Shown here: positions 1-64,000 of the stretch, in pieces
Numbering within the stretch: position 1 is the stretch's first letter
Layout: each line of letters begins with the position of its first letter
Assembly: GCF_002139875.1 (NCBI RefSeq)
Contig: NZ_CP018793.1
Coordinates: 62,001-126,000, forward strand
Direction of reading: 5' to 3'
DNA: 64,000 bases
Source of the DNA: Campylobacter vicugnae
GTDB lineage: Bacteria; Campylobacterota; Campylobacteria; Campylobacterales; Campylobacteraceae
The notes under the pieces: generated by a model
The model's database searches: none
What the model was told of the DNA's origin: nothing
The model's input: only the letters and a program-made list of their open reading frames with translations
Position numbers and translations under genes: made by a program

Positions 1-150
1 TTTGAGCTTGTAAATTTTTTGGTTGATCATGGATTTTTAGATATTGGATTAAAATATTTAGAGGGTTCGGCTAAGATGTTTATGGGTGATGAGAGAATGG
101 AGCTTATGCTAGAAAAGATTAGAGGTAAAGATGAAAATAGCCTTAAATAA
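1..150 (+). CDS. 3' end of an unidentified gene (partial)
   Basis: An open frame enters from the left edge and ends with TAA at 148-150, giving the last 49 residues of a protein. It overlaps the start of murE by 20 bases, so the two are probably translated together. The visible tail is helical and acidic/basic mixed (ends GKDENSLK). In C. jejuni a small conserved gene of unknown function lies just upstream of murE, as I recall, and this is probably its counterpart. No function can be assigned from the tail. Confidence 0.6.
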   Translation, partial: FELVNFLVDHGFLDIGLKYLEGSAKMFMGDERMELMLEKIRGKDENSLK

Positions 151-1411
151 TACATTTATTACTGATAACTCTAAAGATGTTGAGTCTAGATGCTATTTTG
201 TAGTAACTAATTCAAATTCTAAATATGCCGATGATGCCTTAGATAGTGGTGCGAATTTAATTAGTCCAAAGCAAGCTATGGAGCTTTTAGGGCTTAAAAA
301 TTGTATAAAAATTATTGGAATTACTGGCACAAATGGAAAGACTACAACTGCGTTTTTACTCGCTCATACTCTATCAAATTTAGGTCATAAAAGCGCAGTT
401 AGCGGGACATGTGGCTCATTTATAGATGATAGACAAATAGCTAAAAAAGGATTGACAACAAGTCAAATTCTAGAGACTATAAGTTATATAAAACAAGCTG
501 TTGAGAGTGGATGCGAGTATTTTATTATGGAGGTTAGCTCTCATGCTATAGCACAAAATCGCATTGAGGGATTAGAGTTTGAGTTAAAGATTTTTACAAA
601 TCTAAGCCAAGATCATCTAGACTATCATAAAAGTTTTAGTGAGTACGCTAGAGTAAAATCTAGCTTTTTACTAGATGAATGTAATAAAATTATAAATGGT
701 GATGATTTAAATATTAGTTATAATAATACAAACTTGCTTACATACTCGCTTTTTAGCGGAGATATTTACGCAAGTAGTTTTGAGTTAAAAAGCGGTATAA
801 ATGCTACTATAAAAAACAGTACCGAAGAGGCCAATTTAAGCCTTGATTTACACGGTAAGTTTAATCTATATAATGCGCTTGGAGTAATTGGCGCTACTAA
901 AAAGCTTTTAAATTTGGATTTACAATCTATATGCGATGGGCTTAAGGGCTTTAAAGGCGTAGCTGGTAGAATGGAAATAGTATCTCATAAACCAGCTATT
1001 ATTGTAGATTTTGCACATACTCCAGATGGGATTGAAAAGGTCTTAAGCTCACTAGAAGAAAGTGAGCTGATTGTGGTTTTTGGTGCTGGAGGTGATAGGG
1101 ATAAAAGCAAGCGTCCTATAATGGGTCAAATAGTTGCAAAATATGCTAAGGTTGCAATCGTAACAAGCGATAATCCTCGTAGCGAAGATCCAAATTCAAT
1201 AATAGAACAAGTCGCTTCTAAAATGCCGCCAAATACCATTAAAATTACCGATCGTAAAGAGGCCATTAAAAAGGCAATAGATATACAAAATGGCGAAATT
1301 TTGCTAATTTTAGGTAAGGGCGATGAGGATTATCAAGAGATAAATGGAGTAAAATATCCATTTAGCGACCAAGAAGTTGTCAAAGAGATATTAAATAAAA
1401 AGGATAAATAA
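131..1411 (+). CDS. murE: UDP-MurNAc-L-Ala-D-Glu:meso-diaminopimelate ligase MurE
   Basis: MurE adds meso-diaminopimelate to the UDP-MurNAc dipeptide in the cytoplasm during peptidoglycan synthesis. The 426-residue product has the Mur-ligase ATP loop GTNGKT at residues 66-71, the central domain with [12 protein letters not shown] at about 156-166, and the C-terminal DNPR motif at 347-350, which marks ligases selecting meso-Dpm over lysine. It is somewhat short for MurE because the N-terminal domain is compact, which I recall as usual in Campylobacter. Its stop codon overlaps the panD start by one base (TAATG), indicating coupling. Confidence 0.95.
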
Positions 1412-1758
1412 TGAAAATAGAAATGTTAGCTAGTAAAATTCACAGAGCTACAGTTACGGATGCGAATTTAAACTATGTAGGCTCAATTACAATAGATGAA
1501 AAATTAATGAAAGCTGCTAATTTGCTTGAGTTTCAAAAAGTTGAAATTTTAGATGTAAATAATGGTGAAAGATTTGCTACATATGTGATAAAAGGGGATA
1601 AAGAGGGCGAAATCTGTCTAAATGGAGCAGCTGCTAGAAAAGTTTGCATAGGAGATATAATTATCATTGTAAGCTATGCTACAATGAGTATTAAAAAAGC
1701 TAAGAAATTTATACCAACTATCGTTCATGTAGATGCTAATAATAAAATAGATAACTAA
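1411..1758 (+). CDS. panD: aspartate 1-decarboxylase PanD
   Basis: This pyruvoyl enzyme converts L-aspartate to beta-alanine for pantothenate and coenzyme A synthesis. The 115-residue proenzyme carries the self-cleavage site Gly24-Ser25 in YVGSITID, the essential lysine region near the N-terminus (MLASKIHRA) and the NGAAAR segment near residue 71. Length and motifs are typical for the family. It begins inside the murE stop codon, so it is read from the murE transcript. A weak hairpin follows it, with the promoter of the next operon immediately after. Confidence 0.96.
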
Positions 1759-1783
1759 AAAAGCCAATTTTAAAGGCTCTTTT
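1757..1783 (+). terminator. weak terminator after panD
   Basis: A short hairpin, AAAAGCC then an eight- to nine-base loop then GGCT, is followed by CTTTT. It lies directly behind panD and directly before the TATAAT at 1786. The stem is only about four to five pairs, so termination is probably partial. Confidence 0.4.
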
Positions 1784-1785
1784 GC

Positions 1786-1791
1786 TATAAT
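1786..1791 (+). promoter_or_regulatory. -10 box for the ybaB-ispA-tkt operon
   Basis: TATAAT in the context TTTTGCTATAATCG lies 25 bases upstream of the next start codon. Campylobacter sigma-70 promoters usually show a strong -10 box and a poor -35, as here. Confidence 0.6.
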
Positions 1792-1815
1792 CGCCAAAAT
1801 TTAGAAGGTAGATAT

Positions 1816-2124
1816 ATGTTTAAGGATTTTGATTTTTCAAAGATGGGTGAAATGCTAGCTCAAGCTCAGCAAAAGGCAAATGAATTTGAAGCTCAAATCG
1901 CTGCAAAGGAGTTTGAGAGCAAGTCTGGCGGTGGGTTAATTAGTGTAAAAATTAATGGTAAATCTGAAATTTTAGATATTTGCATAGATGATTCCTTGCT
2001 TGAAGATAAGGATAGTTTGCAAATTTTGTTAATCTCAGCTGTAAATGATGCTATAAAATTAGCAAATGATGAGAAGCAAAGTGCAGCTGCATCGTTGCTT
2101 GGTGGATTTGGAGGTATGAGATGA
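1816..2124 (+). CDS. YbaB/EbfC family nucleoid-associated protein
   Basis: A small dimeric DNA-binding protein that coats the nucleoid. The 102-residue product has the family layout: an amphipathic helix (MLAQAQQKANEFEAQIAAKEFE), a beta-rich core (GGGLISVKINGKSEILDICID), then a helix and the glycine-rich end LLGGFGGMR. Its start has the spacer sequence GAAGGTAGATAT, giving AAGG about nine bases ahead of ATG. It overlaps the next gene by four bases (ATGA). It is the first gene of a four-gene operon with the PDZ protein, ispA and tkt. Confidence 0.93.
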   Translation: MFKDFDFSKMGEMLAQAQQKANEFEAQIAAKEFESKSGGGLISVKINGKSEILDICIDDSLLEDKDSLQILLISAVNDAIKLANDEKQSAAASLLGGFGGMR

Positions 2125-3182
2125 TTAGAATTTTGGCTATTATTTTTGCTGCAAGTGCGTTGCTATATGCTGCTCCAGAGCCTACTATTGCTGATAGAGC
2201 TGCGATATATGAGAAGATGAGAGAGTCGCAGTTTAATTATAAAGATAATATTGCAATCGCTTTAAATGGCGAATATGCAGCTGTTGTATATGATAAGAAA
2301 AATCCATTAAATAAAAAAGATTATATCAAATTTGATCCATATCTTGGACTATATCTTATTAAGCCTGGATTTACTCTTCGTGGGGCATTTATGCTAGATG
2401 AGCTTGATAGCAGACAAGATATGTGGGTTATGACTTTAGAAGAAAATATTGTAAATATGGGTCATATTAAGAGTTTTGGTAGTGAGCTTGGTCAATTTGA
2501 TGAGTTGAGTTTTAATACTGGTAAAGCTGGAATGTTGGTTTGTGATTGTGCTTCTATGGTTGGTATTAGCCTTGGAGATAATAAGTTTATCCCAAATAGA
2601 TATCTAAAGCATTTTGCTCGTTATGATGATGTATATTATGGTGATATTGGAGTTAAATTTACCGAGAGCAACTCTACTATTAAGGTATTAAGCGCAAATC
2701 CATTTGGTGCTGGAAAAGAGCTTAGAAGTTCTGATGAGGTTTTATCAGTAAATGGCAAAAAGCCTACTAGTCTAAGAGAGATAAATGAGATGATATTGTT
2801 TGCTGATAAAGGATCGGTGCTTAAATTTGATATCGCTCGCGGTTCGCAAATTTTGCACTATGATATCAAGATGTCAAATATCACAGCAAAAAATATCCCT
2901 GATGATAATAAAACTACTGAGATCAAAAAAATCCCACCAAAACCAAAATTTTTACCTGAATTTGGTATAAACATAAATAAAAATATGGTAATAACTAGCA
3001 TAAAAGCAAACTCAAAAGCTAGTAAGTTGGGTTTAAAAGTTGGCGATAAAATTATGCAAATAGATGGAGTAAATGTTAAAAATGCACTTCATGTAGATGA
3101 GATTATGAAAACTAAAAATGCTCAAACTTACTACCTAATTTCTAGAGATGATTTTCAGTTTTTTGTACGAGTAAATAGATGA
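2121..3182 (+). CDS. periplasmic PDZ-domain protein, function unknown
   Basis: The 353-residue product begins with a cleavable signal peptide (MIRILAIIFAASALLYAAPEP). It then has a non-catalytic N-terminal region, and ends with two PDZ-like segments at about 185-245 and 275-345; the latter includes the ligand-loop sequence LGLKVGDKIMQIDGVNV. No protease catalytic triad is visible. A cysteine pair (VCDCAS, about residues 140-145) resembles that of a trypsin-like fold that has lost its active site, but this is speculative. The gene overlaps both neighbours by four bases and is conserved between ybaB and ispA in C. jejuni. Confidence 0.85.
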   Translation: MIRILAIIFAASALLYAAPEPTIADRAAIYEKMRESQFNYKDNIAIALNGEYAAVVYDKKNPLNKKDYIKFDPYLGLYLIKPGFTLRGAFMLDELDSRQDMWVMTLEENIVNMGHIKSFGSELGQFDELSFNTGKAGMLVCDCASMVGISLGDNKFIPNRYLKHFARYDDVYYGDIGVKFTESNSTIKVLSANPFGAGKELRSSDEVLSVNGKKPTSLREINEMILFADKGSVLKFDIARGSQILHYDIKMSNITAKNIPDDNKTTEIKKIPPKPKFLPEFGININKNMVITSIKANSKASKLGLKVGDKIMQIDGVNVKNALHVDEIMKTKNAQTYYLISRDDFQFFVRVNR

Positions 3183-4006
3183 ACTTTCTAGAGTATCTAG
3201 AATCAAATTTACCTAGCGTAGAGAGTTTTCATCCATATTTTAATGAAGCTCTTGCTTGGGTTTTAAAAGCTGGAGGAAAGCACTTTCGCGCTCAATTAGT
3301 AATTGGCACTGCAAGGGCCATTAATCCATCGTGCGATCCATATGCAGCAGCTTTAGCTGTGGAGCTTTTGCATACATATTCGCTTATTCACGATGATCTT
3401 CCAGCAATGGATAATGCTAATCTTCGCCGTGGCGTGCCAACCTTGCATGTAAAATATGATGAAGTTACTGCAATCTTAGCTGGAGATGCGCTAAATACTG
3501 CGGCATTTGGAGTGTTGGCTAATTCAAATTTATCACCACAAATTGCTATAAAATGCATACAAGTGCTAAGTAAAAATGGCGGTCTTGATGGAATGATAAT
3601 TGGTCAAGCAATTGATTGCTATTTTGAAAATAAAAAATTAAGCTTAGATGAGCTTGAGTTTTTACATCTGCATAAAACAGGCGCATTAATTGCTGCAAGT
3701 ATGCAAATTGGTGCAATAGTAGCTGGTGCAAGCGATGAAGAGTCAAATGATATATATAAGGCTGGTTTAAAACTAGGTCTTGCATTTCAAATTCACGATG
3801 ATATAATAGACGCTACAAGTAGTAGCGATAAAGCTGGAAAACCTACAAATAATGATAGTTCCAAAAACTCATTTACAAATTTACTTGGTGTTGATAAAGC
3901 CATAGAAGCTAGAGATGAGCTAGAAAAGCAAATTATCAATCAAATTCAAAATCAAGATGTAAAAGAGTTGGTTTCAAACTTAATAAACAAATACCTAAAA
4001 GGATAA
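3179..4006 (+). CDS. ispA: polyprenyl (geranyl/farnesyl) diphosphate synthase IspA
   Basis: This prenyltransferase condenses isopentenyl diphosphate with allylic diphosphates to make farnesyl diphosphate, feeding quinone and undecaprenyl lipid synthesis. The 275-residue protein has the first aspartate-rich motif DDLPAMD at 72-78, the GGKHFR substrate loop near residue 32, and the second motif DDIID near residue 205. The inserted two residues between the aspartates of the first motif fit the bacterial short-chain type. It starts within the PDZ-gene stop codon (ATGA overlap) and ends two bases before tkt. Confidence 0.94.
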   Translation: MNFLEYLESNLPSVESFHPYFNEALAWVLKAGGKHFRAQLVIGTARAINPSCDPYAAALAVELLHTYSLIHDDLPAMDNANLRRGVPTLHVKYDEVTAILAGDALNTAAFGVLANSNLSPQIAIKCIQVLSKNGGLDGMIIGQAIDCYFENKKLSLDELEFLHLHKTGALIAASMQIGAIVAGASDEESNDIYKAGLKLGLAFQIHDDIIDATSSSDKAGKPTNNDSSKNSFTNLLGVDKAIEARDELEKQIINQIQNQDVKELVSNLINKYLKG

Positions 4007-4008
4007 AA

Positions 4009-5913
4009 ATGTATAAAAAACAAGCAGATACAATAAGATTTTTATGTGCTGATATGGTGCAAAAGGCAAATTCAGGTCATCCAGGTGCGCCAATGGGGCT
4101 TGCTGATATAGTTACAGTTTTAAGCACTCATCTAAACCATAATCCTAAAAATCCAAATTGGTTAAATCGTGATAGATTAGTCTTTAGCGGTGGTCATGCT
4201 AGTAGTTTGGTATATAGTTTTTTACACCTTAGCGGGTATGATGTTAGTATAGATGATTTAAAATCATTTCGCCAACTCCACTCTAAAACGCCAGGCCATC
4301 CAGAGATTGAGACTCCAGGGGTAGAGATTGCTACTGGGCCACTTGGTCAAGGTGTTGCAAACGCAGTTGGTTTTGCTATGGCTGCAAAATCAGCTCAAAA
4401 TTTACTAGGTAGCGATATTATCAATCATAAGGTATATTGCCTATGTGGAGATGGTGATTTGCAAGAGGGGATTAGCTATGAGGCATGTGCGTTAGCTGGC
4501 AAGCATAATCTTGATAATCTTGTAATAATTTATGATAGCAATGAGATCACAATAGAAGGCAATACTAATATAGCTTGGGCCGAAGATGTTAAGGTTAGAT
4601 TTGAAGCAGCTGGATTTGAAGTTGCTAAGATAGATGGTCATAGCTATGATGAGATTGAATTTGCTCTAAAAGAGGCTAAAAATAAAACCAAACCATATCT
4701 AATAATAGCCAAAACTAAAATAGCCAAAGGTGCTGGCGAGCTAGAAGGTAGCCATCATGCACACGGCGCTCCACTTGGTGCTGATGTAATAGCAAAAGCT
4801 AAAGAAGTAGCTGGTTTTGATCCAAATTTAAGCTTTTTTATAGATGATGATGTGAAGTTTTGGTTTAATCTTGCGCTAGAAAGAGGCGACTTGGCTAATG
4901 CTACTTGGGATAAGCTTGTAAGCCAGTTAGATGATGAGAAAAAAGAGCTTTTACACTCTTTATTAAATCCTGATTTTAGCAAGATTGAATTTCCAGCCCT
5001 AAAGGGTCAAAAAATGGCTACAAGAGATAGCAATGGTAAGATTTTAAATGCTATTGCTAAGGCACTACCTGGATTTATCGGTGGTAGTGCTGATCTTGGC
5101 CCAAGCAATAAAACTGAGTTAAAAGATTTTGGTGATTATCCAAATGGTAAAAATATACATTTTGGTATTAGAGAACATGCGATGGCAGCAATCTGTAATG
5201 CATATGCTAGATATGGTATTTTTATTCCATTTAGTGCGACATTTTTTATATTTAGTGATTATCTTAAGGCTGGTGCTAGACTTGCAGCTCTTATGGGGCT
5301 TAAGCACTATTTTATATGGACGCATGATAGTATCGGCGTGGGAGAAGATGGCCCAACTCATGAGCCAATTGAACAGCTTAGCACATTTAGAGCAATGCCA
5401 AATTTCTATACATTTCGCCCAGCTGATGGTGCTGAAAATGTGGAGTGCTGGAAGGTTGCGCTTAATTTAAATGCTCCTTGTGCGTTTGTATGCTCAAGAC
5501 AAGGATTAAATCCTTTAGATGAAGCAAAATTTGGTAGTGTAGCAAATGGCGCATATCTAATTAAAGAAAGTCAAAATCCGCAAATTACATTAGTAGCTAG
5601 TGGTAGTGAGGTAGGATTGTGTCTTGAGGCGGCAAATTTACTTGAAAGTATTGATATTGGTGTAAATGTGGTATCTGCACCGTGTTTTGATCTATTATGT
5701 GAGCAAGAGTCTAGCTATATTAACCGCATATTTGCACCACAAACAAAAATCTTAGCCGTAGAGGCTGCAACGGCACTTGAGTGGTATAAATTTGCTGATA
5801 ATGTATTTGGAATGAGTTCATTTGGCGCTTCTGCTCCAGCTGATGAGCTATTTAAGCATTTTGGATTTAGTGCTACAAATGTAGCAAATATTGCTAAAGA
5901 GATGTTAAAATAA
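4009..5913 (+). CDS. tkt: transketolase
   Basis: Thiamine-diphosphate enzyme that moves two-carbon units between ketose and aldose phosphates in the non-oxidative pentose-phosphate pathway. The 634-residue product shows the diphosphate-binding segment GDGDLQEG, the N-terminal substrate histidine region NSGHPGAPMG, the pyrimidine-domain sequence GVGEDGPTHEPIEQL and a C-terminal transketolase domain. Length is normal. It follows ispA after two bases and is the last gene of the ybaB operon; a hairpin starts just behind its stop codon. Confidence 0.97.
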   Translation: MYKKQADTIRFLCADMVQKANSGHPGAPMGLADIVTVLSTHLNHNPKNPNWLNRDRLVFSGGHASSLVYSFLHLSGYDVSIDDLKSFRQLHSKTPGHPEIETPGVEIATGPLGQGVANAVGFAMAAKSAQNLLGSDIINHKVYCLCGDGDLQEGISYEACALAGKHNLDNLVIIYDSNEITIEGNTNIAWAEDVKVRFEAAGFEVAKIDGHSYDEIEFALKEAKNKTKPYLIIAKTKIAKGAGELEGSHHAHGAPLGADVIAKAKEVAGFDPNLSFFIDDDVKFWFNLALERGDLANATWDKLVSQLDDEKKELLHSLLNPDFSKIEFPALKGQKMATRDSNGKILNAIAKALPGFIGGSADLGPSNKTELKDFGDYPNGKNIHFGIREHAMAAICNAYARYGIFIPFSATFFIFSDYLKAGARLAALMGLKHYFIWTHDSIGVGEDGPTHEPIEQLSTFRAMPNFYTFRPADGAENVECWKVALNLNAPCAFVCSRQGLNPLDEAKFGSVANGAYLIKESQNPQITLVASGSEVGLCLEAANLLESIDIGVNVVSAPCFDLLCEQESSYINRIFAPQTKILAVEAATALEWYKFADNVFGMSSFGASAPADELFKHFGFSATNVANIAKEMLK

Positions 5914-5940
5914 AACCCCTAGCCAAATGGCTAGAGGTTA
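5912..5940. terminator. bidirectional terminator between tkt and the DUF493 gene
   Basis: Inverted repeat CCCCTAGCC-AAAT-GGCTAGAGG (one mismatch) at 5916-5937. On the minus strand it is followed by TTTTATTTT, a good U-run, and on the plus strand by TTATAAT. It separates two convergent genes. Confidence 0.7.
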
Positions 5941-6204
5941 TAATACAAATTTAGAGTACTTTTTAAGTAGTGAAAATAGCTCTAAACGCTCACTATCACT
6001 ACTTACTAGCACGCTTAGATTGAAGCTTTTAAATTTACCATTTTTACTGCTATTTGATGGAGTTATTTTATGGTTTCTCTCTCCTACACACTCTTTAGTT
6101 ATGTTTTTTTCATCAGCATTACTATCAAAAATAACCTTATACTCCCAAAATGTAGGATATACGATATCTGGTTTTTTGCCATTTAGATCGCAAATTTTAG
6201 CCAT
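5938..6204 (-). CDS. DUF493 family protein (YbeD-like)
   Basis: A small ferredoxin-like-fold protein of unknown role found in many proteobacteria, including Helicobacter and Campylobacter. The frame extends upstream to 6237, but the better start is ATG at 6204: AGGAGAAAA precedes it, and homologues begin near the [15 protein letters not shown] segment. That gives 88 residues ending in the typical [16 protein letters not shown] core. It overlaps the moaC stop region by eight bases and is therefore the second gene of a moaC operon. Confidence 0.85.
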
Positions 6205-6673
6205 TTTTTCTCCTATATTCGCCACTTTTGCCGCCACTTTTTGATTCTAAAGCGATATTGCTAATTATCATTGATTTATCAATTGCTTTAATCATATCAT
6301 ATATGGTAAGTAGTCCAATGCTTACAGATGTCAAAGCCTCCATCTCTACTCCAGTTTTGCCTTGAGTTGCAACTTTGGCAATAAGCCTAAATCCTGGTAA
6401 ATGCCCCATATCTTCTATATCGATATCGACTGAATTTAAAGCAAGAGGGTGGCACATTGGGATTAAATCACTAGTGCGTTTAGCCCCCATAACAGCAGCT
6501 ATTACTGCAGTTTGTAAAACAGGACCTTTTTTACCAGTATTTTCTTTAATAGCTGTGTAGGCTTCTTTAGACATTGTAATAGTCCCACTTGCCATAGCAA
6601 TGCGTTTAGTGATATCTTTATCAGCGACATCGACCATTTTTGGCAAATTTTTTTCATTTAAATGAGTTAGCAT
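6197..6673 (-). CDS. moaC: cyclic pyranopterin monophosphate synthase MoaC
   Basis: MoaC converts the MoaA product to cyclic pyranopterin monophosphate in molybdenum-cofactor synthesis. The 158-residue product has the diagnostic motifs [35 protein letters not shown] and a C-terminal KSGGKSG. The start ATG at 6673 has AAGGATAAAA in front of it, a good ribosome binding site. Other molybdopterin genes are not in this window. The gene is followed by the overlapping DUF493 gene. Confidence 0.96.
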
Positions 6674-6692
6674 TTTTATCCTTTTTTAATTG

Positions 6693-6698
6693 ATTATA
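6693..6698 (-). promoter_or_regulatory. -10 box of moaC
   Basis: On the minus strand TATAAT in the context TTGATATAATCAATT lies about 20 bases ahead of the moaC start codon. Confidence 0.55.
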
Positions 6699-6760
6699 TC
6701 AAATTTTATCTTAATAGTTTTACTTAAGCTTATATTTATCATATATTAAAAAATTAATTA

Positions 6761-6766
6761 TATAAT
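6761..6766 (+). promoter_or_regulatory. -10 box of a candidate small RNA
   Basis: TATAAT preceded by the T/A-rich stretch ATTAAAAAATTAATTA. Transcription from it would begin near 6773 and run straight into the hairpin terminator at 6800-6829, with no open frame between. Confidence 0.45.
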
Positions 6767-6772
6767 TCAAGT

Positions 6773-6832
6773 TCCTAAACAAATAACCTCCTTTTTGTAA
6801 AAACACTCACTCTTTTGAGTGAGTGTTTTATT
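6773..6832 (+). ncRNA. candidate small regulatory RNA with anti-Shine-Dalgarno sequence
   Basis: Between the TATAAT at 6761 and a strong hairpin is a gene-free segment of about 60 bases. It contains an unpaired CCTCCTTTTT at 6787-6796, complementary to AAAAAGGAGG ribosome binding sites. It ends in a 13-pair stem (AAAACACTCACTC / GAGTGAGTGTTTT) with a TTTT loop and a T-rich tail. Layout (promoter, single-stranded CU-rich seed, intrinsic terminator) is that of a trans-acting small RNA. No matching known RNA family is claimed. Confidence 0.4.
6800..6832 (+). terminator. strong intrinsic terminator hairpin
   Basis: Perfect 13-bp inverted repeat, AAAACACTCACTC and GAGTGAGTGTTTT, around a TTTT loop, followed by ATTTAGTTTTTT. 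No protein-coding gene reads into it on the plus strand, so it needs another transcript; see the candidate small RNA. Confidence 0.7.
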
Positions 6833-6870
6833 TAGTTTTTTAATCAATATTATATTTTTTATTGTTTTAT

Positions 6871-6958
6871 GGGCAGATGTCCGAGTGGTTGAAGGAGCAC
6901 GCCTGGAACGCGTGTAAGGTGCAAGCCTTCGGGGGTTCAAATCCCTCTCTGTCCGCCA
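6871..6958 (+). tRNA. tRNA-Ser(GGA)
   Basis: An 88-base class II tRNA with acceptor arms GGGCAGA / TCTGTCC, anticodon stem CACGC/GCGTG around loop CTGGAAC (anticodon GGA), a long variable arm, the T-loop GGTTCAAATCC and an encoded CCA end. Confidence 0.96.
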
Positions 6959-7040
6959 TGAATTATAAAAAATATATTAAAGTTTTAATTTATATGGATT
7001 GTTTAAATAAGAAAAGACCGCCGAAGCGATCTTTATGGTA

Positions 7041-7253
7041 TTAGAGTTTTGACTCATAGCGTCTAAGCATATAAAGTCTTTTAAGCATTTTTTTACGAGC
7101 TGAGATTTTTTGTTTTTTACGAATTTCAGTCATAGGCTCAAAAAAGCGTCTAGCACGAACTTCAGTAACTACTAAGTTACGGTCAGTTTGTTTTTTAAAG
7201 CGTCTATATGCTTCATCAAAAGACTCATTTGGATGTACCTTAACTCCTGGCAC
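7041..7253 (-). CDS. rpsU: 30S ribosomal protein S21
   Basis: Small basic ribosomal protein S21 (70 residues), the last protein to join the 30S subunit and important at initiation. The sequence [20 protein letters not shown] then an Arg/Lys-rich C-terminus is typical of Campylobacter S21. The frame opens at a GTG at 7265, but homologues begin MPG, so I chose GTG 7253. It is preceded by GGTGAGG at good spacing. It lies beside ccoG, as in C. jejuni, but divergently oriented. Confidence 0.93.
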
Positions 7254-7371
7254 GATCCTCACCACCTTTCGTTGAAATTTTTGAGTGCAGATTATATCTA
7301 AATTTAACTTAAATTTATATTTTATAATTATAAAATAATCTTATTTAACCATATTTTAAAATAAGAAGTTA

Positions 7372-7377
7372 TATAAT
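7372..7377 (+). promoter_or_regulatory. -10 box of ccoG
   Basis: TATAAT in AAGTTATATAATCAAC, 30 bases upstream of the ccoG start; AAGGA ribosome binding site at about 7395. Confidence 0.55.
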
Positions 7378-7406
7378 CAACAATAAAATCACACAAGGAA
7401 TAACAA

Positions 7407-8783
7407 ATGTCTTGTAAGCCTACGCATTACACTAAACGCCGTTATAGCGTGTATGCTATTGTTACTTTGATTGCTTTGGTGCTTCCATTTATTCGCATTA
7501 ATGGCAATCATCTATTTTTGCTAAGTTTTGATAAAAAACAGTTACATCTACTCTTTACTTCATTTGATATGCAAGAGCTATATTTAATGCCGTTTTTGCT
7601 TATTATTTTGTTTTTAAGTATATTTTTTATGACTACTTTAGGTGGTAGGGTTTGGTGTGGATGGACCTGTCCGCAGACAATTTTTCGTGTAATTTATAGG
7701 GATTTAATTTGCACTAAAATCCTTAAAATTCGCAAAAATATCAAAGATAAACAAAAAGAATTTGACGAAAATATAATCAAAAAAACTATCTCAGTAATTA
7801 TTTGGGCAGCTCTTGCATTTGTAGCTGCTAGTAATTTTATGTGGTATTTTGTACCACCTGAGGATTTTTTTACCTATCTTGCTAATCCAGCCGAGCATAA
7901 GCTTTTAGTTGGAATTTTAATAGGTATTACAACATTTTTAGTTTTTGATGTGGTATATTTGGCTGAGAATTTTTGTATATATGTTTGCCCGTATGCTAGA
8001 GTACAAAGCGTTATGTTTGACAATGATACAATTCAGGTGATTTATGATGAAAATCGTGGTGGTAAATTATATGATGGACATACAAAATTAGGTAAAAAGC
8101 CAACTACTCCAGGTGCTGAGTGTATAGGTTGTGAGGCATGTGTAAGAGTATGCCCAACTCATATAGATATTAGAAAAGGTATGCAACTTGAGTGTATCAA
8201 CTGTCTTGAATGTAGCGATGCTTGTAGCGAGGTAATGGGCAAACTAGGCAAAGAGAGCTTAATTAATTGGACTAGTGCTAAGGCTATTAAAACTAAAAGC
8301 AAGGTTAAATATTTTAGATTTAGAACAATTGGCTATATGGTTGCATTATCTATTGCTGTGATTGCGCTAGGACTAATGACAACCAAAAAAGAGCATATGC
8401 TATTAAATATAAATAGAGCTACTCAACTTTATAGTATTAAGGTGCTTGATGATAATACACCAAAAGTGCAAAATGCATATACATTTTTAATACAAAATAC
8501 TGATAATGTTGAGCATTCATACTATTTTGATGTTAATGAAACTAGAATTAAAATCGATAGACCGCTTAAGTCAATTACATTAAAAGCTGGTGGAAAGAAA
8601 AAAGTAATTGTAGTGCTTAGCACAACTCAAACATTAGTAGATGATACAAGACGAGATACTCCAATAGATATTACAATTAATGCATATGCTAAAGATGCTA
8701 AAGAGACAATTAGTGTTGATCGCAAAACCATCTTTGTGTATCCTAAACAGATTGAATTAGAAAAGGCTATACAATCAAAATAA
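7407..8783 (+). CDS. ccoG: cytochrome c oxidase accessory protein CcoG (RdxA/FixG family)
   Basis: Membrane iron-sulfur protein that reduces copper during assembly of the cbb3 oxidase copper-heme centre. The 458-residue product has membrane segments near 15-32, 58-78, 128-148 and 168-186. WCGWTCPQ lies at 83-90, and two 4Fe-4S cysteine sets follow: C239-C242-C245-C249 and C263-C266-C269-C273. A further membrane helix at about 300-325 leads to a periplasmic C-terminal immunoglobulin-like domain. C. jejuni has the same protein between rpsU and the cme genes. The oxidase genes are not in the window. Confidence 0.94.
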   Translation: MSCKPTHYTKRRYSVYAIVTLIALVLPFIRINGNHLFLLSFDKKQLHLLFTSFDMQELYLMPFLLIILFLSIFFMTTLGGRVWCGWTCPQTIFRVIYRDLICTKILKIRKNIKDKQKEFDENIIKKTISVIIWAALAFVAASNFMWYFVPPEDFFTYLANPAEHKLLVGILIGITTFLVFDVVYLAENFCIYVCPYARVQSVMFDNDTIQVIYDENRGGKLYDGHTKLGKKPTTPGAECIGCEACVRVCPTHIDIRKGMQLECINCLECSDACSEVMGKLGKESLINWTSAKAIKTKSKVKYFRFRTIGYMVALSIAVIALGLMTTKKEHMLLNINRATQLYSIKVLDDNTPKVQNAYTFLIQNTDNVEHSYYFDVNETRIKIDRPLKSITLKAGGKKKVIVVLSTTQTLVDDTRRDTPIDITINAYAKDAKETISVDRKTIFVYPKQIELEKAIQSK

Positions 8784-8789
8784 ATTCAC

Positions 8790-8822
8790 CTAAAAGGAGA
8801 CTAATTGCTCTCCTTTTAGATA
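8790..8822 (+). terminator. terminator after ccoG
   Basis: Perfect 11-bp inverted repeat CTAAAAGGAGA and TCTCCTTTTAG around an eight-base loop, directly behind the ccoG stop codon. Confidence 0.7.
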
Positions 8823-8874
8823 ATGAATATCAAAAATAATTTAGCATATTAATTTTTTCTTAACAAAATTTTTG

Positions 8875-8880
8875 TAAAAT
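8875..8880 (+). promoter_or_regulatory. -10 box of the cmeABC operon
   Basis: TAAAAT in the extended context TTTTTGTAAAATATC, about 48 bases ahead of the cmeA start and just upstream of an inverted repeat. Confidence 0.5.
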
Positions 8881-8897
8881 ATCAAAATTTAATTCAG

Positions 8898-8916
8898 TTC
8901 AAATACACAATTTGAA
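8898..8916. promoter_or_regulatory. inverted repeat, possible operator of cmeABC
   Basis: Perfect inverted repeat TTCAAAT-ACACA-ATTTGAA between the predicted start of transcription and the cmeA ribosome binding site. Size and position fit a dimeric repressor site. It could instead form a hairpin at the 5' end of the message. Confidence 0.4.
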
Positions 8917-8927
8917 AGGTTATTATT

Positions 8928-10001
8928 ATGAATAAATTTGGCAAATTTTTAACTCTTGGCTTTGCTGCTTTGATGATAGTAGGTTGTAGCGATAGCAAAA
9001 AAAGCAATGCTCCACAAGCAGCTCAAGCACTTCCAGTAAGCGTAACTGTGGCAAAAATGGGCGATATTCCTATTAATCTTGAATTTAACGGCCAAGTTGT
9101 AAGCGAAATGGATGTAATAATCAAAGGCAAGGTATCTGGCTCTATTGAGAAGCAGTTTTTTACCCCAGGTAGTATGGTTAAGCAAGGTGATAAATTATAT
9201 CAAATTGATGAATCAAAATATAGAGCAATCTATAATGATAGATTAGCAAATTTTAAAAACGCTAAAGCTCAATATGATAGAGCAGTAAATCTAAAAGCTA
9301 AAAATGCAATATCGGCTAAGGAATTTGACGCAGCTAGTAGCGCATACGGCTCAGCTTTAGCAAATTTAAATAACGCTAAAATTGATTTAGATTACTCTGT
9401 GGTGACTGCACCATTTGATGGAGTTATTGGCGATACACTTAAAGATGTTGGTTCATATGTTAGCACTACTGATAATGATTTAGTTCGAATCACAAAACTA
9501 AATCCAATATTTGTTGAATTTGGAATATCAGATCGCGATAGGCTTGATATTGATGAAAAAAGCAAAAGCGGTCAGTGGAAACAGCTACATTCAACCGTGC
9601 AGATAAAGTTAGCTGATGGTAATGAGTATAATGGAACTATAAGCTTTCTTGATAGTGTAGTAGATTCAAAAAGTGGAACTGTAAAAGCAAAAGCTAAATT
9701 TGATAATAACCAAACTCAAATTCGCCCAGGCGTATTTGCTGCTGTAAAAGTATATGGATTTTATCAAAAAGATGGATTTAAAATCCCGCAAATTGCAGTA
9801 TTGCAAGATTTAGTAAATCCATTTGTATATGTAGTAGAAAATGGCAAAGTATCAAAAAGAGCTATTAAAATAGCATCTCAAGATGCCGTTAGCGTGGTTG
9901 TATCAAGTGGATTAAAAGATGGAGATAAGGTGATTTTGGATAATTTTAAAAAGATTCAAGATGGCTCACCAGTCCAAATAGTAGAAACAAAAGGCGAGTA
10001 G
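8928..10001 (+). CDS. cmeA: RND efflux periplasmic adaptor, CmeA-like
   Basis: Membrane fusion protein linking the RND pump to its outer-membrane channel. The 357-residue product is a lipoprotein (lipobox LMIVGC, cysteine 20). A barrel-sandwich/lipoyl half begins near DVIIKGKVSGSIEKQF, then a helical hairpin at about 95-150 (KNAKAQYDRAVNLKAKNAIS), the second lipoyl half (VVTAPFDGVIGD) and a beta-barrel domain. It resembles C. jejuni CmeA closely by eye, including the ending VILDNFKKIQ. It is the first gene of cmeABC; cmeB begins immediately after its stop codon. Confidence 0.92.
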   Translation: MNKFGKFLTLGFAALMIVGCSDSKKSNAPQAAQALPVSVTVAKMGDIPINLEFNGQVVSEMDVIIKGKVSGSIEKQFFTPGSMVKQGDKLYQIDESKYRAIYNDRLANFKNAKAQYDRAVNLKAKNAISAKEFDAASSAYGSALANLNNAKIDLDYSVVTAPFDGVIGDTLKDVGSYVSTTDNDLVRITKLNPIFVEFGISDRDRLDIDEKSKSGQWKQLHSTVQIKLADGNEYNGTISFLDSVVDSKSGTVKAKAKFDNNQTQIRPGVFAAVKVYGFYQKDGFKIPQIAVLQDLVNPFVYVVENGKVSKRAIKIASQDAVSVVVSSGLKDGDKVILDNFKKIQDGSPVQIVETKGE

Positions 10002-13000
10002 ATGTTTTCTAAATTTTTTATCAATCGTCCAGTTTTTGCCTGCGTAATATCTATTATTATAGTTTTAGCAGGTCTTATCGGTCTTAAAAATGCTGCTATA
10101 GAGGAGTATCCACAGCTTACGCCACCACAAATTGTGGTGCAAGCTACATATAGTGGCGCAGATGCTCAAACTATCGCAAGTGCAGTTGCAGCTCCATTAG
10201 AAGAGGCTATAAATGGCGTTGATGATATGATATATATGCAAAGTACATCAAGTTCAGCTGGTACAATGAGCTTAAATATTTTCTTTGAGATTGGCACAGA
10301 TCCTCAAACTGCTTCAGTAAATGTAAATAATAGAGTAAGTCCAATTTTATCAAAACTTCCAGAAGAGGTTCGCAGAGTCGGTGTAAAAGTAGATGAAAGA
10401 AGTAGTAATATCTTAGAGGTTCTAGCTTTTTATGACCCAAGTAAAAAGATGAACGATACTGAACTATCTAATTATGTAAGTATCAATGTAGCTGATGAGT
10501 TAAAACGCGTTAAGGGTGTAGGTGATGCTGTTGTAATTGGTAATAAAGAGTACTCTATGAGAGTATGGATAAAGCCAGATTTATTAAAGCATTATGATAT
10601 GACTGTTAATGAAGTAATTTATGCTATCCAAGAACAAAACTCACAATATGCAGCTGGAAAGATAGGTGAACAACCTATGGCTACTGGAAATCCATATGTA
10701 TATTCTATTAAGCCAGAAGGAAGACTAACTCAAATTAGCGAATTTGAAGATATTATAATTAGAGCTGATTTAAACGGAAATATTATTAGGTTAAAAGATG
10801 TTGCTAATGTTGAGCTTGGAGCTCAAAGTTATGCATTTTCTGGACGCTTTAATGGCGGTAGTATGATTCCAGTACTTATATTTTTACAAAGTGGAGCCAA
10901 CGCTTTAGAAACCGCCCAAGCAGTTCAAGCCAGAGTTGAAGAGTTAAAAGATAATTTTCCAGGAGATATGACTTATAGAATAGCATATGATACGACTGAG
11001 TTTGTTCAAGTTTCAATTGATGAGGTTGTTAAGACTTTTATAGAGGCTATTATTTTAGTTATAATTGTTATTTATATGTTCCTTGGAAATATTAGGGCTA
11101 CATTTATTCCACTGCTTACTGTTCCAGTATCAATTTTAGGTGCGTTTGCTGGAATTTATGTAATGGGATTTTCGGTAAATTTAATTACACTTTTTGCACT
11201 TATTTTAGCAATTGGAATTGTCGTTGATGATGCTATTATTGTTATAGAAAATGTTGAGCGGATACTTCATGAAGAGCCAAATTTAAGCGTTAAAGAGGCT
11301 ACGATGAAAGCCATGGATGAGATTATGGCGCCTGTTATCTCTATTGTACTAGTTCTTTCAGCGGTATTTATTCCAGTTTCATTTATGGAAGGGTTTGTTG
11401 GGGTTATACAAAAGCAGTTTGCACTTACACTAGTTGTCTCTGTATGTATTTCTGGGTTAGTAGCACTTACTCTTACACCTGCGCTTTGTGCAATAATTTT
11501 ACGCAAAAAAGAGAAACCGCCATTTTGGTTTGTCCGTAAATTTAATGAATTTTTTGATTTTTCGACTAGGATTTTCTCTGCTGGTGTAGCTAAGATTTTA
11601 CGCCATGTTGTTATTAGTTTGATTAGTGTAGCGATTATTATATTTATGATGATTGAGCTATTTAAGGTTATTCCTAGTGGGCTTGTACCAGCTGAGGATA
11701 AAGGTAGTGTATTAACTATTATCAATCTACCTCCAGCATCAACTCTACCTAGAACGCTTGAAGATGCCGCGTTTATAGAGAGTATAGTATCTAAAAATCC
11801 AAATGTAAAAAGCGTTACTACACTAACAGGCTATGATATGATGGCTGGATCGCTTAGAGAAAATGCTGGTATGATGTTTATCACACTTCAGCCGTGGGAT
11901 GAGCGTCCAGGTAAAGAGAATGAAGCTGCGACAATAGCAGGGCAGTTTATGGGAACTCTATATGGTTCTGATAGAAACTCATTAGCCTTTGTTACGACTC
12001 CGCCTCCTATTATGGGATTATCAATGACTGGAGGATTTGAGCTTTATGCGCAAAATATCACAGGTAAAAACTATAACCAAATAGAAGCTGATGTGCAAAG
12101 AGTTGTGGCTAAAGCAAATCAAAGTCCGGTTTTAACTCAAGTTAGAACTACGCTAGATACAAATTTCCCTCTATATAATTTAACTTTAGATAGAGAGAAA
12201 ATCAAGATGATGGGAATCTCATTTAGTGATATATTTGATACGATAAATTCAACTATCGGTCAGTATTATGTAAATGATTTTAATATTCTTGGTAAAACAT
12301 ATAAAGTAAATATTAGAGCATATGAGAGTTATAGAGATTCGCCTGAGGATTTAGGGTTGCTTTATGTGCGTAGTAGAAGTGGCGATTTAGTGCCATTAGA
12401 TTCTATTATGACTCTTACAAGAGGTTTGGGGCCTGATAATGTAGATAGGTTTAATGGTTTCCCAGCGGCTAAGATTATGGGTGAGCCAAGACCTGGATAC
12501 ACTTCAGGTGATTCTATTAAAGAGATTGAAAGAATCATTAAAGAGGAGCTTGGTAAAGAGTATAATATAGGCTGGGCAGGCTCAGCATATCAAGAAGTTA
12601 GCAGCACTGGTAAGGGTACTCAAGCCTTTGTGTTTGGACTTATATTTGTATTTTTGATTCTTGCAGCGCAGTATGAGAGATGGCTAATGCCACTAGCAGT
12701 TGTAACGGCTGTACCATTTTCGGTATTTGGAGCGTTAGCATTTACATATTTAAGAGGGCTTAGCAACGATGTTTATTTTGAGATTGGGTTACTTCTTTTA
12801 ATAGGCTTAGCAGCCAAAAATGCAATTTTGATCGTTGAGTTTGCGATGCAAGAGCATATTGGAGGAAAGAGCATTAAAGAGGCTGCAATTAATGCTTCAA
12901 AGATGAGATTTAGACCAATTGTTATGACATCGCTTGCCTTTACATTGGGCGTTTTACCTATGGCAATTGCTACTGGAGCAGGTGCTGCATCACGCCATGC

Positions 13001-13142
13001 ACTTGGAACTGGAGTAATTGGCGGGATGATAGCAGCTACTACAATTGCCATATTCTTCGTTCCACTCTTTTTTTACATATTAGAGAGTTTTAATGAGTGG
13101 CTAGATAGCAAAAGAGCTAAATTTGGAGTTGAAGATGAATAA
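10002..13142 (+). CDS. cmeB: RND multidrug efflux transporter, CmeB-like
   Basis: Proton-driven inner-membrane pump of the HAE1 family that exports drugs and bile salts. The 1046-residue protein has 12 expected membrane helices. Helix 4 carries the proton-relay pair in GIVVDDAIIVIENVER. Large periplasmic loops follow helices 1 and 7, and the N-terminal FINRPVFACVISIIIVLAGLI is typical. Length is normal. It starts at the base after the cmeA stop codon and overlaps cmeC by eight bases, so all three subunits come from one message. Confidence 0.95.
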   Translation: MFSKFFINRPVFACVISIIIVLAGLIGLKNAAIEEYPQLTPPQIVVQATYSGADAQTIASAVAAPLEEAINGVDDMIYMQSTSSSAGTMSLNIFFEIGTDPQTASVNVNNRVSPILSKLPEEVRRVGVKVDERSSNILEVLAFYDPSKKMNDTELSNYVSINVADELKRVKGVGDAVVIGNKEYSMRVWIKPDLLKHYDMTVNEVIYAIQEQNSQYAAGKIGEQPMATGNPYVYSIKPEGRLTQISEFEDIIIRADLNGNIIRLKDVANVELGAQSYAFSGRFNGGSMIPVLIFLQSGANALETAQAVQARVEELKDNFPGDMTYRIAYDTTEFVQVSIDEVVKTFIEAIILVIIVIYMFLGNIRATFIPLLTVPVSILGAFAGIYVMGFSVNLITLFALILAIGIVVDDAIIVIENVERILHEEPNLSVKEATMKAMDEIMAPVISIVLVLSAVFIPVSFMEGFVGVIQKQFALTLVVSVCISGLVALTLTPALCAIILRKKEKPPFWFVRKFNEFFDFSTRIFSAGVAKILRHVVISLISVAIIIFMMIELFKVIPSGLVPAEDKGSVLTIINLPPASTLPRTLEDAAFIESIVSKNPNVKSVTTLTGYDMMAGSLRENAGMMFITLQPWDERPGKENEAATIAGQFMGTLYGSDRNSLAFVTTPPPIMGLSMTGGFELYAQNITGKNYNQIEADVQRVVAKANQSPVLTQVRTTLDTNFPLYNLTLDREKIKMMGISFSDIFDTINSTIGQYYVNDFNILGKTYKVNIRAYESYRDSPEDLGLLYVRSRSGDLVPLDSIMTLTRGLGPDNVDRFNGFPAAKIMGEPRPGYTSGDSIKEIERIIKEELGKEYNIGWAGSAYQEVSSTGKGTQAFVFGLIFVFLILAAQYERWLMPLAVVTAVPFSVFGALAFTYLRGLSNDVYFEIGLLLLIGLAAKNAILIVEFAMQEHIGGKSIKEAAINASKMRFRPIVMTSLAFTLGVLPMAIATGAGAASRHALGTGVIGGMIAATTIAIFFVPLFFYILESFNEWLDSKRAKFGVEDE

Positions 13143-14538
13143 GATTATAACGATTTTGATAGCAGCACTGATTGGCGGCTGCTCTCTTCGCCCTGATATG
13201 ATTGAGATACAGCAAGAGTATAGATATCAAATGGATGTTTATAGTGTGAGTGAAAAGTGGTGGGAGAGTTTTGGTGATGAAAAGCTAAATGCTCTAATCC
13301 AAAAATCTTTAAAAAATAATAGTGATTTATTAATAGCGCTAAACAATATAGAAAAAGCTAGAGTTAGTCTAAGACTTGATAGAATAGAGTATTTACCAAA
13401 TATATCTTTGCAAGGCGAAGCTAGCAAGAGCGATAAAGGCTATAATAATCCTACTGTTGAACAATTCTCTCTTAGTGCAGTATTAAGCTATGAGTTGGAT
13501 TTATGGGGTAGAGTAAGAAATAAAGCCAATGCTAGCGAAGCTATATATAATGCGACTAAATTTGACTATGAAAGTGCAAGGATTAGTTTAGCAAGCAGTG
13601 TAGCAAATTCATATTTTTTACTTATTTCTTTAAAAGAACAAGAAAAAATATTACAAGATACGCTAGATTCATACATTAAAAGTGTAGAATATAGAGCCGT
13701 TCAGCTAGAATCTGGCGAGATAGATGAGTTAGTTTATGCTCAAACTGTGGCTGCTGCTGATGGAGCTAAAGCTCAATTGGCTCAATTGCAAATAGAAATT
13801 TCACAAGCAAACTCAGCATTAGCTATATTAGTTGGCGAAAGCTTAGATGAAATTTTATATGCAAATGTAGATACTGCTAGTAATTTACCGACCTTGCCAG
13901 ATGTGCCAAGTGGTATAAGCTCAGAAATATTACTAAAAAGAGCTGATATTGCTAGTGCAATTGAGAGATTAAGATCAAGTAATTATTTAATCGGAGTGGC
14001 TAGAACGCAGTGGTTGCCTCAAATATCTATTACAGGACTATTTGGATATACTAGCAATGAGCTTGATGAGTTGATTAGTTCTAATAGATCTGTATGGAAT
14101 ATAGGCGGTAGTTTAATTGCTCCATTGCTTGATTTTGGCCGTGTGTATAATAATGTAGAGCTTGCAAATTTAGAACAAAATGCTTCATTTTTAGCCTATG
14201 ATAAAGCAGTCAAGAGCGCTTTTGGCGAGATTAGAACTGCACTTGATGGTAGAAAAAATTCTATTATAAAAGCAACAAGCACTGCTAATTTAGTCGCAAG
14301 CCAACAAAAGGTCTATGATATAGCCAAAAATCGCTATGATGCTGGATATAGTAGCCATTTAGAACTTTTAGATTCTCAAAGAAATTTACTATCAGCCAAG
14401 CTTAGTTTATCAAGTGCAAATTTAGAAGCTGCAAATAGCGTTGTAGCTGTATTTAAAGCATTTGGCGGAGGATTTGAGTATAAGCCAGATGATGAGATAA
14501 ATGAGCTTTTAGGAGTAAAATCAAATTTAAAAAATTAA
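13135..14538 (+). CDS. cmeC: RND efflux outer-membrane channel, CmeC-like
   Basis: TolC-type outer-membrane factor that completes the CmeABC pump. The frame is open from 13123, but ATG 13135 gives a proper lipoprotein signal peptide (MNKIITILIAALIGGCSL, cysteine 16), so 13135 is chosen; this leaves 467 residues. It has the two repeated helical/beta-barrel halves of the family, with ALNNIEKARVSLRLDRIEYLPNIS-type and LLKRADIASAIERLRSSNY segments, and ends with the FKAFGGGFEY sequence seen in CmeC. Overlaps cmeB by eight bases. Confidence 0.93.
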   Translation: MNKIITILIAALIGGCSLRPDMIEIQQEYRYQMDVYSVSEKWWESFGDEKLNALIQKSLKNNSDLLIALNNIEKARVSLRLDRIEYLPNISLQGEASKSDKGYNNPTVEQFSLSAVLSYELDLWGRVRNKANASEAIYNATKFDYESARISLASSVANSYFLLISLKEQEKILQDTLDSYIKSVEYRAVQLESGEIDELVYAQTVAAADGAKAQLAQLQIEISQANSALAILVGESLDEILYANVDTASNLPTLPDVPSGISSEILLKRADIASAIERLRSSNYLIGVARTQWLPQISITGLFGYTSNELDELISSNRSVWNIGGSLIAPLLDFGRVYNNVELANLEQNASFLAYDKAVKSAFGEIRTALDGRKNSIIKATSTANLVASQQKVYDIAKNRYDAGYSSHLELLDSQRNLLSAKLSLSSANLEAANSVVAVFKAFGGGFEYKPDDEINELLGVKSNLKN

Positions 14539-14602
14539 ATTAATTTTTTAAAAATTTATGATATAATTAAGCCATTTTATTTTAAATTTTTAAGGAAATA
14601 GC

Positions 14603-15931
14603 TTGGATAGTTACCCCATTTTTATGATATTTTTGGCGGCTGTTTTTATATTTTTAAACGGCTTTTTTGTTTTGTCTGAATTTTGTATTGTTAAAGTTAG
14701 AAGATCACGCTTAGAGGAGCTTGTAAAGGAAAAACGCCCAAATGCCAAGCTCGCTCTAAGAATGTCAAATTCTCTTGATACTTATCTTAGTGCTACTCAG
14801 CTTGGGATTACGCTTAGCTCTCTAGCACTTGGTTGGATTGGCGAGCCAGCTGTAGCCGATATAATCCAAGAACCACTTAAATCTGCTTTTGGTATTGATA
14901 GTGAAACTACCTTACATACAATTTCATTTATTATAGCTTTTAGTTTTATTACTCTTTTACATGTTGTACTTGGTGAATTAGTGCCAAAATCAGTAGCCAT
15001 CGCCAAGGCTGAACAAGCAGCGCTTTTAATCGCTAGACCATTATACTTTTTTTGGATTATATTTTTTCCTGTTATTCGTACTTTTGATTTTATTGCAGCT
15101 ATGTTTTTAAAGCTTATTGGCATTAGACCAGCTAGAGAGAGTGAGTTAGCGCATTCTGAAGAGGAGATTAAAATCATAGTAGGCGAGAGTTTAAAAGGTG
15201 GCGTGCTTGATAGTATGGAAAGCGAGATTATCAAAAACGCCGTTGATTTTAGCGATACGGTAGCCAAAGAGATTATGACGCCTCGTAAAGATGTAATTTG
15301 TCTAAATAAAAAGCTAAGCTTTGAAGAGAATATGAAGATTGTGGCTCAAAGCAAATATACTAGATTCCCATATATCGATGGAAGCAAAGATAGTGTTTTG
15401 GGTATGATACATATTAGAGATATTTTGCAAAATGATTTAGATGGAAATATAGAAAATCTAGATAAAATTGTAAGAAAGCTTATTATCGTACCAGAAAATA
15501 GCTCAATTTCTAAAATTCTAGTAATGATGAATAAAGATAGAATTTCAGCTGCGCTTGTAGTTGATGAGTATGGCGGCACTGCAGGTTTGCTTACAATGGA
15601 GGATATTATAGAAGAGATTGTAGGCGATATCAATGATGAGCATGATGACAAAGATCAAAGTTATAAAAAAATCTCTGATGATATTTATGAATTTAACGGA
15701 AGATTTGAGATAGAATCAGTTGAAGAGATTATGGGTATTCGCTTTAATGAGGAGACCGAGCAGCTTACAATTGGAGGTTATGTGTTTAATCTATTTGAGA
15801 GATTGCCAGTTGTAGGTGATACCATTGAAGATCAAAATTGTCTATATGAAGTTATCAAAATGGATGGCGCTAGCATAGGTATAGTCAAAGCTACCTTATT
15901 AAATTCTGATGATAGTGAAATATTTGATTAA
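14603..15931 (+). CDS. HlyC/CorC-family transporter-associated protein (DUF21, CBS pair, CorC domain)
   Basis: The 442-residue product has an N-terminal DUF21/CNNM membrane domain (about 1-190, helices at 5-28, 60-85, 100-125 and 130-155), paired CBS domains (about 205-335, with EIMTPRKDVICL and VVDEYGGTAGLLTMEDIIEEIVG) and a C-terminal CorC/HlyC domain (about 350-435). Such proteins are linked to magnesium or cobalt homeostasis; haemolysin in the family name is historical. The start is TTG at 14603 with TTAAGGAAATAGC before it, a good ribosome binding site. A strong terminator follows directly. Confidence 0.92.
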   Translation: MDSYPIFMIFLAAVFIFLNGFFVLSEFCIVKVRRSRLEELVKEKRPNAKLALRMSNSLDTYLSATQLGITLSSLALGWIGEPAVADIIQEPLKSAFGIDSETTLHTISFIIAFSFITLLHVVLGELVPKSVAIAKAEQAALLIARPLYFFWIIFFPVIRTFDFIAAMFLKLIGIRPARESELAHSEEEIKIIVGESLKGGVLDSMESEIIKNAVDFSDTVAKEIMTPRKDVICLNKKLSFEENMKIVAQSKYTRFPYIDGSKDSVLGMIHIRDILQNDLDGNIENLDKIVRKLIIVPENSSISKILVMMNKDRISAALVVDEYGGTAGLLTMEDIIEEIVGDINDEHDDKDQSYKKISDDIYEFNGRFEIESVEEIMGIRFNEETEQLTIGGYVFNLFERLPVVGDTIEDQNCLYEVIKMDGASIGIVKATLLNSDDSEIFD

Positions 15932-15960
15932 TATACTACGCTTTTGGCGTAGTATATTTC
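15931..15960 (+). terminator. terminator after the CorC/HlyC gene
   Basis: Perfect 11-bp inverted repeat ATATACTACGC and GCGTAGTATAT around TTTTG, starting on the last base of the stop codon and followed by TTC AAATTTT. Confidence 0.75.
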
Positions 15961-16086
15961 AAATTTTATTTTTATAAATTTTTTAAAATATATCTATTAT
16001 ACATAAACTCTAAATTCAAGCCATAAAAAATTTCTAATAATTAATTTAATTTTAAATAAAATAATTAATATATTTTTCTAATCTCG

Positions 16087-16103
16087 TTTTTTTTTTTTTT
16101 TTT
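16087..16103 (+). repeat. T17 homopolymer upstream of an acetyltransferase gene
   Basis: Seventeen uninterrupted T residues, 48 bases ahead of the next start codon. This is the longest homopolymer in the window. A run of this length is expected to slip in replication and lies where it could change promoter spacing. Confidence 0.95.
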
Positions 16104-16151
16104 GATAACCTACCGTTTGCAAATCAAATTTAAGAAAGCAAAAAGTAGAAA

Positions 16152-17204
16152 ATGAAGATTAAGGTAAATAAGTTTGTTAGAGAGTATTTGGAAGAATTTA
16201 ATGTCTTAATGAGCTATCCAAATGGTAAAGTTTGTCGCTATAAAGATGATGAAATAATAAATGTGCCAGATACAGGATTTATGGAAGAGTATTCTACTAT
16301 AAATAAAGGTAATAATGCTTGTCAAATGGGTAGTTTTAGCTATTCAAATGCAATTATTCCAAGATTAGATATAAAAATGGGACGATATTGTTCTATTGCA
16401 AATGGTTTAAGTTTTATTGCTGGAAAGCATCCTTTAGATGCTATCTCAACATCATCTTTTATATATGATTCAAATTTTTATATTTTTAAAGATGCCAGTA
16501 TAGAGCGTATCAAAAAATCTTATACTCATACTCCATACGGAATGCTTATTCCGCCATCACCACCAACAATTTTTGAAAACGATGTATATGTTTGCACTAA
16601 TGCTCTATTAAAGCCTGGAATTACATTACATACAGGATGTGTAGTTGCTCAAAATGCTATTGTGACAAAAGATGTGCCCCCATATGCTATCGTAGGTGGA
16701 AGTCCTGCTAGAATACTTAAATACCGCTTTGATGAATTGACTATTAAAAGACTTTTAGAGTTAAAATGGTGGGAATATCATTTTGCAGATTTTGATAACA
16801 TAGATCCAAAAAAAGATATAAATTACTATTTAGATGAATTAGAAGATAGAATTATAAAACGGATAATAAAGCCATTTGACCCTAAAAAGATGCAGTTTGA
16901 AGAGTTAATTCAAAGAAGCAAACAACAAATTTTAATAACTAAGCCAACTTCGCAATCTTCTTTACAACCAACACCACAAGAGCAGATAAAATTATTGCAA
17001 GATAAGATAAATAACTTAGAAATAAACTACCAAAAAGCTCTAAAAACCAAAAACCACCTAAGTTACAAACTAGGAGAAGCACTCATAAGAGCTAACAAAA
17101 ATTGGTATAAAGGTGGATATGTTAAATTTATATTTGAAGTTATTAAAATTAAAAAAGAACATAAAGCAAATATTAATAATACCCAAGGCAAAGCGTATCA
17201 GTGA
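16152..17204 (+). CDS. CatB/XAT-type hexapeptide O-acetyltransferase with C-terminal coiled-coil tail
   Basis: Likely transfers an acetyl group to a sugar hydroxyl of a surface glycan. The 350-residue protein has a left-handed beta-helix domain at about 50-200 (IKMGRYCSIANGLSFIAG; catalytic-type histidine in AGKHPLD; VYVCTNALLKPG; AIVGGSPARILKYRF). This is followed by a charged linker and a C-terminal coil with HLSYKLGEALIRANKNWYKGG, which resembles tails of Campylobacter surface-glycan enzymes. No strong ribosome binding site is visible. The last 32 bases overlap a convergent gene at a shared hairpin. The T17 tract upstream may modulate transcription. Confidence 0.82.
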   Translation: MKIKVNKFVREYLEEFNVLMSYPNGKVCRYKDDEIINVPDTGFMEEYSTINKGNNACQMGSFSYSNAIIPRLDIKMGRYCSIANGLSFIAGKHPLDAISTSSFIYDSNFYIFKDASIERIKKSYTHTPYGMLIPPSPPTIFENDVYVCTNALLKPGITLHTGCVVAQNAIVTKDVPPYAIVGGSPARILKYRFDELTIKRLLELKWWEYHFADFDNIDPKKDINYYLDELEDRIIKRIIKPFDPKKMQFEELIQRSKQQILITKPTSQSSLQPTPQEQIKLLQDKINNLEINYQKALKTKNHLSYKLGEALIRANKNWYKGGYVKFIFEVIKIKKEHKANINNTQGKAYQ

Positions 17205-17649
17205 TTTTGATACGCTTTTCAAATGGAGTTGGCGAGAAGTACTTGCATTTTTCTATATAAATATAAGTAGAGTAGGCAAGCCCAAGATCATCATATAGTT
17301 TTTTAAGATTTACAAATTTGAATTTATCTACCATTTTAATCTCAAGTATATCATGAAGATTAGAGCCATTAGAAGCTACTAGATGAGAACTAGCTACCCC
17401 AGTAAAAGAGCAAAATGCACTAGCAAGCACAAATCCATCTAAATTTGTGCAAGATTTTAGCGCATATTGATATTTTATAGGAATTGATTTTTTATGTAAA
17501 AATATAGTTCTAGAATCTTGATATGAGGCTGCAACGATATTTTTCCAAAACTTATAAGCGCCATTTGAGATCTTGCATATAGTAGAAAATTCGCAATTAA
17601 GCACATAATCATCTAAAAAACTATTTGATGATAACGTAAATTTAACCAC
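17173..17649 (-). CDS. hypothetical protein
   Basis: Unrecognised protein of 158 residues if it starts at GTG 17649, which has GGAG five bases upstream; an ATG at 17670 would give 165. No signal peptide or membrane segment is visible. It contains scattered cysteines and a mixed alpha/beta pattern (FVLASAFCSFTGVASSHLVA; MVDKFKFVNLKKLYDDLGLAY). Coding on this strand is supported only by the long open frame and ribosome binding site. The 3' end overlaps the convergent acetyltransferase gene, and the shared hairpin lies within both frames. Confidence 0.6.
   Translation of the reverse strand: MVKFTLSSNSFLDDYVLNCEFSTICKISNGAYKFWKNIVAASYQDSRTIFLHKKSIPIKYQYALKSCTNLDGFVLASAFCSFTGVASSHLVASNGSNLHDILEIKMVDKFKFVNLKKLYDDLGLAYSTYIYIEKCKYFSPTPFEKRIKITDTLCLGYY
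17190..17221. terminator. bidirectional terminator inside overlapping convergent 3' ends
   Basis: Perfect 11-bp inverted repeat AAAGCGTATCA / TGATACGCTTT around GTGATTT, with T-runs on both strands. It falls within the last codons of both convergent reading frames. Confidence 0.7.
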
Positions 17650-17769
17650 TTTTACTCCAAAATTTCTCATATTTTAATAAATAAATAGAAAAAATTCAAG
17701 AATTTCATAAATTTATAAAATTTCTCAAATTTATCCACCTATTTAAGCAACTTTTAAGCATATCTCTTA

Positions 17770-17775
17770 TATAAT
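17770..17775 (+). promoter_or_regulatory. probable rRNA operon promoter (-10)
   Basis: TATAAT in CATATCTCTTATATAATTCC, about 250 bases before 16S. The leader from about 17783 to 18022 contains no open frame of note and is taken as the rRNA leader. Confidence 0.5.
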
Positions 17776-18022
17776 TCCAGCTCACGAATTGAGAAACACC
17801 TTAACCATCTTTTAAACTTGGTTAAATCATCTCTTTATCGTTTTTGTTTTTTAATTTATATAATGTTAAACTATCTTTTATAGTCAATCTTTGAAATCTA
17901 AACAAGTGATCGATTGAGCCAGAATCTATATTATATAATATTAGATTCAACACTTATATACATAATATAAAGTTTTTAGATTAAAACTTCATAATACTTA
18001 AGTAGTTTATCTACTTTAATTT

Positions 18023-19535
<1,513 letters not shown>

Positions 19536-19615
19536 TAGAGTACAAAGTGATGATCTCACAATTATCACTTCAAAGGAGTCTCAATCACACTTGTTTAGGT
19601 TTGAGGGATTGACAA

Positions 19616-19691
19616 GGGGAATTAGCTCAGCTGGGAGAGCGCCTGCTTTGCACGCAGGAGGTCAGCGGTTCGATCCCGCTATTCTCCACCA
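19616..19691 (+). tRNA. tRNA-Ala(UGC) in the rRNA spacer
   Basis: A 76-base tRNA with acceptor arms GGGGAAT / ATTCTCC, anticodon loop CTTTGCACG (anticodon TGC), GGTTCGATCC T-loop and encoded CCA. It is the only tRNA seen between 16S and 23S; no tRNA-Ile is visible in 19692-20165. Confidence 0.97.
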
Positions 19692-20165
19692 TAATCTATT
19701 ATAAAGATAGTATATTTATTAAAGCCTAATCAGAGAGTTTAGCTTAAACTTTCTTATTAGACTTTATAAATAGTCTAAAGTTATTTAATTTACCATTGTT
19801 AAAAGTCACAATCAAGTTTTAATATTTAAAACAATTTTACAGGACTTGTTAAAGCTTTGAATTTGATTTGATTGCAACTACTCTATATTATGTTATCCCA
19901 ATATAGTTTATATAGAGTATAAATATTAACTTCACAAGCTATTAAGTTTTTAAAGCTTACTTAATAGTATGTTAATGCTTTCCGTCTTATTAAATTTAAA
20001 TTCAAATATTATAAATCTAAATAGAGATAAATAGGAACTAAGAGATTAATTCTTAAATAGTTTTAAATAACTTCTTTATAATTATCTATTTTATTCTTAT
20101 CTATTTAACTTTATCTTTAACAAGGAAGTGATGCGAATTAGAATATACATAATAATCTAATAAAA
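19692..20165 (+). other. 16S-23S spacer without a second tRNA
   Basis: AT-rich spacer of about 470 bases. I looked for a tRNA-Ile(GAU) by its acceptor, anticodon loop and T-loop and saw none. It ends with one arm of the 23S processing stem at 20119-20134. Confidence 0.7.
20119..20134 (+). other. 5' arm of the 23S precursor processing stem
   Basis: AACAAGGAAGTGATGC is exactly complementary to GCATCACTTCCTTGTT at 23076-23091. The pair encloses 23S and is the expected RNase III substrate. Confidence 0.8.
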
Positions 20166-23072
<2,907 letters not shown>

Positions 23073-23075
23073 TAA

Positions 23076-23091
23076 GCATCACTTCCTTGTT
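23076..23091 (+). other. 3' arm of the 23S precursor processing stem
   Basis: GCATCACTTCCTTGTT, exact complement of 20119-20134. Confidence 0.8.
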
Positions 23092-23214
23092 AAGGATAAA
23101 CTTTTATTCTTAATAGGTTCTGTTTGATATTAAGACAGTGATTTTTAACAATATTATTTAACATTAGTAGTGTTAAATAAGATATTATAATTAATATGAT
23201 GTTTTATTTAACAC

Positions 23215-23335
23215 TGCTCGTGGCTATACAGATGAGGAAACGCCTTGCTCCATCTCGAACCAAGAAGCTAAGCTCATCATGGCCGATGATACTCTCCCTT
23301 ACTGGGATGTTGGAAAAGTAGGTTGCTGCGAGCTT
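23215..23335 (+). rRNA. 5S ribosomal RNA
   Basis: About 120 bases, closed by GCTCG at 23216 and CGAGC at 23329. The inner sequence CTCCATCTCGAACC and GCCGATGATACTCTCC is typical of 5S. Ends are estimated. Confidence 0.92.
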
Positions 23336-23895
23336 TGTTGTATTCTATATCTTATTTTATTCTATAATCAATATTTATTATATAATCAATGTTTTATATT
23401 CTTTATCTGTTTTACTAGTATGTTTTAGGTTTATATCTATTTATATCTATTTATATCTATTTATATCTATTTATATCTATTTGCCATTATTTTTCTTATA
23501 TCTAGGGTTTTATATTTTTATAATATTTAGTTTATGCTATGTTAAAAGCTACTTTTTATTATATTAGTTTGATTGTATGTTTTATTATTTTATGTGTAAA
23601 GATTTAAAGCTAAGGTGATGTAAATTAAATTGATATTTAGCTAATAAAACTATATTATATTTAATATATAATGGTGATAGGTTTAAAGTGGAAGTTGTAT
23701 GATTATCTAAATTAAATTCTAAAACTATAACCCATAATCTAATTTATATTAAAATCTATGTTTAGTGGCTAGATGGATTTAGGGGGTTGTGCTTTTTGTT
23801 ATGATGGTTTTTGCTTAAAATAAATATTGTTACTGATTTTTACTAAATTTAGATAAAATTATCAAAATTAATTAACTTAACTAAAGGACAATAAA
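23336..23895. other. 560-base stretch with no gene
   Basis: Very AT-rich DNA between 5S and the alcohol dehydrogenase gene. It contains five tandem 10-base repeats (23431-23480) and a probable -10 box for the dehydrogenase, TAAAAT at 23854-23859. No open frame with a ribosome binding site was seen. Confidence 0.7.
23431..23482 (+). repeat. 10-bp tandem repeat, five copies
   Basis: The decamer TTATATCTAT occurs five times in a row without mismatch, followed by the first two bases of a sixth. This is a typical variable-number tandem repeat. Confidence 0.95.
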
Positions 23896-24966
23896 ATGAG
23901 TGATATTTTTACTGCTAATATTCCGGCTAAGGGTTATGCAATGCTTTCAAAGGATTCTAAATTTAGCCAATTTGAATTTACTCGCCATAGCGTAGGTGAT
24001 AGTGATATTTTGATTGAGATTTTATACTCAGGTATTTGTCATAGCGATATTCATACGGCACGAGATGAGTGGGGTGGAACTATATATCCGTGCGTTCCAG
24101 GCCATGAGATAGCTGGACAAGTTATCGCAGTGGGTAAAAATGTTACTAAATTTAAAGTTGGAGATTACGCAGGTGTAGGCTGTATGGTAAATAGTTGCCA
24201 AGAGTGCGAAGCGTGTAAAAATAGCCAAGAGCAATTTTGTCAGCGTGGTCAAACAGTTTATACCTATAATTCAAAAGATCATTTTCACGAAGGCAAAAAT
24301 ACATATGGTGGCTACTCAAATAATATCGTAGTTAATCAAAATTTTGCTATTAAAGTTAAGGCAAATGCACCACTAGACAAGGTAGCTCCTTTGCTTTGCG
24401 CTGGTATTACTACATATTCTCCACTTAAATTTTCTAAAATTAAAGCTGGAGATAAAGTTGGAGTAGCTGGTTTTGGCGGTCTTGGAATGATGGCTTTAAA
24501 ATATGCTATAAAGATGGGCGCACAAGTAAGCGTATTTGCTAGAAATGATAAGAAAAAAGATCAAGCCCTAAATCTTGGAGCTACAAATTTTTATACAACG
24601 ACTAATATAAATGAAGTAAAAGAGCGTTTTGATCTTATCATCTCAACTATACCAACTTCATATGACCCAACTGCATATATTGATCTACTTAAATTTGGTG
24701 GTGAGTTAGCTATAGTTGGGCTTCCTCCGCATAAGATAGCACCTAAAATAAGCATTATTGATTTAGTTCATAAGGCTGGTAAAAAGATTTATGGTTCGCT
24801 AATTGGTGGAATCAAAGAGACTCAAGAGATGATGGACTTTTCACTTGAAAATGAAATTTACCCTGAAACTATAATAGTATCGCCATCGCAAATCGATGAA
24901 GTATATGAGAAGCTCGCAAATGGCTCTGGGGAATTTCGCTATGTAATTGATATGAGAGCAAAATAG
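23896..24966 (+). CDS. zinc-dependent NAD(P) alcohol dehydrogenase (CAD/YahK type)
   Basis: Medium-chain dehydrogenase that interconverts alcohols and aldehydes in the cytosol. The 356-residue product has the catalytic-zinc segment GICHSDIHTARDEWG, the proton-relay sequence PGHEIAGQV, the structural-zinc cysteines of CQECEACKNSQEQFCQ at about 95-110, and the Rossmann loop GFGGLGMMALKYA near residue 193. The layout matches the cinnamyl alcohol dehydrogenase/YahK group, which often prefers NADPH. Substrate is unknown. The ribosome binding site is AAAGGAC. The ArsB-like transporter starts eight bases later. Confidence 0.92.
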   Translation: MSDIFTANIPAKGYAMLSKDSKFSQFEFTRHSVGDSDILIEILYSGICHSDIHTARDEWGGTIYPCVPGHEIAGQVIAVGKNVTKFKVGDYAGVGCMVNSCQECEACKNSQEQFCQRGQTVYTYNSKDHFHEGKNTYGGYSNNIVVNQNFAIKVKANAPLDKVAPLLCAGITTYSPLKFSKIKAGDKVGVAGFGGLGMMALKYAIKMGAQVSVFARNDKKKDQALNLGATNFYTTTNINEVKERFDLIISTIPTSYDPTAYIDLLKFGGELAIVGLPPHKIAPKISIIDLVHKAGKKIYGSLIGGIKETQEMMDFSLENEIYPETIIVSPSQIDEVYEKLANGSGEFRYVIDMRAK

Positions 24967-24974
24967 GCGTTAGT

Positions 24975-26246
24975 GTGGCGTTTGTAATCTTTGCTATATC
25001 GATGATATTAATCTATACTAGGCCATGTGGCTTTCCGGCGTGGGCTAGTGCATTAGCTGGTGGAATTGCTACTATTATCTTTGGCGTGGTGAGTATTCCA
25101 GTAGCTTTTGGAGTTTTGATGATGGTATGGGACTCTACGCTGGTGCTAGTAGCGCTTATTATCATCGCTATGGCTTTAGAAAAGATGGGATTTTTTGATA
25201 GTTTAGCTAGTAAGATTATATTGCTATGTGCTAAGGGTAATGATGGATACAAGGTTAGTACGCTTAAGTTTTTTATTATTATGATGTTATTTGGGTTATT
25301 TGTAGCGACATTTTTAGCAAACGATGGAGCGATTTTAGTTCTTACGCCACTAATTTTTGCTATATTTTCTAAGGATAAAAGCAAATTTGACCTAACTGCG
25401 CCACTAGTTGTATTTTTGCTATTTTTTGGTTTTTTGAGTGATTTTGGCTCTAATGCTTTGATTATCTCAAATCTTACAAATATTATAACTGCTAAGCTTT
25501 TTCATATCTCCTTTGGTGAGTATTTTAGCTCTATGATTTTGGCTCAATGTTTTGTTTTTATAGCTGCTTGTATGCTTTTTTGGGTTTTTATGGCTAGAAG
25601 GCTACCTAAGGAATTGGAATTTAATCTACCTTGTAAGGAGCTTAGTAAGGCTAGATTCATAATTTTGCTTAGTTTGCTTGTATCTTTGCCTTTTGGTAGT
25701 GCGATTTTTGAAGCAATGGATTTACCTATTAGTATGTTTATGATGTTTATAGCATTTATTGCTATAATGATGCAAAAAAGTGGAAAATTTGAGCTTTTCA
25801 AGCAGGCTCCATTTGGTGTAGTTATCTTTAGTGTAGGTCTTTTTGTAATGGTTTATGGCGTTGGGATGGCTGGAGTTTTGGATTTTTTGCGTTTAAATAT
25901 TGAAAATCTTGCTAAATTAGATCGCTTTTTATCTTTGCTTAGTGTGGCTGTTGGTTCTAGTATTGGCTCAGCGCTAATCAATAATCTTCCTATGGTAATG
26001 CTAGGCGACTTAGCGCTTAGAGAGTTTGGAGCAGATAATGGGCTTGTATATGCACATCTGCTTGGATGTAATATCGGCTCAAAATTAACTCCAATTGGCT
26101 CGCTAGCTACACTGCTGTGGCTTGCAAGTTTAAAAAGATATGGAGTAAATATCAGGCTAATTGATTATTTTAAATTTGCTTTTATTTTTAGTTTTGGAGC
26201 TCTTTTGGCAGCTATTTTTGGGCTTTGGATCGGTCAAAGAATATGA
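24975..26246 (+). CDS. ArsB/NhaD-family (ion transporter superfamily) membrane protein
   Basis: A 423-residue integral membrane protein with about 11-12 hydrophobic helices. The ArsB-like repeat features are present: ATFLANDGAILVLTPL near residue 115 and SSIGSALINNLPMVMLGDLAL with LGCNIGSKLTPIGSLATLLW at about 330-380. Such proteins export arsenite or exchange sodium for protons. No arsR or arsC is next to it, so arsenite cannot be assumed. The start is GTG at 24975, eight bases after the dehydrogenase gene; it overlaps the next gene by four bases. Confidence 0.8.
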   Translation: MAFVIFAISMILIYTRPCGFPAWASALAGGIATIIFGVVSIPVAFGVLMMVWDSTLVLVALIIIAMALEKMGFFDSLASKIILLCAKGNDGYKVSTLKFFIIMMLFGLFVATFLANDGAILVLTPLIFAIFSKDKSKFDLTAPLVVFLLFFGFLSDFGSNALIISNLTNIITAKLFHISFGEYFSSMILAQCFVFIAACMLFWVFMARRLPKELEFNLPCKELSKARFIILLSLLVSLPFGSAIFEAMDLPISMFMMFIAFIAIMMQKSGKFELFKQAPFGVVIFSVGLFVMVYGVGMAGVLDFLRLNIENLAKLDRFLSLLSVAVGSSIGSALINNLPMVMLGDLALREFGADNGLVYAHLLGCNIGSKLTPIGSLATLLWLASLKRYGVNIRLIDYFKFAFIFSFGALLAAIFGLWIGQRI

Positions 26247-26788
26247 CTTTTAGAACGCATTTGGCTATTGGAGCGCTTGGGGTTATGGGGTTTGTAAGCG
26301 TGATTGATTTAAGTAAAGCTGATATGATGCTAGCTACTGGATTGATTTTGCTTGGGTCTGTATTGCCTGATATTGATGAGCCTAGAAGCTTTATTTCTAG
26401 AAAATTTCCTTTGATATCTAGATTAACAGCGATCTTTTTTGAGCATAGAGGGCCTACTCATTTTTTATTTATTCCAGTATTGCTCTTTATGGCGTGGGCG
26501 ATTTTTGGGGTGATGGCTTGTGGGGCTTTGGGTTTTGGGATATTGATGCATCACATAGGTGATATGCTTACACCTAGTGGGATTTGTGGATATTTTTACC
26601 CTTTTAAAAAGCGATTTGTGATGAGAATTTTGCCTAAAAATTATGCTATTAAAACCGGCTCAAAACTTGAATTTAGCGTAGTATTACCTGCTATATTAGC
26701 ACTAGATGGAGCGCTTGGTGCTAAAGTTTTAGGCATTGATATTGATATGGCAAAGATTTTAGATATTATGAGCTTGATTGGAGTTTAG
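26243..26788 (+). CDS. YdjM-like membrane-bound metal-dependent hydrolase (DUF457)
   Basis: Predicted inner-membrane protein of 181 residues. The family motif is visible: HLAIGALG near the start, GSVLPDIDEPRSFISRK at about 38-54, EHRGPTHFL at about 67-75, and MHHIGDMLTP. These His/Asp residues are thought to bind a metal, and the biochemical role is unknown. The frame opens at a TTG at 26225, but ATG 26243 overlaps the stop codon of the transporter gene (ATGA) and is preferred. Confidence 0.85.
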   Translation: MTFRTHLAIGALGVMGFVSVIDLSKADMMLATGLILLGSVLPDIDEPRSFISRKFPLISRLTAIFFEHRGPTHFLFIPVLLFMAWAIFGVMACGALGFGILMHHIGDMLTPSGICGYFYPFKKRFVMRILPKNYAIKTGSKLEFSVVLPAILALDGALGAKVLGIDIDMAKILDIMSLIGV

Positions 26789-26803
26789 CAGTGGGCTAAA
26801 TTT
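26784..26803 (+). terminator. weak hairpin after the YdjM-like gene
   Basis: Inverted repeat TTTAGC / GCTAAA around a five-base loop and followed by TTT, at the 3' end of the YdjM-like gene, before the convergent GT8 gene. Confidence 0.3.
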
Positions 26804-26815
26804 ACAATCAAACTC

Positions 26816-28111
26816 CTAAAGAAATTGCTTTGTATTATACTTTTTAAATATTTTTTTCATTTTATATATTTTTAGTAGCACGCTTAGGGCACCTTTTTTA
26901 TGCTTTCTAGCGTATATTATCATCTCACCTAAAATACAACACAAGCCAAAAAGCTCACTAGAGATATTATCGCTACTTAAATTTGAATCATTTTGTGGAT
27001 TATTTATTAGATTTTTAATGGCAAAATAGCCAAAAATCCCACTACTTACTCTTAAAATCTCAGCGCCTAAAGCTGCAAATAGCTTATACTCTTTTATATC
27101 TTTTTTCATCTCTAAAAGCTCATCTTTAAAATATGGAGTATCTAGGGCAAATTCCCACCAAATATCGTTTATATTTCTATTTTGGCTATCTGTATAGCTT
27201 TGTAAAAATCTCCATGGCTTTTCGCCATAGTGGATGATTTTTGGCTCTTTGTAGCTTTGCATAAACTCAGCTCTAGTGCAGTTTAGGCGATGTGGGTTTT
27301 CATCCTTGCAGATAGAAAAGCAAAAGCTAATTGATGAAAAATTATAAGCAATTGGTAGTTTAAGTAGTTTATCATTTGGGATTATAGCATTTAGTAGATC
27401 TTGGTCAGCAGCTTTTATGTATGTGCATTTTTGTGCTAAGGATTGGCATTTTTGTTCTATTTGGTTTTGTTTGTAGGCTTTGGTATTGATAAGTAAAAAG
27501 CCGGCATTAAAATAGTCATTTGTAAATTTATGCGTGATAGTTTGGTTATCTTGCTTATATTTTATTTTGCGTTTTTTACTGCCTGGGTCATTTATTGCAG
27601 CTAAAATATTATCTCCTAAATCAATAGCAAAAAGCTCCCTAATATCAAACAAACACAGCATATCAGCATCTAGATACAAGCATCTATCTATGCTAGGGTC
27701 TAGATAGGATTCAAGCTTTAATCTATAATATGTTAAAAAATTACTATGGGCTGCTCCAGAGATTGGAAAGTTAGAAAACTCTTTATCATCTATTATATGG
27801 GTTAGAATTTGGCATGGATATATTTGATTAAGCTCGCTTTGAAGGGAATTTAGTTTGTTTTGAGTTTGGCTTGATATATTATCGCTAAGAATGTGAAAGA
27901 TATAGCCTTCTTGCTTTTGCTCATTGCTTAAATCATCAAAATTAATAGCTTTATAACTGCTAAATGAGCTATCTTTTGGCGCATCAAAGCCACTATTTTT
28001 ACATATATCTTTAAAGCTTAAATTTGTATTTGTATTTTTAATTATACTATTTATAAGTACTGCTGTATATTTGATATAATTCTCATCTGAACTAAATATA
28101 ATATGAAACAT
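26816..28111 (-). CDS. family 8 glycosyltransferase
   Basis: Probable retaining hexosyltransferase using a UDP-sugar for a surface glycan such as lipooligosaccharide. The 431-residue protein has a GT8 domain at about 1-310. It begins FHIIFSSDENYIKYTAVLINSI, carries the metal-binding DAD of RCLYLDADMLCLFDIREL near residue 147, has YFNAGFLLINTKAYKQ at about 197, and HYGEKPW near residue 293. The last 100 or so residues are an added helical segment of unknown role. It is divergent from the GT4/GT2 array, with an 82-base shared upstream region. Confidence 0.88.
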   Translation of the reverse strand: MFHIIFSSDENYIKYTAVLINSIIKNTNTNLSFKDICKNSGFDAPKDSSFSSYKAINFDDLSNEQKQEGYIFHILSDNISSQTQNKLNSLQSELNQIYPCQILTHIIDDKEFSNFPISGAAHSNFLTYYRLKLESYLDPSIDRCLYLDADMLCLFDIRELFAIDLGDNILAAINDPGSKKRKIKYKQDNQTITHKFTNDYFNAGFLLINTKAYKQNQIEQKCQSLAQKCTYIKAADQDLLNAIIPNDKLLKLPIAYNFSSISFCFSICKDENPHRLNCTRAEFMQSYKEPKIIHYGEKPWRFLQSYTDSQNRNINDIWWEFALDTPYFKDELLEMKKDIKEYKLFAALGAEILRVSSGIFGYFAIKNLINNPQNDSNLSSDNISSELFGLCCILGEMIIYARKHKKGALSVLLKIYKMKKIFKKYNTKQFL

Positions 28112-28193
28112 TTTAAGCCTTTTTTAGCTTGAATTATAGCAAAATATGGTAAGATTTAACTCATTAATTTTACTTGCCAACTTTAAGGGGTGT

Positions 28194-29327
28194 ATGATTT
28201 TGAAGAAAATATTGATAGTTGTTCCTGATTTAAGTATAGTTGGCGGCAGGGAGCGTGTTGTAGCGAATTTGAGTAATGAGCTTGTTAAAAATTATAAAAT
28301 TTATATAACTAGTATATTTAATGCTAATAAAAATATAGTATTTGATTATAGTAAAAATATAGAATTAATAAAATTATCTGATATTAAAGAAATCACCTTA
28401 CCAAATGTAAAAAACCAATTTTTTAAAATTTTACGTGAATTAGCTAGACCGTTAGTTAGATTTGCAAATAGAATAATTATAAAAATAATGAGCAGGCGTT
28501 TTATAAAATTAGCAAAAAAAATTGAGCCAGATTTTATTATCGATAATAGTGATAGTTTTATCAATGGTAAATTTGTTTTAAAAAATAGTGCTGTAATTAA
28601 ACTTATTCATGGCAAATTTGATATTTATAAGAATTTTAATTTAGATGGTTTGCAAAATTTTGTATTGCTTTCTTCTCAAGAGCTTGATAGCTATAAAACA
28701 AAATACCCAAATTCTAATTTTTATATCATTCCAAATTTCCTCCCAAATATCTCAAATTTAAATACTAATTACTCACAAAAAGTAGTTGTAAGCGTAGGTA
28801 GGCTATCAAAAGAAAAAGGCTTTCTTCGTTTAATAGATATTTGGAAATTAATTCAAGATAGCAAAGAATTCAAAGATTGGAAACTACATATTGTAGGAGA
28901 TGGTGAGTTAAAAGAGAAGATAGAAAATAAGATAAAAGATCTAAATTTAACTAACTCTATAATATTAAAACCATTTACTAAAGATGTAGAGAGTGAGTAT
29001 CTAAGTGCTAGTATATATGCTATGACAAGCCATTTTGAAGGGTTTGGAATGGTTCTTATAGAGGCTCAGTCTTATGCATTACCAACCATATCATTTGATA
29101 TTGCAACTGGTCCAAGAGATATAATAGAAGATGAAAAAAGTGGATATCTGATAGAAGATAACAATCTTAATGAATACGCAACTAAACTAAAAACTCTGAT
29201 GAGTGATGAAAATCTAAGAGCTAAAATGGGAGCAAAAAGCAAAGAGATAGTTAAAAGTAAATTTAGTAAAGATGTTGTAATGAAACAGTGGATGGAGTTG
29301 TTTGAAAGGTTAAAAAATGCAAAATAG
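28194..29327 (+). CDS. family 4 glycosyltransferase (GT4 copy 1)
   Basis: GT-B-fold retaining glycosyltransferase of a surface glycan. The frame opens at 28146, but ATG 28194 follows AAGGGG by a few bases and starts the Rossmann strand KKILIVVPDLSIVGGRERVVANLS, so it is chosen. The product has 377 residues, with nucleotide-sugar motif VVVSVGRLSKEKGFLRLIDIW and the EX7E motif EGFGMVLIE near the C-terminus. The second half is nearly identical to GT4 copy 2, while the first half differs. The last bases overlap the next GT2 gene. Confidence 0.88.
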   Translation: MILKKILIVVPDLSIVGGRERVVANLSNELVKNYKIYITSIFNANKNIVFDYSKNIELIKLSDIKEITLPNVKNQFFKILRELARPLVRFANRIIIKIMSRRFIKLAKKIEPDFIIDNSDSFINGKFVLKNSAVIKLIHGKFDIYKNFNLDGLQNFVLLSSQELDSYKTKYPNSNFYIIPNFLPNISNLNTNYSQKVVVSVGRLSKEKGFLRLIDIWKLIQDSKEFKDWKLHIVGDGELKEKIENKIKDLNLTNSIILKPFTKDVESEYLSASIYAMTSHFEGFGMVLIEAQSYALPTISFDIATGPRDIIEDEKSGYLIEDNNLNEYATKLKTLMSDENLRAKMGAKSKEIVKSKFSKDVVMKQWMELFERLKNAK

Positions 29328-29367
29328 CCCAAAAGTATCAATCATAATTCCAGTATATAATGTAGAA
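28680..29367 (+). repeat. long repeat A, copy 1 (GT4 C-terminal half and GT2 start)
   Basis: About 690 bases nearly identical to 30855-31548. It covers the donor-binding half of the GT4 gene, the GT4/GT2 overlap and the first codons of the following GT2 gene. Offset is 2175 rising to 2181 because copy 2 has two more codons. Confidence 0.9.
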
Positions 29368-30369
29368 AAATATTTAAGAGAGTGTTTAGATTCAGTAGTT
29401 AATCAAACTCTAAAAGATATAACAATAATCTGTGTAAATGATGGTTCAACTGATTCTAGTTTAGAAATTTTAAAAGAGTATGCTAAAAACGATAGTAGAA
29501 TTCATATCGTAGATAAGATAAATGGCGGACTTGGTGCAGCTAGAAATTCAGGTATAAAATATCTAATAGATAATAATATAAATCCTAAATATATCTATTT
29601 TGCAGATTCAGATGATTGGCTAGATATTCAAGCTTTAGAAAAACTATATAATAAATCACAAGAGTCAAATTCGGATATATGCATAATGAGTTTATTGCTA
29701 TACATAGAGAAAGATAAAAGAATAGAATCAAGTGATTATTTTAAAACCGATTGTTATAAGATTAGAAAAAATAATGTATGTGATTATAGTGAAATTAAAA
29801 ATGCATTATTTGGACGCTTTGGAGCATTTTTAAAATTTTATTCATATGAATTTTTAATAAATTCCCTATGGGAAAATGAAGAATTCTATCCACAAAATTT
29901 ACTTTTTGAAGATGTATATCCGCATATTAAATCCTTAATACTAGCTAAAAGAATCGCATTTTTAGATGAGGCTTTGTATTATTACCGTATTAGAGAAGGC
30001 TCCATAATGACGTCTAGTGCAAAAAGCAAAAGAACTTTTGATATTTTTAAATCAATTTATATGGTGGAAAATTTTTTAAAAAATAAGCAACTGCTAAATG
30101 AATTAAAAGATAATTTTATGGAATTCATATGCGAATTAATTCAAGGGCATTATTTTTGTTGTCCATTGGAATATAGGGATGAATTTGCTACAGAAGCCAA
30201 AAAATATTTATCTAAATTTGATGATTCTTTTTATTCGCTAAATAAAATAAAAAAACAGCATTTAAAGTTAATGTTAAATTTAAATAATCCATATGATAAA
30301 AAATTAATTAAAATAAAAAATAAAATTATATATAGATTTAATAGGTTAAAGTGGAGTTTGGGAATATGA
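29317..30369 (+). CDS. family 2 glycosyltransferase (GT2 copy 1)
   Basis: Inverting GT-A-fold glycosyltransferase. The 350-residue protein starts with the standard VSIIIPVYNVEKYLRECLDSVVNQTLKD strand-helix, then VNDGSTDSS, IHIVDKINGGLGAARNSG and the metal motif FADSDDWLD at about 103-111. Acceptor-side residues follow, with LFEDVYPHIK and YYRIREGSI. It starts inside the 3' end of GT4 copy 1 and its TGA overlaps the ATG of GT4 copy 2. Its two ends are nearly identical to GT2 copy 3, while the middle differs. Confidence 0.9.
   Translation: MQNSPKVSIIIPVYNVEKYLRECLDSVVNQTLKDITIICVNDGSTDSSLEILKEYAKNDSRIHIVDKINGGLGAARNSGIKYLIDNNINPKYIYFADSDDWLDIQALEKLYNKSQESNSDICIMSLLLYIEKDKRIESSDYFKTDCYKIRKNNVCDYSEIKNALFGRFGAFLKFYSYEFLINSLWENEEFYPQNLLFEDVYPHIKSLILAKRIAFLDEALYYYRIREGSIMTSSAKSKRTFDIFKSIYMVENFLKNKQLLNELKDNFMEFICELIQGHYFCCPLEYRDEFATEAKKYLSKFDDSFYSLNKIKKQHLKLMLNLNNPYDKKLIKIKNKIIYRFNRLKWSLGI
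29332..29689 (+). repeat. repeat B, copy 1 (GT2 N-terminal domain)
   Basis: About 358 bases nearly identical to 32437-32794. The repeats resume at about 29854-30010 versus 32965-33120, and at 30245-30362 versus 33350-33467, so GT2 copies 1 and 3 share start, part of the middle and end. Confidence 0.9.
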
Positions 30370-31508
30370 AAATTTTGCTAATTATAGATGATGCAACTAT
30401 TGTTGGCGGAGTTGAAAGAGTTGTATCGAATTTGAGTAATACTTTTTTGGAAAATAAACATGAAATTTGCGTTATTAGTTTATATGGATATGATAAAAAA
30501 GATCGAAAACTCCCATTTTTATATGAAGAACAGATTAAGCTATATTTTTTAAAGCATATACATTCTAAAGAGCTTCGGTCTTTGCAAGTATCTAATATAT
30601 TTTTAAAACTTTTGAGAGAGATTTTGCGACCAGCTGTTCAAACTATAAATTTTTTTATAAAAAGAAGCAAATTATCGGAATTTAAAAATATTATTTCAAA
30701 TTTTAAACCAGATTTTATTCTTGATAATTCATATTCTTCTATATTTGATAATTATTTGTCTAATCAAAAAGCTATAAAAGTAATTCATATTGGTTTTGAT
30801 ATTTATAAAAATGTAGAGTTAAAACATGAAAACATAATATTACTCTCATCTAAAGAGCTTGATAGCTATAAAACAAAATACCCAAATTCTAATTTTTATA
30901 TTATTCCAAATTTTCTCCCAAATATCTCAAATTTAAATACCAATTATTCTCAAAAATGTGTAGTATCAATAGGTCGTATGGATAGGAGTAATCAAAAAGG
31001 CTTTCTTCGCTTAATAGATATTTGGAAGTTAATTCAAGATAGCAGTGAGTTTAAAGATTGGAAACTACATATCGTAGGAGATGGCGAGCTAAAAGAGAAG
31101 ATAGAAAATAAGATAAAAGATCTAAATTTAACTAACTCTATAATATTAAAACCATTTACTAAAGATGTAGAGAGCGAGTATCTAAGTGCTAGTATATATG
31201 CTATGACAAGCCACTTTGAAGGACTCCCTATGGTGCTTATAGAAGCTCAGTCTTATGCCTTGCCAACCATAGCCTTTGATATCGCCACAGGCCCAAGCGA
31301 TATAATAGAAGATGATAAAAGTGGATATCTGATAGAAGATAATAACCTTAATGAATACGCAACTAAACTAAAAACTCTAATGAGTGATGAAAATCTAAGA
31401 GCTAAAATGGGAGCAAAAAGCAAAGAGATAGTTAAAAGTAAATTTAGCAAAGATGTTGTAATGAAACAGTGGATGGAGTTGTTTGAAAGGTTAAAAAATG
31501 CAAAATAG
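30366..31508 (+). CDS. family 4 glycosyltransferase (GT4 copy 2)
   Basis: Second GT4 enzyme of the array, 380 residues from ATG 30366, which overlaps the previous TGA (ATGA). The frame also opens at GTG 30351. It begins MKILLIIDDATIVGGVERVVSNLSN and has CVVSIGRMDRSNQKGFLRLIDIW and the EX7E motif EGLPMVLIE. The donor-binding half is nearly identical to copy 1, apart from a two-codon insertion and EGLPM for EGFGM. The acceptor-binding half is divergent, which suggests a changed acceptor with the same donor sugar. Confidence 0.88.
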   Translation: MKILLIIDDATIVGGVERVVSNLSNTFLENKHEICVISLYGYDKKDRKLPFLYEEQIKLYFLKHIHSKELRSLQVSNIFLKLLREILRPAVQTINFFIKRSKLSEFKNIISNFKPDFILDNSYSSIFDNYLSNQKAIKVIHIGFDIYKNVELKHENIILLSSKELDSYKTKYPNSNFYIIPNFLPNISNLNTNYSQKCVVSIGRMDRSNQKGFLRLIDIWKLIQDSSEFKDWKLHIVGDGELKEKIENKIKDLNLTNSIILKPFTKDVESEYLSASIYAMTSHFEGLPMVLIEAQSYALPTIAFDIATGPSDIIEDDKSGYLIEDNNLNEYATKLKTLMSDENLRAKMGAKSKEIVKSKFSKDVVMKQWMELFERLKNAK

Positions 31509-31548
31509 CCCAAAAGTATCAATCATAATTCCAGTATATAATGTAGAA
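30855..31548 (+). repeat. long repeat A, copy 2
   Basis: Second copy of the 690-base repeat; see 28680-29367. Direct orientation, so recombination between the copies would delete or duplicate about 2.18 kb carrying one GT2 and one GT4 gene. Confidence 0.9.
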
Positions 31549-32415
31549 AGATATATATCTGAGTGTTTGGATTCTTGTATTAATCAAACCCTGCAAGATA
31601 TAGAGATTATAATCGTAGATGATTGTGGAAGCGATAAAAGTATAGATATAGTAAAAGAGTATGCCAAAAAAGATAGTAGAATAAAGATTATTTATAATAA
31701 ACAAAATCAAGGGCCATTCGTTAGTAGGAATAATGCTGCTATACAAGCTAGTGGAGAATACTTTTTATGTTTGGACTCGGATGATTTTTTAGATTTAAAA
31801 GCTTGTGAGATAGCATATAATGCTACTAAAGATGGGTATTATGATATTGTTAAATTTAATGTTTATAATTATGATGGAAATACTTGCTGGCATATGGAGT
31901 GGGTAACTTTAAATAATTATAGTTTTGAGTCCTTAGAAGAATATGCTAATTATATTTATAGACAAAAAGATTATCCTAGATGGAATTTGGCTTTTATGAT
32001 GGTTAAAAGAGATATCTATTTAAAAGCTTTTGAAATTTTAAATTTAAAAGATAGAATTACAATGGCAGAGGATGCTTTGATGAGTTTTGTACTTTGTAAT
32101 TTATCTAATAAATTTTGTTATATTTGTGATATTTTGTATTACTATCGTCAAAATGAGAATTCAACAACTAAAAGTAGCTGTAATAATGTAATTGAAAAAA
32201 ATATACAAGACCTTATATTTGTAATTAATAAAATAAAAGAAATTTCAAAAAAGTATAAATTTAATACTAAAATTACTAAATTATATATAATTTATTTGCG
32301 ATATTGCGAATACAATATAAGGAAACAGCATAAAAAAATCAATAAGATTATATTTAAAATATATAATAAATATTTTAAATATAATAGAAGTTTAAGAGTT
32401 AAATTTGGGATTTAA
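31498..32415 (+). CDS. family 2 glycosyltransferase (GT2 copy 2)
   Basis: GT-A-fold enzyme of 305 residues. It starts VSIIIPVYNVERYISECLDS, with IIVDDCGSDKS and the metal motif CLDSDDFLDLKA at about 92-103, then AEDALMSFVLCNL and YYYRQNENS. Beyond the first 15 or so codons it differs from copies 1 and 3. Its last 20 codons (KIYNKYFKYNRSLRVKFGI) have a decayed relative at 33891-33950. It starts within GT4 copy 2. Confidence 0.88.
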   Translation: MQNSPKVSIIIPVYNVERYISECLDSCINQTLQDIEIIIVDDCGSDKSIDIVKEYAKKDSRIKIIYNKQNQGPFVSRNNAAIQASGEYFLCLDSDDFLDLKACEIAYNATKDGYYDIVKFNVYNYDGNTCWHMEWVTLNNYSFESLEEYANYIYRQKDYPRWNLAFMMVKRDIYLKAFEILNLKDRITMAEDALMSFVLCNLSNKFCYICDILYYYRQNENSTTKSSCNNVIEKNIQDLIFVINKIKEISKKYKFNTKITKLYIIYLRYCEYNIRKQHKKINKIIFKIYNKYFKYNRSLRVKFGI

Positions 32416-32424
32416 AGGCATAAA

Positions 32425-33519
32425 GTGGGCAAGATTAAAGTATCAATAATAATTCCAGTATATAATGTAGAAAAATATTTAAGAGAGTGTTTAGATTCAG
32501 TAATTAATCAAACTCTAAAAGATATAGTAATAATCTGCATAAATGATGGTTCAACTGATTCTAGTTTAGAAATTTTAAAAGAGTATGCTAAAAACGATAG
32601 TAGAATTCATATCGTAGATAAGATAAATGGCGGACTTGGTGCAGCTAGAAATTCAGGTATAAAATATCTAATAGATAATAATATAAATCCTAAATATATC
32701 TATTTTGCAGATTCAGATGATTGGCTAGATATTCAAGCTTTAGAAAAACTATATAATAAATCACAAGAGTCAAATTCAGATATATGTATAATGGAGATTG
32801 CGCGATATATTGAAGCAACTAATAAAATAGACAAAGAAGATCCTTGGTATACAAATAAGTGTTATAAAATTAGAAAAAATGATGTATGTAGTTTTGATGA
32901 AATTAAATCAGTTTTATTTTCTAGTTGTTGTGTGGCATATTGTCATTTGTATTCATATCAATTCTTAATAAATTCCCTATGGGAAAATGAAGAATTTTAT
33001 CCACAAAATTTACTTTTTGAAGATGTATATCCGCATATTAAATCCTTAATACTAGCTAAAAGAATCACATTTTTAGATGAGTCTTTGTATTATTACCGTA
33101 TTAGAGAAGGCTCTATAATAGCATCTAGCGCAAAAAGTAAAAGAATTTTTGATATTTTTAAAACTTTTGATTTAATAGAAAATTTCTTAATAGAGCAGAA
33201 TTTAATGAATGAATTAAAAATTGATTTTTATAATTATGTATGTTGTAGTATAAATTCGAAGTTATCTTTGATCGATTTTAAAAAGGAGTTTGCTAAAGAA
33301 GCTAAAAAGTATTTATCTAAATTTAATGACTCTTTTTTGTCATCTAAAAAATTAAAAAAACAGCATTTAAAGTTAATGTTAAATTTAAATAATCCATATG
33401 ATAAAAAATTAATTAAAATAAAAAATAAAATTATATATAGATTTAATAGGTTAAAGTGGAGTTTGGGAGTTGGGGGGGGGGTGCTAAGAGAGTTATATGC
33501 AATTTTAGTAATTCTTTAA
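32425..33519 (+). CDS. family 2 glycosyltransferase (GT2 copy 3), C-terminus set by a G10 tract
   Basis: GT-A-fold enzyme of 364 residues starting at GTG 32425 with AAAGG upstream. N-terminal and C-terminal segments match GT2 copy 1, with FADSDDWLD, LFEDVYPHIK and YYRIREGSI present; the middle is unique. In copy 1 the protein ends at SLGI, but here the frame runs into ten G residues at 33472-33481 and adds a 16-residue out-of-frame tail. A G9 register would stop almost at once, and G11 would fuse it to the GT4 fragment behind. The catalytic domain is intact in all three registers. Confidence 0.85.
   Translation: MGKIKVSIIIPVYNVEKYLRECLDSVINQTLKDIVIICINDGSTDSSLEILKEYAKNDSRIHIVDKINGGLGAARNSGIKYLIDNNINPKYIYFADSDDWLDIQALEKLYNKSQESNSDICIMEIARYIEATNKIDKEDPWYTNKCYKIRKNDVCSFDEIKSVLFSSCCVAYCHLYSYQFLINSLWENEEFYPQNLLFEDVYPHIKSLILAKRITFLDESLYYYRIREGSIIASSAKSKRIFDIFKTFDLIENFLIEQNLMNELKIDFYNYVCCSINSKLSLIDFKKEFAKEAKKYLSKFNDSFLSSKKLKKQHLKLMLNLNNPYDKKLIKIKNKIIYRFNRLKWSLGVGGGVLRELYAILVIL
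32437..32794 (+). repeat. repeat B, copy 2
   Basis: Second copy of the GT2 N-terminal repeat; see 29332-29689. Confidence 0.9.
33472..33481 (+). repeat. G10 tract, candidate phase-variable site
   Basis: Ten G residues at the junction between GT2 copy 3 and a GT4 fragment. They encode the Gly-Gly-Gly of the VGGGAKRV segment in the GT4 frame. Confidence 0.9.
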
Positions 33520-33892
33520 TTACTAGTGGATATGAAGTGATGGTTTTTAGTATTGCACTTAGCAAGCAATGTCCTTATGAATACCACCAAGAAGTTGCAA
33601 TTAGATTTATTAAAGAAAATGTAAAATCTAAAGGATTGGCAAAGGTTTTACACGAGATAAAAAGATTAATAATGCCTATAAAAAAATGGAATGCAATCAA
33701 AAAAGAGTTATATTTAAACAAATAATTAATGAATTTAATCTAGATTTTATAATATGCCACACTCATTTTGATACTAGTTTGACTAAAATATTTAAAAAAA
33801 TGCAAGATAAAATTATTAAAGTTGTACATAATTCTTTTGATACTTATGAAAAATGGCAAATAGATCTAAATATTTATAAAAATAGTTTTTAA
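33472..33892 (+). pseudogene. decayed family 4 glycosyltransferase N-terminal fragment
   Basis: In the frame open from 33456, GGGAKRVICNFSNSLITSGYEVMVFSIAL matches the first Rossmann helix of the GT4 copies (VGGVERVVSNLSN). This frame ends at 33725; the homologous sequence continues in another frame (FKQIINEFNLDFIICHTHFDTSL to YEKWQIDLNIYKNSF), so a frameshift lies near 33708-33716. The native start codon is missing and the whole C-terminal donor-binding half with EX7E is absent. The remnant is about 140 codons of a roughly 380-codon gene. Confidence 0.8.
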
Positions 33893-33950
33893 AATTTATG
33901 ATAAATATTTTAGATTTAAACGAAGACTAAGAGTTAAATTTGGAGTCTAA
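33891..33950 (+). pseudogene. remnant of a GT2 C-terminus
   Basis: The 19 codons KIYDKYFRFKRRLRVKFGV plus stop resemble the end of GT2 copy 2 (KIYNKYFKYNRSLRVKFGI). They lie directly behind the GT4 fragment without a start codon, showing a deletion that joined two genes. 33951-34079 shows no further gene. Confidence 0.65.
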
Positions 33951-34079
33951 TACTTATTAACATAAATACTTTGATTAAAGATTATTATGCTCATTTTATT
34001 TACTTGTAGCGATGGCAATCTGGCAAATAAGCTAAAACTAAAAACTACTACATAATAATTAGATAGTGAGATTAAAGCC

Positions 34080-36091
34080 CTAAACCTCCCACCCATCAAG
34101 TGCATTTTGTAGCGTATCAATTGTAGTTTCTATCATTCCAGCTAGGCTAAAGAAGTAGTATCCATGCTGACGCACATACTCAAAAATTTTCTTATCACGC
34201 TCATTTTTGTTGGCTTCAGGACGCACCATCATAGCAGTAAATTCAAGCTCTTGATGCACGCAAAAGTTATACGCAGTATACATATATAAATCGCCAAAGC
34301 TCTTATCAGCGTCTAATGTAGCCTTTAAGCGATCAATTCTATCTTTTAGCTCGTAGAATTTGGCATATCGCGGCTCTTTGTTAGCGGCTAAATCTCTATC
34401 AGCACTCTCTACTAATTTGCTAATTCTTTTAAATAGCTCTTTTATCAGCTCGTTTCTTTCCTTGCCAACTTTGATGAAATTCTCTATAATCTCTTTTTGT
34501 TTAGCTAGTTTGATCTGACTATCTTGGGTTGAGATTGGCTCAGGTTTTACTAATATTTTTTCTATGTTTTTAGATATGATTTCATCTACAAGCTCTTTAA
34601 AAGGCTTTTCTATAGTTCCTTTTATTCTAGATCCACCCTCAGTGGCATTATATACCTTAACATCAGTATATGAACTAAGCGTATCTATCATCATTTCAAA
34701 ATACTCTCTAAATAGATCCCAAGTCTTAATAGATTTAACATAAGTTTTACCACCATATCCTAAGACTGTAGTGATATTTGGCTCATACTCTTTAGATGAG
34801 ATAGTAGGTGAAGTCTCGCCCAATACCATTCCCTTAGCATGTGTAGTTCCATCGCTTGCCATAGCTAAATCTTGACCTATAAATATTATTTGCTTACACC
34901 CTAGATCAATAGCTAAATCAAATGCAAAGTGAGCCGTACTTGGTCCTTTACACATATAGTTTTTGCTATCTTCTTGCAATGCATATTCAAATCTTAAAGG
35001 CTTATGAGCAAAAGCCACATCTCTGCCATTTAAAAGCTTAATGGTGTTTGGATGAATAAGCGAACTTACTACAAATGTTATGCCATTATCAAATTGACTT
35101 ACTTGAGTATCAAAAAATTTCCCACTAAGTTCTATTCTCTCCATAGTAGTAACAAAGTCTGGTTTTAGATTATTTTGTTTTAAAATCGGATATGAAGCAT
35201 CAGCAGATATGATAATAGCATATGGTTGGACTCTTCTTAAAAGCTCAAGTTGCTTAGTTAGACTAGGTCCTGTAGAGACTATGATGGCTGTTTGATTGCG
35301 ATTTTGATTTAAATTTAAAATATCTTTTAAGCTATAATTAGCATAAAATTTAGGCATATTTTCTACTACATGCTTGATTCCTATTAGCGTATCTTCTGCA
35401 GAATTACCAGCTGCTTTAATATTTAAAAGCTGTACATTTAACAAGTTTTTATTTAAAGAGTTAGCACTTGTTTGATAATTTTTAGCATAGTAATCATTAT
35501 AGATATGAAAGTCATAGCTTCTAAGATTGTAGGTAATATCTTTTGAATTGCAAAGTATATGCAAGTAGGCTTCATTTAAAAAACTAGGACAAAAGGTCAA
35601 AAATCTATCATCTTTTATATCTTTACTAAAGTCATTTAGATGAAAAACTATAAAAAATATCTCTAATTCTGGTTCAAATACTACAATCTTTTTATGATTT
35701 TTATTCTCTAGCAAAGATTTATAGAAGTTTCCATTACCAAGACCGTAGAAAATAGCGATGGATATAAAGCATACTCTTTTTTAAATTTATCTAGCATTGC
35801 TTGAGTGTGTTGTGCTGGAGAGCCGCTATAAATAGGCTCTTTGGTGTGAGTATTGATGATATTTATATCTAGGGTGCTTTTGCCAGCAAATACATCAAAT
35901 TTGCTATTGCTTTTTAAATCATAAATAGCTTTAGCTAGTATGAAATTTATAGAACAGAGCGCAATTATATTATTGATAAATGGAGTTGTTCCACCATTTG
36001 CTTTAATATCTTGATCGATTGCGTTATGAAGCTCTTTTACCGCATTTGGATCTACTTGGTGATTATAATTTTTATGAAATATATTATCCAT
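34080..36091 (-). pseudogene. motility accessory factor (Maf, DUF115) glycosyltransferase, frameshifted
   Basis: Maf proteins transfer nonulosonic acids such as pseudaminic acid to flagellin. The gene reads as two frames, 36091-35708 (127 residues) and 35714-34080 (544 residues). The first frame reads YPSLF and then goes out of register. Inserting one T in the run at 35749-35752 restores YPSLFFYGLGNGNFYKSLLENKNHK, the conserved Maf FFYGLGNG motif, and joins both frames into about 670 residues, normal for Maf. The second part has STGPSLTKQLELL, FIGQDLAMASDGTTHAKG and a helical C-terminus. As given, the gene is broken. Confidence 0.85.
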
Positions 36092-36629
36092 TCCATCGCC
36101 TTATTAGATTGTGCTTTATTTTTAGACTATCTAGCCATTTGGCTATTATGAAATTTTCAGCCTCATCAATGCTACTAGGCTGTGTATAGTATCCTAAAAT
36201 TGGAGGCGCAATTCCTACTCCAAGAGCTGCAAGATCTGCCATTTGACGCAGTGAAATAGCACTTAAAGGGGTTTCTCTTACGGCTAAGATTAGATTTCTT
36301 CTTTCTTTTATCATTACTGCAGCTGCTCTTAAGAGTAGATTATCACCAATTCCGCAACTAATCTTAGCCAAAGTATTAATAGAACAAGGTGCTACTATCA
36401 TAGCATCATACATAGCTGAACCACTAGCTGGAGCTGCGCTAATATCATCTATATCATAAATTTGAATTTGCTTATTTATCTCTATGCTTAGACTCTCTTT
36501 TTGCATCGATAGTTTGGCATTTTGGGTGATGATTAGGCTGGTATTGATATTTAGACTTGCTGTAGTATTAGCTAGTTTGATACCAAGATGAGCCCCGCTA
36601 GCTCCGCTGATTGCTACTATTAGCTTCAC
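36084..36629 (-). CDS. ubiX: flavin prenyltransferase UbiX
   Basis: UbiX makes prenylated FMN, the cofactor of UbiD-type decarboxylases. The 181-residue product shows VAISGASGAHLGIKLANT at the start (flavin-binding loop), SGSAMYDAMIVAPCSINTLAKISCGIGDNLLLRAA at about 80-115, and KERRNLILAVRETPLS. All are family hallmarks. It overlaps the maf start by eight bases and the upstream ATP-grasp gene by four, so the three are probably one message. In Campylobacter it probably serves menaquinone or futalosine-pathway decarboxylation rather than ubiquinone. Confidence 0.93.
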   Translation of the reverse strand: MKLIVAISGASGAHLGIKLANTTASLNINTSLIITQNAKLSMQKESLSIEINKQIQIYDIDDISAAPASGSAMYDAMIVAPCSINTLAKISCGIGDNLLLRAAAVMIKERRNLILAVRETPLSAISLRQMADLAALGVGIAPPILGYYTQPSSIDEAENFIIAKWLDSLKIKHNLIRRWNG

Positions 36630-37801
36630 TCTATTATATGTCCTACAAATTTAGAGTAATTATCTATTATATCTTTACCTTTTCTAAAGCCTAGGGCACA
36701 CCCTTCAAAGGCAAAAAACATACCAGCTTGATAGCTATTGCCGTTTTCATCTTTAGCAAAATCAGCAAACTCTTGATATAAAAATTTGCCATTTGCATAC
36801 TCTCCATCATTTTGTATCTCTATGCTACCATCGCTATTTATTATAGATACATTTGCACCCTCTCTGGCTAAAAATGGCTTTTTGACCTGCTTTTTGCCAT
36901 TTAATGGCTCAAAGCTTGATTCTAAAAGTAATGGGTGATTTGGATATAAATCCCATAAAATTTTCATAATTCCTTTACTTTGAAATAATAAAGTATAGGC
37001 TGGATTTAAAATTATGGCTTTTTGGTTTTTGATTATGTTTTTTATGATTAACGCTAGGTCGCTCTCATCAATGGCAATCATCTCCCATGGAATTAGCTTA
37101 AACCAGTATTCCCAGTTTTGTCCATTCCAAAATATACCATTTTCATCATCAAAGCTCACCTCACTGGCAAAGGCAAAATCACACTCAAACCCAGCATCTC
37201 TAGCTGAAGCCTCAAGCAGTCTTGTAGTATTTTCATCTTCGCTACTACCAGCTATAGAGCTAAAAAGAATCTTCCATCCTTCATAATACTCATCAAATCT
37301 ACTAGTATCTTCTTCAAGAGTGATTAGGCGTTTGAAGTTTTCAACTAGTGCTTCATAGACATCATTAAACTGAGCTGCCTCATCAAGATTGTTAAATTTA
37401 AGCATTGCCCATTGGATTATCGCTGTTTCAAAAAGACTTGTAGGCGTATCGGCGTTAAATTCAATTAATTTAATAGGCTTACCATCTATACCCCCAGCTA
37501 AATCAAATCTACCATAAAGATGCCAATGAACATCATTTTCCCAGCTAGCTTTAATGATATCCACTAGATTAAATGGAATCCCAAGTTCATGGAATAGATC
37601 ATTATTAATAACATACTCAGCAGCAACTACATACATATCATATAGCTCATTTGTCGCTTCATAAAATGCCTCGGCTTCATCTTGGGTTATGCTTACTAGC
37701 TCATTAGATATATATCTGCTACCATCAAGATCGGTATGCCAGCCAAAGCCGATACTTTCTAAATATCCATTATCAAGTGGTTCAATTTTTTTAAGCTTCA
37801 C
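36626..37801 (-). CDS. glutathionylspermidine synthase-family ATP-grasp protein
   Basis: A 391-residue relative of the synthetase domain of Gsp (YgiC/YjfC type), which forms amide bonds at the expense of ATP. Visible features are YDMYVVAAEYVI near the N-terminus, GRFDLAGGIDGKPIKLIEFNADTPTSLFE at about 115-145, KPFLAREGANVSII at about 310 and the C-terminal GMFFAFEGCALGFRKGKDI. Many such single-domain members have no known substrate and lack the amidase half. C. jejuni carries it next to the same lipoprotein gene, which lies just upstream here. Confidence 0.88.
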   Translation of the reverse strand: MKLKKIEPLDNGYLESIGFGWHTDLDGSRYISNELVSITQDEAEAFYEATNELYDMYVVAAEYVINNDLFHELGIPFNLVDIIKASWENDVHWHLYGRFDLAGGIDGKPIKLIEFNADTPTSLFETAIIQWAMLKFNNLDEAAQFNDVYEALVENFKRLITLEEDTSRFDEYYEGWKILFSSIAGSSEDENTTRLLEASARDAGFECDFAFASEVSFDDENGIFWNGQNWEYWFKLIPWEMIAIDESDLALIIKNIIKNQKAIILNPAYTLLFQSKGIMKILWDLYPNHPLLLESSFEPLNGKKQVKKPFLAREGANVSIINSDGSIEIQNDGEYANGKFLYQEFADFAKDENGNSYQAGMFFAFEGCALGFRKGKDIIDNYSKFVGHIIE

Positions 37802-37876
37802 TTTTATCCTTTTTATTTTTACATTTATTGTAGCTTTAAGCCATCAAATATATAGTTTATAATCAAACCTAATTTA

Positions 37877-38164
37877 TTAAACACTCTTTGCAATTTCTTG
37901 CATTTTTGCCATTAGCTTTGTGCGTTCAGACTCGCTTGGATTGCCATAGAGTAGCTGATTCATAGCTTACATAAAGTCAAATGTAGCAAAAAGCTTAGAG
38001 TCGCTATTTGCCATATTTGATGCGTTTGAGATGGCTGAGGTTAATTTTGAATTATCGCTAGATAGATCTTGCAAAATTTTATCAAATTTGGCATTTTGAC
38101 TCATAATAGCTTGGTTTTTAGCTATATTTATTAGCTTGGTATTTAGTTCATTATTAATTATCAT
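37877..38164 (-). pseudogene. small helical protein gene interrupted by an in-frame stop
   Basis: A 65-codon frame (38164-37967, MIINNELNTKLINIAKNQ...LFATFDFM) ends in TAA. Without any shift of frame, two codons on, MNQLLYGNPSESERTKLMAKMQEIAKSV continues to a stop at 37877. The two pieces together would make a 95-residue helical protein, so the TAA at 37967-37969 looks like a nonsense change; alternatively these are two tiny adjacent genes. The family is not recognised. It lies between the ATP-grasp gene and the lipoprotein gene. Confidence 0.5.
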
Positions 38165-38216
38165 ATCTTTGCCTTTGTGAATTTAAATAAAACAAGCAAA
38201 ATCTAAGCCAAAATCA

Positions 38217-38840
38217 TCATCCTCCAGTAGCTTGGCTTGAGCCACTACCACTTCCACCGCCAAAAAATCCACTTCTACCACTATTTCCAGCTTTTGAAGC
38301 AGCGCTTGCAGTTCCAGCTCTATTAAAGCTATTTACGCTTCTATTATATGCACTTGGATTTTTATATGCATTTTGGCGACTGTTTTGATAGGCTGGATTA
38401 TTAAATAGTTTTGAGCCTATCCAGCTTCCTATTATCGCTCCAGCTGCGCTAGCTAGTATCGCTTCGCCTAATCCTAGGCCACCGCTTCCGCTACTTAGGG
38501 TTGAGTTTGTTAGGCCACTTTCTCCAGCTTCAATTTTGGCATTTTCTTCTTGAAGTAGTTTATCTATTTCAGCTTGACTTAGTAGTCTTTCGCTCATTGT
38601 GCCATCTGCACCAGCCTCACGCAAGAATATTCTAGTCTCATTGCTTGGAAACTCATCAGCAATCTTATAGCTTCCATCGCTATTTTTTTCTATAAAAACA
38701 GTTGCGCCTTGCTTTTGAACTGTCTGTTCTAAAGATGAGCCTGTAGAGCCACTCTCTCCACATCCTGCCAAACCAAAGGCCATTATAGCACCAACTCCAC
38801 TGGCAACGCCTATATCTTTTAATCTTTTGATATGTTTCAT
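38217..38840 (-). CDS. UPF0323 family lipoprotein
   Basis: Predicted lipoprotein of 207 residues with a lipobox AFGLAGC (cysteine 27). A conserved N-terminal half (TVFIEKNSDGSYKIADEFPSN; LLSQAEIDKLL) follows, then a hydrophobic glycine/alanine segment (AILASAAGAIIGSWIGSKLF) and a low-complexity Ser/Gly-rich tail (SGRSGFFGGGSGSGSS). The family is restricted to Campylobacter and Helicobacter relatives and its role is unknown. C. jejuni has it beside the ATP-grasp gene, as here. Confidence 0.9.
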   Translation of the reverse strand: MKHIKRLKDIGVASGVGAIMAFGLAGCGESGSTGSSLEQTVQKQGATVFIEKNSDGSYKIADEFPSNETRIFLREAGADGTMSERLLSQAEIDKLLQEENAKIEAGESGLTNSTLSSGSGGLGLGEAILASAAGAIIGSWIGSKLFNNPAYQNSRQNAYKNPSAYNRSVNSFNRAGTASAASKAGNSGRSGFFGGGSGSGSSQATGG

Positions 38841-38892
38841 AGCTTTCCTTTATTGTAAAGTTTGATTATAAAAATATATATTAAATTCAAAT

Positions 38893-40035
38893 TTAACCTA
38901 TCTCATATTTTAGCTTATACTCGCCAAATTCATTTTTAGTAAATATCTCTTTATTATAATGACTTTCAACAATTTGCCAAAATTTAGATTTACTAATACC
39001 GATAAAATTACAAAAATCCTCTACACATCTAGGATCTAATGCATGATCTCTTTCTTTTACTAGCTCAATGGCTTTGGCTCTATCTAATAGCCCATATCTT
39101 ACCAACCTAGCAGCATAATCTGTAGCTGTGGCATGGCCAAATTTAGGATATTTCATCCATGCATGCACAGTATATGCTACAGTATCAACCTGGTCAAAAT
39201 CCTCAATAGTATGGGTTCTATCCCATTCGCTTTTTAAATCGCTAAAGCCTCTGCTTTTTGCAAAAATATAGTTAGAATATGAGTTCCATTTAATAAAATA
39301 GCTTAGATATATTGGCTCAAGGCTATCTATATAGTTTGAACTAGCTGGATCATAAAATAATTGCAGATCTTTTGGGTCTATATCTACCCCGCTTAGATCT
39401 ATATCGCTAGCTACGCCATTTAAAAATATATCCTTAGCACTTGGAGTCTCAGCTGCGTCGCTACCACCATACTCATAGCTTACATTTTCACCATAAATTA
39501 AAAGTGGAGTATTAAATTTAGCTGCCATAGCAAATGGATAGCTATATATTAGGCGATCTATATACCAAGTAGGTTTGCCATATTTTTCAAATGTATATAG
39601 CATTAAGGCTTTTTGAGTTTTGATATTTGGTTTTAAAGAGATTATATGGCAACCAAACTCTTGACTTAAATTTCTTAAATTACTCTTTCCAGCATTTGTC
39701 ATTGTAAAATTATCTTCAACGCTAAAAAGAACCGGATTCATTCCAAGCTTCTCTTTCATTATATGCACTTGAAAATGGCTATCTTTGCCGCCACTTACAG
39801 CAATAGCGCAATCATAATCATTTGAGCCATTTCTGCCCCTATGCTTATCACATAAAGCCTCAAGCTCTTTAAATCTGGCTTTATAATCGATTTTTTGTTT
39901 ATTTTCGTGATTTATACATGCGCTACACTTTAGTCTCTCATCGCTTAAAGTAGTAAATTTAATCCCAGGCCTACTATCTGGCATAACGCAAAAATCACAA
40001 TATCTCATCAACCCCCCCCCTAAAACTTTATTCAT
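38893..40035 (-). CDS. pseA: PseA-like N-acetyl sugar amidotransferase with a G9 tract at its 5' end
   Basis: PseA-type enzymes form the acetamidino group of pseudaminic acid derivatives on flagellin. The product has the CDFCVMPDSRPGIKF start, a CSACINHE zinc-type pair and the PP-loop-like AVSGGKDSHFQVHIMKE at about 80. As drawn it is 380 residues, starting at ATG 40035 inside the aroC stop codon (ATGA), with nine G residues as codons 6-8. Homologues begin at the internal MRYCDFC (codon 10). The G tract therefore sits between a coupled start and the native start. G9 is in frame. Confidence 0.88.
   Translation of the reverse strand: MNKVLGGGLMRYCDFCVMPDSRPGIKFTTLSDERLKCSACINHENKQKIDYKARFKELEALCDKHRGRNGSNDYDCAIAVSGGKDSHFQVHIMKEKLGMNPVLFSVEDNFTMTNAGKSNLRNLSQEFGCHIISLKPNIKTQKALMLYTFEKYGKPTWYIDRLIYSYPFAMAAKFNTPLLIYGENVSYEYGGSDAAETPSAKDIFLNGVASDIDLSGVDIDPKDLQLFYDPASSNYIDSLEPIYLSYFIKWNSYSNYIFAKSRGFSDLKSEWDRTHTIEDFDQVDTVAYTVHAWMKYPKFGHATATDYAARLVRYGLLDRAKAIELVKERDHALDPRCVEDFCNFIGISKSKFWQIVESHYNKEIFTKNEFGEYKLKYEIG
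40012..40020 (-). repeat. G9 tract (C9 on the plus strand) in pseA
   Basis: Nine G residues on the coding strand, five codons after the upstream ATG and just before the native ATG. Confidence 0.9.
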
Positions 40036-41102
40036 TCATATATCCTTTTTAAATTATTTAAATTTGCACTTGCATTTAAAAGTAGCATATCAGCAATGAC
40101 TAGTCTAGCCATAGCAGTAGCTACTACACTCCCACGCACGCCGATGCATGGGTCATGTCTGCCACGAAGCTCACATATAACCTCATTGCCATCTAAATTT
40201 ATTGTTGGTTGGGCTTTAAAAATGCTTGGCGTTGGTTTAAAATGGCTTTTTATAACTATATCATTGCCATTACTAATTCCGCCTAAGATTCCACCGCAAT
40301 GATTGGTGATAAAGCCATTTTTATTCATACAATCATTATTAAAACTTCCTAGCATAGTAGCAACATTTATTCCATCGCCTATCTCTACGCCTTTGACTCC
40401 ATTTATCCCCATCATCGCACTGGCTAAAGCAGCATCAAGTTTATTATAAAGCACCTCCCCAAGCCCAGCTGGGGCGTCTTTTATGATGGTTAAAACAGTA
40501 GCGCCTAAGCTATCATTATCATTTTTTGTGTTTAAGATTAGCTCTTTAGCGCTATCTTGGTTACTTTGATCAGCCCAAAAAATTTCACTAGAATTAGCAA
40601 AATCAAAATCAATCTCTTTTGCTTTTATATCTCCAATTTGCGTTACACAGCTTTGTACGCTTATGCCAAATTCGGCTAGCAACAAGGCCGCAAATGCCCC
40701 ACCAGCTACACGGCACGCACTCTCTCTAGCGCTACTTCTGCCACCGCCCCTATGATCTCTAATGCCAAATTTAGCAAAATATGTATAATCGGCATGTCCT
40801 GGACGAAATAGATCTTTGATATTATCATAATCTTTGGAGTGTTGAGAGGTATTAGCAATTACAAATCCAACTGGACATCCAGTGGTAAATCCATCATAAA
40901 TTCCACTTAAAATCTCAACCTTATCGCTCTCTTTTCTAGATGTAGCGTATTTGCCTCCTGGGCGTCTTTTATCAAGTTCATTTTGTATAAACTCCATATC
41001 AACTTTAATGCCAGCTGGAAGGCCATCTATTATTCCACCTATGGCCGTTCCGTGGCTCTCTCCAAAAGTGCTTAATTTAAGCTTATTGCCAAATGTATTC
41101 AT
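40032..41102 (-). CDS. aroC: chorismate synthase AroC
   Basis: Last step of the shikimate pathway: EPSP to chorismate with reduced FMN. The 356-residue product carries GESHG at 14-18, the signature DHRGGGRSSARE at 116-127 and RGRHDPCIGVRGS near the C-terminus. Length is typical. It is followed by rnc upstream on the same strand (nine bases apart) and its stop codon overlaps the pseA start. In C. jejuni the order aroC-rnc-rnhA-TPR is the same, but pseA is elsewhere. Confidence 0.97.
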   Translation of the reverse strand: MNTFGNKLKLSTFGESHGTAIGGIIDGLPAGIKVDMEFIQNELDKRRPGGKYATSRKESDKVEILSGIYDGFTTGCPVGFVIANTSQHSKDYDNIKDLFRPGHADYTYFAKFGIRDHRGGGRSSARESACRVAGGAFAALLLAEFGISVQSCVTQIGDIKAKEIDFDFANSSEIFWADQSNQDSAKELILNTKNDNDSLGATVLTIIKDAPAGLGEVLYNKLDAALASAMMGINGVKGVEIGDGINVATMLGSFNNDCMNKNGFITNHCGGILGGISNGNDIVIKSHFKPTPSIFKAQPTINLDGNEVICELRGRHDPCIGVRGSVVATAMARLVIADMLLLNASANLNNLKRIYE

Positions 41103-41111
41103 AATTGACCT

Positions 41112-41789
41112 TTAAATTATATTTTTTAACATCTCTAAAGCCTTTAAAGCACAAGCTTGTTCGGCTGCTTTTTTGCTATTTCCAGTAGCTCTTGCTATCT
41201 CTTTGCCATTTAATAATACTGCCATTTCAAAGCTTTTTTTATGATCTGGCCCACTAGAGCTAATTAGTTCATATTTTGGTGCTGTGCCTATTTGGGCTTG
41301 GGTTATTTCTTGAAGTGTAGTTTTGTAATCTTTAGTTAGCGAGTTTAGATTGATATCTGGAAAGTTTTTTTCTAATAAATCTATAAAGATTACTTTGACG
41401 CTATCTAATCCACTCTCTAAGTATATCGCTCCCATTAAAGCTTCTAAGGCGTCGCTTATTAAGCTTTGTTTATCTCTACCGCCGTTATTTTCTTCAGCTG
41501 GTGAGAGATATAAAAACTCTCCAAGCTTAAGCTCTTTAGCGATTTTGGCTAGACTATCTTCATTTACTAATGAGGCTCTTAGTTTGCTTAAATCTCCTTC
41601 GCTTTGGGTGCTGAATTTATGATAGAGATACTCACCAACTATTAAATCTAGCACCGCATCGCCTAAAAATTCAAGCCTTTCGTTATTTATAGAGCTTTTG
41701 ATGCTTTTGTGAGTTATGGCCTCTTTTAATAGATTTATATTTTTAAATTCATATTTTAGAAGCTTTTGAATTTGCTTTAGTTTGTCCAT
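41112..41789 (-). CDS. rnc: ribonuclease III
   Basis: Double-strand RNA endonuclease that processes rRNA precursors. The 225-residue product has the signature [13 protein letters not shown] at 36-48, a second acidic site ([14 protein letters not shown] at about 113-126) and a C-terminal double-stranded RNA-binding domain ([13 protein letters not shown] to [13 protein letters not shown], about 153-222). It starts at the base before the rnhA stop region ends and is co-directional with rnhA and aroC. It presumably acts on the 23S stem found at 20119/23076. Confidence 0.96.
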
Positions 41790-42221
41790 CTATTGCTCCT
41801 GTTTTTGTAAATTTGTCGCAGCTTCTCTAGCTAGCTTATCACATAGTTCATTTTGTGGATGGCCAGCGTGAGCTTTTATCCAATGAGCTTTGACTTGATG
41901 AGTTTGGATTAGACTATCAAGCTCTTGCCAAAGCTCTACATTTTTGACATTTTTATATCCTTTTTTCTTCCAGCCATCTAGCCATATATTTATCCCATTT
42001 GCTACGTAGCTACTATCAGTATAGAGATTTACACAGCATGGCTCTTTTAATGCTTTTAAGCCATTTATTACTGCTAAAAGCTCCATTTGATTATTTGTAG
42101 TATTTGGCACAGAACCACTGGCATTTTTGCTGTGAATTCCAAACTCTAAAATATAGGCCCAACCACCAGGGCCAGGATTATTTAAGCAACTTCCATCACT
42201 AAAAAGCGATACTGTCTTCAT
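41790..42221 (-). CDS. rnhA: ribonuclease HI
   Basis: Cleaves RNA in RNA-DNA hybrids. The 143-residue product has the four catalytic acidic residues D9 (LFSDGSC), E47 (NNQMELLA), D69 (LYTDSSYV) and D128 (NELCDKLA), plus the histidine of KAHAGHPQNE. Standard length. It overlaps the upstream TPR gene by 23 bases and abuts rnc. Confidence 0.96.
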   Translation of the reverse strand: MKTVSLFSDGSCLNNPGPGGWAYILEFGIHSKNASGSVPNTTNNQMELLAVINGLKALKEPCCVNLYTDSSYVANGINIWLDGWKKKGYKNVKNVELWQELDSLIQTHQVKAHWIKAHAGHPQNELCDKLAREAATNLQKQEQ

Positions 42222-43206
42222 CGCTCTCCTTTATAACATTTGGAATAATAGCACAACTTCCAAGCCTAGCGCAGTGATTACATCTATAAAAAAATAGTGG
42301 ATATGAGCTTTTGCACTCGCTACAAATATAGCTAAAGCTTAGTGTAGCATTTAGGCCATTTGCATTGGCAGTTTTGAGAAGTTTTAGATTAAAATCATTA
42401 ATTGGTATATCATTTTTGCCTTTAGCACTATATAGCTCCATATACTCATCACCATCTAATACTCCATCATTTGTGTATAAAATATCTATGCAGTGGTTTA
42501 AATTTGGTTTTGATTTTATCTCATTTATATCTTTATTATTTGCTATATATAGCTCTAATATCATACGATCTATTAGCTTAAACTCGCTAGAGAGTTTTTT
42601 AAATTTGGCTATTTTTTGATCGAAATTTATATCGCTATTTTTAAGTTTTAATGCCTTTGTATAGGCGATTTGCTCAGCAACTTCTATCTCTTGTTCGCTT
42701 AGAGCGTCTAAAACCTCAAGGCTTTGATCATACATTCTAAGTTTTTCAAACCCAAGCCCAAGATGGCTAAGCGCATCAATATTTTTAGGACTGATTTTAA
42801 TCGATTCTAAAAATACCTCTGTGGAGCGTTGTATAAAACCAGCTTTTAGATAAACTTTGCCTAAATTTAAGAATATAAACTCTTTTTCGCTCTTTTTAGT
42901 TGCTTTTTTAAGAGCAATTAGATATATGCTAATAGCTTTGTTAAAATCTCCACTTCTAGCAAATATCCCAGCTAAAACTCCAAGCGAATTTGAATCTATA
43001 TCAAGATTTAGTAGCATATCTTGATATTTTTGGTCTAGATTGCTTTGAGATTGAAATTTATTGACAAATTTATCTATGCTATTTTTTTGATCTTTAAGCG
43101 AAAAAACTCCCCAAAAATAGCTAAAAATAGCTACCAAAAGAAGTACGCTAAAAAGCACAATAAGCCCAAAAATAGGATCTCTATACTCAATGAAAAAAAA
43201 GTCCAA
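42199..43206 (-). CDS. LapB-like TPR protein with C-terminal zinc ribbon
   Basis: A 335-residue membrane-anchored protein. It has one N-terminal helix (PIFGLIVLFSVLLLVAIFSYFW, about 11-32), TPR repeats at about 70-200 (GIFARSGDFNKAISIYLIAL; LGKVYLKAGFIQRSTEVFLES), and a C-terminal metal site CSECKSSYPLFFYRCNHC. This layout is that of LapB/YciM, the lipopolysaccharide assembly protein that controls LpxC turnover in E. coli. Whether it does so in Campylobacter is unknown. It is divergent from dnaG over 60 bases. Confidence 0.8.
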   Translation of the reverse strand: MDFFFIEYRDPIFGLIVLFSVLLLVAIFSYFWGVFSLKDQKNSIDKFVNKFQSQSNLDQKYQDMLLNLDIDSNSLGVLAGIFARSGDFNKAISIYLIALKKATKKSEKEFIFLNLGKVYLKAGFIQRSTEVFLESIKISPKNIDALSHLGLGFEKLRMYDQSLEVLDALSEQEIEVAEQIAYTKALKLKNSDINFDQKIAKFKKLSSEFKLIDRMILELYIANNKDINEIKSKPNLNHCIDILYTNDGVLDGDEYMELYSAKGKNDIPINDFNLKLLKTANANGLNATLSFSYICSECKSSYPLFFYRCNHCARLGSCAIIPNVIKESDEDSIAF

Positions 43207-43266
43207 ACCAAACTACCTTGCTAAATTTAATGGCGATTATAGCTAAATCAATGTATAATCTCGCTT

Positions 43267-44913
43267 ATGATATCTAAAAATAGTATAGAAAATTTAAAAA
43301 ATATAGTTGATATTGCTGATGTTGTAGGCAGTTATATACCGCTTAAAAAATCTGGTGCAAATTTTGTATGTGTCTGTCCATTTCATAATGACAAACATCC
43401 ATCAATGTCTATAAGTCCTAGCAAAGGTATATATCACTGCTTTTCTTGTAAAGCTGGTGGCGATGCTATTAAATTTGTTATGGAGTATGAAAAATTAGGA
43501 TATGTTGAAGCTATTGAAAAACTAGCAAGCATATATAATGTCGCATTAGAATATACAAGTAGCAAAAATGAACCAAAGATAGATAAGAAAATTTTAGAGA
43601 ATTTAAATTTGCATTATAAGACGCTTTTGTATAAAAATCCTGAAGCCCTAAACTATCTAAAAAGTCGCTCCATCACTGATGCTATTATAGAAAAGTGGGA
43701 GCTAGGCTGGGCAGCAGGCTCACAAAATACTCTAAATTTACTTCAAAATGAAAACATAGAGCCAAAAGAGGCTTTAGAAGTTGGCGCTATAAAACAAAAT
43801 GAAAGTGGATATTACGCTAGTTTTATCAATCGTATAACCTTTCCAATATATAATCATCTTGGGCGTTTGGTTGGTTTTGGTGGTAGGACAATTAGCGATA
43901 ATCCAGCCAAATATATTAATAGTCCGCAAAGCCAAATTTTTGATAAATCAAAGATATTTTACGGCTATGATAAGGCTAAGAGTGAAATATATAGGTCGCA
44001 TTCTATTGTAATTTGTGAGGGTTATATGGATTGCATTATGCTACATGCTGCTGGAATAAATAATGCCGTAGCAGTTTTAGGTACAGCCCTTACTCAAAAG
44101 CATATACCTTTAATACAGCGTGGAGATATCAAAGTAACTCTAAGTTTTGATAGCGATAGTGCTGGAATTAATGCAGCCTTTAAGAGTGCAAGATTGCTTA
44201 TGGAGCATCAAATAGATGGTAAAGTAGTATTAATTAGTGGTGGCAAGGATCCAGCCGAACTAGTAGCAAGTGGCAAAGATATGGAGCTAAGAGATATGTT
44301 AAGTGGCGGTGTGGAGCTTGGCGAGTTTTATATAACTCAACTTGTAAAAAATTTAAATCCCAAAACCCCAATAGAGATAGCAAAATCACTAAAAGCTATT
44401 CAAGAGTTTAGCTTTGGTTTAAATCCAATTGTAGCTGATGCGTATGTGCCTTTAGTATCTACACTTTTAAGGATCGATCCAGGCTCATTTAGACTAAGCA
44501 AGACTACAAAAAGAAGAGATAATTCAAATTTAGCAAAAACTCAAACAAATATTCAAATTCAAAATCTTCCAATTATAGAAAAAAAGGATATTGCAGAGCT
44601 ATCAATTTTAAAAAATATGCTTAAAAATCCTGAGTATTGTCAGATTGTAGAGCAGTATTATGGGGTTGAAATTTTTAAAGATAAGGCTACATATAGAGCA
44701 GTTGTAGGTTCGCAAAGTCAAAATAATGAGTATATAAGAGAGCTAGAGTTAAGCCAAAATTTAGAAGAGTATAAGAGTGTAAATGAGCTTCATAATGCTA
44801 TTAGGCCACTTGCAGTAGGATATTATGAAAGGCTTTTAAAAAACAAAAATCTAACAATTGAAGAGATAATAGAGTGTAAAAAAAGAATATCAATGTTAAA
44901 AGGAAAAAGATGA
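43267..44913 (+). CDS. dnaG: DNA primase DnaG
   Basis: Makes RNA primers at the replication fork. The 548-residue protein has an N-terminal CHC2 zinc finger (CPFHNDKHPS with C37 and H40; YHCFSC with C58 and C61). The catalytic core carries FPIYNHLGRLVGFGGR near residue 200 and the Toprim motif VICEGYMDCIML near 254, with FDSDSAG at about 295. A C-terminal helicase-binding region follows. Its last four bases overlap the next gene. Confidence 0.96.
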   Translation: MISKNSIENLKNIVDIADVVGSYIPLKKSGANFVCVCPFHNDKHPSMSISPSKGIYHCFSCKAGGDAIKFVMEYEKLGYVEAIEKLASIYNVALEYTSSKNEPKIDKKILENLNLHYKTLLYKNPEALNYLKSRSITDAIIEKWELGWAAGSQNTLNLLQNENIEPKEALEVGAIKQNESGYYASFINRITFPIYNHLGRLVGFGGRTISDNPAKYINSPQSQIFDKSKIFYGYDKAKSEIYRSHSIVICEGYMDCIMLHAAGINNAVAVLGTALTQKHIPLIQRGDIKVTLSFDSDSAGINAAFKSARLLMEHQIDGKVVLISGGKDPAELVASGKDMELRDMLSGGVELGEFYITQLVKNLNPKTPIEIAKSLKAIQEFSFGLNPIVADAYVPLVSTLLRIDPGSFRLSKTTKRRDNSNLAKTQTNIQIQNLPIIEKKDIAELSILKNMLKNPEYCQIVEQYYGVEIFKDKATYRAVVGSQSQNNEYIRELELSQNLEEYKSVNELHNAIRPLAVGYYERLLKNKNLTIEEIIECKKRISMLKGKR

Positions 44914-45893
44914 AAAGAAAGTGTTTAGCACTATTTAGCGGCGGGCTTGATAGTATGCTAGCTATAAAATTAATTACAATGCAAGGTATTGAGGTTCATG
45001 CTTTAAATATAGATATAGGATTTGGCTCAGATCCGGTTAAAAATGAGATATTAGCTAGACGCGCAGCTATGGCTGGAGCTAGTTTTGAGAGTGTAAATGT
45101 GCGTAGTAAATATCTTCAAGATGTGCTATTTAATCCTAAATTTGGCTATGGAAAGCAGTTTAATCCATGTATTGATTGTCATGGATTTATGTTTAAGACT
45201 GCAATTTCTATGTTAAAAGATTATGGTGCTAGCTTTGTAATTAGTGGTGAAGTAGTAGGTCAAAGACCGATGAGCCAGCGAAATGATGCGATGGTGCATG
45301 TCAAAAATTTAGCCGATGATAGAGATGATATAGTGCTTAGACCATTATGTGCTAAGCTTTTAAAACCTACAATGCCAGAGCGTGAAGGCTGGGTAGATAG
45401 AGAAAAATTGCTAGGATTAAATGGTCGTGGCAGAAACGCTCAGTTAAATTTGGCTAAAGAGTTTGGATTTGATGAGTTTGAAAGCCCTGGTGGAGGCTGT
45501 CCATATACAATGGAAGGATTTAGTAATAGGATTAGGGATTTTATCAAATTTGATAATAATATGAGTGAAGATGATCTACAAAGCTTAAGATATGGTAGGC
45601 ATTTAAGACTTCCTGATGGCGCTAAAATGATAATAGGCCGTGATCAAAATGATAATGAAAAGCTTGAAGCTTTAAAATTAGAAAAGATGGATAGTATAAA
45701 TTATGATGGAATTATAGGAGCGCATAGTTTTATAGATAAAAATGCAAGTGATTTAGATAGAGCTTTGGCTGCAAAATTAGCAATTAGTTATTGCAAAAGC
45801 GAACCAAATGTAGTGTATAAAGCCAAAATAGGCGATAAAATTATAGAAGCTACAAAATGTGATAAGAGCGAAGCTGCAAAATATTTTATCTAG
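44910..45893 (+). CDS. PP-loop ATP pyrophosphatase, MnmA/ThiI-like
   Basis: A 327-residue protein related to tRNA-thiolating enzymes. The N-terminal PP-loop LFSGGLDSMLAIKL lies at about 8-21. Conserved cysteines CIDCHGFMFK lie near residue 89, with a GEVVGQRPMSQR segment near 112 and GGGCPYTMEGFSNRIRDF near 195. The two cysteine sites are consistent with sulfur transfer to tRNA. Campylobacter annotations vary (argininosuccinate-synthase domain, tRNA methyltransferase), and the substrate is not settled. It overlaps dnaG by four bases. Confidence 0.75.
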   Translation: MKRKCLALFSGGLDSMLAIKLITMQGIEVHALNIDIGFGSDPVKNEILARRAAMAGASFESVNVRSKYLQDVLFNPKFGYGKQFNPCIDCHGFMFKTAISMLKDYGASFVISGEVVGQRPMSQRNDAMVHVKNLADDRDDIVLRPLCAKLLKPTMPEREGWVDREKLLGLNGRGRNAQLNLAKEFGFDEFESPGGGCPYTMEGFSNRIRDFIKFDNNMSEDDLQSLRYGRHLRLPDGAKMIIGRDQNDNEKLEALKLEKMDSINYDGIIGAHSFIDKNASDLDRALAAKLAISYCKSEPNVVYKAKIGDKIIEATKCDKSEAAKYFI

Positions 45894-45900
45894 GATTGGC

Positions 45901-46734
45901 GTGGGTAAATTTCAAAAAGTCTATATAGAAATTAGCGATGTTTGTGGGTGCGAGTGTAGCTTTTGTCCTTCGCCAAATATAGCTAAATTTGGAGCGATGG
46001 ATCTTGAAGTTTATAAAAGCATTTTATCTCAAATAAAAGGCAAAACCAAAGCTATATGCTTACATCTTTTGGGTGATCCTTTGGCTAATGCTAATTTAGA
46101 TCTTTATTTAAATTTGGCTCTTGATAGTAATTTTAATATCGACTTAGTAACAACTGGTAAATATCTTAAAAACCATGATTTTGCCATGCTTTGCAAGGCT
46201 CATCAAATATCGTTTTCTCTAAGTGCATTTTTAGATAAAAATGCCAAATTTAAAGATGATTATATAGATAATTTGCTTGAGTTTTGCAAATTTAAAAACG
46301 CTATAAATAGCGAGATTTTTATCAATTTTAGAGTGCAAAAACATATGCTAAATTTAGATAAATTTCATCTAATAAAGGATAAATTTGAGCAGTTTTTTGG
46401 CGTTAAGATTGATTATCAAAATAATAGATTTCGTTTAGGATATAAGATATTTTTGAATTTCAAAGAGTATTTTGAGTGGAGAGAGCCAAATAGCCAAAAT
46501 ATACAAAAATATTGCCACGGCCTCTCATCTCAAATTGGGTTTAAAAGTAGTGGCGTAGTGGTGCCATGCTGTATAGATGCAAATGCTGATATAAAATTAG
46601 GCGATATAAAAAAGCAAAGCTTAGATGAGGTTTTAAACTCGGCAAAAGCTGTAGCAATAGTAGATGGATTTAAGCAAGGCAAAGCCATAGAAGAGCTATG
46701 CAAAAAGTGTGAATATAAGGCGGTTTTGGACTAA
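45901..46734 (+). CDS. radical SAM/SPASM domain protein
   Basis: A 277-residue radical S-adenosylmethionine protein. The 4Fe-4S motif CX3CX2C is in SDVCGCECSFCPSP near residue 14, and the C-terminal SPASM-type cysteines are in VVVPCCIDANADIKLGDI and LCKKCEYKA. Such enzymes modify peptides or sugars; the substrate is unknown here. The frame is open from 45859, inside the previous gene, but GTG 45901 lies eight bases after an AGGA and gives the usual family start, so it is preferred. 46735-46905 behind it shows only AT-rich sequence. Confidence 0.8.
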   Translation: MGKFQKVYIEISDVCGCECSFCPSPNIAKFGAMDLEVYKSILSQIKGKTKAICLHLLGDPLANANLDLYLNLALDSNFNIDLVTTGKYLKNHDFAMLCKAHQISFSLSAFLDKNAKFKDDYIDNLLEFCKFKNAINSEIFINFRVQKHMLNLDKFHLIKDKFEQFFGVKIDYQNNRFRLGYKIFLNFKEYFEWREPNSQNIQKYCHGLSSQIGFKSSGVVVPCCIDANADIKLGDIKKQSLDEVLNSAKAVAIVDGFKQGKAIEELCKKCEYKAVLD

Positions 46735-46905
46735 TTTAGGCTAGTGTTTTTAATTTACTTAAAATTTAGCCTTAGTAAATATAAAATTTAAATTATTTAA
46801 GCTAAATTTAATCTATTAATAAAACAAATTTAACTCTGAAATTCAGCACTTTTAAGTGAAATTTAAGTAGATAGCCTTAAATTTCAACTTCTTAATCTAG
46901 CAAAT

Positions 46906-47200
46906 TTAAAAATTCGCCCTTATATGCTCTTTGTAGCTATTTATATACTCATCTGTCTTTGGATTTTTAATTACATCATTACAAATAAAGCTTGGCAATG
47001 CCTTCATACCGTAAAATTCCATCGCCTTATGCATAGCAAAGGTTGCGCCATCATATCCACACCTTCAAAAAACTCATTTTTATCCTTAAATGCCGTAATT
47101 GGCGCATTCCAAGTGGTGCTTATCATATATTTTTTATTTGTAGCTAGTCCGCCTGTACCAAAATCTTTATCATCATCTAAAATTAAACTTTCATCTTTGC
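46906..47200 (-). pseudogene. truncated and frameshifted MdaB-like NAD(P)H quinone reductase
   Basis: On the minus strand, DFGTGGLATNKKYMISTTWNAPITAFKDKNEFFEGV reads in one frame and GYDGATFAMHKAMEFYGMKALPSFICNDVIKNPKTDEYINSYKEHI in another. Together they are the C-terminal half of the MdaB/YwrO-like flavodoxin-fold reductase. One missing base near 47056-47062 (GTGGAT for GTGGGAT) explains the shift. The N-terminal flavin-binding half is absent: only a few codons precede the matching part. No start codon with a ribosome binding site is left, so it is a remnant. Confidence 0.75.
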
Positions 47201-47306
47201 TCTTTTAATTTTGTGATTTTAATTATATATTTTAAAATATTTTCTAAAACAAGCATTAAATTTCAAGTGCGAGTTAAGAGATTTGGCAAATTTTAGAATT
47301 AGCCAT

Positions 47307-47375
47307 AAATTTAAGCTTTTGCTTTAAGTTTTTCAAAGTCAAACTCATCAGGGTGGTTTATAGCGTAGTTAAATT
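47307..47375. repeat. 69-bp direct repeat, left copy (3' end of symporter gene)
   Basis: Perfect copy of 48779-48847, which is the last 21 codons of the dicarboxylate symporter gene plus flanking bases. The left copy starts in DNA otherwise unrelated and ends within the stop codon of the EF-hand gene. Confidence 0.97.
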
Positions 47376-48303
47376 ATACTTTGAAATCTATCTTTGAATT
47401 TTCTATATTTGCTTCTATGTTTTTTATTACAGAGCTTAAATCCTCTTTTAGTGTATTTTCATCCATTAGAAGTCCTGCTTTTGCTAAAATTGCTTTTTGC
47501 TCAGCATTTAGTGAGCTTACTCCGCCCATAAATTGTTGTAAAAGAGCTTTAGCTAGTAAGTCTTCGCCGACATTTATTTGTTCTATTTTATCCCCTATCA
47601 TAGCTGTTATAATGTCTGTTACATCTTGTTCGTGTTCGTTTTTATCCATTATCTCACCATAAGCTATTTTACCATCACTATTTTTATCATTTTGTATTGT
47701 TTTATTTAGCTCCTTTTCTATGCTATCACTTGCGTATTTTCCAGCAGCATAAGATGAAGAATGCTGATTTTTAAAACTATCTCCAAGTTTCATATAACTC
47801 TCTGTGCTAGTAGAAGTATCAGTCATAGAATAAAGATTAAAAACTCCGTGCGAAGTAAAACCAGAATTTGTATTTGCTAACTCATCTTGACTTAGGTATC
47901 CATCGCCATTAGCATCGCTACTAGCATATCCACGCTTGTAAGCTATATCGCCAAACCACCCAGCCACAAAGCTTTCAGCCTTACCACTAAGTATTTGCGA
48001 ACCATCGCTTTTAGTAAAGAAATCTTGTTTTCCAAATACTCTTTGGAGTTTTTCTAAATTTTCATCGCTAAGTCCAATTTTTATAAATTCCCCACTTGTT
48101 TCATCTTTGAAATAGACTTGATTTTTAAAAGTGCTTTCATTAAAATTAACCTTAATACTAGTGTTAGTAAGGCTATCTATGCTCTTATCAAGCTCTGCTA
48201 ATTCAGTCTTAGAACGATTTTGCACATCTTGACTAAGTACTCCATACACGAAATTATTAGAAATGGTCTCATAGCCATAATATTTCATATTTGTAAGATT
48301 CAT
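47374..48303 (-). CDS. EF-hand (calcium-binding) protein, function unknown
   Basis: A 309-residue protein starting at ATG 48303, with AAAAGG seven bases upstream; the frame opens further up at 48348. It has two canonical EF-hand loops, DANGDGYLSQDE at about 142-153 and DKNSDGKIAYGE at about 217-228. The rest is Ser/Asn/Asp-rich and helical (LAKALLQQFMGGVSSLNAEQKAILAKAGLL). No signal peptide is seen. It follows a small secreted protein gene 17 bases away. Its stop codon lies at the edge of a 69-bp repeat, so the gene appears to have been moved here. Confidence 0.75.
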   Translation of the reverse strand: MNLTNMKYYGYETISNNFVYGVLSQDVQNRSKTELAELDKSIDSLTNTSIKVNFNESTFKNQVYFKDETSGEFIKIGLSDENLEKLQRVFGKQDFFTKSDGSQILSGKAESFVAGWFGDIAYKRGYASSDANGDGYLSQDELANTNSGFTSHGVFNLYSMTDTSTSTESYMKLGDSFKNQHSSSYAAGKYASDSIEKELNKTIQNDKNSDGKIAYGEIMDKNEHEQDVTDIITAMIGDKIEQINVGEDLLAKALLQQFMGGVSSLNAEQKAILAKAGLLMDENTLKEDLSSVIKNIEANIENSKIDFKV

Positions 48304-48320
48304 TGATAGCCTTTTATTGT

Positions 48321-48533
48321 TTAACGAATGCAACCTATCCACGCACAAAAGGCATTTGAATAGATACTTTGATGATTTGTTTGTGGATTGGTATTTGCGT
48401 TTTGATTATTTGAACTTGCAGTGTGAATATCTAATTGATAGCGTATATTACCATATCTATCTACATAATAACCAGCAAAAGCAGAACTAGCCAAAGTGGC
48501 GACTAAAACTGATGAAAAAAGTAATTTTTTCAT
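48321..48533 (-). CDS. small secreted protein, function unknown
   Basis: A 70-residue protein with a clear signal peptide (MKKLLFSSVLVATLASSAFA), leaving a mature peptide of about 50 residues: GYYVDRYGNIRYQLDIHTASS, an Asn/Gln-rich middle and two cysteines in FCAWIGCIR that could form a disulfide. The family is not recognised. It has its own -10 box at 48568-48573 and precedes the EF-hand gene, so both are likely one operon inside the repeat-bounded segment. Confidence 0.7.
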   Translation of the reverse strand: MKKLLFSSVLVATLASSAFAGYYVDRYGNIRYQLDIHTASSNNQNANTNPQTNHQSIYSNAFCAWIGCIR

Positions 48534-48567
48534 ATTTTCTTCTTTCTTTATTGTTAAGCTTGTTTTT

Positions 48568-48573
48568 ATTATA
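48568..48573 (-). promoter_or_regulatory. -10 box of the secreted/EF-hand pair
   Basis: On the minus strand TATAAT in TTTTTTGTTATAATAAAAAC, about 35 bases ahead of the small secreted protein gene. The rest of 48534-48778 is AT-rich and shows no other gene. Confidence 0.5.
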
Positions 48574-48778
48574 ACAAAAAATCAAAATTATTAAATGATT
48601 TTTGTAGTATTTGTTACAATTTTTTAATCAAGTGTTACTATTTTACACAAAAATTATCTTAAATTAATAAATTTAGCTATTTTATATTAGAAATTTTTCT
48701 TATAAATTGCTTTAATATAGATTATAGTGTTACATTTGCTATGTGCTTAAGAGTTTAATATATAAAATCATTGGCTAG

Positions 48779-48847
48779 AAATTTAAGCTTTTGCTTTAAG
48801 TTTTTCAAAGTCAAACTCATCAGGGTGGTTTATAGCGTAGTTAAATT
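48779..48847. repeat. 69-bp direct repeat, right copy (native symporter 3' end)
   Basis: Native position of the repeated sequence, encoding the symporter C-terminus NYAINHPDEFDFEKLKAKA and its stop codon. Identical to 47307-47375. Confidence 0.97.
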
Positions 48848-50168
48848 TTTGCCTATCGATTTTTTTATCCCAAATTCCTACGATTAGACAAGCCACTGCG
48901 TTGCCACATAAATTCCCCACCGCACGCATCTCGCTCATAAATTTATCCACTCCAAGTAGCACCGTTACAGCCACCACAGGTATAACATCATGCATAGAGC
49001 CAAGCGTCCCAGCAAGCACTACAAAGCCTGAGCCAGTTACTCCTACGGCACCCTTGCTTGTAACCATCAAAATTAGTAAAATACTAAGCAAATGCGAAAA
49101 ACTAAGCTCTATATCAAAAGCTTGAGCTAAAAATATAACACAAGCTGAGAGATAAATATTTGTACAATCTAGGTTAAAAGAGTAGCCAAAAGGGGTGATT
49201 ACACCGACGCAACCTTTATGAATTCCAGCACTTTCAAGCTTTTTCATAAGTGGGGCTAAGGCAACTTCGCTTGAGCTAGTAGCAAAGACAACTAGCACCT
49301 CTTTAGCAATAAACCGCATAAATTTAAATATATTTACCTTAACAGCGTAGCAAATCACACCAAGCACCACAAAAATAAAAACCAAACACGACACTAGCAT
49401 AGTCCCAAGCAGACTTAGCATACCTATCAAACTCTCAATGCCAAATTTGCCAATGAGATACGCCATCGCACAATACGCCGCTAAGGGGCTTAGCCACATA
49501 AAGATACTAAGAGCTTTTAACACCCAGTTTTGAGCCTTTTCAATAGGATTTATGAAAAAATCTTTGATTTTCTTTGGTGAAAAGCTTAACACAATTGCTA
49601 AAAACAAAGCCATGAAAAGCACTTGAAGTGTGTTTGCTTTGATAAATGGGGTGATAACGATACTTAGGGCTAAAAGAGTATTTTTAAGCATACCTATCAT
49701 AAATCCAAATCCGCTAAGCGTGTTTAAGTCATCATAAGGTAAAAGCGGAGCTTTTGGCACTGCGTTTGCTAATATCGACCAGATCGAGCCTACATCTTTA
49801 GAAGCTCCAGAGAATTTCTCAACACTACTAGTATCAAAGGAGTTAGCATCTAGATGCATTCCCGCTCCAGGTGCTAAGAGCAATGAGCCAAAAATGCCCA
49901 TAGCTAAGGCTATCGTGCTAACTACTTCAAAGTAGATAAAGCCCTTTAAGCCTATGCTACCAAGGTCTTTTAGACTATCTAAGCCTACAATACCTGAAAT
50001 AATGGTAAGAAAGATAATGGGTCCTACCATCCACTTTAAAATCATTATAAAATAGTCAATTCCAAATTTACTATCAATTCCAATTTGCGGAAAAGTATAA
50101 CCTACAAAAATACCAAGCACTATTGCTAAAACAACCCAAAATGCGAGATTTTTTAATACTCCAAGCAT
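48783..50168 (-). CDS. dicarboxylate/amino acid:cation symporter (DAACS family)
   Basis: Sodium- or proton-coupled uptake of C4-dicarboxylates or acidic amino acids. The 461-residue product has about eight membrane helices and two re-entrant loops: the serine-rich ATSSSEVALAPLMKKLESAG near residue 290 and TPFGYSFNLDCTNIYLS near 325, followed by VTSKGAVGVTGSGFVVLAGTL near 375. These are the substrate-binding signatures of GltP/DctA relatives. The specific substrate is not decided. Its 3' end is duplicated at 47307-47375. It is divergent from bioF. Confidence 0.92.
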   Translation of the reverse strand: MLGVLKNLAFWVVLAIVLGIFVGYTFPQIGIDSKFGIDYFIMILKWMVGPIIFLTIISGIVGLDSLKDLGSIGLKGFIYFEVVSTIALAMGIFGSLLLAPGAGMHLDANSFDTSSVEKFSGASKDVGSIWSILANAVPKAPLLPYDDLNTLSGFGFMIGMLKNTLLALSIVITPFIKANTLQVLFMALFLAIVLSFSPKKIKDFFINPIEKAQNWVLKALSIFMWLSPLAAYCAMAYLIGKFGIESLIGMLSLLGTMLVSCLVFIFVVLGVICYAVKVNIFKFMRFIAKEVLVVFATSSSEVALAPLMKKLESAGIHKGCVGVITPFGYSFNLDCTNIYLSACVIFLAQAFDIELSFSHLLSILLILMVTSKGAVGVTGSGFVVLAGTLGSMHDVIPVVAVTVLLGVDKFMSEMRAVGNLCGNAVACLIVGIWDKKIDRQKFNYAINHPDEFDFEKLKAKA

Positions 50169-50310
50169 ACTAAAACCTTAAAAAAATGATAAATTTTATC
50201 ACAATAAATCTTAAATTTTTTAAGAAAATCAAGTGGAATTTTGAATAATCATTAGATTTTTGGTTTAGGTATTTTTGAAATGTTGTTTTATTTTTAATTT
50301 CATTTTTTGA

Positions 50311-50316
50311 TATAAT
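50311..50316 (+). promoter_or_regulatory. -10 box of the bioFGC operon
   Basis: TATAAT in TTTTTTGATATAATGC, about 37 bases upstream of bioF. No convincing BirA operator palindrome was seen in 50169-50352. Confidence 0.55.
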
Positions 50317-50352
50317 GCTAAATTTTATAAAGCTAAATTAAGTGAGTTTATA

Positions 50353-51441
50353 ATGTTTGATATACAAAAAGCAAAGCAAGATAATAACTTTAGAGAGTTA
50401 AAGCACTCAAGCATAAGCTCAAAATTTCTAAACTTAAATGGCAAAAGACTGCTAAACTTAGGCAGCAATGACTATCTTGGGATAGCTAGTAATAGGGCAT
50501 TAAGAGATGAATTTTTGCAAATTTGTTTAGATAGTGAGTGGTATTTTGGCTCTGGGGCTAGTAGGCTAGTTTATACTTCAAGTGATGAATTTGAGCGTTT
50601 GGAGAGTTGGTTTGAGAATAAATTTAAAAAAAGTGCGTTAATTTTCAACTCTGGGTATTGTGCGAATTTAAGCTGTATTAGTGCCTTAAATAGTGATGAT
50701 ACGCTCTTTATAGCTGATAAATTAATTCATGCTAGTATGATTGATGCATTAAAATTATCAAATGCTAATTTCAAACGCTACGCCCATAACGATAATGAAG
50801 CATTAGAGAGTTTAGTTAAGCAAAATTATGATAAATTCAAACGAATTATAATTCTAAGCGAAGCTATTTTTAGTATGGATGGGGATAGGGCTGATATAGA
50901 GTTTATGCTATCATTAAAAAGGCGTTATGATAATATTATGTTATATATAGATGAGGCTCACTCGTTTTTTGCCTTAAATGAGCTTGGAATTTGTGGCGAT
51001 ATGAGCTGTGATATTGATTTTATCCTTGTTACGCTTAGTAAGGCTGTAGGAAGTAGTGGAGCTGTGCTTTTAGGTAGCAAAGAATATAAAGATATATTTA
51101 TAAATAGTGCTAGAAGCTTGATATATTCTACTTCTATACCACCTATAAATGTAGCTTGGAGCAATTTTATTCTAGCTCAAGATCACTCAAAACGGCGTGA
51201 AAATTTAGTAAATTTGATAAATTATTTAAATCTCAACTCAACCCATATCTGCCCTTTTGTCGTTGGAGAAAATGCCAAGGCCTTAGAGCTTTCAAAGGCG
51301 TTAAACGAGCTTGGCTACTTTGTCCCAGCTATCCGCCCACCAACAGTCCCAAGTGGCAAGGCAAGACTTAGAATTAGCTTAAGGGCGGATTTACAAGATA
51401 GCGATTTGATGAGTTTAAAAAGGCTTTTAGATGAAAATTGA
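50353..51441 (+). CDS. bioF: 8-amino-7-oxononanoate synthase BioF
   Basis: PLP enzyme that joins pimeloyl-ACP and alanine in biotin synthesis. The 362-residue product has GSNDYLGIA at 37-45, FGSGASRLV at 65-73, the cofactor segment DEAHSFF at 200-206 and the PLP lysine K230 in LVTLSKAVGSSGA. Length is slightly short but complete. First gene of bioF-bioG-bioC; overlaps bioG by 11 bases. Confidence 0.95.
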   Translation: MFDIQKAKQDNNFRELKHSSISSKFLNLNGKRLLNLGSNDYLGIASNRALRDEFLQICLDSEWYFGSGASRLVYTSSDEFERLESWFENKFKKSALIFNSGYCANLSCISALNSDDTLFIADKLIHASMIDALKLSNANFKRYAHNDNEALESLVKQNYDKFKRIIILSEAIFSMDGDRADIEFMLSLKRRYDNIMLYIDEAHSFFALNELGICGDMSCDIDFILVTLSKAVGSSGAVLLGSKEYKDIFINSARSLIYSTSIPPINVAWSNFILAQDHSKRRENLVNLINYLNLNSTHICPFVVGENAKALELSKALNELGYFVPAIRPPTVPSGKARLRISLRADLQDSDLMSLKRLLDEN

Positions 51442-52045
51442 TCTTATTAAAGAGGCTAAAAAACTCATTGTATTATTCTTGGGTTATGGCTTTGATAAAA
51501 GTAGCATTAGCCACTTAGAGCTTGGAGATTATGGGCTTTTGGTGGTTAGTGATTATAGTGATCTTAGTTTTGATAGAGAAATTTTAGCCAATAAAGATAT
51601 ATATTTAATCTCTTGGTCTATGGGTGTTTGGGCTGCAAATTTGGCACTAAAAAATACCCCCTTAAAAGTCGCAATTGCCATAAATGGCACCCCTTTTGGA
51701 ATAGATGAAAAATATGGGATTAAAAAAGATATTTTTTATAAAAGTATAAGCGAGTTTGATTTTGAAAGCTTTAAAAAACTCTGTTTTTTAGGCATTAATG
51801 AGCAAAAATTTAAAGATTTTACATTTAATCAAAATGCTAAAATCGAGCTTATAAATCTTTATAAAAACGCTATTTTGCCTTGTGAGAACGCTATTTCGTG
51901 GGATAGGGCTTATATTAGTAAGCGTGATTTAGTCTTCGATAATCGGGCGGTTTTAGAATATTTTAAGGATAAAGCTAGGATTATAAACGCTCCGCATTTT
52001 ATATTTTTTAATTTTAAAAGCTTTGGAGAGATAGTTGAAATTTAA
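51431..52045 (+). CDS. bioG: pimeloyl-ACP methyl ester esterase BioG (DUF452)
   Basis: Alpha/beta hydrolase that removes the methyl ester from pimeloyl-ACP methyl ester, replacing BioH in this lineage. The 204-residue product shows the nucleophile elbow SWSMGVW with Ser63, the oxyanion-side FLGYGFD at 16-22, and a C-terminal catalytic histidine in INAPHFIFF near 192. The DUF452/BioG assignment comes from length, motifs and position between bioF and bioC. Overlaps both neighbours (11 bases each). Confidence 0.92.
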   Translation: MKIDLIKEAKKLIVLFLGYGFDKSSISHLELGDYGLLVVSDYSDLSFDREILANKDIYLISWSMGVWAANLALKNTPLKVAIAINGTPFGIDEKYGIKKDIFYKSISEFDFESFKKLCFLGINEQKFKDFTFNQNAKIELINLYKNAILPCENAISWDRAYISKRDLVFDNRAVLEYFKDKARIINAPHFIFFNFKSFGEIVEI

Positions 52046-52715
52046 AAGTGCGAAATTTTATGACCTTTATGCCAAACCGCAGATTTATGCGGCAAATGCT
52101 TTGATACAAACTCTTAAAGATTATAGACAAAATTTCGATGATATTTATGAGATTGGTGCTGGAAGTGGGGTTTTGACAAGATTGATTATGGAGAATTTGA
52201 GTTATGAAAATTTGATTTTAAATGACCTTTATGAGAGTGAATTTATGAGTAAATTTAGCACTCAAATAGGCGATATTACCCAGTTAAAGATTAAAAATAA
52301 ACAAGATTTAATCATCTCAAGCTCAGTTTTTCAATGGATTAATGCCCTTGAGAATTTGGCTAATAAGCTCAAATTTAGCTTAAAAAGTGGTGGGATTTTG
52401 GCTTTTAGTATATTTATTGATGGGACTTTAAAAGAGCTTTCAAGTTTTACAAATCAGAGTTTAGAGTATAAAAATTTAGACCAACTAAAAGCAATTTTTA
52501 GTAAAAATTTTGAAATTCTAAATGCACAAGAGAGCCAAATCAGGCTAAAATTTAACAATCTAAAAGAGCTTTTAACTCACCTTAAACATACTGGAGTAAA
52601 TAATATAAAGGGCGAATTTAAGCTTACAAAAAGCAGTATTGAAGCCTTAAATTCACACTTTAACAATGATTTTAGCTTAAGTTATAAATTCGCTATTTTC
52701 ATCTGCTTAACATAA
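52035..52715 (+). CDS. bioC: malonyl-ACP O-methyltransferase BioC
   Basis: Class I methyltransferase that masks malonyl-ACP so it can enter fatty acid synthesis for the pimeloyl arm of biotin. The 226-residue product has the SAM-binding loop YEIGAGSGVLTRLI near residue 38, an acidic second-strand residue (LILNDLYESEF) and SSVFQWINALENLANKL near 95. Together with BioG and BioF it supplies 7-keto-8-aminopelargonate precursors. Its stop codon directly abuts that of convergent bioA. Confidence 0.92.
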   Translation: MKFKSAKFYDLYAKPQIYAANALIQTLKDYRQNFDDIYEIGAGSGVLTRLIMENLSYENLILNDLYESEFMSKFSTQIGDITQLKIKNKQDLIISSSVFQWINALENLANKLKFSLKSGGILAFSIFIDGTLKELSSFTNQSLEYKNLDQLKAIFSKNFEILNAQESQIRLKFNNLKELLTHLKHTGVNNIKGEFKLTKSSIEALNSHFNNDFSLSYKFAIFICLT

Positions 52716-54071
52716 TCAAAATCCTCCAAGCACCTCATCTATGCTTTTTACGCACCTTTTTATCGCCTCATCCATCTCATTTTTTTGAATATTTAGCGGT
52801 GGATTAAAGTATATAACATCGCCAAGTGGCCTTAGTATAAGACCATTTTTTAAAGCTTTTTTATAAATTTGATATCCAGTTCTTAAGGCTTGGTTAAATG
52901 CCTTTTTGCCATCTTTTTGCTCCACTAGCTCAATTGCGTTTATCAGCCCAATAGTGCGAATTTGACCTACATTTTTATGCGAGCTTAGAGCAGAGTTTAT
53001 CTCATTTTTTAGATAGATTGCGTTTTGTTGGGCTTGGCTTAATATATTTTGACTCTCAAATATATCCAAAACCGCATTTGCCGCAGCGCATCCAAGTGGA
53101 TTGCCGCTATATGTATGAGAGTGCATAAAGGCCTTGCCTTGCGAGTATGGTGCATAAAAAGCATCATAAATCTCATTAGTAGTAGCCGTAATAGACATTG
53201 GCATATATCCGCCAGTTAGCCCCTTTGAAAGTGTCATAATATCAGGGCTAATATTTGCGTGCTCACAAGCAAACATCCGCCCAGTCCGCCCAAATCCAGT
53301 AGCGATCTCATCAGCTATTAGTAGCACTCCATACTCATCGCAAATTTGCCGTAGCTTTTTAAGATATAAGGGTGGATATATTTTCATTCCAGCAGCAGCT
53401 TGAAGTATAGGCTCAACTATCAAAGCCACGCTCTCATGGCCATACCTTTCAAAAACTGGCATAACATAATGCTCAAAATATTTAGTAGCTATCTCATCGC
53501 AACTACCATCAAATTGGCTTCTATACATATCAGGGGCTTGCAAGCGAATAGCCTTCATCAGCATTGGCTCATAAATTTTAGCATACAAATCAAGAGCCCC
53601 AACGCTCAAAGCACCGATAGTTTCGCCGTGATAAGCATTACTTAGACAGATAAATTTATCCTTATGCGTATTGCCTACTTGGTGCTGATATTGAAACGCC
53701 ATCTTAAGCGCACTCTCTACAGCCGAGCTGCCATTATCTGAAAAGTTAAATTTATCTAGCTTGGGCGGAAGAATTTGCCTTAATCTACTAGCTAATCTCA
53801 CAGCACCTTCGTGCGTGAAATTAGCAAATATCACATGCTCAATCTCATTAAGCTGATTTTTAATAGCATTGTTTATATACTCATTTGAGTGCCCTAGTAG
53901 ATTACACCACCAAGAGCTGATTATATCGATATACTCTTTATCATTTTCATCATAAATTTTAACCCCATTGCCACGCTTTATTACAATTGGTGGTAGCTCC
54001 TTATAATCATACATTTGCGAACACGGATGCCATATTAGCTCCAAATCCATCTTTGCTATATCTAAAAGCAT
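52716..54071 (-). CDS. bioA: adenosylmethionine-8-amino-7-oxononanoate aminotransferase BioA
   Basis: PLP aminotransferase using S-adenosylmethionine as amino donor. The 451-residue product has IWHPCSQM at 13-20 (substrate site of BioA rather than other class III enzymes), SDNGSSAVESALKMA at 111-125, the cofactor aspartate segment LIADEIATGFGRTG at 251-264 and the PLP lysine K283 in TLSKGLTGGYMP. Transcribed after bioD, convergent to bioC with no gap between the two stop codons. Confidence 0.96.
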   Translation of the reverse strand: MLLDIAKMDLELIWHPCSQMYDYKELPPIVIKRGNGVKIYDENDKEYIDIISSWWCNLLGHSNEYINNAIKNQLNEIEHVIFANFTHEGAVRLASRLRQILPPKLDKFNFSDNGSSAVESALKMAFQYQHQVGNTHKDKFICLSNAYHGETIGALSVGALDLYAKIYEPMLMKAIRLQAPDMYRSQFDGSCDEIATKYFEHYVMPVFERYGHESVALIVEPILQAAAGMKIYPPLYLKKLRQICDEYGVLLIADEIATGFGRTGRMFACEHANISPDIMTLSKGLTGGYMPMSITATTNEIYDAFYAPYSQGKAFMHSHTYSGNPLGCAAANAVLDIFESQNILSQAQQNAIYLKNEINSALSSHKNVGQIRTIGLINAIELVEQKDGKKAFNQALRTGYQIYKKALKNGLILRPLGDVIYFNPPLNIQKNEMDEAIKRCVKSIDEVLGGF

Positions 54072-54079
54072 ATTTATCC

Positions 54080-54763
54080 TTAATTAAAAATATCTAAAAT
54101 CTCATTTTTGCTTATATCCAAGCTTAGCTCATCTCTTTTTACGCAAGATAAAATTTTTAGACCAAATAGCTCATTTATCATCTTTTTATTATCTATGCAA
54201 ATGGGGCAATTTTCATCAAAATTATTTAATATCGCGCCCTTTATATTAACGCCATTTTGCCTTAGATAAAAGCTAGTTAGCCCAGTTTGATTTATCGCTC
54301 CAAGGGTTGCATCTGATACTATTATAACGCTTAAATTTAAAGTTTTTACCAGATCAAGTAGCATTATCTTCTTATCATCATATCTAAGCGGACATATCGC
54401 ACCACCGGCTCCTTCAACTACCATAAAATTGCAAATTTCATCTAGCTTTTTAAATTTAGATATGATAATATCCATATTTACGCTCTTATTCTCATTTTTA
54501 GCCGATAAATGCGGAGAATAGGGCTTGATAAAATTATAAGCACTCATTTGAGAATAGCTAAGCTCAATCTTAGAAAACTCACGCACAAACTTCACATCAA
54601 GCGGGATTATCTCCCCATTATCATCTATCAAATTTCCGCTAGAAACTGGCTTGAAATAGCTGGTATTTAGTCCAAATTCACGCATTTTCTTTACTATTAA
54701 CGCACTTATATAGCTCTTACCTACATCGGTGCCAGTGCCTAAAATAAATATCTTTTTACTCAT
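54080..54763 (-). CDS. bioD: dethiobiotin synthetase BioD
   Basis: ATP-dependent closure of the ureido ring to give dethiobiotin. The 227-residue product has the P-loop LGTGTDVGKS near residues 7-16, YFKPVSSGNL at about 36, and VVEGAGGAICPL near 118. All are BioD hallmarks. It is first in the bioD-bioA unit, eight bases before bioA. bioB, needed for the last step, is not in the window. Confidence 0.95.
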   Translation of the reverse strand: MSKKIFILGTGTDVGKSYISALIVKKMREFGLNTSYFKPVSSGNLIDDNGEIIPLDVKFVREFSKIELSYSQMSAYNFIKPYSPHLSAKNENKSVNMDIIISKFKKLDEICNFMVVEGAGGAICPLRYDDKKIMLLDLVKTLNLSVIIVSDATLGAINQTGLTSFYLRQNGVNIKGAILNNFDENCPICIDNKKMINELFGLKILSCVKRDELSLDISKNEILDIFN

Positions 54764-54899
54764 CTTACTTCCCTTAGATATTATAAATTTGTATTTTAAG
54801 ATTTTAAGGCTAAATTTTACATATTTTTAACCAAAATATCATAAAAATTTTACAAGCTGATTTTATAATTTCGTCATAATTTATCATATGGAGTTTTTT

Positions 54900-56702
54900 A
54901 TGGAAAGAAGAAATTTTTTGAAAGTTTCTAGCGCTGTTTTGGCTTATGCGGGATTTTTTTCGCCTTCTAGTGTGTTAGCCAATGAGAAAAAACATTTAAT
55001 AGGATTTAAACAAATCGCCCCTAGCACAAGCGATAGCGTCATAGTCCCTGAAGGATATGAGGCTAAAAAGTTAATTAGTTGGGGCGATGCGCTCTTTAGC
55101 AAGGCAACGCCTTTTGATGAGAGCAAAACTATCAATAAAGCAGCCATAGCAAATGCGAATTTGGTATTTGGCGATAATACCGATGGTATGGCGTGGTTTG
55201 GCCTTGATGAAGATAGAGCGATTTTAGCTGTTAATAATGAGTATATGAATCCAGAAATAATGTTTAATCACCATGGCAAAAATATGAGCTTAGATGATGT
55301 TAAGTATGAGCAAAATTCCGTTGGAGTAAGTATATTTGAGATAGCTAGAGATAGCGATGGGGATTATAGCGTTGTGCTAGACTCACCATACAATCGCAGA
55401 ATCACAGCTAATACCAAAATGGAGATCCAAGGCCCAGCTAGAGCTAATAAGCTTATGAAAACAAAAGCCGATAAGAGCGGTAGCGAAGTCTATGGAACTA
55501 TAAATAACTGCGCTAGTGGCAAAACGCCATGGGGGACATATCTTACTTGTGAAGAGAATTTCAATGATTTCTTTGGGTCTAGTGATGAGAATTATGCATT
55601 TAATCCAGCACAAAAACGCTATGGCCTTAGCGTAAAAGGTGAGAATTATGAGTGGAAACTAGATGAGAGATTCGATATCGCTAAAAACGAAAATGAGCCA
55701 AATCGCTTTGGTTGGATAGTAGAGATAGATCCATATAATCCAAACTCAACCCCAATCAAACGCACCGCCCTAGGCAGATTTAAACACGAAAATGCCGAAG
55801 TAGTAATAGCCAAAAATGGCGAAGTCGTGGTATATATGGGCGATGATGAAGTTAATGAGTTTATGTATAAATTTGTCAGCAAAGCCAAATACAATCCAAA
55901 CAAACCAAATAGAGATATTTTAAACGAAGGCACACTATATGTAGCCAAACTAAAAGATACCGACGATTTTACAGGCGTAGGAGAGTGGGTGGCTTTAGAA
56001 TATGGCAAAAATGGCTTAGATAGCAAAAATGGCTTTCATAATCAAGGCGATGTCTTGATAAATACTAGATTAGCAGCTAGCATAGTCGGTGCTACACCTA
56101 TGGATAGACCTGAGTGGATAGCAGCTGACCCAGATGGAAAATACCTATATGTAACCCTAACTAACAACACCAAAAGAGTAGAAATAAGCGAGTCAAATCC
56201 AAGAGCCAATAATATCTATGGCCACATCCTAAGATGGTCCCCAAAAGGCGATAATCACGCTGATAGTGGCTTTAAATGGGATATATTTTTGCTTGCGGGA
56301 AATCCTTTGAAATATCCAAATGATTTAAGAAAAGGAACTAGCAATATCAATGTAGAAAATATGTTTAATAGCCCAGATGGATTGAAATTTGATAAATTTG
56401 GCAGACTTTGGATACAAACAGATGGTAAATACTCAAATAAAGGCGATTACGAAGGGATGGGAAACAACCAAATGCTATGCGCTAATCCTATCACCGGCGA
56501 GGTTAGAAGATTTTTAACCGGCCCAGTTGCTTGTGAGATTACGGGCATTGCCTTTAATGAAGATTATGCAACTATGTTTGTAGGAATCCAACACCCAGGC
56601 GAAAATCTAGCTAGTAGCCACTACCCAAATGGTGGCAACTCAACCCCACGCAGCACAATAGTCCAAATCCGCAAAAAAGATGGCGGAGTGATAGGCTCGT
56701 AA
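54900..56702 (+). CDS. phoX: PhoX-type alkaline phosphatase (DUF839), Tat-exported
   Basis: Periplasmic calcium- and iron-dependent phosphatase that frees phosphate from organic esters. It has a twin-arginine signal (ERRNFLKVSSAVLAYAG) at the N-terminus. The frame also has an ATG at 54888, but ATG 54900 has GGAG at proper distance. The 600-residue product contains the family segments NNEYMNPEIMF, GTINNCASGKTPWGTYLTCEENF (shown in part), FGWIVEIDPYNP, FKHENAEVVIA, and PDGLKFDKFGRLWIQTDG. The active-site cysteine/glutamate region TCEENF is intact. C. jejuni has a single PhoX of this kind. Confidence 0.93.
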   Translation: MERRNFLKVSSAVLAYAGFFSPSSVLANEKKHLIGFKQIAPSTSDSVIVPEGYEAKKLISWGDALFSKATPFDESKTINKAAIANANLVFGDNTDGMAWFGLDEDRAILAVNNEYMNPEIMFNHHGKNMSLDDVKYEQNSVGVSIFEIARDSDGDYSVVLDSPYNRRITANTKMEIQGPARANKLMKTKADKSGSEVYGTINNCASGKTPWGTYLTCEENFNDFFGSSDENYAFNPAQKRYGLSVKGENYEWKLDERFDIAKNENEPNRFGWIVEIDPYNPNSTPIKRTALGRFKHENAEVVIAKNGEVVVYMGDDEVNEFMYKFVSKAKYNPNKPNRDILNEGTLYVAKLKDTDDFTGVGEWVALEYGKNGLDSKNGFHNQGDVLINTRLAASIVGATPMDRPEWIAADPDGKYLYVTLTNNTKRVEISESNPRANNIYGHILRWSPKGDNHADSGFKWDIFLLAGNPLKYPNDLRKGTSNINVENMFNSPDGLKFDKFGRLWIQTDGKYSNKGDYEGMGNNQMLCANPITGEVRRFLTGPVACEITGIAFNEDYATMFVGIQHPGENLASSHYPNGGNSTPRSTIVQIRKKDGGVIGS

Positions 56703-56808
56703 ATAATATTTAATTTCAAAGCCCATATTTGGCTACTTTGCCAAGTAATAAAGAAAATTATTTTTAAGCTTAGTGGGGGCTTTTTGTTAGATTTGATGGC
56801 ACTACGAA

Positions 56809-56818
56809 CCCCCCCCCC
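56809..56818 (-). repeat. orphan G10 tract (C10 on plus)
   Basis: Ten C residues on the plus strand in the gap between phoX and the GNAT gene. On the minus strand an ATG at 56826 leads into MFHMGGG and then a short frame overlapping phoX in antisense; no gene body with homology follows. Confidence 0.9.
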
Positions 56819-56889
56819 ATATGAAACATAGCTTTTAATGTTATAATACTATTTAAATTTTTATCAAGACATTTATTTTGGGGTGCGAT

Positions 56890-57393
56890 ATGAAATTTGT
56901 ATTTAAAGATTATAAACTACTAAGTCTAGATGAGAGCTTTGAGATTTTAAGCATTAGAAATAATAAGGCAATTAGAGGTATTAGCTTAGATAGTGGCGTA
57001 ATTGATATACAAATTCACAATAGCTGGATTTTGAATTTGCCAAAAGGCTCATACTTTGCGATGATATTTAATGATGATATTGTGGGTGGGGTGAGTTTTA
57101 ATAATGGCTTTTGGGGGATTTTTTATAAAGAGAGTGCCCAGCCTTTGATAAGATCAATTTTTGCTTATCTATTTTTATCAAAAATTTTAAAAGATAGCGA
57201 TTTTATCTACTCTAAGATTAAATCAAACAATCAAAACGCCTTGAGATTTAATCAATTTTTTGGCTTTGATATAATCAAAAGTGATGGGATCTACACCCTA
57301 AAATTAGAAAAATCCAAATTTATCTCACTAAATAACAAGCTAATTAATAGGGTAAAATCTCTAGCTGATAATAGCAAGGTGGAGTTTATCTAA
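56890..57393 (+). CDS. GNAT-family N-acyltransferase
   Basis: A 167-residue protein with a GNAT-like layout. The N-terminal half contains WILNLPKGSYFAMIFNDDIVGGVSFNNGFWGIFY (strands 2-4, shown in parts), and the C-terminal helix-strand NQNALRFNQFFGFDIIKSDGIYTLKLEK is the usual acceptor-side end of acetyltransferases. The pattern resembles PseH-like and other sugar-nucleotide N-acetyltransferases, but the acetyl-CoA loop is poorly marked. The frame opens at TTG 56878; ATG 56890 with GGGG upstream is preferred. It converges on the AMP-ligase gene with eight bases of overlap. Confidence 0.65.
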   Translation: MKFVFKDYKLLSLDESFEILSIRNNKAIRGISLDSGVIDIQIHNSWILNLPKGSYFAMIFNDDIVGGVSFNNGFWGIFYKESAQPLIRSIFAYLFLSKILKDSDFIYSKIKSNNQNALRFNQFFGFDIIKSDGIYTLKLEKSKFISLNNKLINRVKSLADNSKVEFI

Positions 57394-58642
57394 GCTTTCT
57401 ATCTTTTTTAAAGCGATTAGTAAGATCAATTTTTTTAACTAAATTTATTTTAACAGGTACTTTATATCTCTCTAGCTTAGCTTTGCAGTGAGATTTAATG
57501 AGCGCTTTGGTGTCATCTTTATTTAGAGTGCTTACTACATCGCATACTACCATTTCTCCAGTGATTAAAGATGGCTTAGAATATACTATCACATCACTAA
57601 TTTGTTCAAGTTCCATTATGCAAGTCTCAATCTCACAGGCTAAAAGCTTATTGCCAACTACATTAATTAGCTCCTTGCTTCTACCTAAAATTTGCAAAAA
57701 ACCATCCTTGTCAATATCAACTAAATCCCCGCTATCAAACCACTGATTGATATTTTCATCGTGATTTAAATAGCCTAAAAACATAGTATCAGATCTTAAA
57801 AATAGCCTTCCATCTACAATCTTATACTCATTTGGATCAAGCTTAAAGCGTGTTGAGCTTGAGGATTTGGATATAGTGCGTAGTATTCCAGTCTCGCTAG
57901 TGCCAAAAGTTTGAATAAATTTAAGATTTTTAAATGTTGATTTTAATCTTTTTAGTAGGTTTTGATTCATGCGTTCAGTGCCGTAAGTTATCAGCCTTAA
58001 AGAGCTTAAATCATAATTTTGATACTCCTTGCTAATTAATAATAAATTTAAAAAGCTTGGAGTAGTTGGCAATATATTGACTTTAAATTTTTCTATACTT
58101 TTGCATATATTTTGCGGGGTAAAATCTTTTGCTATGACAAGAGTAGAGCCACTTATGAGTCCAGCAAGTAGGCTATTTATCCCACCAATATGATCAAAAA
58201 GCAAAAATAGCAAAACTCTTAAATTTCGCTCTTTTTTATCTTTATGACTATTAATTAATCTGCTTAAATCATGCAATATCGCCTTTGGCTTGCCTAAAGT
58301 AGCACTAGAAAATAGTATTAATCCATTTTTATTTTTAAGTTTGTTATTTATAGGATTTGAGGTTTTTAGATCTATTATTTTGCGATCTAAAGTGATGAGT
58401 TTGTGAGCATTAGAGCTATCTAGATAGCTTTTGGTATGCGCTATATTTGGTATCATTGCTATAGTGTTTTGATTTAGATAAAGAGCGATAAATAAAGCGA
58501 TATTATCAAAGCTATATTTTCCATAAATTGCTATAATTTGATTGCTATTTTCATCTATATTATTGCTATTTTTTAACTCTTTTGCAATTTTTATTATAAG
58601 ATTTGTAATTCTTGATTGCACTGCCACCCCCCCCCTATGCAT
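57386..58642 (-). CDS. ANL-superfamily AMP-ligase with a G9 tract at its start
   Basis: Adenylate-forming enzyme that activates a carboxylic or amino acid. The 418-residue product has LILFSSATLGKPKAILHD (A3 motif, with Ala where most enzymes have Gly), TFGTSETG (A5), WFDSGDLVDIDKDGFLQILGRSKELI (A7/A8, shown in part) and a C-terminal domain ending KKDRK. No acyl carrier protein gene is adjacent. The start ATG at 58642 leads into MHRGGVAV, where nine G residues supply codons 3-6; G9 is in frame and G8 or G10 stop early. It lacks a clear ribosome binding site. Confidence 0.8.
   Translation of the reverse strand: MHRGGVAVQSRITNLIIKIAKELKNSNNIDENSNQIIAIYGKYSFDNIALFIALYLNQNTIAMIPNIAHTKSYLDSSNAHKLITLDRKIIDLKTSNPINNKLKNKNGLILFSSATLGKPKAILHDLSRLINSHKDKKERNLRVLLFLLFDHIGGINSLLAGLISGSTLVIAKDFTPQNICKSIEKFKVNILPTTPSFLNLLLISKEYQNYDLSSLRLITYGTERMNQNLLKRLKSTFKNLKFIQTFGTSETGILRTISKSSSSTRFKLDPNEYKIVDGRLFLRSDTMFLGYLNHDENINQWFDSGDLVDIDKDGFLQILGRSKELINVVGNKLLACEIETCIMELEQISDVIVYSKPSLITGEMVVCDVVSTLNKDDTKALIKSHCKAKLERYKVPVKINLVKKIDLTNRFKKDRKLR
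58627..58635 (-). repeat. G9 tract (C9 on plus) in the AMP-ligase gene
   Basis: Nine G residues beginning eight bases into the reading frame, in the in-frame register as sequenced. Confidence 0.9.
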
Positions 58643-58729
58643 TTTAAAAAGCGTAAAAATTTGCTAAAATTTTACTAAATTTAACCTTTGTATATGTTAA
58701 AATAATAAAAATCAACAAAAGGTATCAAT

Positions 58730-59602
58730 ATGCAAAATATAGTTATATTTGGCACTGGAGCAGCTGGTAGAGCGATATATAGAGCTTTAAAAGATGAGTT
58801 TAATATAGTTGCATTTATAGATAATAATCCTAATAAACAAGGCACAAAATATTGCGATATAGAGATTTATAGCGTGCAAAATGTGGTAAATCTTAAATTT
58901 GATTATGTATATTTGGGTGGAATTTGGGCTGATGAGATGGAGGCTCAACTCTTAAATTTAATAGATAAAAGTAAGATAAAAGTTTTAGATGAAAAGGATA
59001 TATCATTTTCTACTCCATCTCGTCAGGTAGCTACTGATGAGATTATGAGAGTGCTCGATGGCTATTTTAAAGAGATTAAAATGGACTATTTTTTGTGTAA
59101 TTCTGCCCTTATTTCACTGCTTCGTGGTAACTCTTTAAGCGTAGTTAGTGATGTGGATTTATATGTGATGAATTATGCTGATTTGGAGTATTTAGCCAGA
59201 GAGCTTCCGCATTTTTTAGGTAGTGAATATAAGCTAAATTTACGCTATGTCAAAGGCGACGCAGCTGTAAGAACAGATGGCCAGATTAAGCGAATTTGTA
59301 TCACAAATAATCTATTAGAGAGTATTGTTATAGATATTGGTCTATTTGATGAGTATGAAAATTTTATGGTGTGCGATTATGATGATGGGAGATATTTTTA
59401 TTTTCCAAAGGAGATTTTTGAAGGCGGATTTACTAGGCTTGAGTATATGGGTTTTGAGCTAAATGTATTAAAGCATTATAATGAGTATTTAGAGTTTATG
59501 TATGGTAAAAATTACTTAGAAATGCCAAAAAGATTTAGCTCAAATGACTATTTAAATTTAAAAACCAAGGACGAATTAGAAGCACTTATAGCGAGGCAAT
59601 GA
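58730..59602 (+). CDS. Rossmann-domain / LicD-like nucleotidyltransferase-fold fusion
   Basis: A 290-residue two-domain protein. The first 85 or so residues form a Rossmann-type segment (IVIFGTGAAGRAIYRALKDEFNIVAFIDN) like those of PglD and sugar-modifying proteins. The remainder, from about 100, holds a LicD/nucleotidyltransferase-like core with LLRGNSLSVVSDVDLYV (acidic pair at about 143-145), IDIGLFDEY and YFYFPKEIFEGGFTRLEYMGFELNV. LicD proteins move phosphocholine or similar groups to glycans. The substrate is unknown. It is divergent from the AMP-ligase over 87 bases and overlaps the methyltransferase 3' end by 17 bases. Confidence 0.65.
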   Translation: MQNIVIFGTGAAGRAIYRALKDEFNIVAFIDNNPNKQGTKYCDIEIYSVQNVVNLKFDYVYLGGIWADEMEAQLLNLIDKSKIKVLDEKDISFSTPSRQVATDEIMRVLDGYFKEIKMDYFLCNSALISLLRGNSLSVVSDVDLYVMNYADLEYLARELPHFLGSEYKLNLRYVKGDAAVRTDGQIKRICITNNLLESIVIDIGLFDEYENFMVCDYDDGRYFYFPKEIFEGGFTRLEYMGFELNVLKHYNEYLEFMYGKNYLEMPKRFSSNDYLNLKTKDELEALIARQ

Positions 59603-60215
59603 CTCTAATGCAGACGCAGTTTTGCCCTGGTGTTGGGGCAAACTCGCTACTTTCATCAATATCAACAATTTTAAAGCCATTTTGGATTAAATTTGCTTTA
59701 AATATATCTGGGTCTATAAATCTTCTATAATGCCCATCGCTTATAAACTCCCTCTCTCCCACAGCCTTACCAACTCCAAATTTATCATCATTTATACTTC
59801 TAGCTTCTACTACAAAAAGCCCACTAGGCTTGAGTAAATTTTTGACATTTTTTATCAGCCCTAGCTCAGCGATATCATCAATAGCATGTAGCGTAAAACG
59901 GCTATAGCATATATCAAATTTATCTTTTAGGTTAAGTGGCGCAGTAAAATCAGCACAAATCCAGCTAGCTTTTTGGTTTTGTTTTTGCAAATTCTCAATA
60001 GCAATATGCGAACCATCAATAGCTACAACATCAATACCTTTAGCGTTAAAGTATAAAGAATCCCTACCATTACCACAGCCAAATTCGATCAAGCTTGCTT
60101 TGTTTTTATTGCGCAAAAAATTATTAAATATGAATTTAGCAAATTTGCTAGGCTCTTTAATCTCATCGTGTTCTAAGCTATAAAACTCATCCCAATAGGC
60201 ACTATCTCTAAGCAT
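59586..60215 (-). CDS. class I SAM-dependent methyltransferase
   Basis: A 209-residue methyltransferase. Motif I IEFGCGNGRDSLYF near residue 43 and the acidic second strand VVAIDGSHIAIENL follow an N-terminal YWDEFYS region; FDICYSRFTLHAID is motif IV and the C-terminal FCPGVGANS-like segment reads EFAPTPGQNCVCIRVIA. The pattern is close to tellurite-resistance/TehB-like and thiol/sugar methyltransferases, and the substrate is unknown. The frame opens at 60230; ATG 60215 overlaps the dgkA stop region. Confidence 0.78.
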   Translation of the reverse strand: MLRDSAYWDEFYSLEHDEIKEPSKFAKFIFNNFLRNKNKASLIEFGCGNGRDSLYFNAKGIDVVAIDGSHIAIENLQKQNQKASWICADFTAPLNLKDKFDICYSRFTLHAIDDIAELGLIKNVKNLLKPSGLFVVEARSINDDKFGVGKAVGEREFISDGHYRRFIDPDIFKANLIQNGFKIVDIDESSEFAPTPGQNCVCIRVIASL

Positions 60216-60570
60216 CAAAAACCATCCCAAATATTATCACACCCCAGCATAAAACAGCACTACTAATAGCTATAAATACAGCTGCACTCCCGCAATCTTT
60301 GGCGATTTTGGCTAAAGGGTGAAAATCTGGAGTGATGATATCCACGCAAGCCTCAATAGCGCTATTTACGCACTCCATAGCAAGGATAAAAAGCAAGCTT
60401 ACCCCAAGTATAATCTGCTCTATACCACTAAGTGGCAAAAACCAAATAGCTATAAATAAGGGTATAATGATAAATAGCTCAATTCTAAATGAGTGTTCAT
60501 TTTTTACCATCGCTTTTAAGCCGCTTAATGCGTATATTGTATTGCTATAAAAGTGGTATTTAGGTTTCAT
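60208..60570 (-). CDS. dgkA: diacylglycerol kinase DgkA
   Basis: Small trimeric inner-membrane kinase that returns diacylglycerol to phosphatidic acid. The 120-residue product has three membrane helices (about 32-50, 53-70, 95-115), the motif AMECVNSAIEACVD near residue 65-78 and HPLAKIAKDCGSAAVFI near 86-102, the catalytic residues of the family. The frame opens at 60591, but ATG 60570 follows TAAGGATAAAA and is preferred. It overlaps the methyltransferase by eight bases. Confidence 0.94.
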   Translation of the reverse strand: MKPKYHFYSNTIYALSGLKAMVKNEHSFRIELFIIIPLFIAIWFLPLSGIEQIILGVSLLFILAMECVNSAIEACVDIITPDFHPLAKIAKDCGSAAVFIAISSAVLCWGVIIFGMVFDA

Positions 60571-60634
60571 TTTTATCCTTAGGATATGCAAATTTGCTAA
60601 ATTATATCTTTATTTTTTAAATTTTGCTTTTAAA

Positions 60635-61759
60635 TTATTTAGGATCATCTGTAAATGGATTGTTCTTATAGATTATAAAATACCTTCCACTAAACATCAA
60701 AAAGACAAGACCTACAAAAATAGCTGGCACTGTAATGTAAAAACTATCCCAAAAATCTGATAAAAATACCCTAGAAATCACTGCTATAAATAAAAACCCA
60801 AGCCCCATTTTGCCACATATTGGCAGATTTAAAACAACTTGACCACTATGGCGAAGAGATGATACATTAAAGATAAAAAATACAAACCCAAGAAGAGTCC
60901 AAATAGTAATCCCGTGCAAAATCTTGCTACTAAAATCAAGCCCTAAAAGCAAATTTAATCCAAAAGCGCTATATAAAATCCCACTACCTAAAAGTAAAAT
61001 ATAGTAAATCAATGTATAATGCACACTAAGAAAGAATTTATAGTGCCATTGAGCTAGCAAACTAAGAGTGATAAGCCCAGCTCCAAAAGCTATAAATCCT
61101 TGTGTTTCTAAATTTAAATTTAAAAGAGTCGCATAAGCTAAAGTAATAATTGATAAAAATGATATATTTTTTAAAATTGGATTTGGAATAAATGTATATG
61201 TATTATTATCTTTGCCAAATTTTTTATCAAGTGCAAGATTGCCAAGCGTCATACTAACTCTAAAACCAATTAAAATAATTCCAGCTACATAGCAGTGCAA
61301 AAGCGCATAAGAGTTAAGCCCATAAAATAGCCCTAAAATTTCAACCAAAGTGATACTAAATAGCAAAAAGATTAAGGCAAAATTATCATAATTTTTACCT
61401 AAAATAAGCCAAAAAGATACAACTAAAGCTAAAAAACTCCAAAAAATAGCTATAAAAATATGCCCATTAAATCCTAAAATTTGAGATATTAAAGCTAAAA
61501 TTAAAATGAGAAATCCACTTATACTATAACTCATTAAACTTTTTTTATAATTAGCCCAATCAGGCACAGCAGTAAATAAAAATCCGCAAAAAGCTGCAGC
61601 ACAAAAAAGCTCTAAAAATATAAATTGATGAAAAGATATAAAATCCCCAATCCTAAATATCAAAACCAAAGCACCAAAAATTGCTAAAATACCAGCAAAA
61701 ATATAGTATATTCTCATCGGATGAGCAAAAAAATCATAAATCAAACTATCTTTAATCAA
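60635..61759 (-). CDS. nnrS: NnrS family membrane protein
   Basis: Polytopic membrane protein tied to nitric-oxide tolerance in several proteobacteria. The 374-residue product has about 12 helices and NnrS features: FFAHPMRIYYIFAG at the N-terminus, LHCYVAGIILIGFRVSMTLGN near 165-185, LHGITIWTLLGFVFFIFN and SLRHSGQ near 310. The frame opens at 61789, but the TTG at 61759 follows AAGGGAG and starts closer to the family beginning. It overlaps the ABC ATPase gene by eight bases. Confidence 0.85.
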   Translation of the reverse strand: MIKDSLIYDFFAHPMRIYYIFAGILAIFGALVLIFRIGDFISFHQFIFLELFCAAAFCGFLFTAVPDWANYKKSLMSYSISGFLILILALISQILGFNGHIFIAIFWSFLALVVSFWLILGKNYDNFALIFLLFSITLVEILGLFYGLNSYALLHCYVAGIILIGFRVSMTLGNLALDKKFGKDNNTYTFIPNPILKNISFLSIITLAYATLLNLNLETQGFIAFGAGLITLSLLAQWHYKFFLSVHYTLIYYILLLGSGILYSAFGLNLLLGLDFSSKILHGITIWTLLGFVFFIFNVSSLRHSGQVVLNLPICGKMGLGFLFIAVISRVFLSDFWDSFYITVPAIFVGLVFLMFSGRYFIIYKNNPFTDDPK

Positions 61760-62441
61760 AGTATATTCTCCCTTTAAATTCACTATCAAATAGCGATTTA
61801 ATCATATTTTCGTCCAAATTTTCTTGAGTAATTTGTAGTGATTTTTCTATATTCATTCCATATCTTGATAAAAATATAATTCTATTAGAAATCTTACACG
61901 CTTCATACACATCATGAGTAACTAATATTACACTAATACCGCTATTTTTGGCTATTGATTTTAATTTGTTAATTAGTATTTCTCGCATAGCAAAATCAAG
62001 CCCACTAAAAGGCTCATCAAGTAGCATTAAATCAGCACCTACAACAATAGCTCTAATAAATGCTACTCTAGCTCTCATACCGCCACTTAGCTCTTTTGGA
62101 TATCTGCTTGCTTCTTGCTTGCTAATGCCTAGCTCTTCAAGCATAGAATAGATCTGGTTTGGATCTGGCTTTTGCATTACTATGGCGATATTTTCATAGG
62201 CATTAAGACTCTCAAAAAGTCTATGCTCTTGAAACATATAGGCTATTTTTTTACATATTTTTATCTTTCCATCATTTGGCTTTAAAAGTCCGCTAATAAC
62301 TCTTAAAAATGTACTTTTACCACATCCACTTGGACCAAAAAGCGTAACAATCTCGCCTTTTTTAACATTTAAACTAAAATTTTTTATAATCTCTTTTTGA
62401 GCTATATGGTAGCTTAAATTCTCAACACTTAAAACACCCAT
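61752..62441 (-). CDS. ABC transporter ATP-binding protein (NitT/TauT type)
   Basis: A 229-residue ATPase subunit of an importer. Walker A GPSGCGKST is at 36-44, the Q-loop is in AYMFQEHRLFE, the signature is LSGGMRARVAFIRA, Walker B is LMLLDEPFSGLD and the switch histidine is in ILVTHDVYEA. It is operonic with the permease (shared base at 62441) and the substrate-binding protein. The neighbouring nnrS suggests a role in nitrogen-oxide metabolism, but similar transporters carry taurine, sulfonates or thiamine precursors. Confidence 0.93.
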   Translation of the reverse strand: MGVLSVENLSYHIAQKEIIKNFSLNVKKGEIVTLFGPSGCGKSTFLRVISGLLKPNDGKIKICKKIAYMFQEHRLFESLNAYENIAIVMQKPDPNQIYSMLEELGISKQEASRYPKELSGGMRARVAFIRAIVVGADLMLLDEPFSGLDFAMREILINKLKSIAKNSGISVILVTHDVYEACKISNRIIFLSRYGMNIEKSLQITQENLDENMIKSLFDSEFKGRIYFD

Positions 62442-63241
62442 TAGTTCTCCTTAATCCAAGGCAAAAATATAATATTAATAGGTTTTATAACAAGAAAATT
62501 AAAAAGCAAAATTATCCCTATCATAATAACTACATAAGCCAAAACCTCAGTAGTATCAAGGTAGGCTCTAGCATCAGCTATCTTAGCTCCTACGCCATCA
62601 CTAGCACCAAGAAGCTCGGCCATTATTGCTATTTTAACCCCCATAGCTGTTATGATATTTAGCGAATTTAAAAGATAGGGTAAGATATGCGGTAGATAGT
62701 AGGCTTTTAATCTTTTGATTAAATTTAATCTATAAGCTATACAAACCTCATTTAGTCTATTATCAAGCGTAATTACACTTAGCATAGAATTAGCAAAACT
62801 CAAAGGAAAAATTGCTATAAATACAGTAAAAATCACACTCATATCTCCAAACTCAAACCAAAACAGAGCCAAAACAATCCATATAATCGGTGGCATAGCT
62901 AAAAATATATCCATCAGCGGTTTAAAAATTTTGGCTAAGGTTTTAAAACTACCTGCAATTACGCCCAAAACCCACCCAATAATAAAGGCCAAAACTATAC
63001 TAATAGCTGTTCTATATATTGTTAGTGAAATTTGGCTATTGCTACTTGTAATTAGCTCAAATGAACGCTTAAGCACATCAAGTGGAGCTGGTAAGATAAA
63101 ACTACCGCTAAACTCAGAACCGATCTGCCATACGCCTAAAAATATAGCTATAAGTCCAAGTCCGCTAAGCCCTTCAATTAAATAGTTACTAATTTTATGC
63201 AAAGGGCTTAGCTTAATCTCAATTCCATCTTTTATTATCAT
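62441..63241 (-). CDS. ABC transporter permease (NitT/TauT type)
   Basis: A 266-residue membrane subunit with six helices (about 25-45, 80-100, 110-125, 130-150, 205-225, 235-255). The EAA-loop region lies around LNEVCIAYRLNLIKRLKAYYLPHILPYLL near residue 180 (shown in part: YRLNLIKRLKAYYLPHILP), typical of NitT/TauT-type permeases. Co-transcribed with the ATPase (one-base overlap) and the substrate-binding protein (four-base overlap). Confidence 0.9.
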   Translation of the reverse strand: MIIKDGIEIKLSPLHKISNYLIEGLSGLGLIAIFLGVWQIGSEFSGSFILPAPLDVLKRSFELITSSNSQISLTIYRTAISIVLAFIIGWVLGVIAGSFKTLAKIFKPLMDIFLAMPPIIWIVLALFWFEFGDMSVIFTVFIAIFPLSFANSMLSVITLDNRLNEVCIAYRLNLIKRLKAYYLPHILPYLLNSLNIITAMGVKIAIMAELLGASDGVGAKIADARAYLDTTEVLAYVVIMIGIILLFNFLVIKPINIIFLPWIKEN

Positions 63242-64000
63242 AGATATAGCTCTTTACTAGGCATTTTACCTCCTATTAATTTTGGGTTTATATCATAAAT
63301 AATATCAAAAAATAGATCTAAATTTTGAGCGATATCTTGACATCGTTCTACTTTTAAATTCGCATAATTTAGAGCTTCTTTTATTGCTGGTTGCGGGATA
63401 GGAAGGTATTTAGAGCCAAATTGTGCTGCTAGATCAAAACTAGAGTTTATCCATACTAAAGCCTCTTTTAAATCCTTATGAAAGGTATTGAAAAATTCCA
63501 AATTTTCTTGATAAAACTTGCCATTTACTATTAATCCAGCTTGTGGAATTGTAGGAACTTGTTTAAATGTATCAGCCCAAATTTTTTGTATATCTAAAGA
63601 TCGTTTTACATCTACTCCATTTTTCTTAGCTGTTAAGCTCATTGCTGAGGCCATAGGCTCTGATATAAGGATATTATCAAAATCTTTTTTAAAAAACATC
63701 ATCATCGCCTCAGGTGGAGTCTGGACATATGTGATATCGATTTCATTTAAATTTATGCTATTTTTTATACATAATGCTCTAAAGACAATATCTGGCAAAT
63801 CATTTTTAAAGGCCATAATTAGCTTTTTGCCTTCTAAATCTTTTAATGAGTTTAAATTCTCACCCTTGCTAAATATATAGTTTAATCCATTTGTTAAGAT
63901 ATTTAGCATTTTTACATCAAGCCCTTGATTTGCCAAATTTAGCCCTACATTTATAGGTGATGCTGAAAGCAAAAACGAACCACTAGCAAACCCAGCTCTT
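63238..64000 (-). CDS. ABC transporter substrate-binding protein, 5' end cut by window edge
   Basis: The frame stays open to the right edge, so the start and any signal peptide lie outside; at least 253 residues are visible. The visible part has the periplasmic-binding fold of the SsuA/NMT1 type: LNSLKDLEGKKLIMAFKNDLPDIVFRAL (domain 1), PPEAMMMFFKKDFDNILISEP and the hinge QAGLIVNGKFY. It is first in the transporter operon. The ligand is not apparent. Confidence 0.85.
   Translation of the reverse strand, partial: RAGFASGSFLLSASPINVGLNLANQGLDVKMLNILTNGLNYIFSKGENLNSLKDLEGKKLIMAFKNDLPDIVFRALCIKNSINLNEIDITYVQTPPEAMMMFFKKDFDNILISEPMASAMSLTAKKNGVDVKRSLDIQKIWADTFKQVPTIPQAGLIVNGKFYQENLEFFNTFHKDLKEALVWINSSFDLAAQFGSKYLPIPQPAIKEALNYANLKVERCQDIAQNLDLFFDIIYDINPKLIGGKMPSKELYL

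Follow-up and report, generated by a model that had tools for sequence, protein, structure and literature searches.

Gene arrangement around the symporter 3' end

The window, meaning the whole 64,000-nucleotide stretch of Campylobacter vicugnae DNA that was analysed, contains a gene for an SDF-family (DctA-like) dicarboxylate symporter of 461 aa on the minus strand (48783..50168), which was matched by PF00375 (E=1.9e-78) and by the NCBIfam model DctA (E=8e-120, below cut-off). The 3' end of this gene is present twice as an exact direct repeat (69/69 bp) at 47307-47375 and 48779-48847, with a start spacing of 1472 bp; if extended, the repeat reaches 78 bp at 96%. By chance, about 6e-30 such exact 69-mer pairs would be expected in a 64-kb sequence of the window's composition. 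On the minus strand, the repeat starts with AATTTAAC inside the symporter gene and comprises the last 20 codons, the stop codon and a few bases beyond. The first-pass annotation had described this exact repeat around a two-gene module and had assigned it to the last 21 codons of the symporter gene; the repeat, its spacing and its origin from the 3' end were confirmed, whereas the number of codons was corrected to 20. The symporter gene is intact.

The copy that constitutes the symporter's own 3' end is the proximal copy (P; 48779..48847, minus strand), and it is identical in G008, the genome of a sister species in the same genus. It is followed on the same strand by a spacer (48534..48778), a gene for a small secreted-type peptide of 70 aa with a signal-type N terminus (48321..48533), and a gene for an EF-hand protein of 309 aa (47374..48303; ATG at 48303). 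The stop codon of the EF-hand gene is fused to the distal copy of the repeat (D; 47307..47375, minus strand) and overlaps its first bases. The peptide/EF-hand pair is single copy in its own genome. Directly beyond D, on the far side of the variable interval described below, lies a disrupted gene of the flavodoxin-2 family (NAD(P)H oxidoreductase-like; 46906..47208, minus strand), which contains frame shifts and has stops in all frames. The gene is intact in relatives, and PF02525 matched an intact flavodoxin-2 relative.

The spacer is conserved in G008 and includes an AT-rich, promoter-like stretch with the TATAAT-type sequence TTTTTTGTTATAATA 5' of the peptide gene. Because TTTTTTGTTATAATA resembles the extended -10 element usual in this group of bacteria, this stretch may act as a promoter, and the pair probably forms a separate transcription unit. 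A generic sigma-70 scan gave no clear excess, and a scan 3' of D found no intrinsic terminator. A hairpin-like palindrome was observed in the distal flank of G008. Several other long exact direct repeats (238, 116, 101, 85, and 69 bp), about 2.2-3.1 kb apart, were found at 28909-33400 of the window; they belong to a different locus from the symporter/EF-hand repeat and are probably recently duplicated genes.

The absence of an integrase or transposase, which the first-pass annotation had pointed out, held in the wider search. PF00589 gave five matches in the genome, all on C1 and all more than 600 kb off by contig coordinates, and no transposase was recognised among the neighbouring genes; an integron-like or transposon origin was rejected on the basis of these gene searches. 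A phage or plasmid origin was also rejected, as tblastn with the EF-hand protein gave no match among 50,697 records of phages and 72,556 of plasmids. A search of IMG/VR gave no confirmed match of the EF-hand protein.

The EF-hand protein and the secreted peptide

The single EF-hand protein sequence of the window was matched by the Pfam EF-hand model at E = 3e-4, which is below cut-off, and a profile of the family searched against PDB matched EF-hand pairs (E=1.7e-5), best on calcineurin B and calmodulin-type chains. A canonical pair of 12-residue Ca-binding loops is present at about residues 130-141 (DANGDGYLSQDE) and 206-217 (DKNSDGKIAYGE). The AlphaFold model (mean pLDDT 74) showed the EF-hand pair well, with the variable middle and the C-terminal part uncertain. 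Structural alignments of residues 115-222 with EF-hand pairs were weak (VIA-align, best Z 3.8), and Foldseek with the model gave no match at E <= 0.001. The two EF-hand loops are like those of calmodulin-like proteins; unlike these proteins, the window protein has hypervariable blocks, and the rest of its sequence belongs to no recognised family. In many family members, the C terminus has the conserved form (L/V/I)D(F/I/V)(K/R)(V/A).

The alignments revealed a conserved framework with three hypervariable blocks. Between the window and G008 proteins, the framework (alignment columns 41-140 and 261-320) is near-identical, whereas columns 1-40 and 141-260 are very different, and in the variable blocks the nonsynonymous changes are far above the synonymous ones. 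G008 also carries tandem paralogues that are codon-identical over columns 21-140 (120/120) and differ in the variable blocks; tandem peptide/EF-hand units adjoin an ATPase gene of the rnhB region in this genome (L029:5398-7693). A 101-bp EF-hand remnant in G007, another related genome, is of the window allele type at 91% nucleotide identity, whereas the G008 allele is far less alike there. As judged from these alignments, the pattern is that of a family that recombines, is subject to diversifying selection, and has alleles that appear to cross species borders.

The peptide has the conserved core NANTNPQTxHQSIYSNAFCAWxGC, and homologues were found in G008, C. troglodytis, and G176/G221. The form NNxNANxxPQTxxQxIYSNxF is common to the peptides of the window, C. 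troglodytis, and G176/G221, with scores reached in 0/2000 shuffles. In C. troglodytis and G176/G221, the peptides have a propeptide ending in LSxxEMxEVxGG or similar, that is, a double-glycine leader, although the curated leader models (TIGR01847 and TIGR04149) gave weak matches to the homologous peptides, below cut-off. In the window and G008 peptides the propeptide is absent, and a Sec-type signal runs straight into the core. A search of the window's own genome for the C39 peptidase (PF03412) gave no match, as expected for the Sec route. The GG leaders of the distant homologues are a point of likeness to class II bacteriocins and GG-RiPP precursors, whereas the window peptide has no GG, its genome has no C39 transporter, and it is paired with an EF-hand protein. 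By its appearance, the window peptide would be related to double-glycine peptides and would have lost the double glycine; it was not classified as a bacteriocin.

The first-pass annotation had proposed a search for the same two genes at other loci, and relatives are indeed present elsewhere. The EF-hand gene of this family was found in 68 of the 397 sampled Campylobacterota genomes, in 17 genera and often with several genes per genome; the same family occurs at other loci in G008. A small secretory ORF with a Sec-type signal lies immediately upstream of about 26 of 50 distinct EF-hand genes (the script gave 29, and about three were discounted as spurious), leaving about half of the EF-hand genes with no peptide by the filter used. 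A similar filter applied to 157 other genes gave such an ORF for five, two of which, at Sulfurimonas and Helicobacteraceae loci of the family, are probably unrecognised family members. Eleven EF-hand family matches were observed in G031, a genome of another genus of the Campylobacter family (L049, L051, and L052), several with their own small secreted peptide and some head-to-head. A 63-bp exact repeat flanks peptide/EF-hand units in a Helicobacteraceae bin (L056:5666 and 10754), where it probably represents tandem unit copies, and a 77-bp repeat was seen around another family member in L069, that copy lying at the contig end.

Searches of Pfam, NCBIfam, PHROGs, and PADLOC found no curated family for the gene pair beyond weak EF-hand matches, and the PADLOC models of anti-phage defence matched neither window protein. 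A description of the pair was not found in the literature. The peptide/EF-hand pair belongs to a widespread and fast-changing family that is apparently undescribed.

Age and origin of the repeat

One genome per species was compared, and among 15 congeneric genomes the pair was found at the same site in G008 only. Both junctions are common to the window and G008: the junction between the EF-hand gene and the symporter tail is identical (AAAGTATAATTTAAC), so that the end of the EF-hand gene meets AATTTAAC at the same base, and about 20 bases beyond the distal copy are also common. The identical junctions and the common sequence past the distal copy therefore point to one event, via descent or transfer of the whole unit. 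An assembly artefact was ruled out by the same arrangement in this independent genome.

The P copies of the window and G008 and the D copy of the window are identical, whereas D of G008 differs at 4/69 positions. Two of these four differences (GAG; G of GAA) match the symporter genes of all four outgroup genomes (G001, G007, G011, and G015), and at these two sites both window copies and the symporter copy of G008 have the derived letter. From this comparison, the two letters are taken to be ancestral states. As D of G008 keeps them, the divergence of the distal copy from the symporter would have begun before the derived letters arose, and these would themselves be older than the split of the window species and G008. 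The duplication of the tail is likewise judged to predate this split, because G008 has both junctions with copies diverged at 4/69; this dating comes from one species pair and four substitutions. The distal copy of the window is best explained as having been overwritten later by the proximal copy, with gene conversion as the simplest account of the pattern. If the repeats of the window became identical through such conversion, their perfect identity is no sign of recent arrival. A history of old duplication followed by conversion is thus regarded as probable, with good confidence.

These comparisons bear on several proposals of the first-pass annotation. Recombination between the repeat copies is evident. 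The reading of perfect repeats as a mark of recent insertion was not supported, because G008 has both junctions with diverged copies. Divergence of both repeats in relatives, which had been named as evidence against a mobile cassette, was observed for the distal copy of G008 (4/69) and not for its symporter copy, which is identical, and most close relatives are without the module.

A cassette that entered the symporter 3' end recently, in the window lineage, by homologous recombination with its own copy of the gene end would be exactly excisable. The perfect 69 bp would fit such an entry, as would the absence of the module at the symporter in G001, G007 (with a remnant elsewhere), G011, and G015 and the occurrence of the same family at other G008 loci. 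However, both junctions are present in G008 with diverged repeats, and none of the other copies of the pair is flanked by gene-tail repeats, which makes this origin very unlikely. The idea of the repeat-bounded unit as itself mobile was not supported either, with a symporter tail in G001 lying beside unrelated genes.

If the unit in its entirety (symporter end, module, and tail) had passed between the window and G008 lineages, this could mimic shared descent of the arrangement in G008, and the junctions would not date the event. The symporters of the two genomes are about 95% alike vs about 89% for the neighbouring genes, and the module family shows trans-species alleles, both of which are in keeping with transfer. 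On the other hand, the distal copies differ at 4/69, and the module spacers and framework differ by about 4-7%, similar to the symporter; any transfer would therefore itself be old. Such a transfer is considered unlikely, and the old duplication with later conversion is retained as the preferred reading.

The interval between the symporter and flavodoxin genes differs among the related genomes. In G011 and G015, the order is symporter, a cupin-/carboxymuconolactone-type gene, a MerR regulator gene, a cyclophilin-like gene, an alcohol dehydrogenase (ADH) gene, and flavodoxin-2 (the genes of the interval were named partly by eye, with MerR, ADH, and flavodoxin confirmed), whereas the window and G008 have the pair plus the distal tail where these relatives have all the genes before flavodoxin. 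The G007 remnant mentioned above adjoins this gene block at its cupin end. As cargo of the interval, G008 carries a restriction-modification pair of type II, G015 a type IIG R-M enzyme together with Abi-type AAA (AbiL)/RloB-type genes, G011 a Fic gene (an ORF in G001 is near-identical to it), and G007 a methylase alongside a HerA-type ATPase. Because the cargo differs in each species, the interval behaves, as far as these sequences indicate, as a hotspot of plasticity with turnover of defence-type genes.

In G001, the symporter is 0.68 Mb from the ADH-flavodoxin genes. A 46-bp degenerate symporter tail was nevertheless found there between ADH and flavodoxin, with unrelated genes alongside. Its alignment score was 51, vs a maximum of 36 in 500 shuffles, and it was the best non-symporter match of 2726 windows, although it is 46 bp only and AT-rich. 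This relic is continuous with the homology that extends from the flavodoxin gene and matches the distal flank of the window. The same genome carries a ComEA-like helix-hairpin-helix gene twice (L024:6518-6853 and L030:3085-3420), once downstream of the symporter and once in front of the cupin block 0.68 Mb off; this doubling suggests a duplicative rearrangement at the symporter end.

Among the matches listed for 153 genomes of the family, an orphan fragment from the C terminus of the symporter was found in the window genome and G008 only. Within 1.5 kb downstream of about 27 other symporters, no repeat of the tail was found, except in two genomes with whole tandem symporters. These two, G003 and G013 of the same genus, have full symporters about 1.46 kb apart and raise the question of a truncated tandem duplication, in which the module replaced an ancestral second symporter except for its last 69 bp. 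Such an origin would explain a tail with ancestral states as well as the G001 relic. The G003 and G013 copies, however, belong to a more distant branch and occupy a different locus, not beside flavodoxin, and no further piece of a second symporter is present between the repeats of the window, so this origin is thought improbable, though it deserves some weight.

The attachment site of an integrative element or prophage can lie at the 3' end of a protein gene, as with icd in E. coli, and direct repeats that restore the gene end are typical of tyrosine-recombinase elements. The repeat-bounded unit resembles them in its duplicated and restored gene end and in the cargo between direct repeats. It might retain 1.4 kb of cargo from an element with its attachment site in the symporter 3' end whose integrase was lost, and the differing defence-type cargo of the interval in related species would agree with this. 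Unlike such elements, the unit has a cargo of two genes and no integrase within 600 kb, none was recognised among the ORFs listed for the corresponding stretches of four relatives, and the target is not reused at the approximately 27 other symporter loci apart from the two tandem cases. The unit was not classified as an integrative element because it is without a recombinase or repeated use of the target, and descent from one is held to be quite unlikely.

Possible history and role of the pair

In homology-facilitated illegitimate recombination, as outlined in PMC3240628, one end of an incoming linear DNA recombines homologously and the other is joined illegitimately. In naturally competent bacteria, this would give the gene end of the donor, the cargo, and the displaced gene end of the recipient; for the window, such an event is proposed from the final arrangement.

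In summary, the 69-bp repeat appears to be an old duplication of the symporter 3' end that now bounds the peptide/EF-hand pair inside a hotspot of variable content. The distal copy would have been homogenised with the proximal copy by gene conversion in the window lineage. The cargo may have come or been swapped through homology-driven, partly illegitimate recombination during natural transformation, without a dedicated recombinase, and recombination across the repeats could occasionally delete the pair. This combined statement on the repeat and its setting is considered somewhat favoured by the evidence.

The peptide may be a factor of competition or signalling that is exported via the Sec pathway. 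The EF-hand protein may be its cognate partner, responsible for immunity, sensing, or delivery, and the hypervariable blocks may determine the specificity. Immunity or sensing would be the most likely of these roles in this context because of the matched variability. A role of the pair in competition or recognition is proposed tentatively. Equally tentative is the broader view of a polymorphic system across the phylum Campylobacterota, in which a Sec-exported peptide (ancestrally with a double-glycine propeptide) is matched by a cognate EF-hand protein, the hypervariable blocks of the latter being diversified through recombination and selection; the two would serve competition or kin recognition between strains and be kept in exchangeable hotspots such as the repeat-bounded slot of the window.

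These results indicate that perfect repeats flanking a gene module can be misleading: in the present case, concerted evolution of an older duplication is the best reading of the identity. The pair that it surrounds is common in Campylobacter, Helicobacter, Sulfurimonas, and their relatives, although it has no curated family, and its conserved framework with hypervariable blocks has the look of strain-specific interaction systems. Whether the peptide acts on neighbours that do not have the matching EF-hand protein is a question that can now be tested.
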